A program made the translations under genes and the position numbers. A DNA stretch of 49,871 nucleotides, from assembly GCF_014647495.1 (NCBI RefSeq), contig NZ_BMPH01000019.1:1-49871 (forward strand), in the 5' to 3' direction. This DNA is from Glutamicibacter protophormiae. GTDB taxonomy: Bacteria; Actinomycetota; Actinomycetes; Actinomycetales; Micrococcaceae. This document shows positions 1 through 49,871 of the stretch, one piece after another. The notes under the pieces are model-generated. The model searched no databases, was not told where the DNA came from, and was given only the letters and a program-made list of their open reading frames with translations. The number at the start of each line of letters is the position of its first letter. Position 1 is the first letter of the stretch.

Positions 1-294
1 TTTGGCGACATGCCCGGGGTCCCGGGTGTTGGTTTTAGGTGGCTACACTCTCAATCCTGAAGAGCCCCCAAAGCTCTCCAGTCGGAGATAGTAGGCGCCT
101 TACTCATTGAGGAGGTGGAGTGAGTGCTGTCGGGAAAATTCAACTATGATGTAATGGTTAGGTGGATTCCTAATGCTGTTAGACCGGATTTATCTAATAC
201 CTCACGGGAAAAGATCCGATATTTGAACCAACTATCGAGTCACGGGCGAACGGCCCGTACGCCATTCTTGTGACACAGACATCCTGGAGCAGAT
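1..294. other. Left edge, no confident gene
   Basis: The window opens inside or just after an unknown gene. A + strand frame open from base 1 closes with TGA at 58-60 and could be the last 19 codons of a gene that starts outside. A second + frame runs from GTG 124 to TGA 271-273 (49 codons) behind a purine-rich GAGGAGGTGGAG. It resembles nothing I know and may be a decayed fragment or a small gene. I cannot decide between these readings. Confidence 0.3.
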
Positions 295-897
295 TTGCCA
301 TACATTCGACATAAGACGAACCTCGTATATGTCCTCAACTCTTCCGTAACACTTGAGTGTCATGCTTTGGAAGGGTACGAGATTTCGCAACTTGATAACG
401 CATCCGTACGATTTTTCTTTGCCCGCGAAGATATTGACCAGTGGCGTCTAAAGAGCTATCTTCGGTCGCTCGACAAAGGTTGCTACGGATTTGTAGCGCA
501 CCAGGACTCAGCATGGGCTGCTACGCACTGGATAGCTCCACCGGGTTCCGGTTTTCCCACGCATCTGCCGGCAAACATATCTCGAGATAAGTTTTGGTGC
601 TTCAATGAACACACCCGTGTGGAGCACCGCAGAAGAGGGCTCTGGTCAGCATTGAAGAACGTTGGGATAAGTTACGTCCGCGACCAATTCAGTGATGAAG
701 TGTCAGTTTTTAGCGACACAGATTTATCGAACGTTGCTTCAAGACGCGCACATGAAACATTCGGGTTCAAACCCATGGGCTTAGTACACACGCAATCTTT
801 TCGTATTCCGAAGGTTTCAACAATCACGCACGGAAAATGGGATCGTGCTGCCAAGCACCCGGTAACCAATAAAGGTACGAACGGGAATGCTTCATGA
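295..897 (+). CDS. GNAT-family N-acetyltransferase-like protein
   Basis: A 200-residue protein whose C-terminal half has the layout of a GNAT acyl-CoA transferase: an R-R-R-G-L-W segment near residues 111-116, in the place of the acetyl-CoA pyrophosphate loop, then a D-T-D-L-S-N stretch and R-R-A-H-E-x-F-G-F-K-P-M-G, the usual final helix and strand. The N-terminal half is poorly conserved, so the substrate is unknown. The start is TTG at 295, with GGAG at 286-289 five bases upstream; no good ATG alternative is seen. Its stop overlaps the next start as ATGA, which implies translational coupling with the FemAB-like gene and the flippase. In this setting it probably acylates a polysaccharide precursor or sugar; that is inference from context. 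Base composition is lower in G+C than the right half of the window. Confidence 0.65.
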   Translation: MPYIRHKTNLVYVLNSSVTLECHALEGYEISQLDNASVRFFFAREDIDQWRLKSYLRSLDKGCYGFVAHQDSAWAATHWIAPPGSGFPTHLPANISRDKFWCFNEHTRVEHRRRGLWSALKNVGISYVRDQFSDEVSVFSDTDLSNVASRRAHETFGFKPMGLVHTQSFRIPKVSTITHGKWDRAAKHPVTNKGTNGNAS

Positions 898-1817
898 ACT
901 CCCAGATAGCGCAAACATACTCTATCTTCGAGCAGCCGTGGTGGCTGGACGCAACGGCGCCAGGTCAATGGGATGCAATTGAAGTCGACGAAGGCGGGAA
1001 GACAATTGCACGCCTACCGTTCATACTGAAGAAAAAATATGGTTTGCGCATCATTGGTCAGCCCCAACTGACCCAAACGCTCGGGCCGTGGATTGAACAG
1101 GCTTCCTCTGACCATTCACGAAGTTTGAAACGACGGCGAGACCTCACCCAGAAACTCATCTCTAAACTCCCCAAATATGACATTTTTAGCCAAAGTTTTC
1201 ACCCATCGATAACAGATTGGTTGCCATTTCACTGGGAGAACTTTTCCCAAACTACTAAATATACTTATGTACTGAAGGATCTTCGAAATCCGACTGAGCT
1301 ACTAGAAAGGATGAGTCAATCATCTAGATACAGTATTAAACGTGCAGCGAAACTCATTTCGGTCGTAGAAAGTGATGGAATTGAGGAGGTGGCTCGGCTT
1401 GCGGAGAAAACGTTTAGACGACAAGGATTAGACATGCCCTATTCTTTCGATCTTCTGAATAGAATTGATGAAGCGGCAAAGGCCTATGGGCAACGACGGG
1501 CCCTGCTAGGGATCGATTCGGATGGTCGGATACACTCGGCGGCTTATTTAGTAGGGGATCACAGACGAGCATATTTACTTGTTTCCGGGGCAGATCCCGA
1601 ACTACGACAAAGCGGAAGCGGTAATTTAGTTCATTGGGCAGCGATTGAGGCTGCAGCGGAATTTACTAAAGTCTTTGACTTCGAGGGTTCCATGATTAGA
1701 CCCGTTGAATCCTTCTACCGCGGATTCGGAGCAATGCAGACCCCATACCATGCAATCTCGAAGCAGGGCAAATTTGTCACGCTCGCTGCCAGTTTGAGTC
1801 AGCTACTTCATAAGTGA
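894..1817 (+). CDS. FemAB/BioF2-like GNAT transferase
   Basis: A 307-residue protein with the double-GNAT character of FemAB-like acyl or aminoacyl transferases often found in exopolysaccharide loci. The mid-region S-S-R-Y-S-I-K-R-A segment (residues about 142-150) followed by a helix ending in A-E-K-T-F-R-R-Q-G-L is typical, as is the late L-L-V-S-G-A-D-P-E-L-R-Q-S-G block followed by F-D-F-E-G-S and F-Y-R-G-F-G-A. Its start overlaps the preceding stop by four bases and its own stop overlaps the GTG start of the flippase gene, so the three genes form one tight + strand unit. It likely transfers an acyl or amino acid group onto a lipid-linked sugar in the cytoplasm. The family assignment is fairly secure, the substrate is not. 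Confidence 0.7.
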   Translation: MNSQIAQTYSIFEQPWWLDATAPGQWDAIEVDEGGKTIARLPFILKKKYGLRIIGQPQLTQTLGPWIEQASSDHSRSLKRRRDLTQKLISKLPKYDIFSQSFHPSITDWLPFHWENFSQTTKYTYVLKDLRNPTELLERMSQSSRYSIKRAAKLISVVESDGIEEVARLAEKTFRRQGLDMPYSFDLLNRIDEAAKAYGQRRALLGIDSDGRIHSAAYLVGDHRRAYLLVSGADPELRQSGSGNLVHWAAIEAAAEFTKVFDFEGSMIRPVESFYRGFGAMQTPYHAISKQGKFVTLAASLSQLLHK

Positions 1818-3082
1818 AACGCTGTCTCCACGTCCGTCGTTTAATTAGAAATCGACAATTTCGCGGATTTCTAACGCTATCAGGCGCGTCAATTTTTTCG
1901 CAGATAATAACGCTTCTCGCGTTACCGGTGTTGTCAAGATTGTACTCGCCAGCCGACTTTGGCGTATTGTCCTTAGTGCTTGCTGTCTCGGCAGTGATCT
2001 CTCCAGCAGTCGCACTGCGTTTTGATAGTGCCATCCTATTGCCGGTTTCGCGTCGTCAAACTCGAGCGATGGTTAGCTTGTCAATTTTCTCGGCATTCAC
2101 CGTATCGATCCTATGGGCAGGTTTTTCCGAATTAATAAGTGACCTGGTTTTCCAAGCCGACAATACTCCTCATCTGGCCTTTTGGGTTTTCATGACGAGT
2201 TTCCCCACAGGATTATTCGCTATATTCTCACAACTTGCCATTCGAGAACATCGCTATCGCGATATTTCCGTGCGCTCAATTTATCAGTCGACTGCTACAG
2301 GTGCTTCGCAAGCGGCTTTCGGCACGCTTTCTTGGGGAAGTTCTGGTCTGCTCTTCGGCTCATTACTTGGTCGTCTCGCTGGCCTAATCACCCTAATTAT
2401 CGGTGGACGACGGATGATAGCTAGACATCGATGGAGGGACGTGTGCCATGTATGGTGCGAATATTGGCGATTCCCAATCATTTTCGCTCCGTCTTCTCTT
2501 TTGAACTCACTGGGTTTGCAACTCCCCCTAATCGTACTTACCGCCGTTTACGGATTTGAATTTGCGGGTCAATTAGGAATGGCAGAGCGGATCGTCGCTA
2601 TACCTGTTACCGTGATCGGTACAGCAGTAGGTCAAATTTTCATGGCTGAACTAGCCGAGCTCCGGCGTTCTAATAGTCGCGCCTACCTTATGTTGTTCTT
2701 ACGTCTGACGACAGGCCTTTCAGTCGTGGCTGTGCTTGGGCTCGGGGCTCTGACTCTCGTTGCAGACCAGCTGATAACAACCATACTCGGCGCTGCGTGG
2801 GTTGAGTCCGTACCCTTGGTGCAAATCCTCGCTCTTACCGGTGCCGTTCGACTTATTGCTACTCCTCTATCGGGAGCGATTATACTTTTTCAGCGCGCAC
2901 GAGCGAATATAGTTATCGATGCGGTCCGCATAGTGCTAATGTCGATTGCAATCACCTCGACAGTGTTATACGCACCGCGGCCGGAAATCGCGTTATGGCT
3001 TATCTATGGATCGCTCGGCTGTATCTATCTCATCACGTGGATCTATGTATTTTCACTATTGAAAAGTGAATCACAGTCCTAA
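1814..3082 (+). CDS. Wzx-type polysaccharide flippase (MATE/MOP superfamily)
   Basis: A 422-residue integral membrane protein with about 12 hydrophobic segments and the N-terminal pattern L-S-G-A-S-I-F-S-Q-I-I-T-L-L-A-L-P-V-L-S-R-L-Y-S-P, characteristic of Wzx/RfbX flippases. These proteins move undecaprenyl-diphosphate-linked repeat units across the membrane for Wzy-dependent polymerisation. Length is normal for the family. The start is GTG 1814, overlapping the upstream TGA (GTGA). It is the last gene of the + strand unit; after it comes insertion-sequence debris, and the rest of the polysaccharide cluster is on the opposite strand beyond 7.4 kb. No other flippase is seen in the window, so this is the natural partner of the Wzy-like polymerase at 9784-11031. 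Confidence 0.85.
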   Translation: MKRCLHVRRLIRNRQFRGFLTLSGASIFSQIITLLALPVLSRLYSPADFGVLSLVLAVSAVISPAVALRFDSAILLPVSRRQTRAMVSLSIFSAFTVSILWAGFSELISDLVFQADNTPHLAFWVFMTSFPTGLFAIFSQLAIREHRYRDISVRSIYQSTATGASQAAFGTLSWGSSGLLFGSLLGRLAGLITLIIGGRRMIARHRWRDVCHVWCEYWRFPIIFAPSSLLNSLGLQLPLIVLTAVYGFEFAGQLGMAERIVAIPVTVIGTAVGQIFMAELAELRRSNSRAYLMLFLRLTTGLSVVAVLGLGALTLVADQLITTILGAAWVESVPLVQILALTGAVRLIATPLSGAIILFQRARANIVIDAVRIVLMSIAITSTVLYAPRPEIALWLIYGSLGCIYLITWIYVFSLLKSESQS

Positions 3083-3182
3083 AGATTATGACGGAATTCG
3101 ATAACTGAGCCGGTCAAGTTCCTGAGACACTATGTTTGGATTTTTCTAAATATCCTCAAGCTGCGAAAGCCTGAGAAATGCT

Positions 3183-3417
3183 CTACTCATACACGCCCGG
3201 GACAGCCTGAGGGATCAAGCCTCCATTGGCCGCATGAGGCCATTCCCTGTTGCAACGAGCTTCGATGTATTCCATCACCGCGGTCCGGGCCGCCAAGCGG
3301 CTGGTGAAGGCCCGATGGTGGAACATTTCGTTCTATAACGTTGAGAATTCCGATTCGGATACGGCATTATCCCAACGTCCCAGTGCGGCCCATGGACTGC
3401 CGCACCTCGTGTGCACC
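3183..3417 (-). pseudogene. IS3-family transposase remnant (OrfB C-terminus)
   Basis: Reading the minus strand gives the end of an IS3-type OrfB in pieces: R-Q-S-M-G-R-T-G-T near 3370-3400, a frameshift, then W-D-N-A-V-S-E-S-E-F-S-T-L, an in-frame TAG at 3333-3335, then N-E-M-F-H-H-R-A-F and M-E-Y-I-E-A-R-C-N-R to a stop at 3183-3185. Intact relatives read S-M-G-R-x-G, W-D-N-A-x-A-E-S-F-F, K-N-E-M and E-Y-I-E-x-x-Y-N-R. The last acidic residue of the DDE triad corresponds to the E of A-V-S-E-S. Internal stops and frameshifts show it is dead. It begins the block of insertion-sequence debris that follows the flippase gene. Confidence 0.75.
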
Positions 3418-3627
3418 TCACCAGGAGCGAAAGACGTCCGAGTTGTACCGCGTCCTGCGATTCAAGTTTGTCGATATCTTGTTAACCCAGATTTTTCTCA
3501 CGGCTCCGACGACTACCGAAATCCAGTACCAAAGGATTCCTGGTGGCCGTCCCCGGTTCTGCCCAGGCGACAGAGCGAGTGAACCACCGACGCGTAATAC
3601 CAGGCTCCACGTACCTGGGCTTAAAAG

Positions 3628-3986
3628 GGCTCTTCGATTTTTGGCGTGGTGACGCCAAAATAAGTAAGGCTCGTAGTCCTCTGCGAAGATGGATGTCGAC
3701 TAAAACAAATTCATCTGCAAGGAACTACGAGCCGTGATCAAGGATACCGTTGGAATCGATGCTGCGTCGATTCTGTTGAACCTCACCGACTAGCGTGTCA
3801 TCACCGTGACCCAGGAATCTGCCCGATGGCAGGTACTTGTTGAGCCCATCACGACTGAAGCTGCCTGTCCTTCGTGCGGGGTGCTGACCACCCGAATCCA
3901 AGCTAGGCCGGTGCACCGGGTCAAGGATCTGCCCGCCGGTGGGGACGACCTGCAGGTGTTGGTACGTGCAGAATAGCGCTTGTAGG
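3628..3986 (+). pseudogene. ISL3-family element, truncated 5' end
   Basis: A left end beginning near GGCTCTTCGATTTTTGGCGT (about 3628) looks like an ISL3 terminal repeat. A transposase frame starts at GTG 3734 (I-K-D-T-V-G-I-D-A-A-S-I-L-L-N-L-T-D), hits TAG at 3791-3793 and continues in frame with the zinc-finger part C-P-S-C-G-V-L, R-P-V-H-R-V-K-D-L-P-A-G-G, stopping at TAG 3974-3976. Only about 80 codons of a normally 400+ residue transposase remain. The sequence ends just before the left end of the IS481-like element, so truncation by that insertion and a later deletion is likely. No matching 3' part of an ISL3 element is seen in the window. Confidence 0.75.
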
Positions 3987-4016
3987 TACTCCTGTTCTTT
4001 CAACTGGGTGTGAAAT

Positions 4017-4082
4017 CTCGTCACTTCGTAGACACTGACGCTCAGCACTTCGTGGACAGTGGATCTCAATACTTTGTACACA
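4017..4082. repeat. Left terminal repeats of IS481-like element
   Basis: Three related units read CACTTCGTAGACA (about 4022-4034), CACTTCGTGGACA (4046-4058) and TACTTTGTACACA (4070-4082), each 24 bp apart. They probably bind the transposase. Bases 4017-4058 pair with the right end. Confidence 0.7.
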
Positions 4083-4128
4083 GTTACCAACTGCCAACCG
4101 ACCTGAGCGGTTGGTAACCGTATATCAC

Positions 4129-4611
4129 CTAGTGATGCTCGAAGAACGTCGGCGACTGCTCCTCACGAGCCTGGATGACGGCACGGTACTGCTCAGCTTT
4201 CTTCTCCCATTGACGAGTCGCCAGAGTCATCTGAATACCCCTGATTGAATACGAGGAAACGAACTTGCCCTCAACTTTCAAGGCCACCATCGGCAGCGGG
4301 AACGACATGACAACTTCACTCGTCTCAGGGTCCGACAACAAGAATTCTGTGTCCGTAATCGTCCTGACGAACTGGCAGCGAGCGAACGAAGTGGGCAACG
4401 AAATGTGGAACCCTTGATAGAACGTTCTGCGGTTTTCCCTAGTGACTTCCACAAGCATCTGATTAGATTCCAACAGGGGCACTGGAGCCAATGCATCATG
4501 AGTTCTCTTCATGATTTCCCCCGACTTCGACACGACCACGTCCAACCTGCTGGCCGTAGGCCGGGCCAAGCGACGTTTACTGAGATATTCGGCGGCTTTC
4601 GCTTCCAACAC
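4129..4611 (-). CDS. In-frame C-terminal domain ORF of the IS481-like transposase
   Basis: A 160-codon frame that directly continues the transposase frame: the transposase ends TGA (4617-4615), then TCA, then GTG at 4611-4609 in the same frame. The sequence holds beta-rich stretches (R-L-D-V-V-V-S-K-S-G-E-I and F-L-L-S-D-P-E-T-S-E-V-V) and a charged helical tail. This is like the C-terminal barrel domain found after the integrase core in some long IS481 and Mu-type transposases. Either the transposase is about 480 residues and has been split by one nonsense codon, or the element makes two proteins by reinitiation or readthrough. No ribosome binding site is evident before the GTG. I favour one ancestral protein. 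Confidence 0.55.
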   Translation of the reverse strand: MLEAKAAEYLSKRRLARPTASRLDVVVSKSGEIMKRTHDALAPVPLLESNQMLVEVTRENRRTFYQGFHISLPTSFARCQFVRTITDTEFLLSDPETSEVVMSFPLPMVALKVEGKFVSSYSIRGIQMTLATRQWEKKAEQYRAVIQAREEQSPTFFEHH

Positions 4612-4614
4612 TGA

Positions 4615-5577
4615 TCAGTGAATCGGTTCGGTGGGCGGCGTGTGCTTCAGCAGTTCCCAGGCAGCCTGTGGGGTCGCTTGGTTCAAGGATTGATGCGGAC
4701 GCTGTTTGTTGTAATGTTCCCTATAGCGTTTCAGTAGCCTCTGCATATCGGCCAGATCCTGTGGCTTATTCGCCGTCAAGAAACGTTGCAACGTCCGGTG
4801 TGACCGTTCGTTCTTCCCCTGTGTCGTAGGCCGTCCCGGAAGCCCAGTGATCGGCATGCTTCCCTTGGATGCGAGAAAGATTTCTACTGAGCCGAATCTC
4901 CCGCTACGCAGCTGGTTGAACGCTTTGGAATTATCACTGAGCACCTCTTGCGGTGTACCGTACTCAGCGATGACGTGCACGAGGACTTCTTGAGCGTCCT
5001 GGCTGTTTTCGTGGCGTTGGAACGCTGGGGAGCCAACATCGAATCTGCTGGCATCATCGATGAGCTGGTACACGGTGATGAGCTGGTTCTTGGCGGTTCG
5101 GTATTCAAAAGCATCAAGTTGCCACTGGGCCATGGCCGTTGACCGTGCGAAGGGGACATAGGAAGATTGGGGTCGTTTGCGAGGGTTGCGGTCCACGTGA
5201 CCGACGCTGGCCAGTAAGCGGCCTATCGTAGCAATAGACGGAATCTTGCCGCCTGGGAAAGTGTCTTCGTTAATCGTTGCTTCATAATGAATGGTTTTGG
5301 GACCGTAGTCCCACCCATCCTTTTTGAGTTTCTGGCGGATCTTCACCAGCTCGTTGATCACTTCTGGGCCGTATTTCCTGGCTGGTTCTCTTGGTGCTCT
5401 GGATTGCGGGTGGAGAGCCGCAGCCGATTCGTTGGTTGCTCTGTGCCGAAGTCGATAGAAAATACTTTGGGAGATTTTCTGAGTCTTGCAGAATTCGGTG
5501 ATGCTCAGGGCATCTGGTTGCGTGGGGTCGAAGTTGATGATCATTGATCGCACGCGTGGCGGAAGGGCACTTGTCAT
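4615..5577 (-). CDS. IS481-like DDE transposase, integrase core
   Basis: A 320-residue transposase. Order: a helix-turn-helix near residues 25-45 (I-T-E-F-C-K-T-Q-K-I-S-Q-S-I-F-Y), a second DNA-binding segment around 75-140, then the rve integrase core. The catalytic triad is visible as D in W-Q-L-D-A-F-E, D in V-L-S-D-N-S-K-A-F and E in G-K-N-E-R-S-H-R-T-L. The core ends with Y-N-K-Q-R-P-H-Q-S-L-N, as in IS481 members. The core is undamaged, so mobility depends on whether the C-terminal part after the TGA is needed. The element lies between dead IS fragments inside the polysaccharide island. Confidence 0.85.
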   Translation of the reverse strand: MTSALPPRVRSMIINFDPTQPDALSITEFCKTQKISQSIFYRLRHRATNESAAALHPQSRAPREPARKYGPEVINELVKIRQKLKKDGWDYGPKTIHYEATINEDTFPGGKIPSIATIGRLLASVGHVDRNPRKRPQSSYVPFARSTAMAQWQLDAFEYRTAKNQLITVYQLIDDASRFDVGSPAFQRHENSQDAQEVLVHVIAEYGTPQEVLSDNSKAFNQLRSGRFGSVEIFLASKGSMPITGLPGRPTTQGKNERSHRTLQRFLTANKPQDLADMQRLLKRYREHYNKQRPHQSLNQATPQAAWELLKHTPPTEPIH

Positions 5578-5608
5578 GTTTCGACAGTGCCAGAAAGCGG
5601 GCTTGATT

Positions 5609-5650
5609 TGTCCACGAACTGTTGAGACATGGTGTCCACGAAGTCATGAG
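5609..5650. repeat. Right terminal repeat of IS481-like element
   Basis: Two TGTCCACGAA-type units 24 bp apart, the inverse of the left-end units. There is no third unit on this side, so the two ends are asymmetric. Confidence 0.7.
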
Positions 5651-5660
5651 TTGGGTCTGC

Positions 5661-5850
5661 TGAAGGTTTGGTTGACACCAAGGTTTATGCTGCCAGAGCG
5701 ACAGACTCGATCATTCTAGCCTCAAACTGAACCGGGGTCAGTTTCCCCAAACGTCGTTGCTTGCGCTTGCGGTGATACTTCCCCTCCAGCCAGGTCATGA
5801 TCGCCAATCTCAGCTCCTGACGGGTCGTCCACCAGCGCCGGTCCAGCACA
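5661..5850 (-). pseudogene. Second IS3-family remnant (OrfB C-terminus plus terminal repeat)
   Basis: On the minus strand, from about 5849 to the stop at 5687-5685, the frame reads R-Q-E-L-R-L-A-I-M-T-W-L-E-G-K-Y-H-R-K-R, then Q-R-R-L-G-K-L-T-P-V-Q-F-E, the typical last segment of an IS3 OrfB. The terminal repeat GGTGTCAACCAAACCTTCA (minus strand, outward) follows at about 5661-5680. The protein's N-terminal part is missing; the break coincides with the left end of the IS256 element. The C-terminal signature differs from the remnant at 3183-3417, so this was a different IS3 member. Confidence 0.75.
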
Positions 5851-5875
5851 GAGCCTGTCAGAGTGTTTGTGTAAG
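5851..5875. repeat. IS256 left inverted repeat
   Basis: The outer 12 bases GAGCCTGTCAGA and the inner TGTGTAAG match the reverse complement of 7344-7368; only a few central bases differ. Confidence 0.8.
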
Positions 5876-5912
5876 CCCGTAGTCACGTCCGTTATTCAGG
5901 GCTTCGTAACAC

Positions 5913-7301
5913 TCACTTCAAATACGGCTCGATGCGCTCCGGATAGGCCATGGCCAGCTGCTGCAACGCCTGCTTCCAGCCATTCGTCCCGGCCCCTTCC
6001 ACCAGATGCGACCCGGCGCCGGCCCGTGGGGTGCGGCCCTTCTTCTGCGCATCCTTGAACCGCTCCCTGGCCCGCTTGTCCTCGATATTGCAGATCGCCA
6101 GCCACAGCATCTTCACCGCCGCCGCATCGGACGGGAAGTGCCCCCGGGATTTGGTGACCTTGCGCAGCTGGTAGTTCATCGACTCAATCGCATTCGTCGT
6201 GTAAATGACCTTGCGCAGCTCGGGGCCGAACTCCAGGAACGGGGTGAAGCGTTCCCACACGTTGCGCCACGTGGCCACCGCCGACGGATACTTCTGCCCC
6301 AGCGCACTGGCCTCGAAATCATCCAACGCCTTCGCGGCTGATTCGATGCTCGGTGCCGTGTAAATGCTCTTCAACTGGGCGCTGACCGCTTTGCGGTCAC
6401 CGTAGGAGACGAACCGGTTCGCCGCCCGGATCAGGTGCACCACACAGGTCTGCACGGTCGCCCGCGCCCACGTTGCCTCAATCGCCTCCGGGAAACCAGT
6501 CAGCCCGTCACAACAGGCAATCAGGACATCCTTGACTCCGCGGTTAGCCAACTGCGCGCAGACCTGGGCCCAGAATTTCGCACCCTCGTTCTCCGTGACC
6601 CACAGGCCCAGCACATGCTTGACGCCTTCCACCGTCACGCCGATCGCCATATGCGCGGCCTTGTTCCGCACCTGGTGCCCGTCACGGACCTTGACCACCA
6701 GCGCATCCAGATAGAGGATCGGATAGAACTCTTCCAACGGGCGTTCCTGCCAGGCGGCAACCTCGTCGAGCACTTCGTCGGTGATCTTGGAGATCGTGTC
6801 GTGGGACAGCTGGGTGCCGACCGTGGTTTCCAGATGATAGGCAATATCCCGCACCGTCATGCCGCCGGCGTAGAGGGAGATGATCATTTCATCCAGGCCG
6901 CCGGTGCGGCGCGAGCCCTTGGGCACCAGCGTCGGGGCGAAGGTACCGGCCCGGTCCCTGGGGATCTGCAGGTCAATATCCCCGGCCACCGTGGACACGG
7001 TCTTCGGATAGGAACCGTTGCGGGAGTTCGGCAGGAACCGGCCGTGGGCCTCGCCTTGCTCGTAGCCCAGATGGCTGCTCAGCTCGGATTTCAGGCCGCG
7101 TTCCAGCCCGGCACGGATGATCTGCTGAATGAATCCGTCTTTGCCGTCGAGCTGGATTTCTCCGCGGTCGATGAAGCCCATGAGCTCGTCGAACGCGCCG
7201 GAGTCCTTCACGGCGTCCATGGAGCCGAGGGCAGCGATCTTCTCGGCGATGTCGGAGGCATTTTCCATGCTCTGTTCGGCCTGGTCTTTCTGGATGGTCA
7301 T
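5913..7301 (-). CDS. IS256-family (Mutator) transposase, intact
   Basis: A 462-residue transposase without stops or frameshifts. The family signature is complete: D in L-Y-L-D-A-L (first catalytic residue), D in C-C-D-G-L-T-G-F-P-E-A-I (second), the C/H segment V-Q-T-C-V-V-H-L-I-R, and E in T-T-N-A-I-E-S-M-N-Y-Q-L-R-K (third). Length is slightly above the usual 400-420 because of the N-terminal extension. It is the only gene of the element and is likely functional. Its high G+C differs from the polysaccharide genes on either side, which suggests recent arrival from the host's own genome or a close relative. Confidence 0.93.
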   Translation of the reverse strand: MTIQKDQAEQSMENASDIAEKIAALGSMDAVKDSGAFDELMGFIDRGEIQLDGKDGFIQQIIRAGLERGLKSELSSHLGYEQGEAHGRFLPNSRNGSYPKTVSTVAGDIDLQIPRDRAGTFAPTLVPKGSRRTGGLDEMIISLYAGGMTVRDIAYHLETTVGTQLSHDTISKITDEVLDEVAAWQERPLEEFYPILYLDALVVKVRDGHQVRNKAAHMAIGVTVEGVKHVLGLWVTENEGAKFWAQVCAQLANRGVKDVLIACCDGLTGFPEAIEATWARATVQTCVVHLIRAANRFVSYGDRKAVSAQLKSIYTAPSIESAAKALDDFEASALGQKYPSAVATWRNVWERFTPFLEFGPELRKVIYTTNAIESMNYQLRKVTKSRGHFPSDAAAVKMLWLAICNIEDKRARERFKDAQKKGRTPRAGAGSHLVEGAGTNGWKQALQQLAMAYPERIEPYLK

Positions 7302-7343
7302 ATCGTGTTTTTCCTAGTCTCTTTCTATCAATTGACTAGGGGT

Positions 7344-7368
7344 CTTACACAATCCATCTGACAGGCTC
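7344..7368. repeat. IS256 right inverted repeat
   Basis: Reads CTTACACAATCCATCTGACAGGCTC, partner of 5851-5875. The stop of the ceramidase-like gene (7384-7386) lies only 15 bases outside, so the insertion removed any downstream genes of that operon or sits immediately after it. Confidence 0.8.
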
Positions 7369-7383
7369 AGGCTCGTTTTAGAG

Positions 7384-8691
7384 TCAATCCGACAGGCTTT
7401 TGCCGTAATTAGGAGCTATCGAGCTTAGTACGGCATAAAACCCTTGCTTTGCTGCCTCTTCAATTCCTAACGACAAATTGCCGAGCCCAAACGCACCACA
7501 GAATTCTCCGCCTTCGTAGCCGCCTTCTTTAACCATTGTCAATGTGGGGAGATATCCGTAGACATCGTCCATGCATCCCACACACATGGTGAGTCTTCCC
7601 GAAGTAAGTTCACGCACATACGAAGAATACTCTGACACCGCTTCAGCACTTACCCCAACAATTGTCAAAGCGGTACCGAAGCGCCAGGCTTGAAAAATGA
7701 CAGGCGTTAGTTGCCCTTCGGAAAATTTTTCTCCGGATATAGACTTACGAGATACGACAATATCCGCTACGTCAACCTGATCCAGAGTTTGCTGAAGTTG
7801 CAGTACAAGATGGACCAATGATTCCGTCCATTCGTCATAAGCACTGAAGCTCATGGTCGCGAACCCGTACCGAACGCCCGCGTTTCTCAATCTGCTTATT
7901 AGTCCTAGCTTAGTAACCGAGCCATTCGGTCTAGTGTCACCTGAAAATCCCTGCAGAAAAAGAACTGCTGTTGCACCCTCCTTCCTAAGTCCTCTTCGAA
8001 CCGCTCCGATAAAGTGCGCCGAGTTTTTTCGGGGCGTCGGATGTGACACAGGATGGCATGAGTAGTTCCAAATATAAGAAACCACGCGATCATCCGGGTC
8101 AACTAAAGATCCGAGGATCAGAGATTCATCGCGGGAACCCATGGGGTTAGGGCTCAACGAAATGTGACGTCCCCGCACCTTGCGGCCCAAGTGGAATAGC
8201 TGCGTTCGACGTCGGTTGACTGAATGATCGGCCTCTCCGCTAGCTAATTTAAAACGCACGTCAACCGCTTTAATTGGATCAAGTACATCGGTTACTGCGC
8301 GTGCCAGAACGCTTGAAAGTGCATTCATGTAGTCTGGATTCGGTTCACCAAGATCTGGTTTAGAGGCATCCGTCATAGGTGCTGCGTGGGTATGCGAAGC
8401 TGCGACTAAAATACGATCCGAAGGTAGCTCAGATACTTTTTCAATAATGGAGCGCACATATTTGCCTGGATAAAGTAAATCAAGAGTGACAATCAATAAC
8501 GGTTCCTCTTCGGCCCCTACCCAGAGGGCTAATAGGTTCGCTTCGAGCGTCTCCTGAGCCCCGTCAAGGTCTATTTCTTCAGCCGCAATCCCGCATCCTT
8601 GGTCGACTCTGCCTAACGGCGTAATGTCAACCGTAATGGAATTCGCTCGGATTTTTGAATTATTTACAAATAATTTCTCAGTAATTTCCAT
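7384..8691 (-). CDS. Neutral/alkaline ceramidase-like hydrolase
   Basis: A 435-residue protein related to the N-terminal catalytic domain of neutral (non-lysosomal) ceramidases. The metal-site-like motifs are visible: A-S-H-T-H-A-A-P near residues 98-105 and S-C-H-P-V-S-H-P near 212-219, followed by F-L-Q-G-F-S-G-D-T-R-P. It lacks the C-terminal immunoglobulin-like domain of true ceramidases and has no signal peptide, so it is probably cytoplasmic and hydrolyses an amide other than ceramide, perhaps an N-acyl group on a sugar. This is inference from its position as the last gene of the polysaccharide operon, 19 bp after a glycosyltransferase. Fold assignment is good, function is open. Confidence 0.7.
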   Translation of the reverse strand: MEITEKLFVNNSKIRANSITVDITPLGRVDQGCGIAAEEIDLDGAQETLEANLLALWVGAEEEPLLIVTLDLLYPGKYVRSIIEKVSELPSDRILVAASHTHAAPMTDASKPDLGEPNPDYMNALSSVLARAVTDVLDPIKAVDVRFKLASGEADHSVNRRRTQLFHLGRKVRGRHISLSPNPMGSRDESLILGSLVDPDDRVVSYIWNYSCHPVSHPTPRKNSAHFIGAVRRGLRKEGATAVLFLQGFSGDTRPNGSVTKLGLISRLRNAGVRYGFATMSFSAYDEWTESLVHLVLQLQQTLDQVDVADIVVSRKSISGEKFSEGQLTPVIFQAWRFGTALTIVGVSAEAVSEYSSYVRELTSGRLTMCVGCMDDVYGYLPTLTMVKEGGYEGGEFCGAFGLGNLSLGIEEAAKQGFYAVLSSIAPNYGKSLSD

Positions 8692-8710
8692 GTACGGAAG
8701 ATATCCTATT

Positions 8711-9781
8711 CTAAAGGTATGCGATCTCGTTCAAGAATTTGAGGCGTCGAGATTCGATAGAAACACCCGAAATATGGTCACATGTCGCGGGCGATAGATT
8801 CTTTCCGTGCGCTGCCCTGATGAATTGACGTATAAGATTGGGATCGATGTTACTCGCAGGAAGCTCTCCTTCTCCAGCAAGCTGGAGAACCAAGGGATCA
8901 GCTAACGGGCTTACCCCTTCGTCCCAGAAAGGCAGTATAGTGGGCAACCCGATGCCGACGTAATCGCGAACCTTTAGCGGAGTTGCCGTTCTCAGACCCT
9001 TTCGTTCAAGACCGAGTGAGGCCATGCCGACGGTCCAGCTCGCGAGCTCGGCGTAATATTCTTGTTCGCTCGCGGCAGCGACCACCTTGACAGTCCCGCC
9101 AACTTGTGACTGTACTTCATGGACCAGATCAGGCGGACAGACCGCAACCCATATGGCTGCATCTTGGAGCACTTGGGCGAGCGTAGCGTATCTATCAAGT
9201 GCCGTCCATGCATTAGGGGCGCCTACTGCAATCCCAACTTTCGGTTTGCCGTCTGGAATAGATGCGCGCCTCTCGACCCAACTGCCATTGCCAAAAACTG
9301 CCCTCCGTCCAGCGAGGATATCGTACTCTGGTGCTTCAGCCAGTTCGTTTACGACAAACGTGGCTCCATTAGGCACGCGCAGTTCCGCATTGCGATACAT
9401 TTTCATGTAAGTCTGTCGCATCTTCGATTCGCGGGCAGTCTCGCGTATGTCGTTTGCATGAATGTCCAAAACCACGGGAGCTATAGAGTTAAGTTTCATA
9501 AGTAGCCCAGGAACAGGGCTCAACCAACGAACATAAATTACTGACGGGCCAAAATTTTCGACAGCTGAAGTAAGCCGGCTACGATCTCTGAAGTCAACTA
9601 TTGCATTACTGATTGCTCCTCGTCTGGAACGTCCACCGTCACCAATAACAAATTGCTCTACCGAAGCGCCAAGCCGGTTCCATTCGGCGACTCTACGAGC
9701 GGTATGAATGTTTACAGAATGGTACTGTTCGTCATAAGGCGTGACGTACGCGATCCGGAGCATTCGAGAGTCGTCCTGCAT
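8711..9781 (-). CDS. Glycosyltransferase, GT-B/GT4-like
   Basis: A 356-residue protein that starts like a GT-B glycosyltransferase (L-R-I-A-Y-V-T-P-Y-D) and has a linker, a second Rossmann-like domain and a donor-site region (K-V-R-D-Y-V-G-I-G-L-P-T-I-L-P) near residue 275. The classical E-X7-E motif of GT4 is not clear, so donor sugar and bond type cannot be predicted. ATG 9781 gives the longest protein; an in-frame ATG at 9763 (M-L-R-I-A-Y) would remove six residues. The stop of the upstream polymerase gene is three bases before the start, which indicates one transcript. It probably adds a sugar to the lipid-linked repeat unit. Confidence 0.75.
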   Translation of the reverse strand: MQDDSRMLRIAYVTPYDEQYHSVNIHTARRVAEWNRLGASVEQFVIGDGGRSRRGAISNAIVDFRDRSRLTSAVENFGPSVIYVRWLSPVPGLLMKLNSIAPVVLDIHANDIRETARESKMRQTYMKMYRNAELRVPNGATFVVNELAEAPEYDILAGRRAVFGNGSWVERRASIPDGKPKVGIAVGAPNAWTALDRYATLAQVLQDAAIWVAVCPPDLVHEVQSQVGGTVKVVAAASEQEYYAELASWTVGMASLGLERKGLRTATPLKVRDYVGIGLPTILPFWDEGVSPLADPLVLQLAGEGELPASNIDPNLIRQFIRAAHGKNLSPATCDHISGVSIESRRLKFLNEIAYL

Positions 9782-9783
9782 TC

Positions 9784-11031
9784 CTAATACCTACCTCTTC
9801 CATGGGGATCCTTGTGCTTCTTGACCCGTTTAAGACTTCCGTCCGAATATTCGTCTAAAATTCGCCGAACGTTTTCTTTGTCGTTCTTCAGCGACTGCGT
9901 ACTTGTTGCGAGTGCAAGTGCCATCCAAAAGACCAACGAGGTTGCCAGCGCTCCGGATACACTTGCAACAGCGACCGCCAATAGGACGAAAGCCTGGCCT
10001 CGCTCAGCCGAAGTGCGCCAGGCCAGCACCATCACAACAATAAGAACAATAGCGAGGACTAAACCGAACTCCGACCAAATCTCGAGCAAGATATTGTGCG
10101 GATCATCTGGCAACCCAACTGTTGCTCCATACGTTCCTTCGAAGTAGCGGCCCGGTCCCGCGCCCAATAATCCGTCGCTCGTGATCGTCGTCCATGCACC
10201 ACCCCATGCATCGATTCGACTGCCTGCGTTGCGATCTGCATCTTCCACTCGGAACCAGCCAGCGAAATCTATTTTAAGTTTCATCATGATTAACGTTCCG
10301 ACCGCAAGCATTAATAAAAGTGCCACGATTCTCGGAATTCGTGACCGGTGATCCGTTTGCGTCCGCGTTATTAGTAGGTAGAGAAACGCAACGGTAAGTC
10401 CCAGCAACGGCCCCCGTGACCCCGTAGCGACTACCCCTCCAGCTAGTACTATGAAAATGAGCCACATCGAGCGACTCCATGCGGTGCGGAATATTTGGAA
10501 CGCGGTAACTACCGCCGCTATGGCTGCATATTGGCCTAAAACTATAGGATTTATACCGAAAGCGACTTCACTTGCATGTATTGTGCCACCAGAAAGTACA
10601 CGCATTATCTCAGCGATGGCAAGTACTATACCACCGGGTAAAAGACCCCAAGCAAATCCTTGCTTCCATTGGATAGTGTGACCTATAAAACCGACAAATG
10701 CGGCGGAAAGAACTGAAGCAAGTAAACGAATACCTTCGCCGCGAAGTTCAGAAGGATCCAAAAGTTCGCGGGCATTCACCATAACAGCCAAGATAACGCC
10801 GGCTATTAGCGGTGCCGGGACACTAAATCTTTGCCGCGACCGGACGGCAACCATCATTGCTATAAGCATCAATCCAGCGGTAAGAGCGGGTAAACCAATA
10901 CCTTCCGGAAGAAGCACACCGTATACTGGAAACATAGTCCAGAAAGCTGTTGCCAGAAAACCCAAGTTTCTGCGTAGCGTAAAAGCGAGGACAGCGAATA
11001 AAAGTGCACTTATGGTGAGCGTAAACGTCAT
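9784..11031 (-). CDS. Wzy/O-antigen-ligase-type polymerase
   Basis: A 415-residue membrane protein with 10-12 hydrophobic segments and the large periplasmic-type loop of the Wzy_C/O-antigen ligase domain. The signature is G-S-R-G-P-L-L-G-L (about residue 207), then G-A-G-P-G-R-Y-F and D-D-P-H-N-I-L-L-E-I-W-S-E-F-G-L near residue 300, the P-H-N segment being the usual core. It would polymerise flipped repeat units outside the membrane, working with the Wzx flippase at 1814-3082 and the Wzz/BY-kinase chain regulator at 18658-20127. The cytoplasmic C-terminus is lysine- and arginine-rich. Confidence 0.85.
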   Translation of the reverse strand: MTFTLTISALLFAVLAFTLRRNLGFLATAFWTMFPVYGVLLPEGIGLPALTAGLMLIAMMVAVRSRQRFSVPAPLIAGVILAVMVNARELLDPSELRGEGIRLLASVLSAAFVGFIGHTIQWKQGFAWGLLPGGIVLAIAEIMRVLSGGTIHASEVAFGINPIVLGQYAAIAAVVTAFQIFRTAWSRSMWLIFIVLAGGVVATGSRGPLLGLTVAFLYLLITRTQTDHRSRIPRIVALLLMLAVGTLIMMKLKIDFAGWFRVEDADRNAGSRIDAWGGAWTTITSDGLLGAGPGRYFEGTYGATVGLPDDPHNILLEIWSEFGLVLAIVLIVVMVLAWRTSAERGQAFVLLAVAVASVSGALATSLVFWMALALATSTQSLKNDKENVRRILDEYSDGSLKRVKKHKDPHGRGRY

Positions 11032-11103
11032 TTCACGGACACCTTTTCAATTTAGGGTCCGACAAAAGTCCTTCACGCTCAATAGCGCATGTACGCAATG
11101 CTC

Positions 11104-12222
11104 TCAGCCTCCATTTTTTACACCAATCATGGCATAGAATTCGTTGGTGTACCGTTGAAGCGACCAGAAGGATTCCCCTTCCGCACGACTCGAAAATGCA
11201 TGGCAAATTGGTGGGATGGAATCGAGCACATCTACTAATCCGTCGGCTACCAGAGCGGTTTCCGGGATAGTAATCAACTTACCTCTTGCCCCTTTATCAA
11301 ATACTTCCTGAACGCCGCCGACATTTGTTGCGACTATCGGCGTTCCCAGAGCGGCAGCTTCCATGAGAGTCACCGGTAAACCCTCAAAATAGCTGGGATG
11401 AACAAGTGCATCGGCAACAGCAGTCCATCTCCAAGCATCCACGACGCGCCCCACAAATCGGACTCGCTCAGACAAGCCCAACCTTTCGACAAGACGCATC
11501 AATTCTCCCGCCTCGGGGCCTTCCCCTATAAGTGCCAAGGTAACGTCGTAAAGTCTAGGATCCAACAGGGCTTGGATGGCGTATTTTTGCCCCTTTAGCG
11601 GTATTAGACTTCCCACTGTAACGATCAGTTTATGTCCTGCTGGAATATCTTTGCTCAAGCGAAACTCCTGCGGGGCATTGGGGTTTTGTTGTACCCATGC
11701 GCGCATACGACCAACGTCGGCACCTGCGAGGAGCGTTCGTACGTGAGAAAAATGGGAGACCGTAGGTGCCATGGCTACATCGTTGCTAACCGCGATTGCT
11801 AAATCAGCATTTCGGTCTAGCCAACGTCCCATCTGAAGATAAATTTTACGATAGCGAGTACTGTGAACGACCTCAATCAGGGGACCATTATGATTCCTTG
11901 ACATCGAACGCCGTGCCTTTTCTAAGTACGTCGTAACAGGAGAATGGTAAATCGTTGTGCAGCCTCTTCCTAATGCTTCGAGCACGCGGTTAAGATGGAT
12001 CATTCCGCGAAGCGGGTCCCGAGGGCGAATTTCTATAACCGGAATTCCTAGCGCTCTCAATTTCTCCGAGTAGAATGAAGCTTCAGCAAGTGTGTTCACG
12101 ACAAGAGTATTCTCAAAACCAGCAGGATTGGTTTCGGTGGCATGCCGTAACCGGTTATACAAGAGTGTTTCGGCACCTCCGAGGCCCAGGCCCCGTATTA
12201 CTTCAATAATCATCAGCTTCAT
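11104..12222 (-). CDS. Glycosyltransferase family 4
   Basis: A 372-residue GT-B enzyme with the nucleotide-sugar site E-G-L-P-V-T-L-M-E-A-A-A-L-G-T-P-I-V-A-T-N-V-G-G near residue 300 (the E-X7-E pair of GT4) and the preceding V-T-V-G-S-L-I-P-L-K-G-Q-K domain start near 205. The N-terminal acceptor domain carries G-L-G-L-G-G-A-E-T, frequent in GT4. ATG 12222 is preferred over TTG 12225, which would add one residue. It should transfer a sugar with retention of configuration to the lipid-linked intermediate in the cytoplasm. It is one of three glycosyltransferases in this operon; with the PglC-type initiator they imply a repeat unit of about four sugars. Confidence 0.85.
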   Translation of the reverse strand: MKLMIIEVIRGLGLGGAETLLYNRLRHATETNPAGFENTLVVNTLAEASFYSEKLRALGIPVIEIRPRDPLRGMIHLNRVLEALGRGCTTIYHSPVTTYLEKARRSMSRNHNGPLIEVVHSTRYRKIYLQMGRWLDRNADLAIAVSNDVAMAPTVSHFSHVRTLLAGADVGRMRAWVQQNPNAPQEFRLSKDIPAGHKLIVTVGSLIPLKGQKYAIQALLDPRLYDVTLALIGEGPEAGELMRLVERLGLSERVRFVGRVVDAWRWTAVADALVHPSYFEGLPVTLMEAAALGTPIVATNVGGVQEVFDKGARGKLITIPETALVADGLVDVLDSIPPICHAFSSRAEGESFWSLQRYTNEFYAMIGVKNGG

Positions 12223-12343
12223 CAATCCGCTTCACACCATGCGAAAGCAAGGTCGAACTAGAATATTGTTGGTCAAATAAATTAACGAACGTGCCGGCGG
12301 GTACTTCTCTGCGAGGAGGCGTATTGACCGGCGAGGTAGGCCG

Positions 12344-13498
12344 TTAGTCCGAGCCTAAGATGGATCCAGAAAACGCTGCACTATGCAGACCCCACACGGT
12401 CTCCTGCGCGAAATCCCGCACTACCCGTTTTCGTGCGGCCGACCCAAAATTCTTCCATTCAGGGTTCCTTAGCGCCAAAGCAATTGCCGCGGCGAGTGCT
12501 TCTGGATCGCTTACGGGTACAATGGCACCCGTAATGTCATGTTCTACAGCATCAACGCAGCCTGTCGCGTCGGAGACGATTGCCGGGACTTCTAGCGCGG
12601 CCGCCTCCAACACGACGTTGGGAAAGCCTTCGCGTCTACTGACAAGTACCAACATGGACATTGCTCTAAGGTATGGCCTAGGGTCATCCACATGACCAGT
12701 GAGTATAACAGGGATACGCTCGCGTAGCTGGTTAATCGCCTTGGCCGTCCCCGCTCCTTCTTCCTCGCCCACGACCAAGGCTTGGAAAACTACACCCTGC
12801 TCGTTACAGATTTGGAGAGCCTCCAAAAATGTATCTAACCCCTTGTCAGGATGCAGACGTCCAACGAACCCAACGACTGGGGCTGCGCCTTCCTCTATCG
12901 CTGTCGACGTTTCCGGGTCGAGAAGTGGCATGGTTGCCTCTCGACTAAAGTATTCAGAATCAACGCCATGGGATGAGCCATGACCAAGTGTGACCACTCT
13001 ATGTCCACCATTCACCCCTAAATCCATGCAACGTGTCGCAAGGCTCGCACTATTAGCGATGACTATTGAAGACAGTCTTGCGGTCAGCCACTCAAGCAAG
13101 CCAAAAACTTTGCACGGCAACCCATTGACAGTCTCCATGCGCAGTCCCCATAATTCGTAGACGCGGCGCGGAACTCGGGCGAGTCGGCCAGCAATTGAAG
13201 CTAGAAGACTGGCCTTCGGAGTCGCGTAAACAATGACGTCCGGACGCAATCTCCTGAAAAAACTATACATTCTAACTAATGAAATAAAATCTCTGACGGG
13301 TGCAGGTTCACGCTTCATAGGGAGTATGTGAACCGATATTCCATCAACTCCGGAGAGGTTATCCAAACCTGGTCCATCGCTACAAAGCAAAACTACGTCC
13401 CAACCATCTTCATATAGAAAACGAAGGTAACCAGGCAGAAACGTGGTAGCCGTAATTGCATTCGTAACGATAAAACATAAACGCGGACGATTCGTCAT
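12344..13498 (-). CDS. Glycosyltransferase family 4 (PglA/WbpZ-like)
   Basis: A 384-residue GT-B enzyme: N-terminal R-P-R-L-C-F-I-V-T-N and a C-terminal domain with V-V-G-F-V-G-R-L-H-P-D-K-G-L and S-R-R-E-G-F-P-N-V-V-L-E-A-A-A (E-X7-E). The start ATG at 13498 overlaps the stop of the acetyltransferase gene (ATGA), which fixes it over a longer frame beginning at 13552. Directly downstream of PglD/PglC-type genes, it resembles the PglA-type enzyme that adds the second sugar onto the primed undecaprenyl-diphospho-bacillosamine. That role is inferred from order and family. Confidence 0.85.
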   Translation of the reverse strand: MTNRPRLCFIVTNAITATTFLPGYLRFLYEDGWDVVLLCSDGPGLDNLSGVDGISVHILPMKREPAPVRDFISLVRMYSFFRRLRPDVIVYATPKASLLASIAGRLARVPRRVYELWGLRMETVNGLPCKVFGLLEWLTARLSSIVIANSASLATRCMDLGVNGGHRVVTLGHGSSHGVDSEYFSREATMPLLDPETSTAIEEGAAPVVGFVGRLHPDKGLDTFLEALQICNEQGVVFQALVVGEEEGAGTAKAINQLRERIPVILTGHVDDPRPYLRAMSMLVLVSRREGFPNVVLEAAALEVPAIVSDATGCVDAVEHDITGAIVPVSDPEALAAAIALALRNPEWKNFGSAARKRVVRDFAQETVWGLHSAAFSGSILGSD

Positions 13499-14139
13499 CG
13501 AGCAGGCACCCCTTTTATTACCAACCCATCCGGAACGTCGCGAGTTACACATGCGGAAGCTCCAACAAGAACTTTTTCACCTATAACTAGTTGTTGCAAT
13601 ATGACCGCGCCAGCACCTACAAGTGTTCGCTCGCGTATGGTTACCTCGCCAGAAACTATTGCTCCGGGATTCACTGACACAAATTCATAAAGCTCGGCGT
13701 CATGCCCAATGATTACGCCTGGATTGACGTGAACATATCGTCCCAATTTCGTATTCGTAGATAGTTGCACACCACTGCAGACAATAGATCCGTCCCCGAC
13801 CCTAACGACCGATCCGATTATTGCAGCCGGATGGATAAGGGTCGTCGGCGTCCACCCAGCATCTTCAAAAATTCCTGCAAGCTTCGCACGCGTTGCAGGC
13901 GAACCGATTCCTATCGCAAACCGGGTCGCCTTTAGGCATTTTCGCACGGTAGCGGACGTGCCTAAATATTCGTACCCTCGTGCTTCGATCCGCTCTAATT
14001 GAACATCAGCGGGCGAGTCGTCAACGACACCGGCAACATGCCAGATAGGCACGTCGGACGTGGCATTTATTGCTTCTATGACGTCGAGTGTCTCGCGTCC
14101 AAAACCACCTGCACCTATGACTACAATGTCCTCAGTCAT
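13495..14139 (-). CDS. PglD-type sugar O/N-acetyltransferase
   Basis: A 214-residue left-handed beta-helix acetyltransferase of the PglD/NeuD type. An N-terminal Rossmann-like sugar-nucleotide domain (I-V-V-I-G-A-G-G-F-G-R-E, residues 4-15) is followed by hexapeptide repeats (I-I-G-S-V-V, I-V-C-S-G-V, V-N-P-G-V-I-I-G-H-D, V-N-P-G-A-I-V-S-G). The H of G-H-D is the presumed catalytic base. The start at 14139 is chosen because it gives the canonical N-terminus and overlaps the upstream stop by only a few bases. It should acetylate UDP-4-amino-4,6-dideoxy-GlcNAc made by the dehydratase and aminotransferase upstream, yielding UDP-diacetylbacillosamine. Confidence 0.85.
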   Translation of the reverse strand: MTEDIVVIGAGGFGRETLDVIEAINATSDVPIWHVAGVVDDSPADVQLERIEARGYEYLGTSATVRKCLKATRFAIGIGSPATRAKLAGIFEDAGWTPTTLIHPAAIIGSVVRVGDGSIVCSGVQLSTNTKLGRYVHVNPGVIIGHDAELYEFVSVNPGAIVSGEVTIRERTLVGAGAVILQQLVIGEKVLVGASACVTRDVPDGLVIKGVPAR

Positions 14140-14752
14140 CCAACGCTCCAAACTTTGTCGTGGATACGTGGCCTTGCTGATTGATACCCTCACGCGCGAA
14201 AACCGCCTTGAGGGTTCTATATATGATGTCTGCGTCTAATCTGAGACTGCGGTTCTCGACATAATTGATGTCATGAGCGAATTTCTGCTCCCAAGTTATC
14301 GCATTGCGGCCGCTGACCTGAGCTGCACCTGTTATTCCGGGTCGCACTTCATGTCGGCGCGCCTGCGCTGGGGTGTAGCGTTCCAAGTACTCTACGAGAA
14401 GCGGTCGCGGTCCGACAAGGCTCATCTCGCCTTTCAACACATTTATTAGGGAAGGTAGCTCATCGAGACTTGTCGAACGCAAAATCTTGCCGAACTTCGT
14501 GAGCCGGTCTTCATCGCTGAGCAGGCCCTTTGCCTCATCAACGTGCAGCATGCTACGAAATTTGTACAAAGTGAAAATCTTTCCGTTTAGCCCCGGACGT
14601 TCTTGGGTGAATAGTACTGGGGAACCAAGCTTTGCACGGACTAGCATTGCAGTTGCCCCCATCACTGGAGAGAGTAAAACCAGTCCCGCGCCCGCCCCGA
14701 TTATATCGATACCGCGTTTCACCACATCGTAGCGTTGTAGTCTCGTGCTCAT
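14132..14752 (-). CDS. PglC-type phosphoglycosyl transferase (initiating sugar transferase)
   Basis: A 206-residue monotopic phosphoglycosyl transferase. It has one N-terminal hydrophobic re-entrant helix (residues about 13-35) followed by the catalytic core: L-Y-K-F-R-S-M, then S-L-D-E-L-P-S-L-I-N-V-L-K-G-E-M-S-L-V-G-P-R-P-L and R-P-G-I-T-G-A-A-Q-V-S-G-R-N. The D-E pair of S-L-D-E-L is the catalytic dyad. The small form without the WbaP-type membrane domain matches PglC. It transfers sugar 1-phosphate to undecaprenyl phosphate and so starts repeat-unit assembly. Its start overlaps the aminotransferase stop (ATGA). Confidence 0.9.
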   Translation of the reverse strand: MSTRLQRYDVVKRGIDIIGAGAGLVLLSPVMGATAMLVRAKLGSPVLFTQERPGLNGKIFTLYKFRSMLHVDEAKGLLSDEDRLTKFGKILRSTSLDELPSLINVLKGEMSLVGPRPLLVEYLERYTPAQARRHEVRPGITGAAQVSGRNAITWEQKFAHDINYVENRSLRLDADIIYRTLKAVFAREGINQQGHVSTTKFGALDD

Positions 14753-15885
14753 GCCTTACACTCAACGAATTCCGAAATCCTCTGAAGCACGAATTCGCGT
14801 TGTACCTGTTTCAGGGAAGAGCCGCTTGGCAATGTTAAGTGAGTTTCGAAAAGTCGTTCTGCAGATCCGTTGATCTCCCCCCGGTAATGAGAGAACACCG
14901 GCTGCAGATGCATGGGCTTCCACATCGGCCGACTCTCGATATTGTGTCGCGCTAGCGCAGACGCAAAATCCTTAGGATCAAATCCCGTCACATCCTTATC
15001 GATCGAAATGGCGGTTAACCACACATTATCTTCTTGATCCCCCTGAGAGCCAAAGACTTGGATTCCGTCAATCCCGGCGAATAGCTCCTTGTACTGCTCA
15101 CGTATTTCACGACGTTTAGCGATCATTGCATCCAACCGCTGAAGCTGAGCCCGACCCAATGCGGCGAGAATGTTGCTCATTCGGTAGTTATATCCGATGT
15201 CAACGTGCTCGTAGTGAACCACCGGTTGTCGGGCTTGGGTCGCCAAATAACGCACGTGCTGCGCAAATCCCCCGTCATTGGTCAACAGCATGCCGCCACC
15301 GGAGGTCGTCATGATCTTGTTCCCGTTGAAAGAAAATACGGAGGCAACACCGAAGCTGCCGGCAGCTTGGCCGCGATGAGTCGCCCCCAAGGATTCGGCT
15401 GCATCAGAGAAAACCGGAATCCCGAACTCATCTGCGATCGCTAAAATACTCGTGTAATCCACGGTCTTACCGAGCAAGTCCACCGGCAGGATCGCTGCTA
15501 CGCGCTCTCCCTTTTCACGCAAATGTACCAACGCTTGCCGAAGCAACGCCGGATCCATATTGCCCGTCTCGGGCAAACAATCAATGAAATATGGCTCGGC
15601 ACCGGTATACATGATGGCATTGGTTGTCGCCGCAAAAGTCATAGTCGAAGTGACCACAATATCGCCAGGTTGCACACCTATGGTCAGTAACCCCAAATGT
15701 AGGGCAGCAGTACCAGAACTCAGCGCTACCGCGTGGGAGACCCCCACTCTTCGAGCCATTTCTGCCTCGAAAGCGTCAACCTCTGGACCCAATGGTGCAA
15801 TCCATCCCCCCCTCATGGCTGCTAGTACCGCTTGTTCCTCCAACTCACCCACGTCGGGTAAAGACAAGCCAATTTGCTCATTCAT
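14749..15885 (-). CDS. PglE-type DegT/DnrJ/EryC1/StrS aminotransferase
   Basis: A 378-residue PLP enzyme of the sugar aminotransferase family. Visible are S-S-G-T-A-A-L-H-L-G-L (about residue 57, phosphate binding), D-A-A-E-S-L-G-A and S-F-N-G-N-K-I-M-T-T-S-G-G-G with the PLP lysine. The asparagine before it (N-G-N-K) is typical of the PglE/LegC subgroup. It should transfer an amino group from glutamate to the UDP-4-keto-6-deoxy sugar made by the dehydratase encoded immediately upstream, whose stop it overlaps by eight bases. The next gene is the initiating transferase, so the order is F-E-C-D. Confidence 0.9.
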   Translation of the reverse strand: MNEQIGLSLPDVGELEEQAVLAAMRGGWIAPLGPEVDAFEAEMARRVGVSHAVALSSGTAALHLGLLTIGVQPGDIVVTSTMTFAATTNAIMYTGAEPYFIDCLPETGNMDPALLRQALVHLREKGERVAAILPVDLLGKTVDYTSILAIADEFGIPVFSDAAESLGATHRGQAAGSFGVASVFSFNGNKIMTTSGGGMLLTNDGGFAQHVRYLATQARQPVVHYEHVDIGYNYRMSNILAALGRAQLQRLDAMIAKRREIREQYKELFAGIDGIQVFGSQGDQEDNVWLTAISIDKDVTGFDPKDFASALARHNIESRPMWKPMHLQPVFSHYRGEINGSAERLFETHLTLPSGSSLKQVQREFVLQRISEFVECKA

Positions 15886-17722
15886 TCGTATCGTCCTTTA
15901 TCCGTTGTGCGCCAGCATCAGAAAGTTGTTCCATATTTGGCTGATTGATCATACGCTTCAGCCATTCCTCTTTATTGAGTCGATCGGGCTGAATTACATC
16001 GGCGCGTGTATGAGCAATCTTTGGGTGGAACGGTCGTTCAAGATTCTCTTTGTGTCCGACAAGTACCTCATGGAGCTTTTCCCCTTCGCGTAAACCCGTG
16101 AAGACGATCTCGATCTTTTTCCCAGACATAGCAATCATTCGTTTGGCAACATCAAGGATCTTCACGGGTTCCCCCATGTCAAGGATTAGGACTTCACCGG
16201 GTCTTCCGATCCCCCCTGCCTGGATAACTAGCTGGCAGGCCTCGGGAATAGTCATGAAGTAGCGCGTCGCTTCGGGGTGTGTGACAGTTACCGGTCCACC
16301 AGCTTCGATGAGCGTTCTAAATGTCGGAAGCATGGAGCCGCGGCTACCAATAACATTCCCAAACCGAACAGAGAGGTAGTTCAAGCCGGTGTCTTCCGCC
16401 GCCCACGAAGTAATCTTCTCAGCGACTCGCTTCGAATGCCCCAAAGCGCTTGTTGGATTGGCGGCCTTATCTGTGGAGATGTTGACGAACGTCTGGACCC
16501 CGACGGAACGTGCGGCATTAACGACATTGAGTGTCCCTAAGACATTGGTCTTCCAAGCTTCATCTGGATACTGCTCAAGCATTGGCAGATGTTTAAGCGC
16601 CGCCGCATGAAACACAACTTCAGGCAGTCTGTCCTGGAAGATCTTCTCCAGCGTATCGGATTCACGAATATTAGCTAGGACCACATCCCTGGAATCCAAC
16701 AAACCATGCCCAACTGTCCCCAGTTGGGCGTGTTGCAATCCAGTTTCGTCCCGATCAAGCATGATGAGTTCTTTAGGCCCAAAGCGGTATAGCTGCCGGC
16801 AGAGCTCGGAACCAATGGAACCCCCTGCGCCGGTCACCAGCACTCGTTTACCTGTCACGAAACCAGCGATATTTTCGATATGCGTATCCACTGGATGACG
16901 GCCAAGCAAGTCCTCGATATTGATAGATCGAAGATCTGAAACCGACATATTGTTGGAGGCTAACTGTTGGATCATAGGCAAAACCAGGATCCTTAATCCA
17001 GCACTCACTCCCGCGTCAGTTAGTTTACGCAGCAAGGGAGCTTCGGCCTTGGCAATGGCAAGCACGAGCACTTCGGCTCCGGTCTCCATAGCCACCTTGG
17101 CTATATCCTGCGTTCCACCCAATACGCGTACGCCATGAAGCTGAAGACGTTTTTTAGTCGGGTCATCATCGAGCAGCCCAACTGGACGTAGTGCCGAGTC
17201 AGGATCAGTCATCATACTTCGTACTATGAGCTCCCCCGCGTTACCTGCACCGACAACTAATGTTGGTGAGGCTTGACCGTTTGGCTGGCGTGATCGCTCC
17301 AATTGAAGACGCCACACATAACGTAGTCCGAACATCACCAACAAAGCCAAAGGAAACGCAATCAGCACGGAACTTCGTGGAATTTTGACGGATTCAGGCA
17401 ACAAAGCGACCACGAGAATGAGGGCCAGGCTTAGAATCAACGTTTCAATGACGACCGCGACCGTTAACGAACGAACTTCAACAAAGGAACCGTATTGATA
17501 TCGCCCCGAATATAGTCCCAGACAGAAACCAAATACGACGTGAAGTAACCCGGCAGCAATACCAAGTAAAATAATGGGTAACCAGTTGACTTCTTCGAAG
17601 CGGAACTCGTATCTCAAGAGCACCGCGGTAATGGTGGCGCCAAGCCAAATCGCACAATCAACATTGAGTCTCATGAAGGAACGTAAACGAGCACGGCGTA
17701 GTTGTATTGTTTTTTGTGGCAT
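15878..17722 (-). CDS. PglF-type UDP-GlcNAc 4,6-dehydratase (membrane-bound)
   Basis: A 614-residue protein with four or five N-terminal membrane segments (residues about 15-140), a CoA-binding-like Rossmann domain (V-V-G-A-G-N-A-G-E-L) and a C-terminal short-chain-dehydrogenase domain (V-T-G-A-G-G-S-I-G-S-E-L-C-R-Q near 290). Catalytic region: N-I-S-T-D-K-A-A-N-P-T-S-A-L-G-H-S-K. At the place of the usual tyrosine, where Campylobacter PglF has methionine, this protein has leucine. The enzyme should convert UDP-GlcNAc to UDP-4-keto-6-deoxy-GlcNAc, the first step to bacillosamine. An AGGAAG ribosome binding site lies upstream of the ATG. Confidence 0.9.
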   Translation of the reverse strand: MPQKTIQLRRARLRSFMRLNVDCAIWLGATITAVLLRYEFRFEEVNWLPIILLGIAAGLLHVVFGFCLGLYSGRYQYGSFVEVRSLTVAVVIETLILSLALILVVALLPESVKIPRSSVLIAFPLALLVMFGLRYVWRLQLERSRQPNGQASPTLVVGAGNAGELIVRSMMTDPDSALRPVGLLDDDPTKKRLQLHGVRVLGGTQDIAKVAMETGAEVLVLAIAKAEAPLLRKLTDAGVSAGLRILVLPMIQQLASNNMSVSDLRSINIEDLLGRHPVDTHIENIAGFVTGKRVLVTGAGGSIGSELCRQLYRFGPKELIMLDRDETGLQHAQLGTVGHGLLDSRDVVLANIRESDTLEKIFQDRLPEVVFHAAALKHLPMLEQYPDEAWKTNVLGTLNVVNAARSVGVQTFVNISTDKAANPTSALGHSKRVAEKITSWAAEDTGLNYLSVRFGNVIGSRGSMLPTFRTLIEAGGPVTVTHPEATRYFMTIPEACQLVIQAGGIGRPGEVLILDMGEPVKILDVAKRMIAMSGKKIEIVFTGLREGEKLHEVLVGHKENLERPFHPKIAHTRADVIQPDRLNKEEWLKRMINQPNMEQLSDAGAQRIKDDTNE

Positions 17723-17899
17723 TACAAGAAATTCTTCCTACCCTGAGGCACAGATGGCGTTCGTTGCTGTAATACCACGGTGCGAGTGAGGTCTACATCA
17801 ACAGGAAAATATGCGATTTCGCGACGGTTATTGATTCAAACTTTATGCTTACGGTCGGTTCGACGTGCTGAAGCTTTGTCTGAGGATTGGCTCGGCGAA

Positions 17900-18022
17900 C
17901 TACCACGTCATTGTGAGGGATACCGTTACAAATAGAAGGGTGGCAACACCCAAGATACTGAGTCCCATAATAACTGCGGTCTTGGACAGTGGCTTGTGGT
18001 TTGGTCTTGGCGTTTGTCTCAC
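17900..18022 (-). CDS. Small single-span membrane protein (40 aa), candidate
   Basis: A 41-codon frame starting GTG at 18022, three bases after the phosphatase stop, ending TAG at 17902-17900. The product has a proline- and lysine-rich N-terminus (R-Q-T-P-R-P-N-H-K-P-L-S-K) followed by an uninterrupted hydrophobic stretch of about 22 residues (A-V-I-M-G-L-S-I-L-G-V-A-T-L-L-F-V-T-V), an inside-positive single-span topology. A GGAG lies 12 bases before the GTG, a long spacing. Amphipathic order and position between the phosphatase and dehydratase genes argue for a real gene; length and weak start argue against. If real it may attach to the polysaccharide export machinery. No family recognised. 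Confidence 0.45.
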   Translation of the reverse strand: MRQTPRPNHKPLSKTAVIMGLSILGVATLLFVTVSLTMTW

Positions 18023-18025
18023 GAT

Positions 18026-18655
18026 CTATTTCAGCTCCATCGCCGATTTGCGTAAAAGCTCTGCGATAATCCTTATCGGAGGGATAAGTTGTTCGGCAGA
18101 TTGCTCGTACACAACATCGTTCTTGCGATACGGATCAATAACGTCATCGTCGCCTGGATCGTCCAATAGTGGGAGGGTTCCACGAAGCTTTGTGGCTCCC
18201 GCTATCGCATTCCTCATTCCTTCCACCGCGTTAACTTTTTCAGGCACCGTAGCCGTCGATTGATTTGCGAATGCCAAGGCTAGGCGGCCAAATTCTCGCA
18301 AGGTAAAGGCGTAACGGCTCGCTTTTGGAACCAAGTTCACAATGTGGCGCCGATGCTCTCGGCTCAGAGTAAGAACAAGATCAGAATCCTTGACCATGTC
18401 GCTATTCACTTGGCGTGCCAGATGCATGTGGGCATCCATCACACCGTTGCGCTCTGCAATCCGTCGGTTCTGCTCTGTCATCTCGTGGCCTTCTAATGAT
18501 TGGGTACCCGCACTCGACACAACAACTGGCAAATCACCAATTTCATGACGAAGAATCATCTCTGCGAGGGGGGACCTACAGATATTACCTGTGCACACAA
18601 AAAGGACGTGGACTGGGCCACTGCGATACGCCATGCGAGGGAACGAGAAACGCAT
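18026..18655 (-). CDS. Low-molecular-weight protein-tyrosine phosphatase (Wzb/CpsB-like)
   Basis: A 209-residue phosphatase with the P-loop F-V-C-T-G-N-I-C-R-S at residues 19-28, where C21 is the nucleophile and R27 completes C-X5-R. The general acid aspartate is in I-D-P-Y-R-K near residue 182. The start lies two bases after the BY-kinase stop, so the two are co-transcribed and probably coupled. Such phosphatases dephosphorylate the tyrosine cluster of the partner kinase and control chain length. It is somewhat longer than the usual 150 residues because of an insert before the DP loop; an in-frame ATG at 18634 is another possible start. Confidence 0.88.
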   Translation of the reverse strand: MRFSFPRMAYRSGPVHVLFVCTGNICRSPLAEMILRHEIGDLPVVVSSAGTQSLEGHEMTEQNRRIAERNGVMDAHMHLARQVNSDMVKDSDLVLTLSREHRRHIVNLVPKASRYAFTLREFGRLALAFANQSTATVPEKVNAVEGMRNAIAGATKLRGTLPLLDDPGDDDVIDPYRKNDVVYEQSAEQLIPPIRIIAELLRKSAMELK

Positions 18656-18657
18656 GA

Positions 18658-20127
18658 CTAACGCTCACTGCGTCGGCCGATGGGACCCGGTGGAATGGAA
18701 CTAGCGAGTTCCTCAGCCATGGCATTGGCTTGCTTCTCCCCGGTACGACCGTAGCCGCCATAAGCGCCGTAGGCTCCATAAGCGTACGAATCCGGCCCCT
18801 TCAGGGGCAGCATCGTGACAATGATGCCGAGGGCTTTCCCACCCGCGATTTCCAAAGTATCCAACGCTCCGATCAACGACTGTTTGCGAGTCGCACCCGA
18901 AGCAGCAACAATAAGAACGCCGCTGGCATGCTGACTGAGTACGGAAGCATCAGTCACCAGCAATAGCGGGGGCGCGTCGATGATGATGTAATCAAATAAT
19001 TCGCCCAAAAGATTCAGAAGCTCATCCATCGCCTTTGATCCGAGCAGTTCGCTGGGATTCGGAGGAACTTTCCCAGAGGGAAGCACGTAAAGCTCGTCCT
19101 TTCCCCATTGTTGCAGAACATCGGAAACTTCCACACTGCCAATCAGTAAATCGGTGAGTCCGGTCCCTCCCTCGATGCCCATGTAGCGGGCCACTGCTGG
19201 CATGCGAAGGTCGCCGTCGATCAACACAACTCTCGTGCCCGTCTCTGCCAATGCCAGGGCAAGATTTGTTGCCGTAGTCGATTTGCCTTCTCCAGGGCCG
19301 GGAGATGAGACCACAAAGGTACGGGCTCGCGAGTGCTCCTGATTGCTTACCGCAAGAAACTCGAGGTTGGTGCGTAGTGTCCGGAATGCCTCGGCCCGTG
19401 GACTGTGGGGATCGGATTGGACGATCAACGGCCGTTTCGGAGAGTCCGCATCATAGGTAATTCCTCCAAGTACAGGTACGTCGGTAGCGTGCTCTATCTC
19501 CTGCAGCGAGCGAATGCGAGTATCTAATACAGCACGCAGCACGGCAATGCCGAGTCCAAGGGCCATACCGAGCAATGTCCCAAGCGCAAGATTCAGTGGG
19601 ACACGAGGACTTACGGGAGCGACCGGCTCCGTGGCGGGCTGAACCGTATTCATCGATACTAAGCTGGGTTCGTTACGAGTCGTTGAGGCTTCGAGTTCAT
19701 CTTCCACCACTGCTTTCAAGCTTTTACCGACCTCGTTAGCAATCTGTGCAGTCAATTTGGGATCTTCACCGGTCACTATCACCGAAATCAATGACTGATT
19801 GGCCGGGGCAGTAGCTTGAATTTGCGCTGACAGGACTTCAGGGCTTTGCGGGAGATCGAGTTTCTCGATCACTGGCCCAAGGACGCTTTCGGTCGTGGCA
19901 ATGGAGGCGTAGGTTGAGACGCTCTGGCGAGCCACTGTGGATCCCTGAGCCAGTTCTCCCACAGCTTGTCCGTCACCACGGACCGAAACATAGATTTGGG
20001 TACTCGCTTCATACTTCGGTGTTGCGGTGATTGAGACTACAGCCCCGACAATGATGCCAAGCAGCGTCGTGGCTACGATCTGGACCCAGTATCTACGCAA
20101 GATTCGTAGATAATCACGTAACTCCAC
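18658..20127 (-). CDS. Wzz-BY-kinase fusion (polysaccharide tyrosine autokinase)
   Basis: A 489-residue protein with an N-terminal Wzz chain-length domain between two membrane helices (about residues 14-35 and 175-197) and a C-terminal bacterial tyrosine kinase domain. The kinase has Walker A G-P-G-E-G-K-S-T-T near 275, Walker A' V-V-L-I-D-G-D-L-R-M-P and Walker B I-I-I-D-A-P-P-L. The tail carries a tyrosine cluster (A-Y-G-A-Y-G-A-Y-G-G-Y-G) as autophosphorylation site. It starts at GTG 20127, with AGGAG nine bases upstream. It opens the polysaccharide operon and controls the Wzy polymerase together with the phosphatase encoded next. Confidence 0.92.
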   Translation of the reverse strand: MELRDYLRILRRYWVQIVATTLLGIIVGAVVSITATPKYEASTQIYVSVRGDGQAVGELAQGSTVARQSVSTYASIATTESVLGPVIEKLDLPQSPEVLSAQIQATAPANQSLISVIVTGEDPKLTAQIANEVGKSLKAVVEDELEASTTRNEPSLVSMNTVQPATEPVAPVSPRVPLNLALGTLLGMALGLGIAVLRAVLDTRIRSLQEIEHATDVPVLGGITYDADSPKRPLIVQSDPHSPRAEAFRTLRTNLEFLAVSNQEHSRARTFVVSSPGPGEGKSTTATNLALALAETGTRVVLIDGDLRMPAVARYMGIEGGTGLTDLLIGSVEVSDVLQQWGKDELYVLPSGKVPPNPSELLGSKAMDELLNLLGELFDYIIIDAPPLLLVTDASVLSQHASGVLIVAASGATRKQSLIGALDTLEIAGGKALGIIVTMLPLKGPDSYAYGAYGAYGGYGRTGEKQANAMAEELASSIPPGPIGRRSER

Positions 20128-20843
20128 TGTAGATGTTCTCCTAAAGTTCTAACGGGACAATTGACTGCAGAACGTGTTAGAGATTTAGATCCCCCGAAGA
20201 GACTCTTCCATTTTTGGGTTCTCGAACATCGACGCATTCCTGTCCACGCCGGCGACCTCCCCAGATCGGCCCAGCCATGGAAATATGAAGATTCCTACGC
20301 GGGTTACGGTTTCTCCACGAATCGATGTTATCACCATGAATCACGGCTTTTGTTCCAAACGGGAACAATATGACCTCGGGCCCAGGAGAGTCACGCAAAG
20401 CTGCAACGAGAGGAATCTGCTAGTCGAACCAAATCGATCACTGCGAATTCTTCATTGTCGGCAATCTGTTCGGAAGACAACGGCGCGTGCTTCGCCGTCG
20501 AACAGGACGATTCCGGAGGCAGTTTTTTCGCGGATTTGCAGCAATATGGTTTTTCACAGCGGATGACATCAAATGTCTAAATCTGAGCAAAAGCACGCTG
20601 ACCGAGTAACTTGCAGCCCAAACCCGTTGATTGCAGATGGATCGTACCCGAGAAGCACACCGTGAGACTTCTAAAAAGACTCACAAAGTTAACCTAAGTC
20701 ACTTTGGGAGCGAAGATAAGTATACTGGCAGGGTGGGTGCATCTTGCGTTCCGCGCATTTCCAAGTGGATCAAAACTGCAGCACGCGCCGAAAAACGGCA
20801 TGTTCCTTGGGGGAACGCTTAATTCTGTTGGGGAGATACATTC
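20128..20843. other. Gene-free stretch before the polysaccharide operon; possible decayed ORF
   Basis: No intact gene. It should hold the promoter of the minus-strand operon and of the + strand ORF at 20844; a TATACT at about 20721 is a possible -10 for the latter. Between about 20570 and 20177 on the minus strand, three overlapping frames in succession give coding-like text (I-R-E-K-T-A-S-G-I-V-L-F-D-G-E-A-R-A, then I-A-D-N-E-E-F-A-V-I-D-L, then P-G-P-E-V-I-L-F-P-F-G-T-K-A-V-I-H-G), which suggests an old gene broken by two frameshifts. I do not recognise it. Confidence 0.35.
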
Positions 20844-20984
20844 ATGAGCAACTCTGCACGTGGTCGTCGACGTGATCCAAACTACCGTATAGGTCCCGGG
20901 GTTCCATTCGCGTGGAAGGTCTCCGGACTAGCTATTCTTGCTATCGCAGCTGTTGTCGCGGTCTTCATTGCCGTAACTGCATAA
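20844..20984 (+). pseudogene. 46-codon membrane-anchor ORF, probably N-terminus of a broken gene
   Basis: ATG 20844, preceded by GGGGAG at 20830-20835, opens a 46-residue product: basic head (S-A-R-G-R-R-R-D-P-N-Y) and one membrane span (G-L-A-I-L-A-I-A-A-V-V-A-V-F-I-A-V). After the TAA at 20982-20984 the same frame stays open to about 21360. Its first part is a D/E/S/A-rich, linker-like segment (D-E-S-F-P-E-D-D-A-A-N-A-S-A-P-I-D), as expected just outside the membrane in an anchored enzyme. A single nonsense codon therefore seems to have cut the gene. A genuine 46-residue membrane protein is the alternative. Confidence 0.45.
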
Positions 20985-21868
20985 CGCCGGGATGAATCTT
21001 TTCCAGAGGATGATGCGGCAAATGCTTCCGCGCCCATAGATAGATCAAAGAGGGTAGTTACGCCTGCGCGCGAAACGGCGCGGCCCGCGTCCAGAGTTTC
21101 AGGCTCGTCCGTGCACCATTGCAGGGAGCACCTACATAAGATATTGAGTCCATGGTGCTGGACTTTTTCCGCTCTCCACCAGAAAGTCTGCCAATTCGTA
21201 GCGCGCCCTGCCCACGCGCATGGCCGACGCCGCGTGCTTCGCCTTGTGGTTTTGTTTCCAGCGACCAAAACAGGGACAGATATCTGCTTTGATGGAGCAT
21301 CGGATCTCCGGGTAATCCAGCTCGCACCGAAGAAGCTTTTGCAGTACCGCACCGAGCCATAGGAACAACGACCTCAACGCGGAAAGTAGTATCTGGCACA
21401 CCGCGACGCCGTTCTGGGCTGGCGTGAACGGCTAGCTCAAACTGTTACGTCCAGCGACCAATGCGGCGGTCTCCTACCTACCCCTATGACTGGCCGTGCA
21501 GGCTGCCTGGAGGGCTGTTCTATGGCAACTTCCAGCCGGCGGGGCCTGTCGAACGGTCTTCAATCGTTGAAAATTGGATGGCCAAGAAAAATCTGGCCCC
21601 TGCTTGATGCCGCAAGGAGCCATAGGGTCAGCCCCGAGGAACGAAGGATCCGCCAGCGCCACACCCTACGGCCTCAGCGCGGAGTCAACCCCACACATAC
21701 TGTATGTGGCGATGCCTCTCCATGCCTCGGCCAAGACCTATCGAAGCCGATATTCGCCATCGATACACCCTGGGAATAATTGACGCCTCAACTTGTTATT
21801 AGATGCATACGCATATAAATTGGAGACGCGCACACGACGCGGCGTCTCACCAGCTAGTAGGAGTAGGC
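20985..21868 (+). other. Decayed coding sequence downstream of the membrane anchor
   Basis: No intact gene is present. Coding-like stretches appear in changing + frames: about 21363-21480 (S-I-W-H-T-A-T-P-F-W-A-G-V-N-G, then a stop, then L-K-L-L-R-P-A-T-N-A-A-V-S-Y-L-P-L), and about 21485-21604 in another frame (Y-D-W-P, G-L-F-Y-G-N-F-Q-P-A-G-P-V-E-R, N-W-M-A-K-K-N-L-A-P-A). Together with the anchor this looks like an extracytoplasmic enzyme, possibly acting on the polysaccharide, that has accumulated stops and frameshifts. The family is not recognised. Confidence 0.35.
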
Positions 21869-22984
21869 ATGCAGTTCGGAGTATTCTCAGTCAGCGACAT
21901 CACCCGCGACCCCACCACCGGCCACGTGCCGACCGAGAAGGAGCGCATCGACGCCGAGGTAGTGATCGCCAAAAAGGCCGAGGAAATCGGCATGGACGTC
22001 TTCGCCATCGGCGAGCACCACAACCGCCCTTTCTTCTCCTCCTCGCCGACCACCACCCTGGCCTACATCGCCGCGCAGACCGAACGCATCATCCTGTCCA
22101 CCGCGACCACGCTGATCACCACGAACGACCCGGTCAAGATCGCCGAGGACTTCGCCATGCTGCAGCACCTGTCCAATGGTCGCACCGACCTGGTGCTGGG
22201 CCGTGGCAACACCGGCCCGGTCTACCCGTGGTTTGGCAAGAACATGCAGGACTCGGTGAACCTGACGGTGGAGAACTACAACCTGCTGCGCCGCCTGTGG
22301 GATGAGGACGTGGTGAACTGGGAGGGCCGCTTCCGCACCCCGCTGCAGAACTTCACCTCCACCCCGCGTCCGCTCGATGACGTGGCCCCGTTCGTCTGGC
22401 ACGGCTCGATCCGCACCCCGCAGGTCGCGGAGATCGCCGCCTACTACGGTGACGGCTTCTTCGCGAACAACATCTTCTGGCCCAAGGAGCACTACCAGCA
22501 GTTGATCGGCCTGTACCGCGAGCGCTACGAACACTACGGCCACGGCCGCGCCGACCAGGCGATCGTGGGCCTGGGCGGGCAGTTCTACATGGCCAAGGAT
22601 TCCCAGCAGGCGGTCAAGGAATTCCGCCCGTACTTCGACAACGCCCCGGTCTACGGGCATGGCCCGTCGCTGGAGGACTTCACCGCGCAGACCCCGCTGA
22701 CCGTCGGCTCCCCGCAGCAGGTGCTGGAGAAGACCCTGAGCTTCCAGGAATACTTCGGCAGCTACCAGCGCCAGCTGTTCCTGGTGGACCATGCAGGCCT
22801 GCCGCTGAAGACCGTGCTGAACCAGCTGGACATGTTCGGCGAGTACGTGCTGCCCGAGCTGCGCAAGGAAATGGATGCCCGCGCGCCGAAGGACCTGACT
22901 CCTGCGCCGACACATGCGGGGCTTGTGGCCGCCCGGGACGCTAAACTTAAAGCTGAGCAAGCCAACGCCCCAAAAGGAGCCTGA
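21869..22984 (+). CDS. Luciferase-like (LLM class) flavin-dependent oxidoreductase
   Basis: A 371-residue TIM-barrel flavin monooxygenase. Family features: M-Q-F-G-V-F-S-V-S-D start, F-A-I-G-E-H-H-N-R-P-F near residue 48, N-D-P-V-K-I-A-E-D-F-A-M-L-Q-H-L-S-N-G-R near 90 and G-R-G-N-T-G-P-V-Y-P near 115. It uses FMNH2 supplied by a separate reductase; the substrate is not predictable. ATG 21869 is chosen because AGGAG lies seven bases upstream and the homologous N-terminus begins there; a longer in-frame reading from 21803 is not supported. A MarR regulator gene follows after five bases, so regulator and enzyme probably form one unit. G+C rises sharply here, marking the end of the island. Confidence 0.88.
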   Translation: MQFGVFSVSDITRDPTTGHVPTEKERIDAEVVIAKKAEEIGMDVFAIGEHHNRPFFSSSPTTTLAYIAAQTERIILSTATTLITTNDPVKIAEDFAMLQHLSNGRTDLVLGRGNTGPVYPWFGKNMQDSVNLTVENYNLLRRLWDEDVVNWEGRFRTPLQNFTSTPRPLDDVAPFVWHGSIRTPQVAEIAAYYGDGFFANNIFWPKEHYQQLIGLYRERYEHYGHGRADQAIVGLGGQFYMAKDSQQAVKEFRPYFDNAPVYGHGPSLEDFTAQTPLTVGSPQQVLEKTLSFQEYFGSYQRQLFLVDHAGLPLKTVLNQLDMFGEYVLPELRKEMDARAPKDLTPAPTHAGLVAARDAKLKAEQANAPKGA

Positions 22985-22989
22985 AGTCA

Positions 22990-23448
22990 GTGACCGGGAC
23001 CAGTAACACCCCTGCCTCTGTGAAGGTGACCATCGACGCCTGGGAGTCGCTCTTCCGGGCGCAGGTGGCCGTCATGAGGAAGGTCAGCGCCAAGCCGGAG
23101 TTCCACAAGCTCTCGATGCGCGAATACGATGTGCTGTTCAACCTGCGCATCTGCCCGGGCGGCCGCAGCCGGCTGGTCGATCTGAACCGCTATCTGCTGA
23201 TCTCGCAGCCGAGCCTGAGCCGTATGGTCACCCGGCTGGAGGACAAGGGTCTGATCACCCGCGAGGCCGATCCCACCGACCAGCGCGCGATGCAGCTCTC
23301 GCTGACACCCAGGGGGCTGGCGGTCCAGCAGGAGATCGGCCGCGAGCACGTCAAGCACATCTACGAGCAGATCGGCACCGCGCTGAGCGAGGAAGAATTC
23401 CTCCAGCTGCAGCAGCTGACCTCCAAGCTGCGCAGCGCCATCAAATAG
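22990..23448 (+). CDS. MarR-family transcriptional regulator
   Basis: A 152-residue winged-helix regulator. Visible are L-S-M-R-E-Y-D-V-L-F-N-L-R near residue 40, the recognition helix region L-N-R-Y-L-L-I-S-Q-P-S-L-S-R-M-V-T-R-L-E (65-84) and the wing D-K-G-L-I-T-R-E-A-D-P-T-D-Q-R-A. The start is GTG 22990, five bases after the oxidoreductase stop. MarR proteins usually repress the neighbouring enzyme gene and are released by a phenolic or oxidising ligand; here the likely target is the luciferase-like gene and itself. No clear palindrome could be assigned. Confidence 0.88.
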   Translation: MTGTSNTPASVKVTIDAWESLFRAQVAVMRKVSAKPEFHKLSMREYDVLFNLRICPGGRSRLVDLNRYLLISQPSLSRMVTRLEDKGLITREADPTDQRAMQLSLTPRGLAVQQEIGREHVKHIYEQIGTALSEEEFLQLQQLTSKLRSAIK

Positions 23449-23459
23449 CACGCACGACG

Positions 23460-23502
23460 AACGCCGGCGGATTCAGCCCCAGGGGGCGGTTCCGCCGGCG
23501 TT
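23460..23502. terminator. Bidirectional terminator hairpin
   Basis: AACGCCGGCGG (23460-23470) pairs perfectly with CCGCCGGCGTT (23492-23502); a smaller GCCCC/GGGGC stem sits in the loop. It lies between the convergent MarR and AHSA1 genes. There is no long T run, so this rests on the stem and position. Confidence 0.5.
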
Positions 23503-23525
23503 GCCGTGCCACGCGGCGGCCGCCG

Positions 23526-24002
23526 CTAGGTGTAGAAGCCCTCGCGCAGCACGATGCCGTATTCCAGCCAGCACTTCATGGCCGCGAGCATGCCGGCCCA
23601 GCCCTCGCAGTTGCCGAAGGCCGCCGTGGCGCCCTCGGCGGTGTCCTGCCACGCGGATTCGGTGATCACGACCTTGGTGCGCGAATTGTCGTCCTGGGGC
23701 TGGAAGTCGAAGGTGACGGTGTTCTGCGCGTCGGGCGCCGCGGAATGGTTCGCTTCCCACTGCAGCAGGATGCGCTGCGGAGCCTCGGCTTCCAGCACCT
23801 TCACCGGGAAGGCGCCCGGGAAGTCGTGGAAGTCCCAGCTCACGGTCGCGCCGGTTTCCAGGCGCCCCTTGGCGCCGCCGGTCGTGAAATAGTGCGAGAG
23901 CTGTTCGGGATCCGCGACGGCCTCGTACACTTGCACGCAGGTCTTGGCGATGTGTCCCGAAACGCTGAAGGACAGCTGGCTGGGGGCTGGGTCGTGGCTC
24001 AC
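23526..24002 (-). CDS. SRPBCC/AHSA1-domain protein
   Basis: A 158-residue START-like protein. Pattern: an N-terminal strand and helix (F-S-V-S-G-H-I-A-K-T-C-V-Q-V-Y-E-A-V-A-D-P-E-Q-L), a central L-E-T-G-A-T-V-S-W-D-F, then P-Q-R-I-L-L-Q-W-E and a long C-terminal helix around E-G-W-A-G-M-L-A-A-M-K-C-W-L-E-Y-G, all as in AHSA1 (activator of Hsp90 ATPase homologue 1-like) proteins of bacteria. These bind hydrophobic ligands in a central cavity; the specific role is unknown. Convergent with the MarR gene, monocistronic. Confidence 0.8.
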   Translation of the reverse strand: MSHDPAPSQLSFSVSGHIAKTCVQVYEAVADPEQLSHYFTTGGAKGRLETGATVSWDFHDFPGAFPVKVLEAEAPQRILLQWEANHSAAPDAQNTVTFDFQPQDDNSRTKVVITESAWQDTAEGATAAFGNCEGWAGMLAAMKCWLEYGIVLREGFYT

Positions 24003-24125
24003 GACACTTTTCTACACCGCCCGCTCACCCTGGGCAAGAGCCCGGCGCGCATTCCCAGCCGCAGTGTCCATGCCTCCTGCTATCCTGTCGCCATCAGATC
24101 CTTCGACCTGCTGATGGAGCGCATC

Positions 24126-24727
24126 ATGGCACGGGTAACCTGCGACGTCACGATCTCACTGGACGGCTTCGTGGCCGGGCCGGAGCAGAGCCTGGAACAG
24201 CCGCTGGGCCGCGGCGGCGAACAGCTGCACCGCTGGCAGTTCGAAGCCCGGGAGGAGGACGTCGCGGAGCGCGCCGGAATCCTGGAGGCCGGCGCCTACA
24301 TCATGGGCCGGAACATGTTCGGCCCCGAACGCGGGGCGCCCTCGGGCAGCTGGCGCGGCTGGTGGGGCGAGGATCCCCCGTACCACCGGTGTTCGTGCTC
24401 ACCCACTACGCGAGCGAACCGCTGGTGATGGAGGGCGGCACGGAGTTCAGGTTCGTGACCGGCGGGATCCGCCGGGCGCTTCAGCTGGCCCGCGAGGCGG
24501 CCGGCGGTAAGAACGTCGCGATCGCCGGCGGGGCATCGACCATCAACCAGTTCCTGGAGGCGGGACTGCTCGACGAGCTGCGCCTGCACATCTCCCCGAG
24601 GCTGCTGGGCTCCGGCGAGCGCCTCTTCGAGGGGGTCTCGGGGCGGGAGTTCATCCCGCGCTCCTCGCGCAGCACCGGGCTGGTCACCCATGTGGTCTAC
24701 GAGGTCGTTCCGCCGGACAAGGCCTGA
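24126..24727 (+). pseudogene. Dihydrofolate-reductase-like (RibD C-terminal) gene with frameshift
   Basis: The first frame (ATG 24126, GGAG at 24116-24119) reads T-C-D-V-T-I-S-L-D-G-F-V-A-G-P, then A-Y-I-M-G-R-N-M-F-G, up to W-W-G-E-D-P-P-Y-H. The rest continues in the +1-shifted frame from about 24387: V-F-V-L-T-H-Y, G-G-T-E-F-R-F-V-T-G-G-I, then K-N-V-A-I-A-G-G-A-S-T-I-N-Q-F and L-D-E-L-R-L-H-I-S-P. Joined, they give a normal RibD-C/YwjB-type reductase of about 200 residues. One missing base near TACCACCGGTG explains the break, which may be a true mutation or a sequencing error. Function would be NADPH-dependent reduction of an unknown substrate. Confidence 0.8.
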
Positions 24728-24755
24728 CGCCGCGGGTGCAGCCGGGCCGGGACTC

Positions 24756-25265
24756 CTAGCAGCCGAAGGGGCTGGCGTAGCGGAAGTCTCCGCGCGGCAG
24801 GGCGTCCCGGTCGAACACCCGCACCATGAAGTGCTCGCCCCAGGTGGGGTCGCTGGGAATGATGCCATGCCGGGAGGCCGGCTCGTAGCCGAAACGGTGG
24901 TAGTAGCCCGGCGAGCCGAGCAGCACGATGCCGCTGAGCTGCGCGCTCTCCGCGGCGTCGTGGATCTGCTGCATCAGGATCGAGCCGACTCCGCGGTGCT
25001 GGTATTCCGGCGCCACGGCCAGCGGGCCGAGGCCCAGCATCGGCTGCCTGCCGATCTTCCCCCAGGTGGCGATGACGTGGCCGATCACCACCGCGTCGTC
25101 CAGCGCGACAATGGAGAAGCGCGCATCGTAGCCCGCGCAGTCGAAGAGCTGCTGCAGCAAGCCGACTTCGTCGGGCTCGACCATCGGATCGATTCCGGTA
25201 AACGCCGCATGCGTCACCGCATAGACTGCGGCCCGGTCATCGAAGCTCTCTGGACGAATCTGCAT
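24756..25265 (-). CDS. GNAT-family N-acetyltransferase (YhbS-like)
   Basis: A 169-residue acetyltransferase starting M-Q-I-R-P-E-S-F-D-D at ATG 25265. The acetyl-CoA site is L-G-P-L-A-V-A-P-E-Y-Q-H-R-G-V-G-S-I-L (about residues 75-93), followed by I-V-L-L-G-S-P-G-Y-Y-H-R-F-G-Y, the YhbS-type end. A longer reading up to 25442 is composed of Arg/Pro/Gly-rich text typical of a non-coding G+C-rich frame, so the shorter start is preferred. Substrate unknown. It is transcribed away from the drug exporter gene. Confidence 0.85.
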   Translation of the reverse strand: MQIRPESFDDRAAVYAVTHAAFTGIDPMVEPDEVGLLQQLFDCAGYDARFSIVALDDAVVIGHVIATWGKIGRQPMLGLGPLAVAPEYQHRGVGSILMQQIHDAAESAQLSGIVLLGSPGYYHRFGYEPASRHGIIPSDPTWGEHFMVRVFDRDALPRGDFRYASPFGC

Positions 25266-25668
25266 GATCGCAAACCTACCAAATCGGCATCGTATCGGTA
25301 AATCGCAGCGGCCCGCGCCCGGAGTGCTCCCCCGGCGCCCCCGGCGCCTGCCGCACCCGGATTTCGGCAGGCCACGCCGCGGATCAGCGGGCGGCCGGCC
25401 CCGGTGCGCAGCGGCCGGCGGCGGCCGGGATGCGTTCACCATCAGCGCATCATCCGGGGGCTGCCCGGTCCTGCATAGTGCACTGCGCCCGGGACGGGGT
25501 GCGGATCATCCAGGCCACGGGGCCAGAAGCCCGGCCGGGACCAGGTGGTTGCTCGTATTCAACCGTTTGGTGGATGACCGTCGCCGCGGCCGCGTATTAG
25601 CATCGTGGTGACAGGGCACGCGGCACGGCAGCACGCCGGCGCACCTGCAAGAAGCAGAGGCTTGAAAA
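25266..25668. other. Divergent intergenic region
   Basis: 403 bases without a gene between the GNAT gene and the exporter. An inverted repeat GGTTG-N8-CAACC lies at 25547-25564, about 105 bases before the exporter start, and could be an operator; no regulator gene is adjacent. Promoters must lie here for both genes but no convincing -35/-10 pair was found. Confidence 0.35.
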
Positions 25669-27330
25669 GTGACGACTGACAAGACGCGCAGCAGCGCATT
25701 AGGCACCGTTTCCCGCTCCGCCGCGCACCCGTGGGCGGCGCTGGGCATCCTGGCCGCGGGACTGGGGCTGGTGGTGCTCGACGGCACCATCGTCGGCGTC
25801 TCGCTGCCGACCATCATCGCCGACATCCATCTGGACCTGGGCGACGCGCAATGGGTCAACAGCCTCTACGCGGTGGTGCTCGCGGCGCTGCTGCTGTCCA
25901 CCGGCAGCCTGGCGGACCGCTGGGGCCGCAAGAAGATGTTCATCGCCGGCCTGCTGGTGTTCATGGGCGGTTCGCTGCTGGCCGCCAACGCCGACGCGGC
26001 CGGCTCGCTGATCTCCGCCCGCGCCCTGCAGGCGCTAGGCGCGGCGAGCATCATGCCCGCCACGCTGTCCACGGTGAATTCGCTGTTCCAGGGCAAGCAG
26101 CGCGCCGCGGCCTTCGGCGTGTGGGGCGCGGTGATCTCCGGCGCCGCGGCCATAGGCCCGCTGGCCGGCGGCCTGCTCACCGAATACGCCTCTTGGCACT
26201 GGATCTTCCTGGTGAACCTGCCGCTGGGCGCCGTGCTGCTGGTGCTGGGCCTGCTCTTCGTGCCCGAAACCAAGGGCGGGGCCACCGGCCGCGGCGTGGA
26301 CGTGGACGGAGCGCTGCTCAGCGCGCTGGGCATGGGCGCACTGGTGTTCGCGATCATCGAAGGACCGGACGCCGGCTGGATCACCCCGAGAAAGGAGCTG
26401 AAGATCGGCTCCTTCGTGTGGCCGGCCGATGCGGCGGTGTCGCTGCCGGGCATTGCGCTGCTGGTCTCGGCCGCGGCGATCACCATGTTCATCTTCTGGG
26501 AGCGGCACCGCGCCCGCAACGGTCGCGCCGCGCTGCTGGAGCTGCGCCTGTTCGAGCACACGACCTTCTCCTGGGGCAACCTGACGGCCGTGAGCGTGGC
26601 CATCGGCGAATTCGCCCTGCTGTTCGTGCTGCCGCTGTTCCTGGTCAACGCCCTGGGCCTGAGCGTGCTGCACGCGGGCTTCATCCTGGCCGCCATGGCG
26701 CTGGGCGCCTTCTTCTCCGGGGCTTCGGCCCGGCACCTGGCCGCGGTGCTCTCCCCGGCCGGTACCGTGCTGCTGGGCCTGGGGCTGGAAACCGTCGGCG
26801 TGCTGGTGCTGGCCCTGGTGCTCAGCGCCGGGGTGTCGGCCTGGGCGGTCGCGGTGACCCTGGTGGTCTACGGGCTCGGCCTGGGGCTGGCGTCAGCCCA
26901 GCTGACCGGCACGGTGCTCGCCGAGGTTCCGGTGCGGATTTCCGGCCAGGGCTCGGCCACGCAGAGCACCGTGCGCCAGATCGGCTCCGCCCTGGGCACC
27001 GCGATCTCCGGCGCCGTGCTCTCCGCGGCGCTGGCCATCACCCTGCCTTCGCGGCTGGATGAGGCCTCGGTCCCCGCCGCGCAGGCTTCCCAGCTGGCCG
27101 AGGCCACCCGGCAGAGCGCCGGCACCACCATCACCCAGCTGCGCGTCCAGCCTCCGGGCGGGCACGATGCGGCCTCGACCATCGACGCCTTGTCCGCCGG
27201 GTTCTCCGACGCCACCCGCCTGTCGATGCTGGCCGCGGCGTTCTTCCTGCTGCTCGGCGCCGTGGGCGCCTGGCGGCTGCTCTCCGCGCAGCGGACGGCG
27301 AACCGGCTGGCCGCTGGAAGCGGCAACTAG
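25669..27330 (+). CDS. MFS drug:H+ antiporter, DHA2 (14-TM, EmrB/QacA) family
   Basis: A 553-residue transporter with 14 predicted membrane helices. Motif C-like and motif A residues of DHA2 are visible: V-L-D-G-T-I-V-G-V-S-L-P-T-I near residue 37 (motif D1), G-S-L-A-D-R-W-G-R-K-K-M-F (motif A, about 82-94) and G-A-V-I-S-G-A-A-A-I-G-P-L-A-G-G (motif C, about 152-167). It should export hydrophobic drugs or antiseptics against protons. Start is GTG 25669 with AGAGG about ten bases upstream. Its last four bases overlap the end of the convergent cysteine desulfurase gene. Confidence 0.9.
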   Translation: MTTDKTRSSALGTVSRSAAHPWAALGILAAGLGLVVLDGTIVGVSLPTIIADIHLDLGDAQWVNSLYAVVLAALLLSTGSLADRWGRKKMFIAGLLVFMGGSLLAANADAAGSLISARALQALGAASIMPATLSTVNSLFQGKQRAAAFGVWGAVISGAAAIGPLAGGLLTEYASWHWIFLVNLPLGAVLLVLGLLFVPETKGGATGRGVDVDGALLSALGMGALVFAIIEGPDAGWITPRKELKIGSFVWPADAAVSLPGIALLVSAAAITMFIFWERHRARNGRAALLELRLFEHTTFSWGNLTAVSVAIGEFALLFVLPLFLVNALGLSVLHAGFILAAMALGAFFSGASARHLAAVLSPAGTVLLGLGLETVGVLVLALVLSAGVSAWAVAVTLVVYGLGLGLASAQLTGTVLAEVPVRISGQGSATQSTVRQIGSALGTAISGAVLSAALAITLPSRLDEASVPAAQASQLAEATRQSAGTTITQLRVQPPGGHDAASTIDALSAGFSDATRLSMLAAAFFLLLGAVGAWRLLSAQRTANRLAAGSGN

Positions 27331-28487
27331 GCGGCGCCCGGCGATGCCGGCAGCAGCCCGCCCACCGCGGCGATGACCGCGTTGGCCACCTGGCTCAGCT
27401 CGTTCTCCTTGATGCCGCGCCCGAAGGACAGCCGCACCGCGGTGTGCGCCAGCTGCTCCTGGTACCCCATGGCGGTGAGCACCGGCGAGGGATCGGTGGA
27501 TCCCGCCGCGCAGGCGGATCCGGAGGAGCACAGCACCCCCTTGCGCTCCAGTTCGATCAGCACGGTCTCCCCGGCGGTCTTCGGGAACACGAAGGACACG
27601 ATGCCGCCGATGCGCTGGCTCCCGCTGCCGGTCAGCCGCACGCTGCCGGGGTGCTTGGCTTCCAGCCCGCGGGTGATCTTCTCGATGAGGTAGGGTCCGT
27701 AGCCCTCGCCCAGCCCCTGCGCGCGCTGGGAAGCGCAGACCTGCAGGGCCACCGCGATGCCGGCCGCGGCCGCCGGGTTCTCGGTGCCCGAACGCAGGCC
27801 CGACTGCTGCCCGCCGCCATGCAGCAGCGGCACGAAGCGGTGCTTCCCCGACAGGTACAGCGCCCCGCTGCCCTTCAGCCCGCCGATCTTGTGCCCGGAG
27901 ATGCTCAGTGCATCCACCGCGGCGGCCAGCGGCGCCAGATCCAGCCATCCGGCGGCCTGCACCGCGTCGGTGTGCATCAGCGCGCCGGCCGCGTGGGCCA
28001 GCGCGGCGAACTGCGCCACCGGCTGGATCGTGCCGACCTCGTTGTTCACCGCCATCACCGAGACCACGGCGACGTCGTCGTCGATCAGCTGCGCCGCATG
28101 CTCCAGGTCCACCAGCCCGTCGGCGGTGACATCGATGAGCCGCAGCGTGAAACCGTGGAACTCCACCAGGTAGCGGCAGGCTTCCAGCACCGCTGGGTGC
28201 TCGATGGCGCTGGCCACGACCACCCGGCCGCGCGGGTTGCCCAGCGCGCCGCCGATCACCGCGGTGTTCGCGCCCTCGGTGCCGCCGGAGGTGAAGTAGA
28301 TTTCCTCTTCGCGCACCGCCAGCTGCGCGGCAACCTGGGCGCGCGCCCAGTTAGCGGCCCGGCGGGCCTGGTGCCCCGCCTCATGGTGCGAGGCGGGGTT
28401 GCCGAAGTCGCGGGTCAGCAGCGGTGAGACGGTGTCCAGCACCTCCTGGCGCGGCGGGGCGGTGGCGGCGGCGTCCATGTAGATCAT
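27327..28487 (-). CDS. Cysteine desulfurase (NifS/IscS-like) of the NAD operon
   Basis: A 386-residue class V aminotransferase. Start Y-M-D-A-A-A-T-A-P-P; T-S-G-G-T-E-G-A-N near 73; PLP lysine in S-I-S-G-H-K-I-G-G-L-K near 202; catalytic cysteine in the loop C-S-S-G-S-A-C-A-A-G near 326. It provides sulfur for Fe-S clusters. As the fourth gene after nadA-nadB-nadC, overlapping nadC by four bases (ATGA), it most likely serves the [4Fe-4S] cluster of quinolinate synthase; the same gene order occurs in other bacteria. The symbol is left blank because both nifS and nadS-type names are used. Confidence 0.9.
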   Translation of the reverse strand: MIYMDAAATAPPRQEVLDTVSPLLTRDFGNPASHHEAGHQARRAANWARAQVAAQLAVREEEIYFTSGGTEGANTAVIGGALGNPRGRVVVASAIEHPAVLEACRYLVEFHGFTLRLIDVTADGLVDLEHAAQLIDDDVAVVSVMAVNNEVGTIQPVAQFAALAHAAGALMHTDAVQAAGWLDLAPLAAAVDALSISGHKIGGLKGSGALYLSGKHRFVPLLHGGGQQSGLRSGTENPAAAAGIAVALQVCASQRAQGLGEGYGPYLIEKITRGLEAKHPGSVRLTGSGSQRIGGIVSFVFPKTAGETVLIELERKGVLCSSGSACAAGSTDPSPVLTAMGYQEQLAHTAVRLSFGRGIKENELSQVANAVIAAVGGLLPASPGAA

Positions 28488-29350
28488 TCGACCACCATAT
28501 CCAGTCCCAGGTCGATCGCCGCCACCGAGTGGGTGATGGCGCCCGAGGAGATGATGTCCACCCCGGATTCGGCCACCGCGGCGACCGTGCCGGCGTTGAT
28601 GTTGCCGCTGGCCTCCACGACCGCGCGGCCGGCGATCAACTCGATGGCCGCCGGGATGTCGGCGGGGTCGAAGTTGTCCAGCATGACCACGTCCACCCCG
28701 GCGGCCAGCACCGCCGGCAGCTGGTCGATGGAGTCCACTTCCACCTCCATGGTCGTGGTGTGCCCCAGCCGGGAGCGCACCGAGGCCAGCGCCTCGGTCA
28801 GCGCCTGCGGGGTGCTGAACAGGGCCAGGTGGTTGTCCTTGGCCATGAACGCGTCGGAGAGGTTGTCGCGGTGGTTCACCCCGCCGCCGCAGCGCACCGC
28901 GTAGCGTTCCAGCGCGCGCAGCCCAGGGGTGGTCTTGCGGGTGTCAGCGATGCGCGCTGTGGTGTGCGCGACCAGGTCCACCAGCTGCCCGGTGGCGGTG
29001 GCGATGGCGCTCAGGCGCTGCAGCAGGTTCAGCCCCACGCGTTCGGCGGTGAGGATGGAGGCCGCCGGGCCGCTGACCTCGATCAGCGTGTCCCCCGCGG
29101 CGAACTTCTCCCCCTCGGCGACCAGCTGGGTGGTGGCGATGCCCGGGTCCACCGCGTGCATGGCGCGGGCGAAGACCGTGCCGCCGGCCAGCACGCCGGG
29201 CTGCCGGGCGCGCACCCGGCAGGTGGCGACCGCCCCGGCCGGAACGATGGTGTCCGCGGTCACATCCCCGCGGGGGTTGTCCTCCTCCAGCGCGAGGTGG
29301 ATGATGCGGTCGATCACGCGCAACGGGACGGGGTGGATGGGTGCGTTCAC
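28484..29350 (-). CDS. nadC: Nicotinate-nucleotide (quinolinate) phosphoribosyltransferase
   Basis: A 288-residue enzyme converting quinolinate and PRPP to nicotinate mononucleotide, CO2 and PPi. Features: L-E-E-D-N-P-R-G-D-V-T near residue 20, A-D-T-R-K-T-T-P-G-L-R near 135, G-G-G-V-N-H-R-D-N-L-S-D near 155, M-L-D-N-F and E-A-S-G-N-I-N near the end. The start is GTG 29350, whose GTG overlaps the nadB stop (GTGA), with AGGA upstream. Active as a dimer or hexamer in the cytoplasm. Confidence 0.95.
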   Translation of the reverse strand: MNAPIHPVPLRVIDRIIHLALEEDNPRGDVTADTIVPAGAVATCRVRARQPGVLAGGTVFARAMHAVDPGIATTQLVAEGEKFAAGDTLIEVSGPAASILTAERVGLNLLQRLSAIATATGQLVDLVAHTTARIADTRKTTPGLRALERYAVRCGGGVNHRDNLSDAFMAKDNHLALFSTPQALTEALASVRSRLGHTTTMEVEVDSIDQLPAVLAAGVDVVMLDNFDPADIPAAIELIAGRAVVEASGNINAGTVAAVAESGVDIISSGAITHSVAAIDLGLDMVVE

Positions 29351-30999
29351 GCGGAGTGTTCCTTGCTGCTTGGGCTTGAAGAGGTTGTGGTGGAGGAAAG
29401 CTGTTCGGCGGTTCGCTCGGCGGCACTCAGCCGCCAGCCGTAGCGGATTGCAGGCTGCGATTGTCCTGGCGCCGCGTCCAGACGGTGGTGGGCGCCGAGC
29501 GACCCGGTGCGGGCCAGCGCGCCGGCGGCGGTGAACCGGGCGGTGAGCCACAGGTTCTCCAGCTCCAGCTGCTCGCGCGGGGACTCGGCCACCGGGGCGC
29601 AGGCCGCAAGCAGCCCGGCGAAGCGCTCCAGCTGCTTGCCGGTGCGGTACACGCCGATCGCCTCGCTGGCCTCGCGCTGCAGGGTTTCCAGGTCCAGCGG
29701 GGCCTCGGCCGCTCCGAGGGCCGACAGCGCCGTCGGCAGCTGGGCGACGGTCATCCCGTCGAGCCCGTCGAGGTCCGCGCAGACCCCGGGATCGTCGGAA
29801 AGCATGGCCTGCACCGCGGTGCGCGCGAACACCATCGCCTCCAGCAGCGAGTTGCTGGCCAGCCGGTTGGCGCCGTGCACCGTGGTGTTGGCGCATTCGC
29901 CGGCCGCATAGAGCCCCGGCACGGTGGTGCGGGCGCTGGCGTCGGCGGCGATCCCGCCCATGGCGTAGTGCTGCGCCGGGACCACGGGAACCAGGTCCGC
30001 GGCCAGGTCCAGCCCGCAGGAGGCCAGCCGCGCGGTGATCGAGGGGAAGCGGCGGGCCAGGAACCCGGCCCCGCGCTCGGCCTCGATGCCGCGGGCGTCC
30101 AGGTACACGGTGCGCCCGGCCAGCAGCTGGCGGTGGATGCCGCGGGCGACCACGTCGCGCGGTGCCAGCTCGGCCTCCGGATGCTCGGCGGGCATGAAGC
30201 GCTCCCCGGCGTCGGTGACCAGCACCGCGCCCTCCCCGCGCACCGCCTCGGAGACCATGCCGGCCGCCGGGTAGCGCGCCGGGTCCACCAGCGTGGGGTG
30301 GAACTGCACGAACTCGGCGTCGGCGATCACCGCGCCGGCCCGGGCGGCCAGCCCGATCCCGTCCGCGGTGGCGCCGGCCGGGTTGGTGGTCGCGGCGTAC
30401 AGCCGGCCCAGTCCCCCGGTGGCCAGCAGCACCGCGTCGGCGGCCAGCCGCTGCGCTCTCCCGTCCTGCAGGACCTGGACCCCGGCCACGGCGCCGCGCT
30501 CGTCGAGCACCAGCGACGCGGCCAGCGCATGCTCGCGCACCGTCAGCTTCCCGGCGTCGCGGGCGCGGCGCACCGCGGCGGACAGGGCCGCCACCAGCCC
30601 CGCCCCGGTGGCGTCCCCGTGGATGTGCAGGATGCGGTGGGCGCTGTGCGCGGCCTCCAGGCCCAGCTGGTAGCCGCCGCCCTCGGTGCGGTCGAACCCG
30701 ACCGCGTGGGCTTCGAGCTGCTCCACCAGGTCCGCGGCGGATGCGCACATGTACCGCACTGCCTGCGGCCCGCAGTGTCCGGCGCCGGCGGCCAGGGTGT
30801 CAGCCACGTGCGCGGCCACCGAGTCCCCGGCGGCGATGGACTGCGCGGTGACGGCGCTCAGCCCGCCCTGGGCCAGCTCGCTGTTCGAGTCCCCCAGCCG
30901 GTCCTTGGTCAGCAGCACCGGGTGCGCCCCGGCGGCCGCCGCCTGCAGCGCAGCGGTCAGCCCGGCAACCCCGGACCCGATGATGATCAGGCGTTTCAT
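29347..30999 (-). CDS. nadB: L-aspartate oxidase
   Basis: A 550-residue FAD enzyme that oxidises L-aspartate to iminoaspartate, the first step of NAD synthesis. FAD site I-I-I-G-S-G-V-A-G-L-T-A-A-L at residues 4-17; S-E-L-A-Q-G-G-L-S-A-V near 44; Q-F-H-P-T near 245; P-A-Q-H-Y-A-M-G-G-I near 350 and H-G-A-N-R-L-A-S-N-S-L-L-E-A near 390. The start is ATG 30999, eleven bases after the nadA stop. The last 50 residues are serine/threonine-rich and less conserved. Confidence 0.95.
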   Translation of the reverse strand: MKRLIIIGSGVAGLTAALQAAAAGAHPVLLTKDRLGDSNSELAQGGLSAVTAQSIAAGDSVAAHVADTLAAGAGHCGPQAVRYMCASAADLVEQLEAHAVGFDRTEGGGYQLGLEAAHSAHRILHIHGDATGAGLVAALSAAVRRARDAGKLTVREHALAASLVLDERGAVAGVQVLQDGRAQRLAADAVLLATGGLGRLYAATTNPAGATADGIGLAARAGAVIADAEFVQFHPTLVDPARYPAAGMVSEAVRGEGAVLVTDAGERFMPAEHPEAELAPRDVVARGIHRQLLAGRTVYLDARGIEAERGAGFLARRFPSITARLASCGLDLAADLVPVVPAQHYAMGGIAADASARTTVPGLYAAGECANTTVHGANRLASNSLLEAMVFARTAVQAMLSDDPGVCADLDGLDGMTVAQLPTALSALGAAEAPLDLETLQREASEAIGVYRTGKQLERFAGLLAACAPVAESPREQLELENLWLTARFTAAGALARTGSLGAHHRLDAAPGQSQPAIRYGWRLSAAERTAEQLSSTTTSSSPSSKEHSA

Positions 31000-31010
31000 C
31001 GCATCAGTCC

Positions 31011-32312
31011 TTACGGCCGGGCGGCCAGCATGCGTTCCAGGGCGATTTTCGCGTCGCCCTGCTGCTCGGCGGGCACGGTGATCCGGTTGACCACGCGCCC
31101 GGCGACCAGCTCCTCCAGCACCCAGGCCAGGTAGCCGGGGTGGATGCGGTACATCGTCGAGCACGGGCAGATCACCGGGTCCAGGCAGAAGATGGTGTGC
31201 TGCGGGTATTCGGCGGCCAGCCGGTTGACCATGTTGATCTCGGTGCCGATCGCGAACACCGTCGGCTCGGTCGCGTCGGCGATCGCGCGGCGGATGTAGT
31301 CGGTGCTGCCTGCCTCGTCGGCCGCGTCCACGACCTCCATCGGGCATTCGGGGTGCACGATCACGCGCACGCCCGGGTACTCCTGCCGCGCCTTGCCGAT
31401 CTGGGCCGGGGTGAAGCGCTTGTGCACCGAGCAGAAGCCGTGCCACAGGATCACCCGGGCCTCGCGCAGGGTCGCCTCGTCGTTCCCGCCCAGCGCCTTG
31501 CGCGGGGTCCACATCGGCATCTGCGCCAGCGGCACGCCCATGGCCTTGGCGGTGTTGCGGCCCAGGTGCTGGTCCGGGAAGAACAGCACGCGCCGGCCGC
31601 GCTCGAACGCCCATTCAAGCACCGTGGCGGCGTTGGAGCTGGTGCACACCAGCCCGCCGTTGCGCCCCACGAAGGCCTTCAGCTCGGCCGAGCAGTTCAT
31701 GTAGGTGACCGGGATGACCGGCAGGCGGCCGTCGTCCTCCTCGTCCCGGTAGAGCTCGGTCAGCTCGTCCCAGCACTGCTGGACGCTCGGCCCGTCGGCC
31801 ATGTCCGCCATCGAGCAGCCGGCGGCCAGGTTCGGCAGGATGACCGCCTGGTCGTCGCGCGAGAGTATGTCAGCGGTCTCCGCCATGAAGTGCACGCCGC
31901 AGAAGACGATTGCCTCCGCCTTGTCGCGGGTCAGCGCCGCGTTGGCCAGCTGGAAGGAGTCGCCGACGAAGTCCGCGTACTTCACCACCTCGTCGCGCTG
32001 GTAGAAGTGGCCCAGGATCACCGCGCGCTCGCCCAGCGCCTCCTTGGCCGCCAGGATGCGCGCATCCAGCTCCTGATCGCTGGCCGCCAGGTACTCCTGC
32101 GGGATGGTCCCCTGCTCCGGGTAGCCGGCCGGGACCTGGTCCTGTTCCGAGGCGCCCGGGCCGTAGCCGCCGGGGGTGTCCCACGGGTTGGATTTCAGGT
32201 CCTCCGAGCAGGTGGAGCCCGGGGCCAGCAGGTTCAGCCGCGCAATGTTCTGCGCGACCGAAGCGTTGTGCTGCGCGTTGGCCGCGTCGGTGAAGATGGT
32301 GTTGGTGCTCAT
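31011..32312 (-). CDS. nadA: Quinolinate synthase A
   Basis: A 433-residue enzyme condensing iminoaspartate with dihydroxyacetone phosphate to quinolinate. It is the long actinobacterial type. The three cluster cysteines can be placed in A-A-G-C-S-M-A-D, H-G-F-C-S-V-H and I-C-P-C-S-T-M-Y; G-H-F-Y-Q-R-D-E-V near residue 101 and H-P-E-C-P-M-E-V are further signatures. ATG 32312 is preceded by AAGGGGGAGC. First gene of nadA-nadB-nadC-desulfurase. A perfect TTCAAC-N6-GTTGAA palindrome sits 19 bases before the start, so repression at or near the promoter is likely. Confidence 0.95.
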   Translation of the reverse strand: MSTNTIFTDAANAQHNASVAQNIARLNLLAPGSTCSEDLKSNPWDTPGGYGPGASEQDQVPAGYPEQGTIPQEYLAASDQELDARILAAKEALGERAVILGHFYQRDEVVKYADFVGDSFQLANAALTRDKAEAIVFCGVHFMAETADILSRDDQAVILPNLAAGCSMADMADGPSVQQCWDELTELYRDEEDDGRLPVIPVTYMNCSAELKAFVGRNGGLVCTSSNAATVLEWAFERGRRVLFFPDQHLGRNTAKAMGVPLAQMPMWTPRKALGGNDEATLREARVILWHGFCSVHKRFTPAQIGKARQEYPGVRVIVHPECPMEVVDAADEAGSTDYIRRAIADATEPTVFAIGTEINMVNRLAAEYPQHTIFCLDPVICPCSTMYRIHPGYLAWVLEELVAGRVVNRITVPAEQQGDAKIALERMLAARP

Positions 32313-32331
32313 GGTGCTCCCCCTTCAGGGA

Positions 32332-32349
32332 TTCAACGGTCTAGTTGAA
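32332..32349. promoter_or_regulatory. Candidate operator of nadA operon
   Basis: TTCAACGGTCTAGTTGAA, a 6+6 perfect inverted repeat with a six-base spacer, 19 bases upstream of nadA and downstream of the Nudix-regulator gene. It is well placed for repression of the NAD operon. Assignment to that regulator is inference. Confidence 0.5.
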
Positions 32350-32370
32350 AAAGTGTGGTGAAGTTCGTTC

Positions 32371-33111
32371 TCAGCCCTGCGGCGGCTCGACCTGCAGGGG
32401 GTCGACCTGCAGCGGATCGGGCCCGTGCCCGACATAGCGGTAGAGCCGCGGCGGGCGGTGCTTGCCGCCGGCCTGGTATTCGTCGGTCGCCTCGATGCTG
32501 GCGGTCGAGTTCAGCGTGCGCCGGAAGTTCGCCGGGTCCAGCCGGCGCCCGAGGATCGCCTCGTACACCCCGCGCAGCGCCGCCAGGGTGAAGCGCTCGC
32601 CCAGCAGCCGGTGCGCGATCTGCCCGTATTCGGTTTTGTTGCGCAGCCGCCACAGCGCGTAGTCCACGATCTGGCGGTGGTCGAAGGCCATCCGCGCGAT
32701 CTGCGGATCGTCGATGTCGAACCAGGCGACGTTCTCGTCGCGCACGGTCGCACCCACCTGGTCCACGTGCATCAGCGCGAAGTAGGCGATGGTCACCAGC
32801 CGGTGCGTGGGCGAGCGGTCGATGTCCCCGAAGGTGTACAGCTGCTCCAGGTAGTTCGGCCGCAGCCCGGTGGTCTCGGCCAGCGTGCGCCCCGCCGCCT
32901 GGCCCAGCGACTCGCGCGCCCCCACCGGACCGCCGGGCAGCGCCCACAATCCGGCATGAGGCTGGCGGATGCGGCGCACCAGCGGCAGGCACAGCTTGTC
33001 CGGCCCGCCCTCGACGCCCTCGCGGATGCCGAGGATCACCGTGGACACCGCCAGCGTCGGCGGCATGTTCCGCCGCTCGTCGACGTTTGCCCAGCTTGGT
33101 ACCGATGTCAT
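32371..33111 (-). CDS. nrtR: NrtR-type Nudix-related transcriptional regulator
   Basis: A 246-residue protein with an N-terminal Nudix domain and a C-terminal winged helix (A-A-L-R-G-V-Y-E-A-I-L-G-R-R-L-D-P-A-N-F-R-R-T-L-N, about residues 180-206), the layout of NrtR regulators. The Nudix box is degenerate: G-G-P-V-G-A-R-E then R-T-L-A-E-T-T-G-L, so two of the catalytic glutamates of R-E-U-X-E-E are lost, as in NrtR proteins that bind but do not cleave ADP-ribose or NAD derivatives. Located directly upstream of nadA on the same strand, it should repress nadABC when pyridine-nucleotide products accumulate. Two palindromes nearby are candidate binding sites. Confidence 0.82.
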   Translation of the reverse strand: MTSVPSWANVDERRNMPPTLAVSTVILGIREGVEGGPDKLCLPLVRRIRQPHAGLWALPGGPVGARESLGQAAGRTLAETTGLRPNYLEQLYTFGDIDRSPTHRLVTIAYFALMHVDQVGATVRDENVAWFDIDDPQIARMAFDHRQIVDYALWRLRNKTEYGQIAHRLLGERFTLAALRGVYEAILGRRLDPANFRRTLNSTASIEATDEYQAGGKHRPPRLYRYVGHGPDPLQVDPLQVEPPQG

Positions 33112-33163
33112 CAGTTGCGATGCCCCGTTTCAGGTTTCCAGCAGTTTCCGCAGCCTTGACCGC

Positions 33164-33186
33164 GTTAGAGTCATTCTGACATTAAC
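33164..33186. promoter_or_regulatory. Inverted repeat between nrtR and hydrolase gene
   Basis: GTTAGAGTCA-TTC-TGACATTAAC: eight of ten positions per arm pair. It lies 53 bases upstream of nrtR and 60 before the divergent hydrolase gene. It is a plausible autoregulatory site, but its half-site differs from the palindrome before nadA, so both cannot easily bind the same protein. Confidence 0.45.
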
Positions 33187-33245
33187 TACTTCGAGGCGCT
33201 AGCGCAAGACGATGTTTACCTGCTTTGTGGCCTATGATCGGATGC

Positions 33246-33995
33246 ATGACCCTTGATCTGAATCTCCGCGTCATCCGCACAAACACCGAGGTGAGCGGAC
33301 CATCCGTACTGCTCATCCACGGCTTCGCCTCATCCGGCGAATTGAATTGGGAGCGCGCTAGGTGGACGAATTATTTCACCGACCACGGCCGCAACGTCCT
33401 GCTGGTCGACCTTCCGGGCCACGGCGCCGAGCCGCACCGCAACGAAGGCAGCTGGGCCCCGAGCCAAATCCGCCAGGCGCTGGCCGCCATCGTGATCGAC
33501 CTGGACGAAGGCCCTGTCGACGTGCTGGGCTACTCGCTGGGCTCGCGCCTCGCGTGGGAATTCGCCGCATGGAACCCGGACTTGGTAGAGCACCTGGTCA
33601 TGGGCGGCCCGGGCGCCAACGACATGCTCGCCGGCTTCGAGATTGAGCAGGCGCGTAAATTCCTGGCCAGCGGCGAGGAGATCAACGACGACCTCACCGC
33701 ATCCATCATGCAGATCGTCACCTCCGAGCCGTCCAACGATGCCGAAGCGCTGTTCAAGCTGATCGAGGGCATCAAGACCGAGCCCTTCGAACCCGAAACC
33801 AAGGTTCCTTCAACCCCCACGCTTCTGGTGGCTGGCGACCACGACGACCTGGCCACCACGATGCCCCAGCTGCGCCGCCTGCTCAAGGACGCAGGTACCC
33901 GCAACGAAGTGCTGTGGCTGGCCGGGCGCAACCACGCGAACGCCGTCACGAGCCGCGAATTCAAGGAAAAGACCTTGGAGTTCTTGGGCGCATAG
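33246..33995 (+). CDS. Alpha/beta-hydrolase fold enzyme
   Basis: A 249-residue hydrolase. Oxyanion-hole motif L-L-I-H-G-F-A-S-S-G near residue 23, nucleophile elbow L-G-Y-S-L-G-S-R near 97 (G-X-S-X-G), acid in A-G-D-H-D-D and catalytic histidine in G-R-N-H-A-N near 235. It resembles MenH/BioH-like small esterases; no substrate can be given. ATG 33246 is chosen as the residue before the conserved core; an in-frame upstream ATG gives seven more residues. Divergent from nrtR and followed by a terminator, so it is probably a single-gene unit. Confidence 0.82.
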   Translation: MTLDLNLRVIRTNTEVSGPSVLLIHGFASSGELNWERARWTNYFTDHGRNVLLVDLPGHGAEPHRNEGSWAPSQIRQALAAIVIDLDEGPVDVLGYSLGSRLAWEFAAWNPDLVEHLVMGGPGANDMLAGFEIEQARKFLASGEEINDDLTASIMQIVTSEPSNDAEALFKLIEGIKTEPFEPETKVPSTPTLLVAGDHDDLATTMPQLRRLLKDAGTRNEVLWLAGRNHANAVTSREFKEKTLEFLGA

Positions 33996-34020
33996 CCAGA
34001 AGCGACATCTTGATTTCTGC

Positions 34021-34056
34021 CCGGGGACCGCGTAATTCATCCAACACGGTCCCCGG
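34021..34056 (+). terminator. Terminator hairpin after hydrolase gene
   Basis: CCGGGGACCG (34021-34030) pairs perfectly with CGGTCCCCGG (34047-34056), 26 bases after the stop. No T tract follows. Confidence 0.55.
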
Positions 34057-34125
34057 AGTCTGTCGTTCTCCACATCGCGCAGTACAAAGCAGCCTCGAAT
34101 CGCACAACCCACCTATCGTCAGCAG

Positions 34126-34767
34126 ATGAATTTCTTCAGCAGCGTGCTTGAATTCTTGAATTCCATCTGGACGTGGATGACGCCCGGCGTGCAGGCGCTG
34201 GCTTCGTGGGGAGCGCTCCTGCCGGCTTCAGTCGGGTTCATCGCCGCCTTGGCCGCGTTGCGAACTTTCCGGCTTCGCACCAGAGTTGATCATGCTGACC
34301 AGTGGTGGAAGCGCGTCCAATACGGACTTGAATTGGCCAAAAGCGACTCCATAGCGGATCAGGCAATGGGATCGCTGATATTGGGAACGCTCAATAGCCC
34401 GATGAAGCCGCAGCTTTCCGAGAACCCATGGTCGTCGAAACACCAGCAAGGCTCCTCGACTCCCACCCTGAAAGAAACCGTGGGCAAAGCCTTCGACCGG
34501 TTCAAAGCCTATGGGAAATTCAGGAAATCAATTCGCGATGGCTGGCTCGTATCACGACGCGAAGCCGCCATGTTGGCCTCCTTGTCCCGACTCATCTCTG
34601 ATGATATTTCGGGCGAAAGCGTTCGAACCGACGAGCTGGGACCTTCGGGCATTCAGCTTAGTACCGGCACCCGCCAGGCGATTCGGGACGGCATCGTCGA
34701 CGGCTTACGCGCCGCCCGGTTGGAGTCTAGAATTGGCACCAAGACATCACGAAAATGGTGGAAATAA
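34126..34767 (+). CDS. Hypothetical membrane-anchored protein
   Basis: A 213-residue protein of unknown family. The N-terminus has a hydrophobic stretch from about residue 5 to 48 (F-L-N-S-I-W-T-W-M, A-L-A-S-W-G-A-L-L-P-A-S-V-G-F-I-A-A-L-A-A-L), enough for one or two membrane spans, followed by a charged soluble part starting R-L-R-T-R-V-D-H-A-D-Q-W-W-K-R. The W-W-K-R and the helical character recall small phage- or plasmid-associated membrane proteins, but I cannot name a family. ATG 34126 is the only reasonable start. Moderate G+C, unlike its neighbours, suggests acquisition. Confidence 0.6.
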   Translation: MNFFSSVLEFLNSIWTWMTPGVQALASWGALLPASVGFIAALAALRTFRLRTRVDHADQWWKRVQYGLELAKSDSIADQAMGSLILGTLNSPMKPQLSENPWSSKHQQGSSTPTLKETVGKAFDRFKAYGKFRKSIRDGWLVSRREAAMLASLSRLISDDISGESVRTDELGPSGIQLSTGTRQAIRDGIVDGLRAARLESRIGTKTSRKWWK

Positions 34768-34812
34768 TGGTCACGCAACGTTCCAGGCAACCTGAAGGCG
34801 TCATTCCCGGCG

Positions 34813-35022
34813 ATGGCCAGCCACCGAACTGCACGTCGAAAACGCGGCAATGACGAATACGTCATCGTCGATCCAGACGGCAACGTGCACTCAAAGGTGC
34901 TCAGCTACCTGTCAATGTTCGCCGCCAGGCAGCACGCGAAGAATGCGGTGGCTTTCTTGCCAACGATCACTCTGAGCCCGAACATGAAGGCACTGCTCAA
35001 GTACCAGATCCCGGGCGAATAG
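34813..35022 (+). CDS. Small hypothetical protein
   Basis: A 69-residue protein with a basic N-terminus (S-H-R-T-A-R-R-K-R-G) and a core Y-V-I-V-D-P-D-G-N-V-H-S-K, then helix-like A-R-Q-H-A-K-N-A-V. A beta hairpin followed by a helix is typical of small DUF2188-like proteins, but the match is loose. It follows the membrane protein by 45 bases and may be co-expressed with it. Function unknown. Confidence 0.5.
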   Translation: MASHRTARRKRGNDEYVIVDPDGNVHSKVLSYLSMFAARQHAKNAVAFLPTITLSPNMKALLKYQIPGE

Positions 35023-35046
35023 CGCGCTCTGCGCCGAAGCCGCCGT

Positions 35047-35826
35047 CTACAGCGGCGCGTAGAACAGCAGCGTCAAATCCGGGGCCTCGGCCGGGATCAG
35101 GTTGTGCTGCTCGTAGCGGGTCAGCCCCTTGGCCGGGTGGTTGAACAGCCGCTCGCGCGTGCCGAAGCCAGCGACGTCGCGCTCCTTCCAGATCGCCGCG
35201 AACTCCGGCGATGCGGCCGACACGCGGGCGACGATGCCGCTCTCCCCCGCAGGGTTCAGCCAGCCGCGCGTCTCGGCGCGGAAGCTTCCCACGAACCCGC
35301 GGCTCTGCTCCGCCCAGTCGGGCAGCATCTGCCGCAGCGACGCATCGGTGAACACCAGCCAGAGCAGGTTCCGGTCGTCTTCCTCCAGCACCTCGATCCG
35401 AGGGTACAGCTGCGCATAGTGCACGTTCCATCCGATGATGGTCCAGTCCGCGGAGAGCAGGAACGCAGGGAAGTCCAGCGCGTCCAGCAGCCGCTGCAGC
35501 GCGGGGGTCATGCCCTCGGAGGCCGCCGGAATCGTGTCGCGGTGCCCGCCGAGCGATAGCAGGTAGGTGGTCTCCACCGGAGTCAGGCGGTAGAGCCTGG
35601 CCAGCGAGTCCAGCACCTGGCGCGAGGGGTTGATGTCGCGAGCCTGCTCCAGCCAGGTGTACCAGGTGACGCTGATGCCGGCCAGCGTGGCCACTTCCTC
35701 CCGCCGCAGCCCGCGCAGCCGGCTGCGTCCCACCGCAGGCAGGCCGTGCGCGGCGCGGTCCGCCCGGGCCCGTCGGTCCTTGAGGAAACCGGCGAGTTCC
35801 TCCCTGCGGCGCTGACTAGCAGTCAT
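35047..35826 (-). CDS. XRE-type regulator with MLTR/MmyB ligand-binding domain
   Basis: A 259-residue regulator. The N-terminal HTH is preceded by the family-typical R-L-R-G-L-R-R-E-E-V-A-T-L-A-G-I-S-V-T-W-Y-T-W-L-E-Q-A-R (about residues 37-64), then P-S-R-Q-V-L-D-S-L-A-R; the C-terminal domain (A-F-L-L-S-A-D-W-T-I-I-G-W-N, R-N-L-L-W-L-V-F-T-D, P-E-F-A-A-I-W) is the MLTR ligand pocket that binds a fatty acid or small hydrophobic molecule in MmyB-like proteins. Start ATG 35826. It is divergent from ilvD, with a perfect palindrome 22 bases upstream of its start, and probably represses itself and possibly ilvD. Confidence 0.85.
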   Translation of the reverse strand: MTASQRRREELAGFLKDRRARADRAAHGLPAVGRSRLRGLRREEVATLAGISVTWYTWLEQARDINPSRQVLDSLARLYRLTPVETTYLLSLGGHRDTIPAASEGMTPALQRLLDALDFPAFLLSADWTIIGWNVHYAQLYPRIEVLEEDDRNLLWLVFTDASLRQMLPDWAEQSRGFVGSFRAETRGWLNPAGESGIVARVSAASPEFAAIWKERDVAGFGTRERLFNHPAKGLTRYEQHNLIPAEAPDLTLLFYAPL

Positions 35827-35847
35827 CGGAGTCCCATCGTCATCTGG

Positions 35848-35861
35848 TAGTAGTACTACTA
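35848..35861. promoter_or_regulatory. Perfect 14-bp palindrome TAGTAGTACTACTA
   Basis: Sits between the divergent HTH gene (22 bases from its start) and ilvD (50 bases from its start). Position and perfection make it the likely operator of the HTH regulator. Confidence 0.55.
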
Positions 35862-35910
35862 GTATTGTCACCGTCTGGGTCTGCGGCAAAACCTGTGATG
35901 TGATTATGCA

Positions 35911-37839
35911 ATGACCACACTTCGTTCCCACACCGTCACCCATGGCCGCAATATGGCAGGCGCCCGCGCCCTGTTCCGCGCGGCCGGCGTCAACGGCGCA
36001 GATCTGGGCCGCAAGCCGATCATCGCCGTGGCCAACAGCTTCACCGAATTCGTGCCGGGCCACACCCACCTGCAGCCAGTGGGCCGCATCGTCTCCGATG
36101 CGATCACCGCCGCCGGCGGCATCCCGCGCGAGTTCAACACCATCGCGGTGGACGACGGCATCGCCATGGGCCACGGCGGCATGCTGTACTCGCTCCCATC
36201 GCGCGATTTGATCGCCGACTCGGTCGAATACATGGTCAACGCCCACTGCGCCGACGCGCTGATCTGCATCTCCAATTGCGACAAGATCACCCCCGGCATG
36301 CTGATGGCCGCGCTGCGCCTGAACATCCCGACCGTGTTCGTCTCCGGCGGCCCGATGGAATCCGGCCGCGCCACCCTGGTGGACGGCACCGTGCGCACCC
36401 TGGACCTGGTCGACGCCATCTCCGAGGCAGTGAACGAAAACGTTTCCGACGCGGACCTGCTGCGCATCGAGGAGTCGGCCTGCCCGACCTGCGGTTCCTG
36501 CTCCGGCATGTTCACCGCGAACTCGATGAACTGCCTGACCGAGGCCATGGGCCTGTCGCTGCCGGGCAACGGCTCCACCCTGGCCACGCACACCGCGCGC
36601 AAGGACCTCTACGAGAACGCCGGCAAGCTGGTTGTGGAGATTTCCAACCGCTACTACGGCGAAGACGACGACTCCGTCCTGCCGCGCAACATCGCCACCC
36701 CGGCCGCCTTCGGCAACGCCATGGCGCTGGATATCGCCATGGGCGGCTCCACCAACACCATCCTGCACCTGCTGGCCGCCGCGATCGAGGCCGGCGTCGA
36801 ATTCGGCCTGGATGAGATCGACGAGGTCTCCCGCCGCGTGCCGTGCCTGGCCAAGGTGGCACCGAACTCGGCAGGTGCCGGCAAGATCTACTACATGGAG
36901 GACGTGCACCGCGCCGGCGGCATTCCCGCGATCCTCGGCGAGCTGCGCCGCGGCGGCCTGCTGGACGAAACCGTCCACACCGTGCACTCCAAGACCATGG
37001 GTGAATGGCTGGATGCCTGGGACATCCGCGGCGGCCATGCCGCTGAGGAATCGCTGGCCCTGTGGCACGCGGCCCCGGGCGGCGTCCGCTCCTCCACCGC
37101 ATTCTCCCAGTCCGCCCAGTGGGAGGACCTGGACACCGACTCCGCCGGCGGCTGCATCCGTTCGGTCGAGCACGCCTACTCCAAGGACGGCGGCCTGGCC
37201 GTGCTGCGCGGCAACATCGCCGTGGACGGCGCCGTGGTCAAGACCGCCGGCGTGGATCCCTCCATCTGGACCTTCACCGGCCCGGCAGTGGTCTGCGAGT
37301 CCCAGGACGAGGCCGTCGAAAAGATCCTCAACAAGCAGGTCAAGGCCGGCGACGTGGTCGTCATCCGCTATGAGGGCCCCAAGGGCGGCCCAGGCATGCA
37401 GGAAATGCTCTACCCGACCTCGTTCCTCAAGGGCCGCGGCCTGGGTAAGGAATGCGCACTCATCACCGACGGCCGCTTCTCCGGCGGCACCTCGGGCCTG
37501 TCCATCGGCCACGTCTCCCCCGAGGCGGCCTCCGGCGGACTCATCGCCCTGGTCGAGGACGGCGACTCGATCTCCATCGACATCCCGACCCGCGACCTGA
37601 CCCTGAACGTCGCCGACGAGGTCCTGGCCGAGCGCCGCGAACGCCTGCTGGCCACCACCGGCTACCGCCCGGCCAACCGCGAACGCGTCGTCTCCCCTGC
37701 GCTGCGCGCCTACGCCGCCATGGCCCTGTCTGCGGACAAGGGTGCAGTGCGCGACGTCGACCGCGTCGAGCGTGCCCTGCGCGAGGCCGATGAACGCGCC
37801 GCCGCGGCAGAACGCACGGCAGCAACCGCCAAGGCATAA
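35911..37839 (+). CDS. ilvD: Dihydroxy-acid dehydratase
   Basis: A 642-residue enzyme that dehydrates 2,3-dihydroxy-isovalerate and -methylvalerate to the 2-oxo acids of valine and isoleucine synthesis. Signatures: [12 protein letters not shown] near residue 41, [15 protein letters not shown] near 116 and [19 protein letters not shown] near 190, with the cysteines of the Fe-S cluster, and G-R-F-S-G-G-T-S-G near 520. Length fits the longer E. coli-like class rather than the 560-residue class. No other ilv gene is close, and a strong terminator follows immediately, so it is monocistronic. Confidence 0.96.
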
Positions 37840-37857
37840 CCGCACTGACAGCCGAGA

Positions 37858-37897
37858 AGGGCCCGGAGCATCCGATCTGGATGCTCCGGGCCCTTTG
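37858..37897 (+). terminator. Rho-independent terminator of ilvD
   Basis: A perfect 16-bp stem (37858-37873 with 37879-37894) closing a five-base GATCT loop, starting 19 bases after the ilvD stop and followed by TTT. The strongest hairpin in this part of the window. Confidence 0.85.
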
Positions 37898-37957
37898 CGC
37901 CTCTGCGACCTGCGGCGATCAACGCCCGTCAGAGCACGCTGCCCCAGAAACGACAAA

Positions 37958-37993
37958 GGGCCTGAGACCCATTAATTCATGAGTCCCAGGCCC
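37958..37993 (-). terminator. Second hairpin, likely terminator
   Basis: GGGCCTGAGAC (37958-37968) with GTCCCAGGCCC (37983-37993), one mismatch. Read on the minus strand it is followed by CTTTGTCGTTT, which suits termination of leftward transcription. Confidence 0.45.
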
Positions 37994-38669
37994 GCCGAGA
38001 TACTTTCCCACCCCCAAATGAGCATGCATCCAACAAGACGAAATCTCTCTCCGCGCACCCCCAAGTGCAATTCCTGAACTACGCCATCCCCATGGTATGA
38101 GTTCGTTGTGCGGCTGATTTCGTCTTTCAGCAGTTAAGAGTGATTCACCTCCGCTTCGTGACGCGGTTTTCTAAAAATAATTTGTCGCCGGGAAAGATTC
38201 CGGGCCGATTTCCGATAAAAATGCATGTCAGAGTGGTATTGCGGATCGAAGATCCTTTCGTGATTCGATCAAAAATAACTCTGACGAGGGTCCAGAACTT
38301 GACGAATTCTTGAGCTTCATCATTCGGACAGCTCTCCTGAAAGTCGTTGAGCGAAGCCACCTGAACGCTTTCCACCAAGGCCTATGGTTCCATGGTCTTC
38401 CCATGGCAGTGGTTCACGGATTCATACAACTTCGCCCGACAAGAATTTAAGAACGGATGCCGCCAAGTTCATGACGGTGATGTCGAGACACAGTCGGGCC
38501 CCTCTCTGGGAGGCATCTATTCACACTTAGGTCATTGAGCGTTCCAGAGCGAACAACCCTTTCAACGCCTCGATTTTGAATCGAACTTGATCCCTATCGA
38601 ACACCACTAAGATATCCAGAACTCGTAGATACTTACCCATACTGTCGGAAAGCGGAGGACAATTAAGTT
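37994..38669. other. Gene-free stretch before DUF222-HNH gene
   Basis: 676 bases without a convincing gene. A 77-codon minus-strand frame at 38145-38378 has ordinary composition but no recognisable family and no evident ribosome binding site, so it is not called. The G+C is lower than in ilvD. The promoter of the HNH gene should lie near the right end. Confidence 0.5.
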
Positions 38670-40253
38670 ATGGGTATCAGAGATATTTTCGAGAATGACG
38701 ACGACTCCCACCGCCTACCGATTGAAGCACCGGGGCTGAGGGACACTGTCCAAACGACAGGTACGTGGGGCGCGGCTATTCAGCGTCAGAAGTACTTTAC
38801 CGGTCCCTTGGAAGTGCTAACCGAACTCAATAAGCAGATGCCTGCCCAGGACCTGGCCGTCGGCCTCGACCAACTGGCCATGCTCAGCCGGCTCCGCAGC
38901 ATGCTTGATGCCAGCGAGGCAGTCCTCATGGCGGACACCTACGAACTCTTCGCGCGAGGCGTCGCTCTCCAATCCAGCGGCGACAACCGCATTCAAGCGG
39001 ATGGCGAACCTACCCCTGAACAACTTGAGCAAATGGGCGTCTCCGCCGATGACATTCTGGCGAACTTGTCTGCAGGCTACTATCGCGTTACCCCACACGA
39101 CCAAGACGTTGCGCGCTCCTCGTTCATTGCCGAAGCATCCATCGCGATGAGAGACACTGACAATCACATTTCCAATAAACTCACCATGGCTGAAGGTTTG
39201 CGGCACCTATGCCATGAAACCTTGAATGCTCTGAGCGCCGGTGAAATTACGACTCAGACTGCACGCGAGATCATCAAGAATGCTCAAGACCTCGAAACTG
39301 AAGACGTGCACCGCATGGAGGAACTCCTGCTGCCATTTGCCAAACACGCCACCGACTCGGCTGTCCGGCAACGGGCACGTCGGCTTCACGAAAAGATGCA
39401 CCCCAAGCCAATCGACGAACGCCACAAAGATGCTAAAGAAACCCGGGATATGCGTTGGTGGATCGAGAAAGACGGCATAGCGGTCGCACAGCTTCGCGGC
39501 CCCGTGGAAGATATCATTTCAGTGGTAAACACCGTCGAGCATCATGTTGTTTCGAATGCTGATCCCGAAGACCCCCGAACACGCGGTCAATTACGATACG
39601 ACACACTGAGGGACGCTTTGCTGGACGGTTGGCCTGAGGGCGGCGGTAGCACTCTGAAAACCAAGGTGGCCGTAACGATTCCGGCGGTCGAGATGCTGGC
39701 AGACCCTCGAAAGGCATTGGCAGACCTCGAAGGATACGGTCCAATCCCGATTGGAACGGCTTTGAAACTGGCGGCGCACGCCCCATCGATGCTTCGATTG
39801 CTGACTGACCCGTGGACTGGGGCCGTTATCGACGTCGACCGCAAGAAGTACAGCCCACCGCAAGCTCTTCGAGACCTGCTGAGATTCCGGGACACGCAGT
39901 GCCAGTTCCCGGGATGCAACCGCTTGCCTGAGCGATCCGAAGTTGAACACATCGATGACTGGGCCAAAGGCGGCGGAACCAACCGCACCAACACCAAGCT
40001 TTGCTGCAAACGACACCAGATGTTCAAGCATGCTTTGGGCTGGAACTACACTTACCTCCCCGATGGCTCGGTCATGTGGCGCACTCCTCATGGGCAGACA
40101 TGCATCGAGATTCCAGGATCAGTGACGAGCGTTCAGAACTTCGATTTCAACGCAGATCGCGCCCCGCAACGTCTGGACGTCGAGCTCACAGACCGTGTAA
40201 GGAAAGTTCTGGGGTACGAATTCGAAGAACCGCCCGAATTAGATGCGAACTAG
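38670..40253 (+). CDS. DUF222 / HNH endonuclease-domain protein (13E12-repeat type)
   Basis: A 527-residue protein with the DUF222 domain (about residues 50-330, M-P-A-Q-D-L-A-V-G-L-D-Q-L near 52) and a C-terminal HNH nuclease: Y-S-P-P-Q-A-L-R-D-L-L-R-F-R-D, then C-Q-F-P-G-C near 412 and V-E-H-I-D-D-W-A-K-G-G-G-T-N-R-T-N-T-K-L-C-C-K-R-H-Q (histidine, asparagine and final histidine of HNH plus the zinc cysteines). Such proteins occur in many copies in actinobacterial genomes (the 13E12 repeat family of mycobacteria) and are suspected mobile or defence elements; function is unproven. Start ATG 38670 with GGAGG 11 bases upstream. Lower G+C than ilvD, as expected for accessory DNA. Confidence 0.88.
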   Translation: MGIRDIFENDDDSHRLPIEAPGLRDTVQTTGTWGAAIQRQKYFTGPLEVLTELNKQMPAQDLAVGLDQLAMLSRLRSMLDASEAVLMADTYELFARGVALQSSGDNRIQADGEPTPEQLEQMGVSADDILANLSAGYYRVTPHDQDVARSSFIAEASIAMRDTDNHISNKLTMAEGLRHLCHETLNALSAGEITTQTAREIIKNAQDLETEDVHRMEELLLPFAKHATDSAVRQRARRLHEKMHPKPIDERHKDAKETRDMRWWIEKDGIAVAQLRGPVEDIISVVNTVEHHVVSNADPEDPRTRGQLRYDTLRDALLDGWPEGGGSTLKTKVAVTIPAVEMLADPRKALADLEGYGPIPIGTALKLAAHAPSMLRLLTDPWTGAVIDVDRKKYSPPQALRDLLRFRDTQCQFPGCNRLPERSEVEHIDDWAKGGGTNRTNTKLCCKRHQMFKHALGWNYTYLPDGSVMWRTPHGQTCIEIPGSVTSVQNFDFNADRAPQRLDVELTDRVRKVLGYEFEEPPELDAN

Positions 40254-40407
40254 CTCTTGCGAGTTTCCAAAACGGGAGTGTTGCCCCATTCCACAGCCTC
40301 ATCGCGTTGAGCTTAGATATGGATTCAAGGTATAAAGCACCAGGTCAATCGACCTGTTCCAGTGGTTCGAATGCAGTTGTGCACCGCGAATAGTTCCTTG
40401 CCTCGCA

Positions 40408-40426
40408 TGAACGGATTATTGGTTCA
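40408..40426 (+). repeat. 19-bp motif copy 1 (TGAACGGATTATTGGTTCA)
   Basis: Perfect five-base arms TGAAC/GTTCA with nine bases between; core GATTATT. The sequence just right of it (ATGAACC) adds a further inverted TGAAC half-site. Confidence 0.6.
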
Positions 40427-40492
40427 ATGAACCGTGGCAGTTCGCCTACGGTTCCTGCATTTGCTCCGATCGAGTAAAAGCAACCTACCAAA

Positions 40493-40511
40493 TGAACAAA
40501 AATTCTGTTCG
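40493..40511 (+). repeat. 19-bp motif copy 2 (TGAACAAAAATTCTGTTCG)
   Basis: One arm mismatch (final G). Followed by TTTTCACC, which is also found after copy 5. Confidence 0.6.
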
Positions 40512-40649
40512 TTTTCACCGCGTAGTCAGCTGTAGCCGACTCTAGTCATTTGCCTCAACCCGCAGGTGTTCACCAATATCAGCACGTACAGCTCGTTGCT
40601 TTGAACGCGCCGTACGCAGCCTACCCTGATACCCCGGAAGGCACCGATG

Positions 40650-40668
40650 TGAACAATTATTCTGTTCA
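40650..40668 (+). repeat. 19-bp motif copy 3 (TGAACAATTATTCTGTTCA)
   Basis: Perfect six-base arms TGAACA/TGTTCA; core ATTATTC. Followed by CTTTCCGCC, similar to the flank of copies 2 and 5. Confidence 0.65.
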
Positions 40669-40814
40669 CTTTCCGCCATCATGCCCTCTGAATCTGAATT
40701 ATCCTCGTGTTCGGGTTGCATGGATTCATGAAAGATACGTCCGGAATGATGAGTTCCAGAAGTAAGTAGATGTACCGTGTCAATACAACTGCCTAACACC
40801 AGCGGATTGCAGCA

Positions 40815-40833
40815 TGAGCATTATTTTTGTTCA
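40815..40833 (+). repeat. 19-bp motif copy 4 (TGAGCATTATTTTTGTTCA)
   Basis: One mismatch in the left arm (TGAGC). The right flank is unrelated to that of the other copies. Confidence 0.55.
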
Positions 40834-41018
40834 TGGGCAGGACGGGGCTTCCGGATCGACAAGTGCCGGACGTTTACCTGAGCGTCTCGAATGAACGACG
40901 AATCATCAAGTTTGGTACGGGTTTCCGCGCCCACCCTGCGCCTCGCCTGCTACAGGTGCAACGAGGAACATCTGATATTCGAGAGTCACACCGGCCTGCG
41001 AAACGCGCCATCAGGAAC

Positions 41019-41037
41019 TGAACACATTTTCTGTTCA
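41019..41037 (+). repeat. 19-bp motif copy 5 (TGAACACATTTTCTGTTCA)
   Basis: Perfect six-base arms; core CATTTTC; followed by ATTTTCACC as with copy 2. Confidence 0.65.
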
Positions 41038-41359
41038 ATTTTCACCAACAGTTCGCCTGTGGCCCATGACGACTTCTCCCTGCATTCGAACCACCACGCC
41101 AAGATAGAAGCTTCTTGGCAGGTACGGGCAGACCGAGATGAACACCGTGAAAGTCGCACGCAAACCGAGATCAAATATTCACTGGCGCTCAATCGACGAT
41201 GAGTTTCATATGCCTCTGGCTCCTCGCGTTACGGCACCATGAAAAGTTTGACTCCCTGTCGAAACCCGCGGAATCGCAGGGATTCGGGGCTATTGATCCA
41301 GTCCGAGAAAGCAATTGTGGATTGCCATCTTGACAGTCCATGAGATTGAGCGCACACTG

Positions 41360-41371
41360 ATCGTATACGAT
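41360..41371. promoter_or_regulatory. Perfect palindrome ATCGTATACGAT, candidate GntR operator
   Basis: A 12-bp perfect palindrome with a GTATAC centre, 43 bases before the hpa operon start. Two ATGTACGA repeats follow at about 41375-41395. FCD-type GntR regulators often bind GTATAC-centred palindromes, and such a regulator is the second gene of this operon. Confidence 0.55.
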
Positions 41372-41414
41372 TTGATGTACGAGATCATGTACGACGAAAG
41401 TGGGCAATTCACCG

Positions 41415-42917
41415 ATGAGCACTCCGATTCCGGTCACCGAGGAAACCTTCAGCCAGGCAGGTAAGGTCCTGGCCGTACACCTGAGCTACTCTTCGCGTGC
41501 AGCGCAGCGCGGTCGCACCCCGAAGTTCCCAAGCTACTTCATGAAGGCTTCGAGCTCCCTGGCAGCCACCAACGGCACCGTCGAGCGCCCGGCCGGCACT
41601 GAGCTGCTGGCTTTCGAAGGCGAGATCGCACTGATCATCGGCAAGGCAGCCCGCCGCGTTTCCGTCGAGGATGCCTGGGGCTACGTCGGCTCCATCACCG
41701 CATCGAACGACCTGGGCGTGCACGACATGAAGTACGCCGACAAGGGCTCGAACATCCGCTCGAAGTCCGGCGACGGCTACACCCCACTGGGCCCAGTCGC
41801 ACTGGATGCCGCCACCGTCGACCCGGCCAAGCTGCGTGTGCAGACCTGGGTCAACGGCGAGATCGCCCAGGACGCAGACACCTCCGAGCTGCTGTTCTCC
41901 TTCGCGCAGATTGTCGCCGACCTGTCCCAGCAGATGACGCTGCTGCCGGGCGACATCATCCTGACCGGCACCCCTGCCGGCTCCACCGTTTTCTTCCCGG
42001 GCGACGTCGTCGAGGTCGAGGTCACCGATCTGGTCTCCGGCGCCACCACCGGCAAGCTGAAGACCACCGCCGTTGAGGGCACCGCGACCTTCGGCGACTT
42101 CGGCAACCAGCCAAAGGTCACCGAGAAGGACAAGGAAGACGCCTACGGCGACCGCGAGTCCGCCGGCCTGGCCCCGAAGCTGACCGGCAAGGACGTGCTG
42201 ACCGACGCCATCCGCGAGCAGCTGGCCTCCGTCGCGACCGCCACCCTGTCCGGCACCATGCGCAAGCACGGCATGAACAACGTGAACATCGAAGTTTCCG
42301 GCGCCACCAAGGGCATGCAGCGCGTGATCGGCACCGCCGCCACCCTGCGCTACATCCCGAACCGCGAGGACCTCTTCAAGGCCCACGGCGGCGGCTACAA
42401 CATGCAGAAGCAGGCCATCGACGCGGTCAAGGACGGCGAAATCCTGGTCATGGAGGCCCGCGGCGAGACCGGTTCGGCCACCCTGGGCGACATCCTGGCC
42501 CTGCGTTCGCAGCAGCTGGGCGCGGCGGCCATCATCTCCGACGGCGGCGTGCGCGACCTGGATGCCGTGAGCAACCTGGAGATCCCGGTCTTCCACAACG
42601 GACCGCACCCGGCAGTGCTCGGCCGCAAGCATGTGGCCTGGGACCGCGACATCACCGTGGCCTGCGGCGGCGTTTCGGTGCAGCCCGGCGACGTGATCGT
42701 GGCCGACTCCGATGGCATCGTGGTGATCCCGCCGGCAATGGTCGAGCAGATCGCCGCCGAGGCCGCAGCCACCGAGGAGAACGACGAGTTCATCTTCGCC
42801 ATGGTCAAGCGCGGCCACGGCATCGAGGGCCTGTTCCCGATGAACGCCGAATGGAAAACCAAGTTCAACGCCTGGAAGGACGCAGGCAGCCCGGACCTGG
42901 ACTCATGGGCGCTGTAA
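41415..42917 (+). CDS. Fumarylacetoacetate hydrolase (HpaG-like) fused to RraA-like domain
   Basis: A 500-residue two-domain enzyme. Residues about 15-225 are a FAH-type domain: G-K-V-L-A-V-H-L-S-Y, metal ligands in F-E-G-E-I-A-L and N-D-L-G-V-H-D, a lysine-rich G-S-N-I-R-S-K-S-G-D-G-Y-T-P-L-G-P, then G-D-I-I-L-T-G-T-P-A-G. Residues about 255-470 are an RraA/HMG-aldolase-like domain with G-D-I-L-A-L-R-S and D-G-G-V-R-D-L-D, the residues that bind divalent metal and pyruvate in that aldolase group. In the homoprotocatechuate pathway HpaG decarboxylates and isomerises the ring-cleavage tricarboxylate; the second domain may do the decarboxylation or the pyruvate-releasing aldol step. ATG 41415 is preferred; GTG 41400 adds five residues. 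Confidence 0.85.
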   Translation: MSTPIPVTEETFSQAGKVLAVHLSYSSRAAQRGRTPKFPSYFMKASSSLAATNGTVERPAGTELLAFEGEIALIIGKAARRVSVEDAWGYVGSITASNDLGVHDMKYADKGSNIRSKSGDGYTPLGPVALDAATVDPAKLRVQTWVNGEIAQDADTSELLFSFAQIVADLSQQMTLLPGDIILTGTPAGSTVFFPGDVVEVEVTDLVSGATTGKLKTTAVEGTATFGDFGNQPKVTEKDKEDAYGDRESAGLAPKLTGKDVLTDAIREQLASVATATLSGTMRKHGMNNVNIEVSGATKGMQRVIGTAATLRYIPNREDLFKAHGGGYNMQKQAIDAVKDGEILVMEARGETGSATLGDILALRSQQLGAAAIISDGGVRDLDAVSNLEIPVFHNGPHPAVLGRKHVAWDRDITVACGGVSVQPGDVIVADSDGIVVIPPAMVEQIAAEAAATEENDEFIFAMVKRGHGIEGLFPMNAEWKTKFNAWKDAGSPDLDSWAL

Positions 42918-43576
42918 TGACCGCCTCCAAGTCCGAGGCTGCCTACCAGCTGGTCTCCGAGCGCATCGTCAACGGCGCCTACTCCCCGGGCTACCGCCTG
43001 GTGCTGGGCACCATTGCCGACGAACTGGGCTGCTCCGTGGTCCCGGTGCGCGAGGCGATCCGCCGGCTGGAGGCCGAAGGACTGGTGCATTTCACCCGCA
43101 ATGTCGGGGCGACCGTCGCCCACGTGGATTCCACGCTGTACCTGCACACCATGCAGACGCTGATGATCATCGAGCCGGCCGCCACCGCACTGGCCGCCGA
43201 CGCGATGGACGCGGCATGGCTGGCCGAGGCGCGGAAGCTGAACGATGCGATGCGCCAGTGCCTGGAGGACTTCGACCCGGTCGCGTTCACCCGGATGAAC
43301 ACCGAGTTCCACAAGCTGCTCTACGGCCAGTGCCCGAATCCGCACATCCTGGACCTGGTCCAGCGCGGCTGGCGCCGGCTGGCGGCGATGCGGGCCAGCT
43401 CCTTCACCCACATCCCTTCGAGGGCCAAGGCCAGCGTCGAGGAACACGAGGCGCTGCTGGAACTGATCGCGAACCACGCCACCCCGGCGCAGATCGAGAC
43501 GGCGGCCCGCAAGCACCGCGCCAACACGCTGAACGCGTATCTGGCTTCGGCCGGGATGCCGCCCAGCGCCATCTAG
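42917..43576 (+). CDS. GntR-family regulator (FCD domain) of the hpa operon
   Basis: A 219-residue regulator. The winged helix holds A-Y-Q-L-V-S-E-R-I-V-N-G-A-Y-S-P-G and I-A-D-E-L-G-C-S-V-V-P-V-R-E-A-I-R-R-L-E-A-E-G-L-V (residues about 10-60). The all-helical FCD effector domain includes T-E-F-H-K-L-L-Y and, near the C-terminus, E-E-H-E-A-L-L-E-L-I, with the aspartate/histidine positions that bind metal and a carboxylate ligand. Its ATG overlaps the preceding stop (TAATG), so it is made with HpaG. Expected to repress the operon through the GTATAC palindrome at 41360 and to be released by an aromatic acid intermediate; this is inferred. Confidence 0.88.
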   Translation: MTASKSEAAYQLVSERIVNGAYSPGYRLVLGTIADELGCSVVPVREAIRRLEAEGLVHFTRNVGATVAHVDSTLYLHTMQTLMIIEPAATALAADAMDAAWLAEARKLNDAMRQCLEDFDPVAFTRMNTEFHKLLYGQCPNPHILDLVQRGWRRLAAMRASSFTHIPSRAKASVEEHEALLELIANHATPAQIETAARKHRANTLNAYLASAGMPPSAI

Positions 43577-43627
43577 AAAACTTACTCCCCACTATTTTCC
43601 ACACCGCACGAAAGGAAATGCCCGCCG

Positions 43628-45133
43628 ATGAGCAAGCACTTCGTTCCAGAAAACCTGCCGGCCAAGATCCAGCACTACATCAACGGTGAATTCGTCGATT
43701 CCATCGGCGGCGAAACCTTCGAGGTCCTGGACCCGGTGACCAACACCGCCTACACCACCGCCGCCGCCGGCCAGAAGGCCGACATCGACGCCGCGGTGGC
43801 CGCCGCCACCGAGGCCTTCAAGAACGGCCCATGGCCGAAGATGAAGCCGCGCGAGCGCGCCAACGTGTTGTACAAGATCGCCGACGCCGTCGTCGCCCAG
43901 CAGGACCGCCTGGCCGAGATGGAGACCTTCGACACCGGCCTGCCGATCACCCAGGCCAAGGGCCAGGCCCAGCGCGCCGCGGAGAACTTCCGCTTCTTCG
44001 CCGACCTGATCGTCGCCCAGCACGACACCGCCCTGAAGGTTCCGGGCACCCAGCTGAACTACGTGAACCGCAAGCCGATCGGCGTCGCTGGACTGATCAC
44101 CCCGTGGAACACCCCGTTCATGCTCGAGTCCTGGAAGCTCGCTCCGTCGATCGCCTCGGGCTGCACCGTCGTGCTGAAGCCGGCCGAGTTCACCCCGCTG
44201 TCCGCCTCGCTGTGGGCCACCATCTTCGAGGAAGCCGGCCTGCCGAAGGGCGTCTTCAACCTGGTCAACGGCATGGGCGAAGAGGCCGGCGACGCGCTGG
44301 TCAAGCACCCGGACGTCCCGCTGATCTCCTTCACCGGCGAGTCCTCGACCGGCCAGCTGATCTTCCGCAACTGCGCCGAGAACCTCAAGGGCATGAGCAT
44401 GGAGCTGGGCGGCAAGTCCCCGGCCATCGTGTTCGACGACGCCGACTTCGACGCGGCCATCGATTCCACCCTGTTCGGCGTGTTCTCGCTGAACGGTGAA
44501 CGCTGCACCGCCGGCAGCCGCATCCTGGTCCAGCGCGGCATCTACGAGAAGTTCGTCGAGGCCTACGCGGCCCGCGCCAAGAACATCAAGGTCGGCGATC
44601 CGCACGATCCAACCACCCAGGTCGGCGCGCTGGTGCACCCTGAGCACTACGACAAGGTCATGAGCTACGTGGAAATCGGCAAGTCCGAGGGCCGCGTCGT
44701 CGCCGGCGGCGGACGCCCGGAGAACCTGCCCGAGGGCCAGGAGAACGGCTCCTACGTCGCACCGACCGTGTTCGCCGACGTCGCCCCGGATGCCCGCATC
44801 TTCCAGGAAGAGATCTTCGGCCCGGTCGTCGCCATCACCCCGTTCGACACCGACGAGGAAGCCCTGGCGCTGGCGAACAACACCCGCTACGGCCTGGCCG
44901 CCTACGTGTGGACCAACGACCTGAAGCGCGCGCACAACTTCGCGCAGGACATCGAGGCCGGCATGGTCTGGCTGAACTCGCACAACGTGCGCGACCTGCG
45001 CAGCCCGTTCGGCGGCGTGAAGGCCTCGGGCCTGGGCCACGAAGGCGGCTACCGCTCGATCGACTTCTACACCGACCAGCAGGCAGTGCACATCACCCTG
45101 GGCGATGTCCACACCCCGAAGTTCGGCGCCTAA
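43628..45133 (+). CDS. hpaE: 5-carboxymethyl-2-hydroxymuconate-semialdehyde dehydrogenase
   Basis: A 501-residue NAD-dependent aldehyde dehydrogenase. Rossmann and active-site motifs: I-T-P-W-N-T-P-F near residue 158, S-F-T-G-E-S-S-T-G near 236, catalytic E in M-E-L-G-G-K-S-P near 258 and catalytic C in N-G-E-R-C-T-A-G-S near 292. Among ALDH subfamilies the flanking hpaD and HpaG-like genes decide for HpaE, which oxidises the meta-cleavage product of homoprotocatechuate to the tricarboxylate. An AAAGGA ribosome binding site precedes the ATG. Gap to the regulator gene 51 bases, to hpaD 34 bases. Confidence 0.9.
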   Translation: MSKHFVPENLPAKIQHYINGEFVDSIGGETFEVLDPVTNTAYTTAAAGQKADIDAAVAAATEAFKNGPWPKMKPRERANVLYKIADAVVAQQDRLAEMETFDTGLPITQAKGQAQRAAENFRFFADLIVAQHDTALKVPGTQLNYVNRKPIGVAGLITPWNTPFMLESWKLAPSIASGCTVVLKPAEFTPLSASLWATIFEEAGLPKGVFNLVNGMGEEAGDALVKHPDVPLISFTGESSTGQLIFRNCAENLKGMSMELGGKSPAIVFDDADFDAAIDSTLFGVFSLNGERCTAGSRILVQRGIYEKFVEAYAARAKNIKVGDPHDPTTQVGALVHPEHYDKVMSYVEIGKSEGRVVAGGGRPENLPEGQENGSYVAPTVFADVAPDARIFQEEIFGPVVAITPFDTDEEALALANNTRYGLAAYVWTNDLKRAHNFAQDIEAGMVWLNSHNVRDLRSPFGGVKASGLGHEGGYRSIDFYTDQQAVHITLGDVHTPKFGA

Positions 45134-45167
45134 CCATTACTTTTCACGCTTGCAAAGGAGCAACCCA

Positions 45168-46265
45168 ATGAGCAACGAAATCCCCAAGCCAGTCGCACCA
45201 GCACCGGATATCCTGCGCTGCGCCTACGCCGAACTGGTCGTCACCGACCTGGCCAAGTCCCGCAACTTCTACGTGGACGTCCTGGGCCTGCACGTATCCT
45301 ACGAGGACGAGAACCAGATCTACCTGCGCTCCTTCGAGGAGTTCATCCACCACAACCTGGTCCTGACCAAGGGTCCGGTCGCCGCGCTGAAGGCCATGGC
45401 ATTCCGCGTGCGCACCCCTGAGGACGTCGACAAGGCCGAGGCCTACTACCAGGAGCTGGGCTGCCGCACCGAGCGCCGCAAGAACGGCTTCGTCAAGGGC
45501 ATCGGCGACGCCCTGCGCGTGGAGGATCCACTGGGCTTCCCATACGAGTTCTTCTTCGAGACCACCCATGTCGAACGCCTGCACATGCGCTACGACCTGT
45601 ACTCGGCCGGCGAACTGGTCCGCCTGGACCACTTCAACCAGGTGACCCCGGACGTGCCGCGCGGCCGCAAGTACCTCGAGGACCTGGGCTTCCGCGTCAC
45701 CGAGGACATCCAGGATGACGAGGGCACCACCTACGCAGCCTGGATGCACCGCAAGGGCACCGTGCACGACACCGCCCTGACCGGCGGCAACGGCCCGCGC
45801 CTGCACCACGTGGCCTTCTCCACCCACGAGAAGCACAACATCATCCAGATCTGCGACAAGATGGGCGCCCTGCGCATCTCGGACCGGATCGAGCGCGGCC
45901 CGGGCCGCCACGGCGTCTCCAACGCGTTCTACCTGTACATCCTGGATCCGGACAACCACCGCATCGAGATCTACACCCAGGACTACTACACCGGCGACCC
46001 GGACAACCCGACCATCACCTGGAACGTCCACGACAACCAGCGCCGCGACTGGTGGGGCAACCCGGTTGTGCCTTCGTGGTACACCGAGGCCTCCAAGGTC
46101 CTGGACCTGGACGGCAACGTGCAGGAGATCATCGAGCGCACCGACGACTCCGAACTGGAAGTCACCATCGGCGCCGACGGCTTCTCCTTCACCCGCGCGG
46201 GCGACGAGGACGGCTCGTACCACGGCCAGGCTTCGAAGGGCTTCAAGCTGGGCAACCAGCTCTAG
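45168..46265 (+). CDS. hpaD: Homoprotocatechuate 2,3-dioxygenase (extradiol)
   Basis: A 365-residue type I extradiol dioxygenase, exactly the length of the well-studied Brevibacterium fuscum Fe(II) and Arthrobacter globiformis Mn(II) enzymes. In this protein's own numbering I count His155, His214 and Glu267 (metal ligands), His200 (acid/base), Asn157, Trp192, Arg243 and Tyr257, matching the catalytic set described for those enzymes. It cleaves 3,4-dihydroxyphenylacetate to 5-carboxymethyl-2-hydroxymuconate semialdehyde, the substrate of the preceding gene product. Start ATG 45168 has AAAGGAG upstream. Metal choice (Fe or Mn) cannot be read from sequence. Last gene of the operon before a strong terminator. 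Confidence 0.95.
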   Translation: MSNEIPKPVAPAPDILRCAYAELVVTDLAKSRNFYVDVLGLHVSYEDENQIYLRSFEEFIHHNLVLTKGPVAALKAMAFRVRTPEDVDKAEAYYQELGCRTERRKNGFVKGIGDALRVEDPLGFPYEFFFETTHVERLHMRYDLYSAGELVRLDHFNQVTPDVPRGRKYLEDLGFRVTEDIQDDEGTTYAAWMHRKGTVHDTALTGGNGPRLHHVAFSTHEKHNIIQICDKMGALRISDRIERGPGRHGVSNAFYLYILDPDNHRIEIYTQDYYTGDPDNPTITWNVHDNQRRDWWGNPVVPSWYTEASKVLDLDGNVQEIIERTDDSELEVTIGADGFSFTRAGDEDGSYHGQASKGFKLGNQL

Positions 46266-46306
46266 ACCCTTCGCTATCGCGTAGCCCTTCCCTGGCTACT
46301 ACGTGG

Positions 46307-46349
46307 AGAACTGCGGTTCGCACTTCGGTGCGGGCCGCAGTTCTTTTTT
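46307..46349 (+). terminator. Rho-independent terminator of hpa operon
   Basis: AGAACTGCGG (46307-46316) pairs with CCGCAGTTCT (46335-46344), with an inner CGCAC/GTGCG stem, followed by TTTTT. It starts 41 bases after the hpaD stop. Confidence 0.88.
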
Positions 46350-46378
46350 GCGTCTTGAGGCTCGCGGCCCCGGGCGGC

Positions 46379-46672
46379 TCAGGATCCGTGCGCGGCCAGC
46401 CGCCCGATCTCCAGGCCCCCGGCATCGCAGACGATGAGCTGCCCGTCGGCCTCGCGCGCGCTGGCGAGCCTGGAGAGCCAGGTGTCCACGCCCTGGCAAT
46501 ACATCATGGTGCTGGCCATCTGCGAAAAGAGGTAGCCATCGCCCTCGGCGCGCCACGAGCCCATGAGCCGGTTGCAGCCATCCGAGCCGCTCACCCGGCC
46601 ACCCGCCCAGAGCACCAGCGACGGTTGCCCGGGTTCTTCGCCGCCCCACTGCCCGATCATTTTTTCATCCAT
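46379..46672 (-). CDS. META-domain (HslJ-like) protein
   Basis: A 97-residue single-domain protein with G-R-V-S-G-S-D-G-C-N-R-L-M-G-S-W near residue 25, the classical G-x-x-G-C-N-R core of META/HslJ domains, then A-S-T-M-M-Y-C near 52. HslJ proteins are heat-inducible lipoproteins in E. coli, but this one has no signal peptide and is likely cytoplasmic. Role unknown. It is transcribed toward the hpa terminator and away from the HD-hydrolase gene. Confidence 0.72.
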   Translation of the reverse strand: MDEKMIGQWGGEEPGQPSLVLWAGGRVSGSDGCNRLMGSWRAEGDGYLFSQMASTMMYCQGVDTWLSRLASAREADGQLIVCDAGGLEIGRLAAHGS

Positions 46673-46781
46673 GCTTCCGAGGGTAGCGCCTCGTCCCGGA
46701 ATGACGGCGGCCGGGGATTGTGTCGCCCCTGCTTGCTAGCGTGGGAACCAGCAGAACACCGGGCATATCACGAGGAGCGCA

Positions 46782-47252
46782 ATGGAGCACAGGAATACCG
46801 CCGCAGGCGGGGAAGATCTCGTGGAGCTGGCCCGCACCATCGCCACGAAGGCTCACCAGGGCCAGACGGACAAGCTCGGCGCGGCCTACATCGGCCATCC
46901 GGCCCGGGTCGCGGGACATGCCCGGCGCCTGGGCGGGGATGACTACGCCGTGGCGGCGGCGTGGCTGCATGACGTGGTCGAGGACTGCGGCGTCACCGCC
47001 GGGGACCTGCGCGCGGCCGGAATCCCCCAGGAGGTCTGCGACGCCGTGGTGCGGCTAAGCAAGGTTCCGGGGCAGGCCCTGGAGGAGTACTGCGCGGCGG
47101 TGAAGGCCGACCCGCTGGCGCTGCTGGTCAAGCGCGCCGATCTGGCCGACAACACCGACCCGGAACGCACCGGCCTGCTGCCGGCGGATACCCGCTCACG
47201 GCTGGCGGCGAAGTATGCGCGCACCCGCGCGCTGCTGGGGATCGCCGGCTGA
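46782..47252 (+). CDS. Small HD-domain hydrolase (SpoT/MESH1-like)
   Basis: A 156-residue HD-superfamily protein with the hydrolase layout of RelA/SpoT and small alarmone hydrolases: A-T-K-A-H-Q-G-Q-T near residue 22, I-G-H-P-A-R-V-A near 37, A-W-L-H-D-V-V-E-D near 59 (the HD pair) and K-R-A-D-L-A-D-N near 113. All four metal-binding positions are present, so it may hydrolyse (p)ppGpp or another nucleotide. There is no synthetase domain. ATG 46782 with AGGAG eight bases upstream. Confidence 0.8.
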   Translation: MEHRNTAAGGEDLVELARTIATKAHQGQTDKLGAAYIGHPARVAGHARRLGGDDYAVAAAWLHDVVEDCGVTAGDLRAAGIPQEVCDAVVRLSKVPGQALEEYCAAVKADPLALLVKRADLADNTDPERTGLLPADTRSRLAAKYARTRALLGIAG

Positions 47253-47302
47253 CCCGGACGGCGCCCCATTGACATTGGGGTGCATTGGGCAAGACTGGGA
47301 GC

Positions 47303-47968
47303 ATGGCTCACCAGTCGCACCAAGGATACCGGGACCGCAGCCACGCTGGCGCGGCGCTGGGCATGGCGCTGGCCGCCGAGCTGCCTGCGGGCGAGTACAC
47401 CGTGCTGGGGCTGCTGCGCGGAGGGGTCCCGATCGCCGCCGAGGTGGCGCGCAGCCTGGACGCGACGCTCGGAGCGCTGGCGGTGCGCAAGCTCGGTGTG
47501 CCCAGCAACCCGGAGATCGCCTTCGGGGCGATCGCCAGCTACGGCGCGTCCTCGGGTCGCTACCTCAATCCGGAAATCCACCGAAGGGCGTTGCGCTACT
47601 TCGGCGAGTCCGCGCTTGAAACCCTGGAAACCGCCGCCACCCGGGAACTGATGTCCCTGGCCGAGCAGTTCAAGCCTTTCGCCCCTCCGCTCCAGGGCCG
47701 GCACGTCATCCTGTGCGACGACGGCATCGCCACCGGGGCAACCATGATGGCGGCGCTGGACCTGGTCTGGCGGCTGAAGCCGGGGATGGTGGTCGTCGCC
47801 GCCCCGGTGGCGCCCTCGGAGCTGGTGCAGAACCTGGCTTATCCGGCCGACCGGGTGGTCATCGACATGGTCCCAGGGGACTTCCGGGCGGTTGGCGCCT
47901 ACTACCAGGATTTCGGACCGGTGGAACGCGAGGAGGTGCTGCGGCTGCTGCGAGCGGCCGGGAATTAG
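47303..47968 (+). CDS. Phosphoribosyltransferase family protein
   Basis: A 221-residue type I PRTase-fold protein. Early L-G-L-L-R-G-G-V-P-I-A near residue 35 and the PRPP loop V-I-L-C-D-D-G-I-A-T-G-A-T-M near 136 are clear; A-V-R-K-L-G-V-P near 58 is typical of the predicted phosphoribosyltransferase group often found beside hydrolases. It is not one of the standard purine or pyrimidine salvage enzymes. ATG 47303 is chosen over a GTG at 47285 because of the GGGA just upstream. Gap of 32 bases to the ABC-F gene. Confidence 0.78.
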   Translation: MAHQSHQGYRDRSHAGAALGMALAAELPAGEYTVLGLLRGGVPIAAEVARSLDATLGALAVRKLGVPSNPEIAFGAIASYGASSGRYLNPEIHRRALRYFGESALETLETAATRELMSLAEQFKPFAPPLQGRHVILCDDGIATGATMMAALDLVWRLKPGMVVVAAPVAPSELVQNLAYPADRVVIDMVPGDFRAVGAYYQDFGPVEREEVLRLLRAAGN

Positions 47969-48000
47969 GCGGGGCCGGCAAGCCACCTAGACTTAAGGGC

Positions 48001-49641
48001 ATGACTGCAACGCTCGTCGCCAAGGACCTCACCGGCGGCCACGCCCACCGGACCCTCTTCTCGCACCTGGATTTCACCGCCGCCCCGGGCGACGTGTACG
48101 GGGTGGTCGGGGTGAACGGCGCCGGCAAGAGCACGCTGCTGCGGCTGCTGGCCGGGGTGGACGAACCGCAGGGCGGCTCGGTGTCCACCGCGCCGGACGG
48201 TGCGTTCATCGGCTGGCTGCCCCAGGAGCACGAGCGCTTCGCCGGCGAGGACATCGCCGGCTACCTGGCCCGGCGCACCGGCTGCGCCCAGGCCACCGAG
48301 GCCATGGAGTCCGCCGCGCAGGACATGGCCGATGCCATCCCCGGGGCGGACGACGCCTACGCTGCCGCGTTCGAGACCTGGATGGCCTCCGGCGCCATGG
48401 ACCTGGAGGACCGGATCCCCGAAACGCTGGCCGAGCTGGGCTTCACCCTGCCGCTGGACACCGGGACCGCGGCGCTGTCCGGAGGCCAGATGGCCCGCGT
48501 CGCGCTGGCCGCCCTGCTGCTCTCCCGCTTCGACGTGGTGCTGCTCGACGAGCCGACCAACGATCTGGACCTGGAGGGGCTCGAACGGCTGGAGCAGTTC
48601 ATCATGGCGCTGCGCGCCCCGGTGATGCTAGTTTCGCACGACCGCGAGTTCCTGGCCCGCTGCACCACCGGGATCATCGAGCTCGACCTGGCGCAGCAGC
48701 AGGTCGCCGTCTACGAGGGCGGCTACGACGCCTACCTGGAGGAGCGCGCGGTGAGCCGCCGCCATGCGCGCGAGGCCTACGACGAGTTCGCCGGGAAGAA
48801 GGCGGACTTGGTCTCCCGCGCCCGCACCCAGCGCGAATGGTCCTCGCAGGGCGTGCGCAACGCCATGCGCAAGGCGCCGGACAACGACAAGATCCGCCGC
48901 CGCGCCAACAGCGAATCCTCGGAAAAGCAGGCGGCCAAGGTGCGCCAGATGGAATCGCGTATCAAGCGGCTGGACGAGGTGGCCGAGCCGCGCAAGGAAT
49001 GGGTGCTGCAGTTCTCCATCGCCGACGCCCCGCGCGGCTCCTCGGTGCTGTGCACGCTGAACCAGGCGCAGCTCGCGCTGGGCGGCTTTGCGTTCGGGCC
49101 CGTCAGCGTGCAGGTCAACGCCGGGGACCGGATCGGCATCACCGGGCCGAATGGCGCCGGCAAGTCCACGCTGCTGAACCTGCTGCTGGGCCGGCTGACC
49201 CCGGATGCCGGAACGTCGGCCCTGGGCGCCTCGGTGATGATCGGCGAAATCGACCAGGCGCGCAGCCAGCTGCCCGCGGCCCTCCCGCTGGGCGAGGCCT
49301 TCGAGGCGGCGGTGCCGGAGTACTCCGCGGCCGAGGCGCGCACGCTGCTGGCCAAGTTCGGGCTCAAGGCGGAGCAGACCGCGTCCCCGGTGGGCAAGCT
49401 CTCCCCCGGCGAACGCACCCGCGCCTCGATGGCGCTGCTGCAGGCGCGCGGGGTGAACCTGCTGGTGCTCGACGAACCCACCAACCACCTGGACCTGCCG
49501 GCCATCGAGCAGCTCGAGGAGGCGCTGGAGGCCTACCAGGGGGCGTTGCTGCTGGTCACCCACGACCGGCGCATGCTCCAGAACGTGCGGCTCGACGCCC
49601 GCTGGCAGGTGCAGGACGGGAAGCTGGCCGCGGGGATCTAG
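48001..49641 (+). CDS. ABC-F family ATP-binding protein
   Basis: A 546-residue protein of two ABC domains and no membrane part. Walker A: G-V-N-G-A-G-K-S-T (about 36-44) and G-P-N-G-A-G-K-S-T (about 383); signatures: L-S-G-G-Q-M-A-R-V and L-S-P-G-E-R-T-R-A; Walker B: V-V-L-L-D-E-P-T-N-D-L-D and L-L-V-L-D-E-P-T-N-H-L-D. The interdomain linker of about 80 residues is rich in arginine and lysine, as needed to reach into the ribosome. ABC-F proteins act as translation factors or protect ribosomes from antibiotics; which subfamily this is cannot be told here. Start ATG 48001 is well placed. Confidence 0.9.
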   Translation: MTATLVAKDLTGGHAHRTLFSHLDFTAAPGDVYGVVGVNGAGKSTLLRLLAGVDEPQGGSVSTAPDGAFIGWLPQEHERFAGEDIAGYLARRTGCAQATEAMESAAQDMADAIPGADDAYAAAFETWMASGAMDLEDRIPETLAELGFTLPLDTGTAALSGGQMARVALAALLLSRFDVVLLDEPTNDLDLEGLERLEQFIMALRAPVMLVSHDREFLARCTTGIIELDLAQQQVAVYEGGYDAYLEERAVSRRHAREAYDEFAGKKADLVSRARTQREWSSQGVRNAMRKAPDNDKIRRRANSESSEKQAAKVRQMESRIKRLDEVAEPRKEWVLQFSIADAPRGSSVLCTLNQAQLALGGFAFGPVSVQVNAGDRIGITGPNGAGKSTLLNLLLGRLTPDAGTSALGASVMIGEIDQARSQLPAALPLGEAFEAAVPEYSAAEARTLLAKFGLKAEQTASPVGKLSPGERTRASMALLQARGVNLLVLDEPTNHLDLPAIEQLEEALEAYQGALLLVTHDRRMLQNVRLDARWQVQDGKLAAGI

Positions 49642-49763
49642 TTCGGCCGAGTCATAGACCAGTCGGCTCCCAGCAATCTGCCGTAGAGTGAATCGTAGAG
49701 GAGCCGAGACTTTCAGTTCTTTACGACTGAAACGTCGCCATCTGCCAAAGCCAAGGACCCATC

Positions 49764-49871
49764 TTGAGTAGCACTCCAGTTTTGCCATCGACTGCACCCA
49801 CGGTGAAACCCGGTGATCCCAAAAGCTTCTTCCACGTCAAACAACTCGTCAGCCAAGCAGGACTGATCCGC
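49764..49871 (+). CDS. N-terminus of a gene cut by the window edge
   Basis: TTG at 49764 with AGGA upstream opens a frame to the window end (36 codons): S-S-T-P-V-L-P-S-T-A-P, then F-F-H-V-K-Q-L-V-S-Q-A-G-L-I-R. Too short for a family. An inverted repeat TTTCAG-N10-CTGAAA at 49711-49732 lies in the probable promoter region. Confidence 0.4.
   Translation, partial: MSSTPVLPSTAPTVKPGDPKSFFHVKQLVSQAGLIR

Follow-up and report, generated by a model that had tools for sequence, protein, structure and literature searches.

Palindrome arrays directly 3′ of DUF222-HNH genes in Glutamicibacter as candidate binding sites of the proteins encoded upstream

In the window, the whole 49,871-nucleotide stretch of Glutamicibacter protophormiae DNA analysed here, five near-perfect palindromes follow a gene for a DUF222-HNH protein, and arrays of the same type lie 3′ of 25 of the 41 complete genes of its close subfamily. 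We consider it probable that each such array collects the cognate binding sites of the product of the gene just before it, a ParB/Noc-like binder that would nucleate there and for which the inner bases of the site would confer specificity. The basis for this reading is the arrays themselves, their conservation, a site spelling that follows gene lineage and an altered HNH residue, all of which are observed.

The array in the window

A preliminary description made from the sequence alone had reported five directed copies of TGAAC-N9-GTTCA in a gene-free region. All five sites were recovered at their reported coordinates and strand, exact at 40408, 40650 and 41019 and with one mismatch at 40493 and 40815, as were the start-to-start spacings of 85, 157, 165 and 204 nt. 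The features are listed below, compared where relevant with Glutamicibacter soli NHPC-3 (G003); G000 denotes the window's own genome (3.83 Mb).

38670..40253, + strand: DUF222-HNH gene, 527 aa (Pfam PF02720, E 5.7e-14, residues 158-408)
39102..39404, + strand: residues 145-245, predicted ParB/Noc-type helix-turn-helix DNA-binding domain
39882..40046, + strand: HNH-like segment, residues 405-459, resembling HNH domains, with Gln replacing the third catalytic His
40254..41399, + strand: array-holding stretch without a called gene (gene caller, shuffles)
40408..40426, + strand: site 1, TGAACGGATTATTGGTTCA; two changes in G. soli
40493..40511, + strand: site 2, TGAACAAAAATTCTGTTCG; one change in G. 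soli, whose right arm is perfect
40650..40668, + strand: site 3, TGAACAATTATTCTGTTCA; within the 21-mer 40649-40669, GTGA..TCAC; identical in G. soli
40815..40833, + strand: site 4, TGAGCATTATTTTTGTTCA; identical in G. soli
41019..41037, + strand: site 5, TGAACACATTTTCTGTTCA; identical in G. soli

Our own gene caller placed no gene between the DUF222-HNH stop codon (40253) and the next gene, a fumarylacetoacetate-hydrolase gene starting at 41400 or 41415, and the region is gene-free in that sense, though mechanical open reading frames exist within it. When up to two mismatches are allowed, TGAAC-N9-GTTCA is about as frequent in the window as expected (17 copies versus 16.3). Five like palindromes nevertheless fall within 900 bp, compared with at most two in 30 shuffles. 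Because the frequency at two mismatches is that of chance, the signal in the window is the clustering of near-perfect copies rather than motif frequency. The downstream flank said to be shared by three copies is real, forming a 32-nt direct-repeat family at 40493, 40650 and 41019, but weak at 69–78% identity. The fixed orientation of the sites holds in the window array but is not general, given that the A run is on the other side in some sites of three other arrays (L067, L086 and L098). A perfect 15-bp inverted repeat, GTGGTTCGAATGCAG, brackets the array (40362-40376 / 41080-41094); it was rejected as a pair of element ends because it is missing from the G. soli orthologue. A tRNA search of the window found none.

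Arrays behind subfamily genes and their spelling

A Pfam PF02720 search of 18 congeners gave 57 fetched genes, which phmmer sorted into a close subfamily of 42 and a distant group of 15; one subfamily gene (L073) is cut by a contig end, leaving 41 complete. Sites were counted from each stop codon to the next called gene, over at most 900 nt, at a threshold that recovers only three of the window's five. Array-type sites lie 3′ of 25 of these 41 genes (at least two sites in 21, one in 4), a 25/16 split that was drawn after the data had been seen. The site is a palindromic, AT-cored 21-bp sequence of the form GTGA-nnn-W7-nnn-TCAC, and the 25 array loci contain 64 such sites in 15.6 kb. By comparison, one site was found in 118.8 kb of control stretches (window positions 1-38000, the 13 loci L100-L112, and L061-L062) and one in the upstream flanks of the 41 genes (400 nt each). 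The first site lies 21-33 nt past the stop codon at 18 of the 25 loci, the exceptions including L072 (77 nt) and the window (154 nt), and further copies extend up to about 770 nt downstream. Three sites follow the second subfamily gene of G000, on contig C7, and in G. soli arrays follow the orthologues of both G000 genes, so that the motif also occurs at the matching G. soli locus. Four and five copies follow a related gene in G006 and G008, respectively.

The remaining 16 complete subfamily genes have no array downstream and are directly followed by SRP RNA, which Rfam confirmed in the three tested. Five sites occur in the 9.9 kb of these loci, at 4 of the 16. No array was counted there because one site reaches the stop codon and the rest are mainly a conserved match inside a tRNA-synthetase-like neighbour; L064, counted as array-less, mechanically holds two sites. 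The C7 genes of G000 and G. soli adjoin SRP RNA yet carry arrays. No AT-cored 3′ array was found at the 15 distant congeneric paralogues; the GC-rich 16-bp tandem repeat of seven copies downstream of one of them (L105) is a different thing. Among 35 DUF222 loci scanned from other genera or bins, no convincing array was seen. Two very GC-rich loci, L169 (three versus two) and L173 (two versus one), exceed 20 shuffles by a single copy and were not counted.

Most sites share GTGA...TCAC and the seven-base A/T core, and the three inner bases vary: AAC in the window, G008 and G006; ATC in the C7 arrays of G000 and G. soli, where the outer bases are CTGA...TCAG; and ACA, ACG, ACT or AGT elsewhere. 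Spelling was compared at six inner positions, using one representative site per locus and lineages assigned by hand from protein similarity and neighbours. Across genomes, sites differ by a mean of 1.5 inner bases within a lineage (49 pairs) and 3.8 between lineages (241 pairs), and none of 5,000 label permutations reached the within-lineage value. Two loci of the same genome differ by a mean of 2.8 (10 pairs, range 1-5), and where a genome has two arrays their spellings usually differ. Site spelling tracks gene lineage more than genome. This pattern argues against one host regulator for all arrays, with the qualification that linked DNA shares ancestry and that recognition is not proven thereby.

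The sites are also more conserved than the DNA between them. All five window sites occupy matching positions in G. soli, where 92 of 95 site columns agree with G000 as against 848 of 1,044 elsewhere (Fisher p = 1e-5), that is, 3 and 196 differences, respectively. The same comparison gives 51/57 versus 529/758 columns for the C7 array and 71/75 versus 480/790 for an array on contig C5. There is constraint on the sites and drift in the spacers. The suggestion that the copies are relics of a duplicated small element fits poorly, because site conservation exceeds spacer conservation.

Sites elsewhere and competing readings

A genome-wide count, proposed in the preliminary description, bears out an enrichment: TGAAC-N9-GTTCA (up to one mismatch) occurs 94 times in G000, compared with 38 for the reversed control. 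A version with an AT-rich core (up to three mismatches) occurs 33 times versus 0-1 in the control and includes all five window sites. TGATC and mixed TGAAC/GATCA spellings belong to the same G000 site set, in which hybrid sites with mismatched arms recur. With up to one mismatch, TGAWCRAAWWWTTYGWTCA is found at 21 places in G000, which do not include the five window sites, and at 20 in G. soli; twelve other congeners have one to five each and four have none. It is absent from 20 genomes of other genera, and its reversed control gives zero in all 38 genomes. By our own gene caller, 15 of the 21 G000 places are intergenic, an excess with p = 4e-10 against an assumed, unmeasured intergenic share of 12%. 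Most genome-wide sites of G000 and G. soli lie far from DUF222 genes.

The GTGAC spelling, taken as exact GTGAC-N2-W7-N2-GTCAC, gave 12 matches across the 18 genomes and none in the control. Each of the 12 adjoins a subfamily gene, the G001 place having been assigned by the position of its DUF222 gene. A looser pattern gives 31 places (control 0), 22 beside a subfamily gene and nine not. The only two genomes lacking a looser match are G007 and G009, whose subfamily genes are all array-less, and G000 lacks both the lineage-C gene and the sites where G006 and six others have both. Two species have a GTGAC-type site on the upstream side of a DUF222-HNH gene (L071, 215 nt upstream; G001:C11:1412), an arrangement that would be compatible with autoregulation.

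These wider sites allow that a separate transcription factor uses the palindromes as operators and that the surroundings of the DUF222-HNH gene are one of many places it regulates. The roughly 20 further copies in G000 and G. soli, their largely intergenic placement in G000, the positions of some copies in what may be promoters (truB, DJ-1/PfpI, 5′ of alkA) and the upstream site in two species would all suit such a factor. We judge this reading unlikely: arrays within a genome mostly differ in their arms (in the ten pairs above, by 2.8 of 6 inner bases), the arrays sit 3′ of the gene, and exact GTGAC-type sites occur only beside subfamily genes. The simplest form of the proposal, a single host regulator using the sites as ordinary operators, as raised in the preliminary description, fits poorly because most two-array genomes hold two spellings and the arrays follow the gene.

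Several individual places were noted among the wider sites. A four-site array (L026 6792-7077; G000:C5:31791-32076), conserved in G. soli, lies 3′ of a short-chain dehydrogenase gene and 155 nt upstream of an AlkA_N-domain gene; the fetched region contains no DUF222 gene. An O6-methylguanine methyltransferase gene that follows an ECF sigma gene contains a further site (L039 724). A link to DNA alkylation repair, drawn from these two places, is possible. In two species (G001 and G010), paired GTGAACGAAAATTTC[A/G]TTCAC-like sites (L058 4959/5180, L059 4962/5182) occur roughly 139 and 360 nt downstream of a transporter-like gene, with no DUF222 gene in the stretch fetched. Copies within coding sequence include L030 7452, in a tRNA-synthetase-like gene and kept in several congeners, and L032 11474 and 13860, inside alpha-mannosidase-like paralogues as read from translation; another (L038 6437) lies 15 nt before an IS110-family transposase gene. 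Long intergenic hairpins, perfect or nearly so, are also centred on the motif (L023 6857, L024 7469, L031 6593) and have G. soli counterparts (L043, L042, L053). The G. uratoxydans orthologue of one such hairpin carries TGAACGAAAAAACGTTCA (N8), and at that position other congeners have different hairpins or none. A G. nicotianae site was rejected as a relic, being a long hairpin without lineage-F synteny.

Such hairpins raise the question of whether the repeats act as RNA, folding into hairpins or serving as terminators in the 3′ UTR of the DUF222-HNH mRNA. The first palindrome is close to the stop codon at the 18 loci noted above, and some genome sites, the G. nicotianae match among them, are in long terminator-like hairpins. 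The recurrence of mismatched arms, the varying orientation of sites across arrays and the reach of copies to about 770 nt downstream stand against an RNA role, which we regard as improbable. An Rfam scan of window positions 37500-42000 gave no match at gathering scores. A candidate second hairpin, after the first site, appeared compensated by eye; in an alignment of 11 of the 25 array loci it showed no covariation above that of shuffles, and the idea of a structured RNA there was dropped.

The DUF222-HNH protein and its possible role

DUF222 (13E12) proteins are common in actinobacteria, mycobacteria included, and PF02720 matches were found in 18/18 congeners and 15/20 genomes of other genera. 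The window protein matches PF02720 at 52.6 bits, against a curated cut-off of 24.4; its match to HNH PF01844 (E 0.35) is below cut-off. Among the 42 aligned subfamily proteins, all 41 that cover the position of the third HNH histidine have Gln (HQ), and the HNH catalytic triad is not intact in them; in the 15 distant paralogues, as read from the alignment, nine have HH and six have Asn. An IscB match of one relative (E 0.034) was far below cut-off and was set aside. PADLOC returned nothing for three proteins, and NCBIfam nothing useful.

A DNA-binding fold is supported by prediction: the helix-turn-helix part was modelled confidently (pLDDT 87), and the best structural matches of the predicted domain are all ParB-superfamily DNA-binding domains. 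Profile comparison with ParB by hhalign placed helix-turn-helix on helix-turn-helix without significance (probability 0.4%, E 0.14). In that register, DUF222 residue 169 aligns with ParB N178, a DNA-contacting residue, and the residue in this column differs between motif classes (rank 14 of 427). The L055 protein, the one member whose motif changed inside its clade, has H where ten relatives have K, along with many other unique changes. Column 169 is only suggestive as a candidate specificity residue in this alignment.

Of the three explanations first offered for the window array, a target array of the neighbouring DUF222-HNH protein is the best supported, given arrays at 25 of 41 genes and the lineage spelling. 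A ParB/Noc-like binder appears likelier than a cutting nuclease, because the third HNH His is missing and the other half has a predicted ParB-type fold. A nuclease reading, in which the HNH enzyme cleaves the array or the array is left over from a mobile or homing element of that enzyme, would accord with the HNH-like part and with the description of DUF222-HNH genes as repeated elements in mycobacteria (REP13E12) in the relevant passage of PMC10589994, but is very unlikely in view of the Gln shared by all 41 covering subfamily proteins, the several lineages that keep the same neighbours in different species, and sites that are intact beside the gene and more conserved than spacers.

The preferred reading, a cognate cluster for the upstream protein, would operate as follows. 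The DUF222-HNH protein would bind through its predicted ParB/Noc-type helix-turn-helix, probably as a dimer, to the palindromic sites of about 21 bp, GTGA-nnn-(7 A/T)-nnn-TCAC. The inner nnn would set specificity, and its divergence between paralogous loci would keep them orthogonal. Several spaced copies by the gene would serve as a nucleation centre, by analogy with sopC for SopB and the parS/NBS clusters for ParB/Noc. Loading at the array may then build a local nucleoprotein complex with a role in bridging, silencing or chromosome organisation, or in gene control. The roughly 20 further sites in the window's species and G. soli might act as secondary anchors or in regulation. We infer, rather than observe, the direct binding, the dimerisation, the nucleation and the downstream role. 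The 16 array-less subfamily genes, the many G000 and G. soli sites distant from DUF222 genes and the pair behind a transporter-like gene in G001 and G010 sit awkwardly with this reading.

The closest known systems differ in several respects. In the account of PMC6238139, sopC comprises twelve 43-bp repeats holding ten 16-bp inverted repeats. Unlike SopB-sopC (ParB-F/parS-F) of the F plasmid, the window system is chromosomal, its sites are 21 bp with an AT-rich core and irregular spacing (85-204 bp), and its protein has an HNH-like domain attached; none of five scanned neighbours is a ParA, and a Pfam scan to E 5 found no ParBc CTPase domain. With Noc-NBS and ParB-parS the likeness consists of the predicted ParB-type helix-turn-helix fold; site clusters also lie near the DUF222-HNH protein's own locus, and its binding to them is putative. 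The sites differ in length and layout, sequence homology is not significant, and no GERR or GxRR string, as in the GERRxRA motif described for ParB/Noc in a section of PMC7333895, is present in the window protein. We describe the protein as ParB/Noc-like, with its array in cis, but do not assign it to the ParB family, because a defining domain, ParBc, was looked for and not found. KorB and VirB are plasmid-borne regulators without HNH, and their sites differ from those of the arrays. Compared with DUF222-HNH (13E12) proteins at large, the window protein is a PF02720 member with a C-terminal HNH-like part, its subfamily has HNQ instead of HNH, and AT-cored 3′ arrays were not found at the distant paralogues, nor convincingly at the 35 other loci. 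Literature searches on DUF222, 13E12, ParB-like HNH and Glutamicibacter palindromes returned no title or abstract on such arrays; PMC10123090 was discarded as a DUF222 source, its matching text containing only DUF2220.

More broadly, we tentatively propose that DUF222 proteins are ParB-fold DNA binders and that Glutamicibacter may possess several protein/site pairs that are orthogonal to one another, every pair having a centromere-like array directly 3′ of its gene and being built on a nuclease-like protein with an altered HNH; in one species group the sites would have spread Noc-like over the chromosome. Pfam still lists DUF222 as a domain of unknown function, and a predicted ParB-type domain together with candidate cognate sites offers a concrete and cheap test, namely whether each protein binds its own array. 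Paralogues with diverged sites would also constitute a natural experiment in the divergence of DNA-binding specificity, much like that of ParB and Noc, for which the relevant part of PMC7383237 assigns specificity for parS and NBS to four residues in and near the helix-turn-helix.
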